Shown: in pieces, positions 1-20,269 of the stretch
Layout of the letters: each line of letters starts with the position of its first letter
Numbering within the stretch: position 1 is the stretch's first letter
From: a virus
Virus record (IMG/VR): IMGVR_UViG_3300025132_000405
Coordinates: 1-20,269 of that record
Length of the DNA stretch: 20,269 nt
Strand: one strand, 5' to 3'
Translations under genes and position numbers: made by a program
The notes under the pieces: generated by a model
What the model was told of the DNA's origin: nothing
The model's database searches: none
The model's input: the letters and a program-made list of their open reading frames with translations, nothing else

Positions 1-366
1 ATTAACTTTTATTTCAGTTCCAGCGTCAAATGTAGCTGTATTTTTTTGCCTATCATATAATTTTCGACCACGTTCTACAATATCATTGTCTGAGTCTCGC
101 AATCTATTTGTAGTGTCAATTCTAAGAACATCAGATCCCAAAAGTATTTCTCCTTTTGTGTCAGGAGTATATTTAACATCAAGATCTGTATTAAATATCC
201 AACCACGAGACTGTACTGCTCTTGATACGTTAGCTAAAATATCTTTGGCTATTGAGGCATCAGATAATCCAGCTAAATCATTTACATTTTGTATAGGTTG
301 TTCACCTATACTTGTAAGCATAGTATTAATTGCTTTTTTTAATTCTTTATCTTTAGTAATAGCCAT
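1..366 (-). CDS. Tail tubular protein A (T7 gp11-like), C-terminus cut by window edge
   Basis: The frame is open from an ATG at 366 down to base 1, giving the first 122 residues. In the T7 family this protein forms the ring joining the portal to the tail nozzle. Support comes from the motif SIGEQPI at residues 19-25 (T7 gp11 has SIGEPPV), AVQSRGWIFN at 50-59 (T7: QIQSRGWTFN) and KLYDR at 102-106, together with its place directly after the capsid gene. No strong Shine-Dalgarno precedes the ATG; the run upstream is the U-tract of the terminator behind the capsid gene. The T7 protein is 196 residues, so about 70 are probably missing here. Recognition is from remembered T7 sequence and gene order; I ran no alignment. 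Confidence 0.88.
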   Translation of the reverse strand, partial: MAITKDKELKKAINTMLTSIGEQPIQNVNDLAGLSDASIAKDILANVSRAVQSRGWIFNTDLDVKYTPDTKGEILLGSDVLRIDTTNRLRDSDNDIVERGRKLYDRQKNTATFDAGTEIKVN

Positions 367-374
367 AAGAATAT

Positions 375-412
375 TAAAAAAAAGGGAGAACCCTAGTTAA
401 AGAGTCCTCCCT
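375..412 (-). terminator. Intrinsic terminator after the capsid gene (T7 T-phi equivalent)
   Basis: Read on the minus strand, an 11-bp stem (bases 412-402 with 393-383, including two wobble pairs) closes an 8-base loop and is followed directly by a run of eight T (383-376). It lies 22 bases after the capsid stop codon and just before the tail tube A gene, exactly where T7 has its major terminator T-phi. Leaky termination here would give capsid-rich transcripts. The stem, loop and T-run are visible; the role follows from the T7 comparison. Confidence 0.85.
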
Positions 413-433
413 AGAGGTTACACCAATACTCTA

Positions 434-1669
434 TTAAAGAGCTTGGATGAGTGCTACAGCACACGCAGGTCGCAATATGTTGTGACCCATTGCGTATTTG
501 GACACCATGAGAGTACCCTGTCGGTTAATTTGATATTCGCTTTCAACACTCATATCCATTAACTTAACAGTAGCTACTGCATCTGAAGTCATTACTAATC
601 CCATAGTACGTCTTGCACAGTTAGCAGGAATCTCAGTAGTTGGAGTTCCATTCGTGTTTTTCACACGAGTAGTCCACCCAGCTACAGCAGAATTTGCGGC
701 AAACCCATAATGATTGGTTCTACCTGAACCTGTGGCTGCACCAAGAGGTTGATGGTCTCCCCATGCAGGAGAACTAGATTGAGTTTCAACCGTACTTACA
801 GCATCAGCGGCACCTGGAAATAAAGATGAAGACCAAGTGGTTCCTTGAGCAGTCGTGAAACTTCCAAGGTGCTGAGTTACATATACTGGCATACCAAGAA
901 TCTGAGGCACAACACCTTGCCCTACTGATCCTGATCCTCCTACATCTTTATTAAAGATAGCATAGGAAGTATCCATTGTAGCCCCATTTACCTTAAATAG
1001 ATCATAATATGTATCTACATTAAGAACTACAAAAGGATCACCTGGAACTGCGGAGTTGTCAAGAATGCGTTTGGCATCCATAATACTTTGAACAATCTTA
1101 TTGGCATCTCTGGTATCTCCAATACGTGAAGTAGTACCAGAACCAGTGTCACCAATAACTACGTTCTGAGTAAAATCCTCATCATCAAATGCTACATAAT
1201 CTTGTCCAGCCATTGTAATAGCGGCTAGTGTAGCATTTTCAGTTAAAGCCGCTTTTACGGCTAGTCTCAAGATATTTTGGTCAGCAATCTTGCCTAGTCC
1301 AAAACCTGCTTCTTGAGCGTATACACTTCTAATATCGTAGTGGCTCATAGCCTCATCAATATTAGGAATAAACTGAGCATTTACCAAGAGATCATCAATG
1401 GTGACAATCCGTTCCCCTTGTTTGGAATTACTTGGTACAATTTCAGCCCCAGGAGTGTGATAAGCCGCATCACGGTACTTACCAGTCATGGGAAAAGAGG
1501 CCGACTTTCCTTTAGAAATAGTACGGACTCGATGCAAAGGCATCATTATATTCTTCGTCTGGAATGCAGTGAGAACTTCTCCAGCATACAATTTTAGAAA
1601 TAATTTTCTAGCATTGTTACCAGCGTTCTCTATACCAGAACGATGAATAGCACTGTAATCAGTTGCCAT
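434..1669 (-). CDS. Major capsid protein (T7 gp10-like, HK97 fold)
   Basis: This 411-residue protein should be the main shell subunit of the icosahedral head. The N-terminus (SGIENAGNNARKLFLKLYAGEV and then FQTKNIMMPLHRVRTISKGKSASFP, given here only as landmarks near residues 11-33 and 37-61) matches the capsid family of T7-like phages, and the gene lies between scaffold and tail tube A. T7 gp10A is 344 residues; the extra length is mainly in the middle and C-terminal third (about residues 250-345), which is rich in Gly, Ser and Thr and may be a surface insertion. The ATG at 1669 has an excellent Shine-Dalgarno (AGGAG) in a 98-base spacer that also holds a promoter candidate, fitting high late expression. 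No gp10B-like frameshift site was evident, but I did not search exhaustively. Confidence 0.93.
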   Translation of the reverse strand: MATDYSAIHRSGIENAGNNARKLFLKLYAGEVLTAFQTKNIMMPLHRVRTISKGKSASFPMTGKYRDAAYHTPGAEIVPSNSKQGERIVTIDDLLVNAQFIPNIDEAMSHYDIRSVYAQEAGFGLGKIADQNILRLAVKAALTENATLAAITMAGQDYVAFDDEDFTQNVVIGDTGSGTTSRIGDTRDANKIVQSIMDAKRILDNSAVPGDPFVVLNVDTYYDLFKVNGATMDTSYAIFNKDVGGSGSVGQGVVPQILGMPVYVTQHLGSFTTAQGTTWSSSLFPGAADAVSTVETQSSSPAWGDHQPLGAATGSGRTNHYGFAANSAVAGWTTRVKNTNGTPTTEIPANCARRTMGLVMTSDAVATVKLMDMSVESEYQINRQGTLMVSKYAMGHNILRPACAVALIQAL

Positions 1670-1767
1670 AATATATCTCCTATTAAGGCATTATACTATA
1701 ACTAAGAAAGAAAAATTCGTAATAAGTTATCCCTCGCAAGGGGCTAATTCCTACTATTAACTTCTAG
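1670..1767 (-). promoter_or_regulatory. Capsid gene leader, candidate late promoter
   Basis: This 98-base spacer between scaffold and capsid genes is one of the largest in the window. On the minus strand it holds a small hairpin (CCCT-TGCG-AGGG) within 1723-1743 that shares its layout with motifs in the two other late-side spacers (see findings), a pyrimidine tract, a TATAAT box at 1695-1690 and the AGGAG ribosome site at about 1677-1681. T7 has its strongest promoter, phi10, at this position. No match to the T7 or SP6 promoter consensus is visible, so the phage promoter is probably of a different specificity. The TATAAT lacks a good -35 box. Confidence 0.4.
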
Positions 1768-2598
1768 TTAAAATAAAGCTGAATTTTTCAGCCTTGAAGC
1801 TACTTCATTCCTATAAGCAGGATCTGAAGCATATCTGGGATCACTCATTGCACTTGTAAGTTGCGAAAGTGAATCATATTTAGGGGCAGAGTATTTAGAA
1901 GGTTCCCCTTGAAATAATCTTGGAGGACTACCTTCTTGATTTTGCATTCTAGCCATTAAACCTTGTACTGCAAACATACTATTTGCATCAAGACTTTCTA
2001 TTTGGTCATTAAAAGAATCCATTTCCCATGGTTCTAGGTTATTACCTGCCCATTCTAACATACCATTGTAAGCATCTTCTCCACCAACCATGTTATATAT
2101 AGAATCAATTTGTTGATCTGCAATAGCTTCTTGACCTGTTATCCATGTGTCAACCATTTGAGGTTCAATACCTGCTTCTTGTAGTGCTAAATAAGCATCC
2201 TCTGATAGTTGTCCTGTTTCGTTGTACTCTTGTTGAAACACAGAAAAGTCAAGATCTCTTTCTGATAATAATTGATCGACCATGTGTGGAGGTGTCTCCA
2301 TGATCTCTTGAGCTTGTTGCTCGTAGTTTGCTTGGTTCTCATACTGTTGAAGCTGTTCGTCACTAGAATGAAATTTAGTTTCAAGTTCAGCATAGGCTCG
2401 TGCCATTGCTTCTGGAGAATCAAATTTATCTGGAAGCCACGCAGGTCTTCCTTCAGCAGTAGGTACTTGATCATTATTAACCAAACCTTCATCATAGGTT
2501 TGAGTAGGAGTATCTATTGCCGCTAACATTTGATTAATGTGTTCAGGTGAACCTGCTTGATTTACCCCCTCTGGTTGTCCAGTTTGTACTTCTTCCAT
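1768..2598 (-). CDS. Capsid assembly scaffolding protein (T7 gp9-like)
   Basis: This 276-residue acidic, Gln- and Glu-rich protein should act as the internal scaffold around which the capsid protein assembles, leaving the head when DNA is packaged. It has no catalytic motif. The assignment rests on position (portal, then this gene, then capsid), size (T7 gp9 is 307 residues), very acidic composition and predicted helical segments, with the motif RPAWLPDKFDSPEAMARAYA near residues 52-71, which is typical of podoviral scaffolds. The basic C-terminus (EVASRLKNSALF) is what binds capsid subunits in other scaffolds; that is by analogy. The ATG at 2598 is separated from the portal stop by one base and has no clear Shine-Dalgarno, so it is probably translated by coupling. 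Confidence 0.85.
   Translation of the reverse strand: MEEVQTGQPEGVNQAGSPEHINQMLAAIDTPTQTYDEGLVNNDQVPTAEGRPAWLPDKFDSPEAMARAYAELETKFHSSDEQLQQYENQANYEQQAQEIMETPPHMVDQLLSERDLDFSVFQQEYNETGQLSEDAYLALQEAGIEPQMVDTWITGQEAIADQQIDSIYNMVGGEDAYNGMLEWAGNNLEPWEMDSFNDQIESLDANSMFAVQGLMARMQNQEGSPPRLFQGEPSKYSAPKYDSLSQLTSAMSDPRYASDPAYRNEVASRLKNSALF
1772..1792 (-). terminator. Possible weak terminator at the scaffold 3' end
   Basis: On the minus strand a perfect 6-bp stem (GCTGAA, loop AAA, TTCAGC; 1792-1778) is followed by TTTATTTTAA and overlaps the last codons and stop of the scaffold gene. This looks like a weak intrinsic terminator or an RNA 3'-end stabiliser just upstream of the capsid leader. T7 has no terminator here, and the stem may be a chance result of coding. 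Confidence 0.35.
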
Positions 2599-2599
2599 A

Positions 2600-4231
2600 T
2601 TATCGTTGTGTTACTGCTTGGATCATTTCCTGAACCATTTCAGGATTTTCACCAGCGTTATCTGCTAATCCTTTTGCCATAGCAGGTGTTGCACCTCTAA
2701 CAACATCTTGCATCATAGCCGCTTGTTGTTGTTGTTGCATCATTTGTTGTTGTTGTTCTTGAGCTTGTTGTGCTTCCATCTGTTTTTGTTCTGGAGTCTT
2801 TATAAGCCCACCTGTGTCAATACCTAATGAAGCACCTAGTCTATCAATGTAGTCATCTAGGTTAAGATTCTGCATAATAGCTTCAGGGCCAAGCGGACCA
2901 AGGTATTGTAGAAATTGAGATAATTTATTAAGATCTTGTCCTCTACCCAAGGCTTCGATACCTGTGACAATTTGTGGTTTAACAGTGTCCTTTGGAAACG
3001 AAGGCATCTTTTTTGCTTTCACAAGTCTTTGAAGTAACAGGTTTACCAATGGTAACTGGAACTCTTGAGACAACACAGAATAGACTCCACCCAAGGCAGA
3101 CTCTAGTTCCTGTGCCATAAATCTAACTTCCTCTGCTGTTACTCTCTCAGCATTACGCTGAACAGAAGAGTTTAGTAGGAAAGCAAATGATAACCTATCT
3201 CTAACTTGTGTGATTGTGTCAAGTGCAATACGAAAGTCTTGACTTTTCTGTAATTGGAGTGTAGAAACATCATTAACATCTCCTTGTACGATTGCTCCAT
3301 TAGGAGACTTAGCAAGTGTATTAATACGAGTGGTGCCATTAGGTCTTACTAGAAATAATACTTTAGATGCAGCCGCAGAGCCTTCTACAATCGCTTGCGT
3401 AAGAGCTTCAAGGGACCGTAGATCTCCCAAATACTCTTCCACGAGACCACGACCATAGGATTCTCCGTCAACTCTACTGAACCTAAGTGGTATAAAGGGG
3501 TTCTTATCTTTGGGGTATTTACCATAACTGTCGGGTATTGGTACACGGCCTATTTCTTGGTGGATGTGCCAGTAAGATCCTTTGTCACAAACGTAGGTAT
3601 ATAATTCGTAAGGTTTTTCAGGAGTTTCGTTACCTGTTTTTTCAGGTGGTGGAAGACCGATGGCTTCTCTTGCTTCTTCTGTGAGCGTTTTGGCATTTAA
3701 ATTTTCTTTTGTAATAACATATAATAAATTACCCATAGGATCACGCTTAACAACATAGCGATCCAAATGAAACACACGCATACCACCCTCATCTGGCATA
3801 TACAAAAGACAGTTACCTGTGACAATCAAATGTTTTATAGCCTCAAACACTGGAACACGTAATGCGAGAGTCTCCACTTCTTGCATGGCAGATCTCTCAA
3901 CCTTAGCTAGTCCTTCTTCTACTGGTCCTCTCTGTTCTGGGCCGACAAGTTGCTCAATATCAAAATCGTCAACTGTCAGTCTAAAGAACGGAGAGTTGGG
4001 AGGTAGTAAAGTAAGGAGTAGTTTGGAAGATAAATGATTTACACCACGTGCACCAATGGATTGAAACGGAGTTTCGTATGTTGTAGAATACGAATCACCT
4101 GAGTCTTTAATTAACGTAGGTATCGTGAGTTTAGCACAGTCACGAGCACGTTGGAGATAGGATTCACGTTCTCCAAAACATGCCTGATACATGCTTGCTA
4201 GTTGACCTTCGGTATACTGATCTCCTGTCAT
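2600..4231 (-). CDS. Portal / head-tail connector protein (T7 gp8-like)
   Basis: This 543-residue protein should form the dodecameric portal at one vertex through which DNA enters and leaves the head. T7 gp8 is 536 residues. Landmarks are the N-terminal ERESYLQRARDCAKLTIPTL (about residues 16-35), FQSIGARGVNHLSSKLLLTLLPP (about 56-78, the conserved portal core) and SAAASKVLFLVRPNG (about 284-298). The C-terminus has a Gln/Met-rich segment (about residues 479-510), likely a coiled coil and encoded by CAA/CAG triplets, as in other T7-like portals. The start overlaps the upstream stop as ATGA, with only a weak GAG upstream, indicating translational coupling. Family and neighbours agree. Confidence 0.94.
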   Translation of the reverse strand: MTGDQYTEGQLASMYQACFGERESYLQRARDCAKLTIPTLIKDSGDSYSTTYETPFQSIGARGVNHLSSKLLLTLLPPNSPFFRLTVDDFDIEQLVGPEQRGPVEEGLAKVERSAMQEVETLALRVPVFEAIKHLIVTGNCLLYMPDEGGMRVFHLDRYVVKRDPMGNLLYVITKENLNAKTLTEEAREAIGLPPPEKTGNETPEKPYELYTYVCDKGSYWHIHQEIGRVPIPDSYGKYPKDKNPFIPLRFSRVDGESYGRGLVEEYLGDLRSLEALTQAIVEGSAAASKVLFLVRPNGTTRINTLAKSPNGAIVQGDVNDVSTLQLQKSQDFRIALDTITQVRDRLSFAFLLNSSVQRNAERVTAEEVRFMAQELESALGGVYSVLSQEFQLPLVNLLLQRLVKAKKMPSFPKDTVKPQIVTGIEALGRGQDLNKLSQFLQYLGPLGPEAIMQNLNLDDYIDRLGASLGIDTGGLIKTPEQKQMEAQQAQEQQQQMMQQQQQAAMMQDVVRGATPAMAKGLADNAGENPEMVQEMIQAVTQR

Positions 4232-4824
4232 GCTCTAGCAATTCTTAGTTTCCTTTTGTTCTGTCTAATTCTACTACGGTTTGCTTCTGCCATTTGTGCA
4301 CCACCTTTTAAACCTTCTGTATTACCTTGTCCCATAGTTTGTCCTCCACCTGGACCTTGTGCACTAGGGGTATCATCTTTTGTTTTCTTTTTGTCATCCT
4401 TTGGTCCACCAAAGATCTGTCCCATTGCATACTGTTTAAATTCTTCTCCTTTTTCTTTTATAATATTAACAGCATTAGAACCTTCTTTTCTTAGCTTCTC
4501 ACTAGCTTTTGCTAAATCAGATCTTTTTATTGCACTTTCTACAGCACCTGATCCTAAATCAGATCTAGCTACATCAGATTTGACAGACTCAATTGTACTA
4601 GATGCTCCTCTTTTAACATCTTCTATTCCTCCAGAGACATCTCTCTTAATATCTACAACACTAGGTAGTTTAGGAGGCTCTACTTTTATAGTGGGTGTCA
4701 CGCTACTTACTGCTTTAGTAACTTTTTTTACAGGGTTTCCCCCACCTCCTCCACCATAACAAATAGTTTTAGATTTCGGGAATCTTTCGCAGTCCCAAGG
4801 TTGAGATAAATTTAATAAGTCCAT
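4228..4824 (-). CDS. Uncharacterised Gly/Ser/Lys-rich protein before portal
   Basis: I do not recognise a domain in this 198-residue protein. It starts with a short segment carrying a Cys pair (C12, C22), then six glycines at residues 24-29, then NPVKKVTKAVSSVTP, which recalls the Lys-rich start of T7 gp7.3, a small tail-associated protein encoded in the same map position. The middle is polar and helical with three RSDL/KSDV elements (about residues 84-106). The end is very basic (RSRIRQNKRKLRIARA). It shares the elements RSDL and GAQxAEAN with the 126-residue protein just upstream. The start follows the previous stop by one base (TAA-A-ATG) without a Shine-Dalgarno. A virion or tail-assembly role is only an inference from position. 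Confidence 0.75.
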   Translation of the reverse strand: MDLLNLSQPWDCERFPKSKTICYGGGGGGNPVKKVTKAVSSVTPTIKVEPPKLPSVVDIKRDVSGGIEDVKRGASSTIESVKSDVARSDLGSGAVESAIKRSDLAKASEKLRKEGSNAVNIIKEKGEEFKQYAMGQIFGGPKDDKKKTKDDTPSAQGPGGGQTMGQGNTEGLKGGAQMAEANRSRIRQNKRKLRIARA

Positions 4825-4825
4825 T

Positions 4826-5206
4826 TTATTTTGTGATTGTTAAGGCTTTCTTACCTTGTTTTTTCTTTGTATCTTTAGAGGTCAACTTACCAGACCCTCG
4901 TTTACCTGAGCCTGACCTTTGTGTACTACCTTGCCCTGTGTAATTAGCTTCTGCGGTTTGAGCACCTTGGTCTCCACCACTGTCTCTACTCTTAGCAAGA
5001 TTAAGATCTGATCTACTAAATGCGTCAGCAGTGTTAGACATTTCTTGATTAAATTTATCCATCAACATTCCCGTTTGCTGACCTGCATGTAATCCTGCTT
5101 CATCAGCAGGTGACGCTATTTTTTGATGGTAGTAATTTTGTGCTCTTTGTTGAGCACCCTCTGCAACCTTTTTAGTACCAAGTCTTTCTCCAACTGTACC
5201 ACCCAT
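4826..5206 (-). CDS. Uncharacterised low-complexity basic protein
   Basis: This 126-residue protein has no recognised domain. The N-terminal half is helical and Gln/Ala-rich (QQRAQNYYHQKIASP around residues 19-33). A central part has SRSDLNLAKS (about 64-73) and GAQTAEANYTGQG (about 81-93), and the C-terminus is a Gly/Ser/Lys tail (GSGKRGSGKLTSKDTKKKQG). Basic Gly/Ser tails of this kind also end T7 gp7.3. The ATG at 5206 follows the previous stop by one base and has an AAGG ribosome site, which overlaps the end of the upstream gene. Its position between reductase and portal suggests a minor structural or assembly protein, unproven. Confidence 0.72.
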   Translation of the reverse strand: MGGTVGERLGTKKVAEGAQQRAQNYYHQKIASPADEAGLHAGQQTGMLMDKFNQEMSNTADAFSRSDLNLAKSRDSGGDQGAQTAEANYTGQGSTQRSGSGKRGSGKLTSKDTKKKQGKKALTITK

Positions 5207-5207
5207 G

Positions 5208-5600
5208 TTACCTTTTATTTAAAAATAATTTAAAATCATCACCACCTTGAGTCTGCACTGTGTCAAGTCTTTTAGACAAGATTCCGAAGAAGGGAGACTC
5301 AGGTTCACATGGTATAATGTAAGCCTGATTACCATGTTCAGACATGAGTGTGTCACATGCTTGAAAGATGGGTAGTGATTCCTTGATAGTCACTGTATTT
5401 GGATTCATCCACCAGTAAACTGTAGGACTATGAATACTAAAACATCCTACTATAGTACCCTTTTTGATAGCAATATGCGTAGGAAATATAGGATAAGTAT
5501 TGGTCTCTTGGCACACCTCATATAGTTCCTCAAGTTCTTCTGAGGTTTCTATACGTTTAATGTATATATCAAGTATCCTAGACTGCGTTGAGTCCACCAC
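5208..5600 (-). CDS. Unassigned protein, possibly GNAT-like; non-ATG start
   Basis: About 130 residues from a GTG at 5600; the frame stays open further upstream to a GTG at 5702, but that part lies inside the preceding gene and reads like a shadow of it. The segment ILDIYIKRIETSEELEELYEV, followed by an IAIKKGTIVGCFSI strand pair and an FQACDTLMSEHG helix, resembles the strand-helix order of GNAT acyltransferases, some of which occur in T7-like phages near the portal. I see no clear acetyl-CoA loop (Q/RxxGxG/A), so this may be a degenerate or structural GNAT fold. There is no ATG in the likely start region, and the Shine-Dalgarno is weak. Other options are an ATT start near 5561 or a +1 frameshift from the upstream gene. 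Coding is well supported, function is not. Confidence 0.65.
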   Translation of the reverse strand: MVDSTQSRILDIYIKRIETSEELEELYEVCQETNTYPIFPTHIAIKKGTIVGCFSIHSPTVYWWMNPNTVTIKESLPIFQACDTLMSEHGNQAYIIPCEPESPFFGILSKRLDTVQTQGGDDFKLFLNKR

Positions 5601-5817
5601 CTTTGTACTTTCTGCTTCCACCTGCTTTACCCATACCTTTGTTTTTTGCTCGGTATCGTTTACCAGTAGGTTCTTTTTTACTCTTGTTTTCTGATGGAGC
5701 ACCTGAATCCAACTGTGCCTCTACTACCTCTGGTTGATCCATTGGAGCAGGCGGTGGTGGAGGTGGTGGCATTTTAATCTCAGGCATTGATGGAGTCGAT
5801 CCCAATAGACCTCCCAT
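5578..5817 (-). CDS. Small proline-rich, basic-tailed protein
   Basis: A 79-residue protein with three visible parts: an N-terminus MGGLLGSTPSMPEIK, a run of seven prolines at residues 17-23, and a basic Gly-rich end (GKAGGSRKYKGGGLNAV). Small proteins starting MGG with a proline tract and ending in a Lys/Gly tail recur before the portal in T7-like phages, and T7 gp7.3 ends in a similar SGGGINI-like tail. The ATG at 5817 has the strongest ribosome site of this cluster (GAGGAGG). It overlaps the 60-residue gene upstream by 38 bases and the next gene by a few codons. A tail or virion-assembly role is plausible from position only. Confidence 0.75.
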   Translation of the reverse strand: MGGLLGSTPSMPEIKMPPPPPPPAPMDQPEVVEAQLDSGAPSENKSKKEPTGKRYRAKNKGMGKAGGSRKYKGGGLNAV

Positions 5818-5962
5818 TGTCCTCCTCTAGTATTTGTTCTAATCGTTGTATTACTGACTGTTGACCCTGTAAGAATGATAATTGATTACCATTTACATCT
5901 CCCATAGGGATATGATTAGGGTAGTATTCTTTGAGATAATTTATTAATTCTTGTGTAACCAT
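5780..5962 (-). CDS. Small uncharacterised protein after reductase
   Basis: A 60-residue acidic protein, not recognised. The first half is MVTQELINYLKEYYPNHIP; the second half is a likely amphipathic helix (SFLQGQQSVIQRLEQILEED, residues 29-48). The start at 5962 comes 21 bases after the reductase stop, with only a weak GGAC upstream. Its 3' end overlaps the next gene by 38 bases. Support is the tight packing in a densely coded genome and a protein-like composition; a chance open frame is possible but less likely. Confidence 0.6.
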   Translation of the reverse strand: MVTQELINYLKEYYPNHIPMGDVNGNQLSFLQGQQSVIQRLEQILEEDNGRSIGIDSINA

Positions 5963-5983
5963 AGTTTTTAGTCCATAAATGGG

Positions 5984-7924
5984 TTATATTACCTCACATG
6001 CGTTTCCAGTGCAAGCTAATTCCTGTGAACTTGTGGTATAATCTTCTTTCTCATAGTCACTTAGTTCACCCCATGTTATCATAGGTACCTTGCTCATTAG
6101 TTCAATGTAAGCTTTCTCATCACACTCTTCGTATGGAGCTTGCTGATAGATATGATCGCTATGAGGTAGGAATGATATTCCTGATATACTATCAAAGTTC
6201 TGGTACACCCACGATCCTACGTCTACCCACTCATCCTCTTTAACTGACACAGTAATAGAAGGCTTGTGTTCACACCAATGTTCTGCGTACATCTGCCATG
6301 TCTCAAGTTGCATCAGAGCATCCATCTCGTCACGCTTGACAGACTTTATAGGACTTTGCATAGCAAATGAGAACACCATGTTAGAGTTGTTCATCACATC
6401 TTCTTCAAATGGAAATCCTTTCTCCTGCATAAATTTGCAGAGGGGATCTTTCCTATCCATACGGACTCTTCGTATATAATACTTGGAGTGTCTAGCATGT
6501 ATGCCCGATGCAGAGTCGCATAATTGTGATACAGTACCACTTGGCTTAACACATGTAATAGCTGACGAAGGATTAATATTAAGTTTCTTAGCCCATTCTT
6601 CATTTGTCTTGACTGCTACTTTCTTAAAGTCCTCTAGCATATTAGGTGTAGGATATGCTGTCAATTCGTTGTCCATAATGCCTGTCAATGACACACCTAA
6701 CAACCTTTCTTCTTCACAGTTCTTCTTCCATTCAGCACCAAGGTACTTGAAATCAGTAAGAGTAGACTGCATAGTACCTAGTATGGTAGCATATTTAATC
6801 TTCTCTTTTATCTTTACTTGGGTATCACTTTCTCTGACCACAACCTCTGATAGATTACAGAACTCTCTGGATCGTAGAATGATTTCGGAACATGGGTTGG
6901 TGCCGTAGTCCTCTCTAGCATCTCTTCGATCTCCAAGTTTTTCTGTTTGAGTCTTAGCGTTTGTGCTTGAGAAGATACCACGTTCTCCAGACTTTGACTC
7001 GTAAAGGGAAGTCCATTCATTGAGGAAGGTTCCTGTGTCTGGCTTTCCGTGATAGTTTGCTGAATTGTTTGCCAATGCTCTGTGAGGATGTTCGTCCCAC
7101 CATCTTCCACTTTTCGCCTTCCGCATTTGTTCATCACCAAGGTCACTGATACTAATAAGAGCAGACCTACGAACCCCACCAACGACCACAACTTCTGCCG
7201 CTTTACAAACGATGTCATGACACTCGATTGACTTGAGCTTTCTTCCTCTTGCATTTTGAAATGTCCGTACAGTAAAATTAAATAGAGACTCTAGTGGCTC
7301 TGGTCCAGAGGCTCTGCCTCCAAATGTTTTAAGCACAGAACCAGCAGGTCTCACTTTACTCATGTCCCACTCAGGTATCACACCTGCGTACAACAGAGCA
7401 ATCAGATCCTTGAATGCTTTTGCCCACCCAAGTTTACTATCTCTAACTGTGATCTTTGTGTCAGTCTTATGCAACTTATCTGGTATCACAGGTAGTTTGC
7501 TTGTGTACTTCTCCTCTACACTAAAGCCAACACCTGTCCCATTCATAAGAATGTATACAATCTCATCAAAGGATCGTGGAGAATCTATGTGAACATAGGA
7601 ACAGTTGTAACCTGCTACATTCTCTTTCTCTAACGCTGGACCTGCTGTCATGAGACACCTCATGCTTGGCATGACATCCAGGTTCTTGACTGCATCCACG
7701 AGATCACGTAGTGTCTGTGTAGATGTAAAGTCAATGTCTAGTTTCTTAGCAAAGAAGTTAAAATATCTGTTTACTGTTTCTTCCCATGTCTCTCTTCTAC
7801 CCTGCTCATAGTCCCACCGAGAGTAGCGAGACAGATGTATAAACTGTTGATATTGCGTTGGTAATGTCACGAATACATACTCTCCAAATTTAGTTAAAAT
7901 ATAATCACGGAACTCAGGACTCAT
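5984..7924 (-). CDS. Class II (adenosylcobalamin-dependent) ribonucleotide reductase, monomeric RTPR type
   Basis: This 646-residue enzyme should reduce ribonucleotides to deoxyribonucleotides with adenosylcobalamin as radical source. Counting from the ATG at 7924, visible active-site residues are C108 (GYNCSYVHID), the NPCSE motif N343-C345-E347, C356 (REFCNLSE) and the C-terminal redox pair C638/C643 (LACTGNACEVI). The C345-C356 and C638-C643 spacings equal those of the Lactobacillus leichmannii enzyme (C408/C419, C731/C736), which is of the monomeric triphosphate-reducing type. KPSGTVSQL is at 460-468. The length is a little under the 739 residues of that enzyme. The frame also has a TTG at 7945, but the ATG fits better and overlaps the previous stop by 11 bases. 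It would supply dNTPs together with phage-driven host DNA breakdown. Confidence 0.95.
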   Translation of the reverse strand: MSPEFRDYILTKFGEYVFVTLPTQYQQFIHLSRYSRWDYEQGRRETWEETVNRYFNFFAKKLDIDFTSTQTLRDLVDAVKNLDVMPSMRCLMTAGPALEKENVAGYNCSYVHIDSPRSFDEIVYILMNGTGVGFSVEEKYTSKLPVIPDKLHKTDTKITVRDSKLGWAKAFKDLIALLYAGVIPEWDMSKVRPAGSVLKTFGGRASGPEPLESLFNFTVRTFQNARGRKLKSIECHDIVCKAAEVVVVGGVRRSALISISDLGDEQMRKAKSGRWWDEHPHRALANNSANYHGKPDTGTFLNEWTSLYESKSGERGIFSSTNAKTQTEKLGDRRDAREDYGTNPCSEIILRSREFCNLSEVVVRESDTQVKIKEKIKYATILGTMQSTLTDFKYLGAEWKKNCEEERLLGVSLTGIMDNELTAYPTPNMLEDFKKVAVKTNEEWAKKLNINPSSAITCVKPSGTVSQLCDSASGIHARHSKYYIRRVRMDRKDPLCKFMQEKGFPFEEDVMNNSNMVFSFAMQSPIKSVKRDEMDALMQLETWQMYAEHWCEHKPSITVSVKEDEWVDVGSWVYQNFDSISGISFLPHSDHIYQQAPYEECDEKAYIELMSKVPMITWGELSDYEKEDYTTSSQELACTGNACEVI

Positions 7925-8249
7925 TTTTACGAGTCTCACGTTCAATCAGTTTATCCAAATAAAACTTTGCTTTATTCAGATCCTTCACTCCCCCCTTCAT
8001 ATCGTAGCGAGATATATACTTTATAATATTTCCCTCTAAAAAGTCAAGCCCATTTTTTAGGATGTAATCCAAAGGCTCGATCTGAAACCCTGCACAATAA
8101 TGTTCAGGCTTCGTTATGTCATCGAACTGAGCATTGCCAAATGACTGCTCACCTTCTGGATCAAGACCTAACTTCTCCACGTATCTCATCTGTGGATCGT
8201 ACTGCTTTCTCTCAAACCTTTTGGTTTCATCTTGATTATAGTCTGCCAT
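7914..8249 (-). CDS. DUF3310 family protein
   Basis: A 111-residue protein starting MADYNQDETKRFERKQYDPQ. The C-terminal half carries the DUF3310 signature: ITKPEHYCAGFQIEPLDYI followed by FLEGNIIKYISRYDMKGGVKDLNKAKFYLDKLIE. This family is common in phages, where it is often annotated as a nucleotide-kinase-like or SaV-like protein; its activity is not established. The longer open frame starting at 8324 is rejected because it would overlap the exonuclease, and the ATG at 8249 has a good AAGGA ribosome site 6 bases upstream. Its 3' end overlaps the reductase start, so the two are probably coupled; a role in nucleotide metabolism is inferred from that. Confidence 0.85.
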   Translation of the reverse strand: MADYNQDETKRFERKQYDPQMRYVEKLGLDPEGEQSFGNAQFDDITKPEHYCAGFQIEPLDYILKNGLDFLEGNIIKYISRYDMKGGVKDLNKAKFYLDKLIERETRKNES

Positions 8250-8268
8250 ACTATATCCTTCCCACTGT

Positions 8269-9048
8269 TCACGCTGTTTCAATGATCTCATCGCTAGGAT
8301 ACCATAGTTTAGGGTACTTGTCAAGTCCTTCGTACTGGTCTTTGCGTAATATATACGCCATACGTGCCTGATCTATGGCGTACTCATGTCCAAACCCAGC
8401 TTTAGCATAGGTTTCTACAACTGCATCCCACATATCCTCATCTTCTTCTATGGCTTTGTCAAGTATACGTTGTGCCTTGACTTTGCCTATGCCTGGACAC
8501 CCCTTGTACCCATCTGTAGAGTCTCCACTAAGAGTCTGCATGTAGAAATTGTAGTCTGCTGTAATCTGATCTATAAAAAAGATCTCTTTCTTATCGAAGT
8601 CCCAATGATAACCTGGAACCGTAAGAAGATCTTTGTCTATTGACACAATGCAACAATGCTCTGGAAACATTGTGTTCTTGACACCCATCAAGTCATCAGC
8701 CTCAAGCCAATTGGATTCAAAGGCATCATACTGTTCACGAAGGTAATCTTTGGCAATGTTAAAGCACACAGGCTTACGAATACCTGAACGATTAGCTTTA
8801 TAATCAGCCAAAATTTTTTTCCTAAAATTATTCGGACTAGAAAAACATATTGACAACTCATCTATACCAGAGTCTTTTCGTAACTGATGTAACTCTGTGT
8901 CCATCATCTGTTTTACTTCTCTGAAGTCAGAGTGCAACGTCCAAAAGTCATTACCCCAATCTATCTCACGTTCAGCCGCAGATGTGTTTTTGTATACCAG
9001 TATATCACCATCAATCAGTAGCTGTTCGATCTTTGGTTTTGTTCTCAT
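8269..9048 (-). CDS. 5'-3' exonuclease (T7 gp6-like, FEN/PIN family)
   Basis: This 259-residue protein should degrade duplex DNA from 5' ends and remove RNA primers, acting in host DNA breakdown, replication and recombination. Acidic metal-binding residues of the FEN/T5-exonuclease family are visible: D13/D15 (LIDGDILVY), E116/D118/D119 (LEADDL), D138/D140 (SIDKDLL) and D176/D179 in [18 protein letters not shown], the latter running into a helix-3-turn-helix DNA-binding motif. The conserved YKANR is at 83-87. T7 gp6 is about 300 residues. The ATG at 9048 lies 41 bases after the polymerase stop and has a weak AAGA upstream. Its position directly after DNA polymerase is as in T7. Confidence 0.94.
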
Positions 9049-9089
9049 AAATATCTTTTAAATGCAACTGAGCCTCGTCTTCATATTCA

Positions 9090-10871
9090 TTAATGAGTTT
9101 CTGCCCAGTTTCTTCCAATTTTGTACTCTCCTGTAAGGGGCAATCTGAGTCCGTACCAATTCCCTGAAAGCTCAATTGCACGTACCGCCGTTTCACCGAT
9201 GTCATTTCCAAGTCCTTTCTTTGTTAAAACTTGTATCTCATCATGCACAAAGGCAACTTGTTGGTAATCAGTACCCTCTATGTAGCCTTCTCTTTTCATC
9301 ATCCTATGAAACTCCACAACCCATCTCTTGCAAATAATAGCACCTGCTGACTGGCATAGTGTATTGAGTGCAGAGTGTGTGGACCTAACAGGCACCCTAC
9401 GACCATCCAGGCCACGTAGGTACCCTGTCTCTGCTTTCTTCATAACATCATCACGAAACTTTTTGAAAGCAGGTAACTGTTTAAAGAATCTATCCTTTAG
9501 CTTTTGTCCTTCTTGCGGTCCTTTACCAACGATCTGACCGAGTTTTGCGTTTCCCGCACCATAACAAATAGCGTATAGAAAAGTCTTCGCCTCATCTCTT
9601 GTAGATAGTCCCACGGCTTTTTGATTGTCAGTATGTATATCCCCTTCAAGAAGAGTATTAGCGAATACACCACCGTCATACCTAGCAAGATAGTGAGCAA
9701 TGACACGAGCTTCAAGACCTGAAACATCACACCCCATAAGGTCAAACCCTTCAGGAGCGTAAAACAATTGTCTACATTCTTTGCCAAAGGGTGTTTTGAC
9801 ACTTGGAACTTGGCCCAAATTAGGGTGCGTGTGAGAGCAACGAGAGGCGATTGTGCCCATAGTGTTGACCGACCCATGCAATCTACCCTCTTTCTCCATG
9901 TGTAACCAGCCATTTTTACCTTCAGATAGTTGACCAATCATTTTATTCAGTCGTAATGATTCAGCCATTAGTTTTGCTTCAGGATACTCAAGACTCTCAA
10001 GTATAGTCTCGTCTATCTTCGGTTCACCAGTAGGTGTGAACTCTTTAGGTTCCCAACCATGCAGGTCTTTTAACCTTTTAGCTATATGATAGCGTGAATT
10101 AGGATTAAAGTCAATCTTTTTCAGCTTCTGAACAGGAATACCTTTAACATAACCACGTGATTTGTTGTTTACCTTTGGTGTAAATATCTCACCATCTGGT
10201 TCCATCCATGATCCAAACTTATCACGTAATCTATTTTGTAGTAAACTCCTGTGCTCACATAAAATAGCGTAGAATCTAGTAGCCTTTAGTGAGTCAAAAG
10301 GAAACCCATACTCTTTCTGAGTCTCACAGATCTTATAGATCTCATGCTCTAGCTCAATGGAATCATCGCTGAATCCTCTTGACATTAACTTTTCGTACAA
10401 CTTGTGATTCAATTCTACATCACGTGCACAATAGTTTAGCATGTCCACCGTAAAAGATGAGAATACACTCTCTCCTTCACCAAAGGCACCTTTTTCAAAG
10501 CCAAGTCTTTGACCCCATGACTTGAGCGAGTGTCTACCGTACAGATCCTGACGTATACGGCTTTCACTATGGTCACGTTGTGCCATGTCTGAGTACATAA
10601 GCCTAGACATGATTAACGTATCTCGTATAGCAGATCCTTCCTTTGGTTCCCAGTTGAAGATCTTCTTCAGAGCAGGTATATCAAAGGATATAATGTTATG
10701 CCCAATCAGAACATCGAACTGACTAAGATGGGCAAGACCTGAAGGTACATCATCGGGATCATACTTGCTGACATTGTTGGTATCGATGTCATGTATGACC
10801 ATACAATGTACTCTCGTAAGTTTCTCATCCAGTCCGTTTGTTTCGATGTCGAATATACATGATCGTATCAT
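9090..10871 (-). CDS. DNA polymerase, family A with 3'-5' exonuclease (T7 gp5-like)
   Basis: This 593-residue replicative polymerase has an N-terminal DEDD proofreading domain (D8/E10 in FDIET, D64 in ISFDIPAL, D151 with Y147) and a C-terminal polymerase domain: motif A D382 (CDVSGLEAR), motif B R425-K429-Y433-Y437 (RDEAKTFLYAICYGAG) and motif C H543-D544-E545. Y433 matches T7 Y526 (E. coli 762), the tyrosine linked to poor dideoxy discrimination. It is about 110 residues shorter than T7 gp5. Part of the loss falls in the thumb, where T7 has its thioredoxin-binding loop: between FGSW (219-222) and FNPNSR (255-260) there are about 32 residues against about 70 or more in T7. The start shares one base with the primase stop (TAATG). 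Confidence 0.97.
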   Translation of the reverse strand: MIRSCIFDIETNGLDEKLTRVHCMVIHDIDTNNVSKYDPDDVPSGLAHLSQFDVLIGHNIISFDIPALKKIFNWEPKEGSAIRDTLIMSRLMYSDMAQRDHSESRIRQDLYGRHSLKSWGQRLGFEKGAFGEGESVFSSFTVDMLNYCARDVELNHKLYEKLMSRGFSDDSIELEHEIYKICETQKEYGFPFDSLKATRFYAILCEHRSLLQNRLRDKFGSWMEPDGEIFTPKVNNKSRGYVKGIPVQKLKKIDFNPNSRYHIAKRLKDLHGWEPKEFTPTGEPKIDETILESLEYPEAKLMAESLRLNKMIGQLSEGKNGWLHMEKEGRLHGSVNTMGTIASRCSHTHPNLGQVPSVKTPFGKECRQLFYAPEGFDLMGCDVSGLEARVIAHYLARYDGGVFANTLLEGDIHTDNQKAVGLSTRDEAKTFLYAICYGAGNAKLGQIVGKGPQEGQKLKDRFFKQLPAFKKFRDDVMKKAETGYLRGLDGRRVPVRSTHSALNTLCQSAGAIICKRWVVEFHRMMKREGYIEGTDYQQVAFVHDEIQVLTKKGLGNDIGETAVRAIELSGNWYGLRLPLTGEYKIGRNWAETH

Positions 10872-12505
10872 TAGAAATCTTTTTCAAAAGGAATACTATC
10901 CTCTTCGTCAAAGTCAACTGCACCAGAAACCTCATTGAGTCTGCCAGTTGCTTTGTCATAATCAAGAAAACAACACTCACCTGTCTCACCTGTCCATCGA
11001 TTCTTCAAGATGCGTACTGTAGTACGATCTGGGTATTCACCCTGCTGATCTCTCTCGCATCCAATAACGATGTCAGATAACTGACCAATAGCCGCAGATC
11101 CACGTAGTTGTGCCATAGATGTACGTGCTCCATCCTCGTGGCCTTTGTTGCCTTGTGGTCTCTTCAGATGTGATACCAGTATCATACCACAATTAACCTC
11201 TTCTGTCAAGCCCCGAAGTTTGGTCATCATGTTGTCAATGGCTCTACGTTCATCACCACCTTCCATACCTGAGACTACGATGGATATGTGATCAAGAATG
11301 ATGTAGTTACACCCACAACCTTGGACCATGTAACGGATCTTGTTCAGTAGATTATCAGACTCAAGAGAACCCCAATGATCATACATGTACACACGACCTG
11401 TGTTCAATGTGTGCTCAAAGGCTTCTCTAAACTCTTCCTTTGGTATCTCTGAATCGCCAAGGTGCAATGGTTTGTTCAGGTAAAGACCCATGAAACCAAG
11501 TGCAGTACGCTTGTTGTTCTCTTCCAGAGCAATGTAACCAACGGTTTCGTCCTGTTCAAGCATATAATTAGCAATCTCACGACAAACCTGTGACTTACCA
11601 ATGCCAGAACCTGCGGTTATGGTTACAATCTCACCTCTACGAATGCCAAGAGTCTTGTTGTTGATTCCAGTAAACGGGTACAACACGGATGCCATAGAAT
11701 CTTCAGCAGACACTATGTCCCATAGTTCGGTACCACATATAATACCATCAGGTCTAAAGACCTTTGATTGCCATAGACAACTCACGAGATCCTGTACACG
11801 ATTCTGTACAAGCATATCGTTTGCATCCTTGAGTGGCAACTTTGCTATTCTAGCCTTTCCAGGTGGGAGAATCTGTGCACACTCACGAGATGCCTTGACT
11901 CCTGCCTCATCATTGTCGAAACAGAATACAACCTCTTCGTAGCCATTGAGTAGCTCCAATGACTTACGTACTGCTCGTGCAGCACCTGCGGCCCCAGTTG
12001 GTACGGAATACACAGGCCACTGGTTGCCTTGTGCTTGAGAAATAGACATAGCATCTATCTCCCCTTCGCATACAACTGCTCGTTTTCCAGTGCCTGACCA
12101 CAGGTGCTCACCATACAAACCTATGTCACTCATGTCACCACGGACAGTAAAATCTTTATTGCGAAACCTGATCTTCTGAGCAACTCTAGTACCCACCTGA
12201 TCTTTGTAGTTTGCAATCTGAACTGGCTGTCCACCTAGTTCACCAACTCTGTAATCCCACTTCTTGCAGGTATCTTCGTTGATATTACGTGCAGATAGGT
12301 ACTGATAGGCACCATCCACGAAATCACTATTCATCTGAATTTGTCGTTGTCTTGGTTGATAATTACGTACACCAATATCATCGCCATGCTCACGATAATT
12401 GCACCCGAAACAATATCCATGTCCATCACTGTACCTCGCTAAGTTATCTTTCGACCCACAAGAGGGGCAGGGTTCATGCCTAACAAATGTACTATCTTCT
12501 TCCAT
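10871..12505 (-). CDS. Replicative DNA primase/helicase (T7 gp4-like)
   Basis: This 544-residue bifunctional protein should unwind DNA 5'-3' as a hexamer and make primers. Counting from the ATG at 12505: a zinc-binding primase domain with C13, C16, C32 and C35; a TOPRIM domain with E147 (VVCEGEIDAM) and D197/D199 (FDNDEAG); then the RecA-like helicase with Walker A GSGIGKS (299-305), catalytic E328 (ALEEN), Walker B D405 (IILDHISIV, almost as in T7) and likely arginine finger R503 (KNRWTG). The acidic C-terminus ends in Phe (PFEKDF), as in T7 gp4, where that tail contacts the polymerase. A GTG at 12520 would add five residues; the ATG leaves a 4-base gap to the previous gene. The exact start is uncertain. 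Confidence 0.97.
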   Translation of the reverse strand: MEEDSTFVRHEPCPSCGSKDNLARYSDGHGYCFGCNYREHGDDIGVRNYQPRQRQIQMNSDFVDGAYQYLSARNINEDTCKKWDYRVGELGGQPVQIANYKDQVGTRVAQKIRFRNKDFTVRGDMSDIGLYGEHLWSGTGKRAVVCEGEIDAMSISQAQGNQWPVYSVPTGAAGAARAVRKSLELLNGYEEVVFCFDNDEAGVKASRECAQILPPGKARIAKLPLKDANDMLVQNRVQDLVSCLWQSKVFRPDGIICGTELWDIVSAEDSMASVLYPFTGINNKTLGIRRGEIVTITAGSGIGKSQVCREIANYMLEQDETVGYIALEENNKRTALGFMGLYLNKPLHLGDSEIPKEEFREAFEHTLNTGRVYMYDHWGSLESDNLLNKIRYMVQGCGCNYIILDHISIVVSGMEGGDERRAIDNMMTKLRGLTEEVNCGMILVSHLKRPQGNKGHEDGARTSMAQLRGSAAIGQLSDIVIGCERDQQGEYPDRTTVRILKNRWTGETGECCFLDYDKATGRLNEVSGAVDFDEEDSIPFEKDF

Positions 12506-12509
12506 CACA

Positions 12510-12842
12510 TCATTGCCCACCTCGTAGGTTTATCATTTCCTCTTCTGTAAGAGTACGTCCACCTTCCTGTGGTTCATGCCCTTCATGCCAGTCAGGTGTG
12601 AATATAACTTCAGCACCCTCTACCTCATCATCTTCAAACTTGTCAGTCAGATGATCTCCAATCATATACATAGCTTCTGCTATGGCAAGGCCAACTGCCT
12701 TACCTACGTTTGGTGGTAGGTTCTCTTCAAGAACTCCAACAACCTCTTCAAATGCTCTCTGTAAATCAGCAGAGAACACTTGTTCCCACCTATGATCAGC
12801 AAGGTTTATAACCTTACTAGGTTCGGTATCCTGTTTTTCCAT
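12510..12842 (-). CDS. Uncharacterised acidic protein between amidase and primase
   Basis: A 110-residue protein, not assigned to a family. It starts MEKQDTEPSKVINLADHRW and has a helical middle (about residues 22-68, AFEEVVGVLEENLPPNVGKA and GLAIAEAMYMIGDHL) and a very acidic C-terminal third with DDEVEGAEV and EGHEPQEGG. The ATG at 12842 is preceded by GGAG at a good distance and overlaps the amidase gene by 26 bases; the longer frame to 12905 would overlap it further and is rejected. T7 has no equivalent of this size here. Partner or regulator of the replication proteins is only a guess from position. Confidence 0.75.
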   Translation of the reverse strand: MEKQDTEPSKVINLADHRWEQVFSADLQRAFEEVVGVLEENLPPNVGKAVGLAIAEAMYMIGDHLTDKFEDDEVEGAEVIFTPDWHEGHEPQEGGRTLTEEEMINLRGGQ

Positions 12843-13269
12843 ATAATATCTCTCCGTTTTGTGCCCACCATTTTTTAACTGAGAAGCCTGGGCAATCGGA
12901 CCCAATCAACTCACCATGTCCAACTACTTTAGCACCCTTAAACATAAATGTCAAGGCATTCACCAGAGAAAACAATGCTTCCCATTGGAAGGCACTGAAG
13001 TATGGATCAGCTTGACCATTCTCATCTACACCACCTGCTAAACAAACACCTACGGACTTACCATTATAACCTTTGCAATGTGCACCAACTTCATGTGGGT
13101 TCCTACCCGTTTCTATTGTGCCATCTTGCCTAATGAAATAATGGTATCCAATCCGTAACCAACCTCGTTGTCTATGCCACGAGTCTATGGTTTTGATGTC
13201 AATGTCCATCTTAGGTGGAGTACCAGAAGAATGAATTACAATGTAATCAGTCTGCTTTCTTTTTGACAT
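12817..13269 (-). CDS. N-acetylmuramoyl-L-alanine amidase (T7 gp3.5 lysozyme-like endolysin)
   Basis: This 150-residue zinc amidase should cut the bond between N-acetylmuramic acid and L-alanine in peptidoglycan; in T7 the homologue also binds and inhibits the phage RNA polymerase. Visible features are zinc ligands H13 (VIHSSGT), H118 (VVGHGE) and C126 (SDCPGF), the catalytic tyrosine Y42 in GYHYFIRQDGT, and VGAHCKGYNGKSVGVCLAGG at 61-80. T7 K128, needed for amidase activity there, aligns with S124 here. The length equals T7 lysozyme (151). It overlaps the endonuclease gene upstream by 23 bases and the next gene by 26. No signal peptide is visible, so release needs a holin, not identified in this window. 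Confidence 0.95.
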   Translation of the reverse strand: MSKRKQTDYIVIHSSGTPPKMDIDIKTIDSWHRQRGWLRIGYHYFIRQDGTIETGRNPHEVGAHCKGYNGKSVGVCLAGGVDENGQADPYFSAFQWEALFSLVNALTFMFKGAKVVGHGELIGSDCPGFSVKKWWAQNGEILYGKTGYRT

Positions 13270-13693
13270 TATCGAACCATTTCTTTGGTATTACCCTCTC
13301 TGCATACTGGAATTTGTATTTGTCGCACCATTGTCTATTTGTAAATCTGGAGCCTTCGACACGATTATTTATGTCAGCAAATACAAAGCGTATGTCAAGG
13401 TCTGGAAACTGTTTTTTTATAGCTCGATGCTTACGTGCATCTTTCTTCATCAAGCGTCCCTTTGCTTCGATGATGACCCCATTAGGCAGTATGAAGTCAG
13501 GTGTATACCTGCAATTCAATACATACCTAACGGTCATCGACTCGTAATCAAAAGAACACTTACGTTGCTCTAAATTCTGAGCAATCGAGAGTTCAAACTT
13601 TGATCTATAACCTTGTAGATCAGAAGTCTGCGTTACTCTTCTCTTCTTCTGCGAACATGTCTTCGTTGTCCGCTTTTTGTTGTGTGCTTTCAA
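13247..13693 (-). CDS. Endonuclease I, Holliday junction resolvase (T7 gp3-like)
   Basis: This 148-residue nuclease should resolve branched DNA and help break down host DNA. Catalytic residues match T7 endonuclease I in spacing: E34 (SKFELSIAQNLE), D66 (YTPDFILPNG), E76 and K78 (VIIEAKG), against T7 E20, D55, E65 and K67. The late part (LDIRFVFAD and YAERVIPKKWF) also parallels T7. The only usual start codon is TTG at 13693, inside the end of the SSB gene (74-base overlap), with AAGG six bases upstream; no ATG or GTG exists before E34. The N-terminus is about 14 residues longer and very basic. A rare start in an overlap may keep this toxic enzyme low. Confidence 0.93.
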   Translation of the reverse strand: MKAHNKKRTTKTCSQKKRRVTQTSDLQGYRSKFELSIAQNLEQRKCSFDYESMTVRYVLNCRYTPDFILPNGVIIEAKGRLMKKDARKHRAIKKQFPDLDIRFVFADINNRVEGSRFTNRQWCDKYKFQYAERVIPKKWFDNVKKKAD

Positions 13694-14249
13694 TGTTTAC
13701 CTTGACTTCGTATCCTTCCTCTACATCAAAGATGTCATCACCACTAGACTCACCATTCCATTCGATGAGATTAAGAACCTGAACACCACGCATACGCAGT
13801 TGAACACCAAGACTTGCACCATGTTGGTACGGAGCCATCTCATACGCTACCTTACCTGAACTGCCGTTGGCAATCTTGATATTGGTAGGCAGAGGTGCCT
13901 TGTCTGGACCTACGACCATAGGTCTCTGGGTGAATGCCTGACCAGTACGTGAGTTCACACCACTAGCCTTCATTTTAAAGTGAAACTGAATCCCAGCTTC
14001 TAGTCCATCATCACCAAGAACCACCTTGTAAGGCATAAACTCTTGGTAAGTTTTTGGTCCTTTGGTCTTATTGACCTCAGACTTCCAGTCTGCGTGGGCT
14101 TTATCCACCTGAGAACGCATAGACTCTGCGTCCTGCCCAGATAACTGGAGTTTAACATGGTACTGGCCTTCGGCCTTGTAGGTTGTATCGGGCGTTCCTA
14201 CATGTGCCCAGTGAAATTGACCTTTTGGAGTTACGGCATACTTTGTCAT
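13620..14249 (-). CDS. Single-stranded DNA-binding protein (T7 gp2.5-like)
   Basis: This 209-residue protein should coat single-stranded DNA at the fork and coordinate polymerase and helicase. Signs of the gp2.5 family are the OB-fold-like order of strands, GPKTYQEFMPYKVVLGDDG (about residues 63-81), a FKMKASGVNSRTGQ segment (about 91-104), and an acidic C-terminal tail, MFAEEEKSNADF, ending in Phe as in T7, where it docks on the replisome. T7 gp2.5 is 232 residues. The ATG at 14249 has an AGGA ribosome site, and the spacer upstream may carry a promoter. Its position between RNA polymerase and endonuclease I is as in T7. Confidence 0.92.
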   Translation of the reverse strand: MTKYAVTPKGQFHWAHVGTPDTTYKAEGQYHVKLQLSGQDAESMRSQVDKAHADWKSEVNKTKGPKTYQEFMPYKVVLGDDGLEAGIQFHFKMKASGVNSRTGQAFTQRPMVVGPDKAPLPTNIKIANGSSGKVAYEMAPYQHGASLGVQLRMRGVQVLNLIEWNGESSGDDIFDVEEGYEVKVNIESTQQKADNEDMFAEEEKSNADF

Positions 14250-14302
14250 TTTCTATCCTATATTGAAGTTAGCCAATTCTAAAATGTCCTCTATTAGAGG
14301 GG
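14250..14302 (-). promoter_or_regulatory. Spacer before SSB with hairpin and promoter-like motif
   Basis: On the minus strand, the bases after the RNA polymerase stop form a 5-bp stem (CCTCT, loop AAT, AGAGG; 14300-14288) followed by ACATTTTAG, then the SSB ribosome site (AGGA). The stem with its weak T-run could be a terminator or a processing site. The whole segment 14302-14280 has the same layout as motifs before the capsid gene and after it, so it may instead be a phage RNA polymerase promoter equivalent to T7 phi2.5. I cannot tell these apart from sequence alone. Confidence 0.4.
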
Positions 14303-16738
14303 TTATGAAAAGAAATATTTAGACTCATTAACACCATGAACATTTAGTTCACCTAAAGGTGGTGGATCGTCAAGATCAGGCAACACATCCCTTAGTGTGT
14401 CGTGTAGTCCATTCAGTACATCTGAGTCTGCATACATGCTTACAAATGATTTACGTATTGCATGAGCCATCGCAGGTACAAAGTTCGCATGTACTCCATA
14501 CGAGTCATGAACAACTGCATAATCATTTATACCCTGTAGTATACATTCGTTAATAGTCAATGTCAAGGCAGAAGCATCCATACTGTGAACAAAATTAGGA
14601 CTAACCCCATTGGTTGACCTTCTTTTGTCTATGTTATCCGATTCTTCAAGAACCGAAGGTTTAATTAGCACATTATCTATGTGCGTATGCACACGTTGAC
14701 CACGCATACTCTTATATGCTTGATTCACAACGAACTTTGATGGTGTTTCCCATGTTATAGGGAGATTCTTGTCAGACATTTTCCGACCTATGTCACGCAA
14801 CCATGCCATTGCTTCTCTAGCACAAACCACTACTTCACCTATTGCATCCCATACGTGTGCTGATAGGTACATAGATGCCTCATAGACATCTTCACCAAAT
14901 GGATTTGCACCACCATTCAGTATCCTATCATTCATGGCTTCTTCAACATACTCACGACACGAGTATCGTGTTCCACCATAGGGTACCACCATGACTGGAC
15001 GTTTGGTTATCTTCCGATCAATTCCGAAGTCAAGCCATGCTTGTGCATGATTTACACCAAGTGTAGCATCCTCTTTCACCTTTGTCAAGACAACATTTGC
15101 TACCATTTGGTAGATGTCCTGTGGTAACTCTTCTGGTGTAAGGTTTGTTGCCTTACCACCCACAGGATCACGGAGCATAGCTGAAAAATGCTGAAGTCCA
15201 TTATTCGACCCATCCAGACACACTGGTATCTGTGACATATAGCCGAGACCTTCAGACACAAAATCAGCCCACTCAAAAGCCCATGCAAGAAAAGACCAAG
15301 GTTCATCTGCTTGTGTCCACCAACGATAGTCAAGAGGTGACTTAGCCGATGCACATATTTCGCTTGAATGGTCATATACCCAATTCACTCGATCTTTAAA
15401 TGAAACCTTGTCATAGCCAAAGCAATTAGCACCATGCACAGCAAAATATTCTTCCTGCTCATGGTTATTGATTGGCATTTTATTTGCAAAGTGCAACAAA
15501 GATTTTGCATAGTCTGGACCTTGTGGTGTAAGAAACGAGTTTACTGTATATTTACGTCCACGAAAGTCACATTGATATACGAAATAGATAGCAGGATAGT
15601 CTTTAAATTTGTCTGCCATAGCTAATGTTCTAGCCAGTTGTATCCTCTTGGATGTAACCTTGGCATTCAAATCATGTACTACTGTAGCTTTCTTTTTCCA
15701 TTTTATCAACTGGTCAAGCTCATGGTCATTCAACTCACTACGCTTTCCCTTGACAGGACTAGGCAATATCTTGTAATCCTCACGTGGAGGCAAGTTAGCC
15801 CACGATTCACCTGTTTCCCAACAGTTTTTTATTGTCTCAAGTACACGTTGGTTTACTTTCCATTGTGTACGTTGCAATGCGTTGATAGCACCATACTCTA
15901 GTGGCATAGGATGATAACGCATCTCATCAAGATAACCACGATTCCTGGTTTTAATCATGGGAATCGAGTTGATTCTCGATGTGTGGTACCCACCATTGTA
16001 CATATCACTCCAGTCTTTTGGAGGTATGACACATGGATAAAAGTAAGGGTGTATAGTTTCACCCTCATTGTTAAGTTGTTCTATCCAATGTAGTGTAGCA
16101 TCATTGGCTTGAAGATACAAGACCCTTTTCTTACGCTTGTATTGGACAGTCTTGACTTCCATCAGACCAGTAGTCTGCACGAGAATGTCAATCAACTTAC
16201 ACCCAAGGTGTACCTTTTCAACTTTAGTCCAAGGTTCATGATCCAACATTTCAACCTTGGTCATCTGTCTAATCAGATTGTACCTTCGGTAGACCCGATT
16301 AGTGGTCTTTTTGTTTACTCGATCTTTAATAATTCTGAATAAACGACCAGTATCATCTGAATTTGACCATAAGTCAAACTTAAATTGATCCTCTAGTCCA
16401 TTTGCTAGTTTCATTGCTGTTCTAGTTAATGGACTACGGGCCGACACACCATCTATTGTGTACTTCAGTGTCAGGTAAGCACACACTTCAGGGTCCAGTA
16501 ACATTAGAATGTTAGCTGATGTCTGATTCGGACCAACACGACCAGTCAAGGCTTCTGTGAGGTACTCATCAATACCATTGCGTACAACATCCAATGCTTC
16601 CTTCATGAGTGTAACACCGTAAAGTGTTACAGACTCACGACCCTTTAACTTAGCATCACGAATATTCTTTTGGTATCTTTCGACACCAAGTCCGTTCATT
16701 TCGGACTCTATTTTCTCCTGCTCAAGTTTTAAATTCAA
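14303..16738 (-). CDS. Single-subunit DNA-directed RNA polymerase (T7 gp1-like)
   Basis: This 811-residue enzyme should transcribe the middle and late phage genes from phage-specific promoters. Catalytic residues line up with T7: D509 (CLDGSNNGLQHFSAMLRD; T7 D537), R575 and K579 (RKITKRPVM; R627, K631), Y587 (VVPYGG; Y639) and D745 (VVHDSYG; D812). DFRGRKY is at 391-397 and SPNFVHSMDA at 713-722. The T7 enzyme is 883 residues, and the shortfall is largest in the N-terminal domain. The only start upstream of ATG 16699 is TTG at 16738, overlapping the previous stop as TTGA; residues 5-14 (LEQEKIESEM) parallel T7 LALEHESYEM, so I favour the TTG. The specificity loop (about 660-695) differs from T7, fitting the lack of T7-consensus promoters. 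Confidence 0.96.
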   Translation of the reverse strand: MNLKLEQEKIESEMNGLGVERYQKNIRDAKLKGRESVTLYGVTLMKEALDVVRNGIDEYLTEALTGRVGPNQTSANILMLLDPEVCAYLTLKYTIDGVSARSPLTRTAMKLANGLEDQFKFDLWSNSDDTGRLFRIIKDRVNKKTTNRVYRRYNLIRQMTKVEMLDHEPWTKVEKVHLGCKLIDILVQTTGLMEVKTVQYKRKKRVLYLQANDATLHWIEQLNNEGETIHPYFYPCVIPPKDWSDMYNGGYHTSRINSIPMIKTRNRGYLDEMRYHPMPLEYGAINALQRTQWKVNQRVLETIKNCWETGESWANLPPREDYKILPSPVKGKRSELNDHELDQLIKWKKKATVVHDLNAKVTSKRIQLARTLAMADKFKDYPAIYFVYQCDFRGRKYTVNSFLTPQGPDYAKSLLHFANKMPINNHEQEEYFAVHGANCFGYDKVSFKDRVNWVYDHSSEICASAKSPLDYRWWTQADEPWSFLAWAFEWADFVSEGLGYMSQIPVCLDGSNNGLQHFSAMLRDPVGGKATNLTPEELPQDIYQMVANVVLTKVKEDATLGVNHAQAWLDFGIDRKITKRPVMVVPYGGTRYSCREYVEEAMNDRILNGGANPFGEDVYEASMYLSAHVWDAIGEVVVCAREAMAWLRDIGRKMSDKNLPITWETPSKFVVNQAYKSMRGQRVHTHIDNVLIKPSVLEESDNIDKRRSTNGVSPNFVHSMDASALTLTINECILQGINDYAVVHDSYGVHANFVPAMAHAIRKSFVSMYADSDVLNGLHDTLRDVLPDLDDPPPLGELNVHGVNESKYFFS

Positions 16739-17013
16739 TTAAGTTGGTTTTTGGGTACCTTTGAATCCACAAGAGACTCAAAGTTGTGCTCAATCAACTG
16801 CATACTCCACTCTATGAAGTTGAGACCAGTTGCAATACGTTCATCAGCGTCTAAAGATTTATCACGTAGTGCAGTATCGACCATCATGATCGTTTTTCCC
16901 ATTATACGCTGAGATTCCTGGTCAAGATCTGTTATTTCCTGTTCCGACAATCCGTACTTTGTACGCAGGTCATCTCTGGTTATATGTGCCATTTGGCTCA
17001 GGTTCATCGTCAT
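16735..17013 (-). CDS. Small helical protein before RNA polymerase
   Basis: A 92-residue protein of unknown function. It starts MTMNLSQMAHITRDDLRTKYG and is predicted mostly helical, with LSEQEITDLDQESQRIMGKT and FIEWSMQLIEHNFESLVDS, and no Cys cluster or known motif. Several in-frame Met codons exist (17049, 17028, 17013, 17007, 16992); I choose 17013 because GGAG lies nine bases upstream. It overlaps the upstream gene and its stop overlaps the polymerase TTG start as TTGA, so its translation probably drives that of the polymerase. Confidence 0.7.
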   Translation of the reverse strand: MTMNLSQMAHITRDDLRTKYGLSEQEITDLDQESQRIMGKTIMMVDTALRDKSLDADERIATGLNFIEWSMQLIEHNFESLVDSKVPKNQLN

Positions 17014-17134
17014 CTTCTGTCTCTCCATCATCACACACATTACGGTCAAAGGACATGCCTTTGTACTTGACCTTGCGTGTATAGTCAGTCTTTACCTTGT
17101 GGGCTTGTGAGCCTCGGTTTTTGATACCTTTCAT
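16970..17134 (-). CDS. Small basic-to-acidic protein, unknown
   Basis: A 54-residue protein with a basic first half (MKGIKNRGSQAHKVKTDYTR) and an acidic second half (DDGETEDDDEPEPNG). Not recognised. The ATG at 17134 has AAGG seven bases upstream; an ATG at 17161 would add nine residues but has no ribosome site. It overlaps the membrane protein gene upstream and the next gene downstream. The charge split and ribosome site favour a real gene, but the overlaps leave doubt. Confidence 0.55.
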   Translation of the reverse strand: MKGIKNRGSQAHKVKTDYTRKVKYKGMSFDRNVCDDGETEDDDEPEPNGTYNQR

Positions 17135-17303
17135 GATTTGACCTTTTGAGATAAAGTTCATGCTTTAGCATTATAGTATCAATCTTTGATTGCATGACTC
17201 GTGCTTCCCACACTAGAGTCTGTACTGCTAGAGCACCGTATACCAATAATGGAACAACTACTATAACATTCAAAGAAACAATTGTCAAGATTATTTTTTG
17301 CAT
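17085..17303 (-). CDS. Small single-span membrane protein starting at the tRNA-Trp 3' end
   Basis: A 72-residue protein with one strongly hydrophobic stretch at about residues 4-31 (IILTIVSLNVIVVVPLLVYG, then ALAVQTLVW) followed by a charged, mostly basic tail (KHELYLKRSNHERYQKPR). This fits an inner-membrane protein with its tail in the cytoplasm, or a small holin-like or host-interaction protein; nothing decides between these. The ATG at 17303 uses the terminal A of the tRNA-Trp CCA as its first base, and its ribosome site, GAGG, is the 3' strand of the tRNA acceptor stem. It overlaps the next gene by about 50 bases, where its sequence may be less constrained. Confidence 0.65.
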   Translation of the reverse strand: MQKIILTIVSLNVIVVVPLLVYGALAVQTLVWEARVMQSKIDTIMLKHELYLKRSNHERYQKPRLTSPQGKD

Positions 17304-17376
17304 GGCACCTCATATAAGAATCGAACTCATGTCTACTGGTTTGGAATCAGTTATGTTACCACTACACCAATGAGGT
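17303..17376 (-). tRNA. tRNA-Trp (anticodon CCA)
   Basis: The minus strand folds into a full 74-base cloverleaf with encoded CCA: acceptor ACCTCAT/ATGAGGT (7 bp), D arm GTGT-AGTGGTA-ACAT, anticodon arm ACTGA-TTCCAAA-CCAGT, variable loop AGAC and T arm ATGAG-TTCGATT-CTTAT. The anticodon at 34-36 is CCA. A1-U72 and discriminator G73 are the bacterial tryptophan identity bases. The anticodon stem has an A31-C39 mismatch at its last pair. The D loop GG and the T loop C56 are kept, so the elbow should be normal. The final A is shared with the start codon of the next gene. Confidence 0.9.
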
Positions 17377-17379
17377 GTG

Positions 17380-17418
17380 TATAGCACACCACCCTCCCTC
17401 CGCCGTAGGTGTACTATA
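17380..17418 (-). promoter_or_regulatory. Strong hairpin between the two tRNA genes
   Basis: An 11-bp inverted repeat (minus strand TATAGTACACC at 17418-17408 with GGTGTGCTATA at 17390-17380; one G-T pair) encloses a 17-base loop that is rich in purines on the minus strand (GGCGGAGGGAGGG). It fills almost the whole 45-base tRNA spacer. Likely use is as a processing site for the tRNA precursor (double-strand cutting as by RNase III) or as a stabiliser. It has no T-run, so it is not an ordinary terminator. Confidence 0.6.
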
Positions 17419-17421
17419 TTC

Positions 17422-17507
17422 TGGTGGGTGAGGTAGGATTTTAACCTACATGTGTGTGCACACGCCTGATTTACAGTCAGGTTCCTTTTACATTTGGATA
17501 CTCACCC
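17422..17507 (-). tRNA. tRNA-Tyr (anticodon GTA), unusual elbow
   Basis: An 86-base class II tRNA with encoded CCA: acceptor GGGTGAG/CTCACCC (7 bp, perfect), D arm TCC-AAATGTAAAA-GGA, anticodon arm CCTGA-CTGTAAA-TCAGG (perfect) with anticodon GTA, a 15-base variable arm able to pair GTGTG with CACAC, T arm GTAGG-TTAAAAT-CCTAC, discriminator A. The long variable arm and GTA anticodon fit bacterial tRNA-Tyr. The D loop has GT where GG (18-19) is expected and the T loop has A for C56, so the 19-56 pair would be U-A instead of G-C. It begins six bases after the stop codon of the 55-residue gene. Confidence 0.88.
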
Positions 17508-17513
17508 GTGTTC

Positions 17514-17681
17514 TTACTCTTCTAATTGTACATCAATTAGTTCCCATTCGGCTGAACCATCTATTTCTTTAAAATCCTCTGGATCAGCTTCATTCATTAT
17601 TTTAACTGCTTCTTCATGAGAATCAGCTTCTACTTCCAAAGATAGCTCGTAGCTACATTTGGCTATTGCTATGTATTTCAT
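17514..17681 (-). CDS. Small acidic protein, 55 residues
   Basis: The frame encodes MKYIAIAKCSYELSLEVEAD at its start and ends with AEWELIDVQLEE. The pattern is two strands around a helix (SHEEAVKIMNE, residues 21-31), seen in many small phage proteins of unknown function that begin with an MKYxxxxxxxYELxxEVEAxSxEEA arrangement. The ATG at 17681 has a perfect AGGAG ribosome site. Very acidic; no cysteine pair or catalytic motif. The stop is six bases before tRNA-Tyr. Function unknown. Confidence 0.8.
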   Translation of the reverse strand: MKYIAIAKCSYELSLEVEADSHEEAVKIMNEADPEDFKEIDGSAEWELIDVQLEE

Positions 17682-17703
17682 ATTCTCCTGTTATACGTGT
17701 GGT

Positions 17704-17880
17704 TCAGTGTGCCCATGCAGATCTGATATTTGCATATTGTCTGTATGGCATGTATTGTGCATGATCTTCGGTTTTCTCAGATTCAACGAGAACAACACGA
17801 TTACATACATCGTAATACACAAGACAGACAGTTGCAAGACTAAAGCTAGAATTACCATCAGTTATACCATGCAGGTACAT
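17704..17880 (-). CDS. Possible small protein, 58 residues
   Basis: An open frame beginning MYLHGITDGNSSFSLATVCL and ending RQYANIRSAWAH fills the gap of about 175 bases between two better-supported genes. The ATG at 17880 lies 23 bases inside the end of the previous gene and has only a weak ribosome site (GTGGCAG). The same frame reaches an upstream ATG at 17931. The gap-filling position in a tightly packed genome is the main support; it may be a chance frame. Confidence 0.42.
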   Translation of the reverse strand: MYLHGITDGNSSFSLATVCLVYYDVCNRVVLVESEKTEDHAQYMPYRQYANIRSAWAH

Positions 17881-18334
17881 CTGAATACTGCCACTTAGCA
17901 AACCTGGATTTGTCATGACGATAAAACTCACGATATGCGGTTATGCAATCGTCATGCTTGTATTCGTCAGGCATACATTGTGGTGGATCTGTAAATCCAT
18001 TTGCTTGTATGTTATGTGGAAGATACTTTAGTAAACCATGTAATTTGGTAAATGTCAAGTGTTCTTTTCCATAACGTAACTGATACTCTTCTGACAACGC
18101 ACAGAATAATTCGTATAACCACATGTAATGCTTGTCTGAACTACGTGCCCAGATAGCACTAGGATGATTCTTATGTGTACTTTTGTACAACTGGTCCATG
18201 CAATCGTCACCGTCAAGTTCACGATGTGCCGTGGACATAAGTTGTGCATACTCAAGGATCATCTTGGGTACATGCTTGTCACAGTGGTCATGAGCACATG
18301 ATTCTGGCTCACGTTGCAGATAGAATATATTCAT
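17858..18334 (-). CDS. Conserved phage protein with HCDKH motif, function unknown
   Basis: A 158-residue protein starting MNIFYLQREPESCAHDHCDK. It belongs to a family I recall from many marine and T4-like phages and some bacteria, whose members begin MNIFYLxxxPxxCAxxHCDKHVxKMILEYAQLLSTAHR; here H17, C18, D19, K20 and H21 are kept, with THKNHPSAIWAR (53-64), PPQCMPDEYK (about 116-125) and a C-terminal HDKSRFAKW. The conserved His, Cys and Asp suggest a metal site or enzyme, but I know of no shown activity. The start overlaps the stop of the upstream small gene as ATGA; no strong ribosome site. Confidence 0.85.
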   Translation of the reverse strand: MNIFYLQREPESCAHDHCDKHVPKMILEYAQLMSTAHRELDGDDCMDQLYKSTHKNHPSAIWARSSDKHYMWLYELFCALSEEYQLRYGKEHLTFTKLHGLLKYLPHNIQANGFTDPPQCMPDEYKHDDCITAYREFYRHDKSRFAKWQYSDVPAWYN

Positions 18335-18507
18335 TGTCTATACATGTTTTCAGGGTCAGCACTCTTATTCTTTGACTTAGGCTTAGACACGAGACCATCC
18401 TCGTAATCATTAATCGTGCTCAATATACCATCTATTGCATCACGTTGTAGCTTAAATGTCAAGCGTAAAAATCTAAAGAATGCTTTTTGTGCGTATTCAT
18501 CCATCAT
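18331..18507 (-). CDS. Small basic protein, 58 residues
   Basis: A short frame encoding MMDEYAQKAFFRFLRLTFKL, then QRDAIDGILSTINDYEDG, then a Lys/Ser-rich tail (SKPKSKNKSADPENMYRQ). It overlaps both neighbours as ATGA, in the classic coupled arrangement, and has GGAG 11 bases before its first ATG; a second ATG follows directly. The first 40 residues would form amphipathic helices. Not recognised. Confidence 0.75.
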   Translation of the reverse strand: MMDEYAQKAFFRFLRLTFKLQRDAIDGILSTINDYEDGLVSKPKSKNKSADPENMYRQ

Positions 18508-18728
18508 TCTGTAACAATCTCCACTTCAGTTATGGTACTCGTGACATACGCCAACTCTGCATGGTCTTTATGTACGACACGAAATTCTGCACCTTTTGTA
18601 TCTATAACCATTCTACGAATGGCGTTCATTAGGTGCTGATCATTCATAGCTTCTATGTCTATGAACTTGTTTTTTGATTTACTCAGGTACTCAATACGTG
18701 GTTTCGGTTTTTTCTTTAAGTCTACCAT
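18504..18728 (-). CDS. Small protein, 74 residues, unknown
   Basis: It begins with a basic stretch (MVDLKKKPKPRIEYLSKSKN), continues with IDIEAMNDQHLMNAIRRM (about residues 23-40) and ends with two strands (FRVVHKDHAELAYVTS and EVEIVTE). The phrase of a Met, a His-Leu and NAIRR is similar to one I recall from many short phage proteins that carry it alone; the function is unknown. The ATG at 18728 has GGAG seven bases upstream. It is followed by an ATGA overlap with the next gene. Confidence 0.78.
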   Translation of the reverse strand: MVDLKKKPKPRIEYLSKSKNKFIDIEAMNDQHLMNAIRRMVIDTKGAEFRVVHKDHAELAYVTSTITEVEIVTE

Positions 18729-18729
18729 T

Positions 18730-18954
18730 CTACATCTCCATTGTCAAGTCGTTAAAATCACATTCGATCCAAACTCGTGCACCACATGACAAAGGTTTGT
18801 CGGGTGAGTACACAACCTTGGAAGGACCATTAATCTCTACTTCGTAGCAATAATGGTTAGCCTTGTACGTTTTTACTGTCAGAGGCGGATGATTTCTATC
18901 CTCTTTTTTGTTTGCACGTATTACGTGCTGATTCACGTGGATTTGTGCTTTCAT
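18730..18954 (-). CDS. Conserved small phage protein, 74 residues
   Basis: It starts MKAQIHVNQHVIRANKKEDR and holds YEVEINGPSKVVYSPDKPLS followed by CGARVWIEC. I recall this INQHVIRANxK ... GPSxVVYSPDKPLSCGARVWIE arrangement from a small family in many phages; no function is known to me. The ATG at 18954 comes one base after the previous stop (TAG-G-ATG) and has GGAG upstream; the TTG at 18972 would overlap the upstream gene and is not needed. Mostly beta, no membrane segment. Confidence 0.82.
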   Translation of the reverse strand: MKAQIHVNQHVIRANKKEDRNHPPLTVKTYKANHYCYEVEINGPSKVVYSPDKPLSCGARVWIECDFNDLTMEM

Positions 18955-18955
18955 C

Positions 18956-19150
18956 CTACGGCTCCACAACAAAGGTTACTTCTGCAATAGCAGAGTCAAA
19001 TAATCCACACTCGTCATCAAGTACGGACGAAATTACATTTGACAAGGTATCACTATCGATACCATCAAAATGCAGGGTTGCGACTTCATCCCTGCCACCA
19101 TCAGGACCATCAAAATCCATGATCTTGACATGTGCATTATGACAATACAT
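18956..19150 (-). CDS. Small acidic protein, 64 residues
   Basis: It begins MYCHNAHVKIMDFDGPDGGR and continues with VATLHFDGIDSDTLSNVISS, then LDDECGLFDSAIAEVTFVVEP. Strongly acidic, probably alpha/beta, not recognised. The ATG at 19150 has a perfect AGGAG ribosome site; the GTG at 19192 lies within the upstream hairpin and is rejected. The gene begins 19 bases after the large hairpin at 19169-19227, which could control its mRNA. Confidence 0.78.
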   Translation of the reverse strand: MYCHNAHVKIMDFDGPDGGRDEVATLHFDGIDSDTLSNVISSVLDDECGLFDSAIAEVTFVVEP

Positions 19151-19168
19151 ATATACTCCTGAATGATT

Positions 19169-19227
19169 GGGGCACCTTACATACGAACCCACGGAGCAAA
19201 TGGGTTATGTACCGCATGTGGTGCCCC
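19169..19227 (-). promoter_or_regulatory. Large three-tier hairpin in an intergenic spacer
   Basis: Nested inverted repeats: an outer stem of 8 bp (GGGGCACC with GGTGCCCC; 19169-19176 and 19220-19227), a middle stem of 5 bp (19179-19183 with 19206-19210), and an inner stem of 5 bp (19187-19191 with 19201-19205), with a 9-base apical loop and internal bulges. No T-run follows on either strand, so it is not an ordinary terminator. T7 has RNase III cleavage hairpins between early genes, and this one has a similar place and size. A ligand-sensing leader is a less likely alternative; it matches no riboswitch consensus that I recognise. Confidence 0.65.
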
Positions 19228-19231
19228 GTGG

Positions 19232-19474
19232 TTACTTTACTTGCTCTGCATAATCAATTATGTCCTTGACATAAACATCACCCATCTCAAAACTTCCATA
19301 GGTATATGGACTCTGTACAGCACAGAACCACCTTGCATGTGGGTTTTCAGCCTCTTTGCTAGGTTTCTGATACTTTTTGAGTACCTTCCATACCCATGAT
19401 CCATCATAAGATTGCCATACTTCGTATGGGTTATCTATGAGCCTTGTTTTTCCACATAGGTTTTTCTCGTTCAT
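19232..19474 (-). CDS. Conserved small phage protein, 80 residues
   Basis: It begins MNEKNLCGKTRLIDNPYEVW and holds SWVWKVLKKYQKPSKEAENP, then ARWFCAVQSPYTYGSFEMGD and YVKDI. I recall this DNPYEVW ... WKVLKKYQ ... ARWFCAVxSPxTYGSxEMGDxYV order from small proteins of marine T7-like phages; no function is known to me. Rich in Trp and Tyr. The ATG at 19474 has AGGAG, and the large hairpin follows its stop codon by four bases. Confidence 0.85.
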   Translation of the reverse strand: MNEKNLCGKTRLIDNPYEVWQSYDGSWVWKVLKKYQKPSKEAENPHARWFCAVQSPYTYGSFEMGDVYVKDIIDYAEQVK

Positions 19475-19483
19475 TGTATGCTC

Positions 19484-19660
19484 CTAATAGTTTACGTACC
19501 AAGTGAGCCAATCGTGGTGCTCAATTTTTACTCTATTATAACAGGTTTTACTACAAGTGTCAACTGTTCCTTTGCGAGTGTTAAAGAACCTTGAGACATC
19601 ATGGTGATCGATATCACCATCATCTGGATGAAACACTCGCTTGCAAAAGGTGCAGATCAT
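19484..19660 (-). CDS. Small CxxC...CxxxC protein, possible zinc binder
   Basis: A 58-residue protein starting MICTFCKRVFHPDDGDIDHH. C3 and C6 at the N-terminus and C36 and C40 (DTCSKTC) could bind one zinc; the DIDHH segment at 16-20 gives extra metal-type residues. The layout faintly recalls compact HNH or treble-clef folds but no family is recognised. The ATG at 19660 overlaps the previous stop as ATGA, the reason to prefer it over the TTG at 19714. Role unknown; DNA binding is only a guess. Confidence 0.7.
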   Translation of the reverse strand: MICTFCKRVFHPDDGDIDHHDVSRFFNTRKGTVDTCSKTCYNRVKIEHHDWLTWYVNY

Positions 19661-20269
19661 CGTAGGCAATCCACATGAAGTGCAGACACATCGGCACCAC
19701 CTGTGAAATAACAATCCTGCTTTTCACCTATGAGATTGCACCAGTTGATCCACATGTTGACAGAACCACCTGCATCATCTACGATGTCAAGGTATTGGTA
19801 TACCTTACGAGACTTGGTATCGTCAGAATTACCCGAAGTTTGTAGGAATCCAGGTGTACCCTTGGACGCATCAACCTCTGGCATGTAACGCTTGATATTG
19901 TGTACATCCATACAACCTGCTTTACCAGTCAACAACTGGACAACAAAAGCAGACTTAGGTATACCTAACCCTGGTACCTCAAGAAATAACATGATAAGAT
20001 CATGATCGGCATCAGCTTTTTTAGCTTTGATGATGGACATAGCACGAGCATATAAGTCATCACGATTCTTGCGTACATAGGTCAAGCCTGTACGTTTGTT
20101 GCCCCAGATCCATGATGACTTGAGACCACGCTTACGCCATTCCTTCATGAACTTAGGCAAGAGGAAAGTCTGGACTCTGATACTAGCGAATACGAACGCT
20201 ATAAGTTGCTCCATGTGCTTTGGATTAGTTTGACCAAAGGTACGTGTGTACCCATTGTGTTGGATGTAG
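19657..20269 (-). CDS. HhH-GPD-like conserved phage protein, 5' end beyond window
   Basis: The frame has an ATG at 20214 (185 residues from there) but stays open for 18 more codons to the window edge (NGYTRTFGQTNPKHM just before the Met), and reads like protein, so the true start is probably outside. From the Met, residues 79-90 (EVPGLGIPKSAF) look like a helix-hairpin-helix hairpin and residues 101-110 (CMDVHNIKRY) place Asp103 where HhH-GPD glycosylases have their catalytic Asp (vDxxvxR). I recall a similar protein in marine T7-like phages. A base-excision-type or DNA-binding role is therefore possible; it is much smaller than known glycosylases. Downstream it overlaps the CxxC gene as ATGA. 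Confidence 0.78.
   Translation of the reverse strand, partial: YIQHNGYTRTFGQTNPKHMEQLIAFVFASIRVQTFLLPKFMKEWRKRGLKSSWIWGNKRTGLTYVRKNRDDLYARAMSIIKAKKADADHDLIMLFLEVPGLGIPKSAFVVQLLTGKAGCMDVHNIKRYMPEVDASKGTPGFLQTSGNSDDTKSRKVYQYLDIVDDAGGSVNMWINWCNLIGEKQDCYFTGGADVSALHVDCLR

Follow-up and report, generated by a model that had tools for sequence, protein, structure and literature searches.

In the viral DNA described here, a gene for a small membrane protein has its only strong Shine-Dalgarno (SD) sequence within the tRNA-Trp gene that precedes it, an arrangement shared by all eight of the loci that carry this tRNA-Trp. We consider it reasonably probable, from the anatomy of these sequences, that the junction uses the 3' strand of the tRNA acceptor stem as the ribosome-binding site of the downstream gene, and that tRNA maturation and translation compete for each RNA molecule as a consequence of genome compaction. 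The eight loci share ancestry, and for this reason they do not amount to eight independent events.

The tRNA-Trp gene and the start of the membrane-protein gene

The window, by which we mean the whole stretch of DNA analysed, is a viral record of 20,269 bases in which all recognisable genes lie on the minus strand. By inspection of their translations these genes could be named as those for capsid, portal, ribonucleotide reductase, DNA polymerase, helicase, lysis amidase, endonuclease, single-strand binding protein and a T7-like RNA polymerase. The RNA polymerase gene (14303..16738, minus strand; phrog_414, E 1e-245; exact start uncertain) is preceded by an ORF of 85 amino acids (16735..16992, minus strand) and by a small ORF (MKGIKNRGSQ..., 16970..17134, minus strand) that shares 50 nt with the membrane-protein ORF, both of these being kept in relatives; a tRNA-Tyr gene (17422..17507, minus strand, detected by ARAGORN) lies upstream of the tRNA-Trp gene. 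The RNA polymerase shares no more than about 40% identity with those of named phages, the nearest being that of Rhizobium phage Pasto, and roseophages and pelagiphages are also among the listed matches. From these polymerase relatives we would guess that the host is an alphaproteobacterium. The phages that have the tRNA-Trp/membrane-gene junction are a group of marine T7-like phages.

The tRNA-Trp gene, as delimited by ARAGORN (17303..17376, minus strand), has the anticodon CCA and an encoded CCA end, and its sequence has what is expected of a functional tRNA-Trp, including the cloverleaf, A1-U72 and G73 in addition to the anticodon and the CCA end. For the tRNA taken by itself, the computed minimum fold differs from the cloverleaf. 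In the predicted acceptor stem the 3' strand ATGAGGT (17307..17313, minus strand) is partnered by ACCTCAT (17370-17376), and the pairs C2-G71 and C3-G70 are inverted relative to the G2-C71 and G3-C70 that are common in bacterial tRNA-Trp. The purine share of tRNA-Trp acceptor 3' strands is 0.44 for viruses as compared to 0.23 for bacteria, and among tRNA-Trp-motif hits this strand contains GAGGT in 1 of 71 from viruses and 0 of 76 from bacteria. Given the wide variation among viral tRNA-Trp acceptors, these values are at most suggestive of an acceptor stem that evolved under pressure for an SD sequence. We also noted that GGTGTGCTATACACACC, at window positions 17374-17390, is a small perfect hairpin that takes in the first three bases of tRNA-Trp and is absent from most relatives.

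At the junction the minus strand reads TATATGAGGTGCCATGCAAAAAATAATC, i.e. ...TTATATGAGGTGCCATGCAAAAAATAATC, such that the terminal A of the tRNA-Trp CCA (17303) is the first base of an ATG (17303-17301) and one base is common to the tRNA and the coding sequence. The ORF that begins here (17085..17303, minus strand) is predicted to encode a single-pass membrane protein of 72 amino acids, and it can have no earlier start because an in-frame TGA (17312-17310) lies within tRNA-Trp. The predicted SD sequence, GAGGTG (17306..17311, minus strand), is made up of acceptor 3' strand and discriminator base G73, and its GAGG lies 4 nt from the ATG; the calculated duplex with the 16S tail (-8.9 kcal/mol) ranks second strongest among the 22 window starts examined. 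A preliminary description of this DNA had drawn attention both to the shared base and to an acceptor-stem GAGG at SD distance, and on these points the ARAGORN and ORF coordinates, the spacing and the duplex energy bear it out. Other genes of the phage start without any strong SD sequence (22 starts examined), and GAGGTG may for that reason not be needed for translation of the membrane-protein ORF. Opening of the ribosome site would cost a calculated 2.3-5.8 kcal/mol, depending on leader length, which is less than the ~9 kcal/mol to be gained from pairing with the anti-SD sequence; the opening costs and the duplex energies leave out tRNA tertiary structure and modification.

Conservation of the gene and of its junction

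A polymerase scan yielded 40 related contigs, and homologues of the membrane protein were found at 12 loci, ten of them clear (the window included) and located upstream of the polymerase gene and two of them distant, with identities to the window protein of 27-96%. In codons 19-57, which exclude the promoter-like motif discussed below and the stretch shared with the next gene, pS exceeded pN in all ten representative pairs compared (e.g. 0.54 vs 0.32 and 0.16 vs 0.04). Frame 0 is free of stops at 10/10 loci, and the other frames carry 4-11 stops. As judged from these comparisons the membrane-protein gene is real and conserved, a point that the preliminary description had left as a proviso. Its conservation is documented through IMG/VR contigs, since neither the membrane protein nor the product of the next ORF downstream has a homologue in annotated phages. 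The membrane protein matched no Pfam family and gave weak matches to PHROGs.

The eight loci with this tRNA-Trp are the window and those on the contigs designated L001, L002, L005, L006, L007, L008 and L033. The tRNA-Trp sequence is near-invariant among them, with differences confined to loop or variable-region positions, and the distance from the A of CCA to the A of ATG is 0 in the window, L007 and L033, +2 in L005 and L006, +3 in L001 and +4 in L002 and L008. In the nearest relative, whose RNA polymerase is 98% identical to that of the window, the ATG is 3 nt farther along and the junction reads CCAGGATG. In all eight loci the start codon is 0-4 nt from CCA, a spacing that is kept despite indels, and no SD sequence other than that of the acceptor stem is available; the GAGG-to-ATG spacing ranges from 4 to 8 nt. 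Calculated duplexes with the 16S tail lie between -8.9 and -9.3 kcal/mol in these loci, as compared to -3.8 to -4.8 kcal/mol where tRNA-Trp is not adjacent. Where tRNA-Trp is missing or displaced (L003, L004, L010/L011 and the displaced gene of L007/L033), the gene is set off by a spacer of its own, and its AGG-type site is weaker. The placement of the putative ribosome site in the acceptor stem, as originally proposed for the window, thus extends to every relative that has this tRNA-Trp.

In L007 and L033 a different membrane ORF of 84 codons (L007:891-1145; L033:5173-5427) is inserted between tRNA-Trp and the gene. It starts on the A of CCA, its first codons contain a TTGACA promoter-like motif separate from that of the gene, and no relative of it was found beyond these two contigs. 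The one-base overlap of tRNA and coding sequence is not conserved among relatives, and with offsets of 0, +2, +3 and +4 on record we read the exact overlap as incidental, one of several tolerated spacings. The preliminary description had looked to close relatives for retention of the ATG and its frame beside tRNA-Trp. What they retain is an open frame 0 and a start within 0-4 nt of CCA; the exact overlap is absent from some, and in L007 and L033 the junction has been taken over by a different ORF.

Start codons beside other viral tRNAs

As a background we used 538 viral CCA-tRNAs, the sole criterion in choosing their contigs being a tRNA-Trp motif. An ATG was present at offset 0 in 10 of these and at offsets 0-4 in 55, an SD-like acceptor in 61 and both features in 3, none of which had an ORF of at least 60 codons as well. 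An adjacent ATG, an SD-like acceptor and an ORF are thus seldom combined, whereas CCATG by itself is not uncommon. In a sample selected for CCATG, ORFs of at least 40 codons were in frame in 16/77 cases, compared to 11/78 and 16/78 for the other frames; there being no in-frame excess, we reject the CCATG overlap as a general feature and ascribe most such overlaps to chance.

A larger set consisted of 1,423 unique viral CCA-tRNAs from outside the window's clade, partly selected for GAGG and ATG (frame and ORF length played no part in the selection), with near-duplicate genes incompletely removed. When the acceptor was SD-like and an ATG lay 5-10 nt past CCA, an ORF of at least 60 codons occurred in frame in 10/37 cases and in neither of the other frames (0/37 and 0/37). 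For acceptors that are not SD-like the corresponding count was 18/161 in frame, against 6 and 7 in the other frames, and the two classes differ with p = 0.019 for 60 codons and p = 0.004 for 80. These counts strongly indicate an in-frame enrichment of ORFs that start 5-10 nt after a tRNA with an SD-like acceptor. In the 0-4 nt class, to which the window junction belongs, there was no significant excess (7/42 in frame vs 4 and 4).

SD-bearing junctions precede thyX after tRNA-Thr (L441, ATG at 3233, minus strand), a 2OG-oxygenase gene after tRNA-Ile (L460, ATG at 8272, minus strand, offset +2, junction GAGGTACCACATG) and a nucleotidyltransferase gene after tRNA-Trp (L253). For the thyX-like and 2OG-oxygenase genes of L441, L415:5370 and L460 the preceding tRNA, a tRNA-Thr or tRNA-Ile, has the best SD sequence in its acceptor stem. 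At L092:12379 the ATG of a dNMP kinase gene (phrog_139, E 7e-49, aligned from residue 1) takes its A from the CCA of a tRNA-Thr whose acceptor is not SD-like. A junction-level blastn search of annotated phages with L092, L441 and L460 did not recover any of these junctions from a named phage, and the open-access literature, to which our search was confined, yielded no description of an SD sequence inside a phage tRNA.

It seems to us distinctly unlikely that phages use acceptor stems as ribosome-binding sites of the genes that follow in such a way that tRNA folding and processing compete with translation of the gene and its protein output is coupled to tRNA maturation or damage. Were acceptor stems to serve in this way, phage tRNA genes would have a second role, in cis, that escapes gene calling and tRNA annotation alike, tRNA maturation would compete directly with translation on the same RNA, and phage tRNA arrays could alter the output of neighbours such as thyX.

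Two proposed fates for one transcript, and other readings of the junction

Several known systems resemble the junction in part. The polycistronic transcripts of mitochondria are punctuated by tRNAs, and there as in the window a tRNA abuts or overlaps a coding start and its excision would set mRNA ends; in the window, however, the SD sequence is inside the tRNA, and excision would destroy the AUG and create no leaderless mRNA. The thrU-tufB operon of E. coli is a bacterial tRNA-mRNA cotranscript and so resembles the single primary transcript that we infer for the window, but a long spacer separates the tRNA from the tufB ribosome site, so that a single molecule can yield both, whereas the ribosome site of the window lies inside the tRNA. 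SD-sequestering hairpins likewise enclose the ribosome site in a stem, and translation depends on how stable that stem is; the stem of the window differs in being a functional-looking tRNA acceptor stem. In the yjdF riboswitch and in cis-tRNA leaders a tRNA or tRNA-like fold directly before the start codon affects translation there, but the SD sequence follows the fold and no tRNA is matured (PMC9142559), in contrast to the SD sequence inside the tRNA gene of the window. A conserved alternative fold of the yjdF type, by which the SD sequence would be hidden or exposed, was not found at the junction, where pairing with the leader is not conserved.

The gene order and motifs suggest that early host-type promoters upstream would give rise to one RNA carrying tRNA-Tyr, tRNA-Trp and the membrane-protein ORF. 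On some molecules the acceptor stem would fold and the RNA would be trimmed at CCA to a tRNA, with destruction of the ribosome site and loss of the ORF; on others a 30S subunit might capture GAGGUG before stem closure or 3' trimming, and the ORF would be translated. Both fates probably draw stochastically on a single transcript pool with translation remaining low, and the arrangement is most likely a matter of genome compaction and not a sensor. Maturation strips away the SD sequence, and in the window it takes the A of the ATG as well, so that by the SD route a single molecule can probably serve as tRNA or as message but not as both. Exclusivity per molecule would then probably hold for the SD route in all eight loci and, in the window, for any route from this ATG. 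The preliminary description, which had maturation and translation mutually exclusive and the cut at CCA removing ribosome site and start codon together, is upheld to this extent; in the relatives with offsets of +2 to +4 a cut at CCA would take the GAGGTG but spare the AUG with a leader of 1-3 nt. The folded tRNA may block translation almost completely. It need not be purely inhibitory, because tRNAs placed upstream of an ORF, before an SD sequence, raised in vitro translation 2- to 6.3-fold (PMC9142559).

Those same relatives (L001, L002, L005, L006 and L008, with the AUG 2-4 nt past the A of CCA) would permit punctuation of the transcript by the tRNA in the mitochondrial manner, in which an mRNA starting 1-3 nt before the AUG after a cut at CCA is translated leaderless or nearly so. 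In the window, L007 and L033, however, the cut takes the A of the AUG and would leave no translatable mRNA; punctuation would also make the strong GAGGTG irrelevant, and genes that lack a neighbouring tRNA-Trp carry their own AGG-type sites. We therefore regard it as very unlikely. It is rather unlikely that the adjacency is one of chance, with a real gene expressed weakly or independently of an SD sequence and GAGGTG a mere piece of tRNA with no part in translation. The many window genes without a strong SD sequence and the generally accidental nature of CCATG overlaps would fit such an account, but the spacing has been held to 0-4 nt through indels, a replacing ORF occupies the same site in L007 and L033, acceptor GAGGT is rare, and acceptors with an SD sequence are over-represented 5-10 nt ahead of real ORFs.

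That the folding, charging, cleavage or processing state of the tRNA in infection decides membrane-protein synthesis, as in a regulated switch, appears highly improbable, even though the anatomy of the junction sets the two fates in competition and both the stimulation by upstream tRNAs and the translational control by a tRNA-like fold in yjdF (PMC9142559) offer precedents. No alternative structure is conserved, the pairing of the 5' leader with the tRNA that is seen in the window being absent from L002, L006, L007 and L033, and a conserved internal promoter would bypass the junction for the downstream genes. Refolding driven by the leader through GGTGTGCTATACACACC was considered and set aside, its pairing not being conserved among relatives.

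The candidate internal promoter is a sigma-70-like extended -10 sequence, TTGACA-N17-TATAGT with TG (17260..17288, minus strand), that has 11/12 consensus matches and spans codons 6-15 of the membrane-protein ORF. Its position is kept in 12/12 homologous loci, with TTGACA exact in 11 and the spacing of 17 and the TG in 12, and the invariant N-terminal residues Leu-Thr of the membrane protein correspond to the codons TTG ACA of the motif. On the simplest reading it would, by starting separate mRNAs, probably let the downstream RNA polymerase genes bypass the tRNA junction, which weakens the case for gating of polymerase synthesis by tRNA folding and makes gating of the polymerase gene through translational coupling unlikely. 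The window contains a family of such sites (TTGACA-N14-TGNTANNNT), of which 7 are exact; the count is 10 when one mismatch is allowed, and all lie on the gene strand, for the most part in coding sequence, whereas shuffled sequences had a mean of 0.91 sites with at most one mismatch and none of 100 shuffles reached 10. Besides the site at 17260-17288, members of the family are at 8296-8324, 11181-11209, 12926-12954, 15060-15088, 18719-18747 and 19535-19563. In several relatives exact promoter-like sites recur downstream of the polymerase start.
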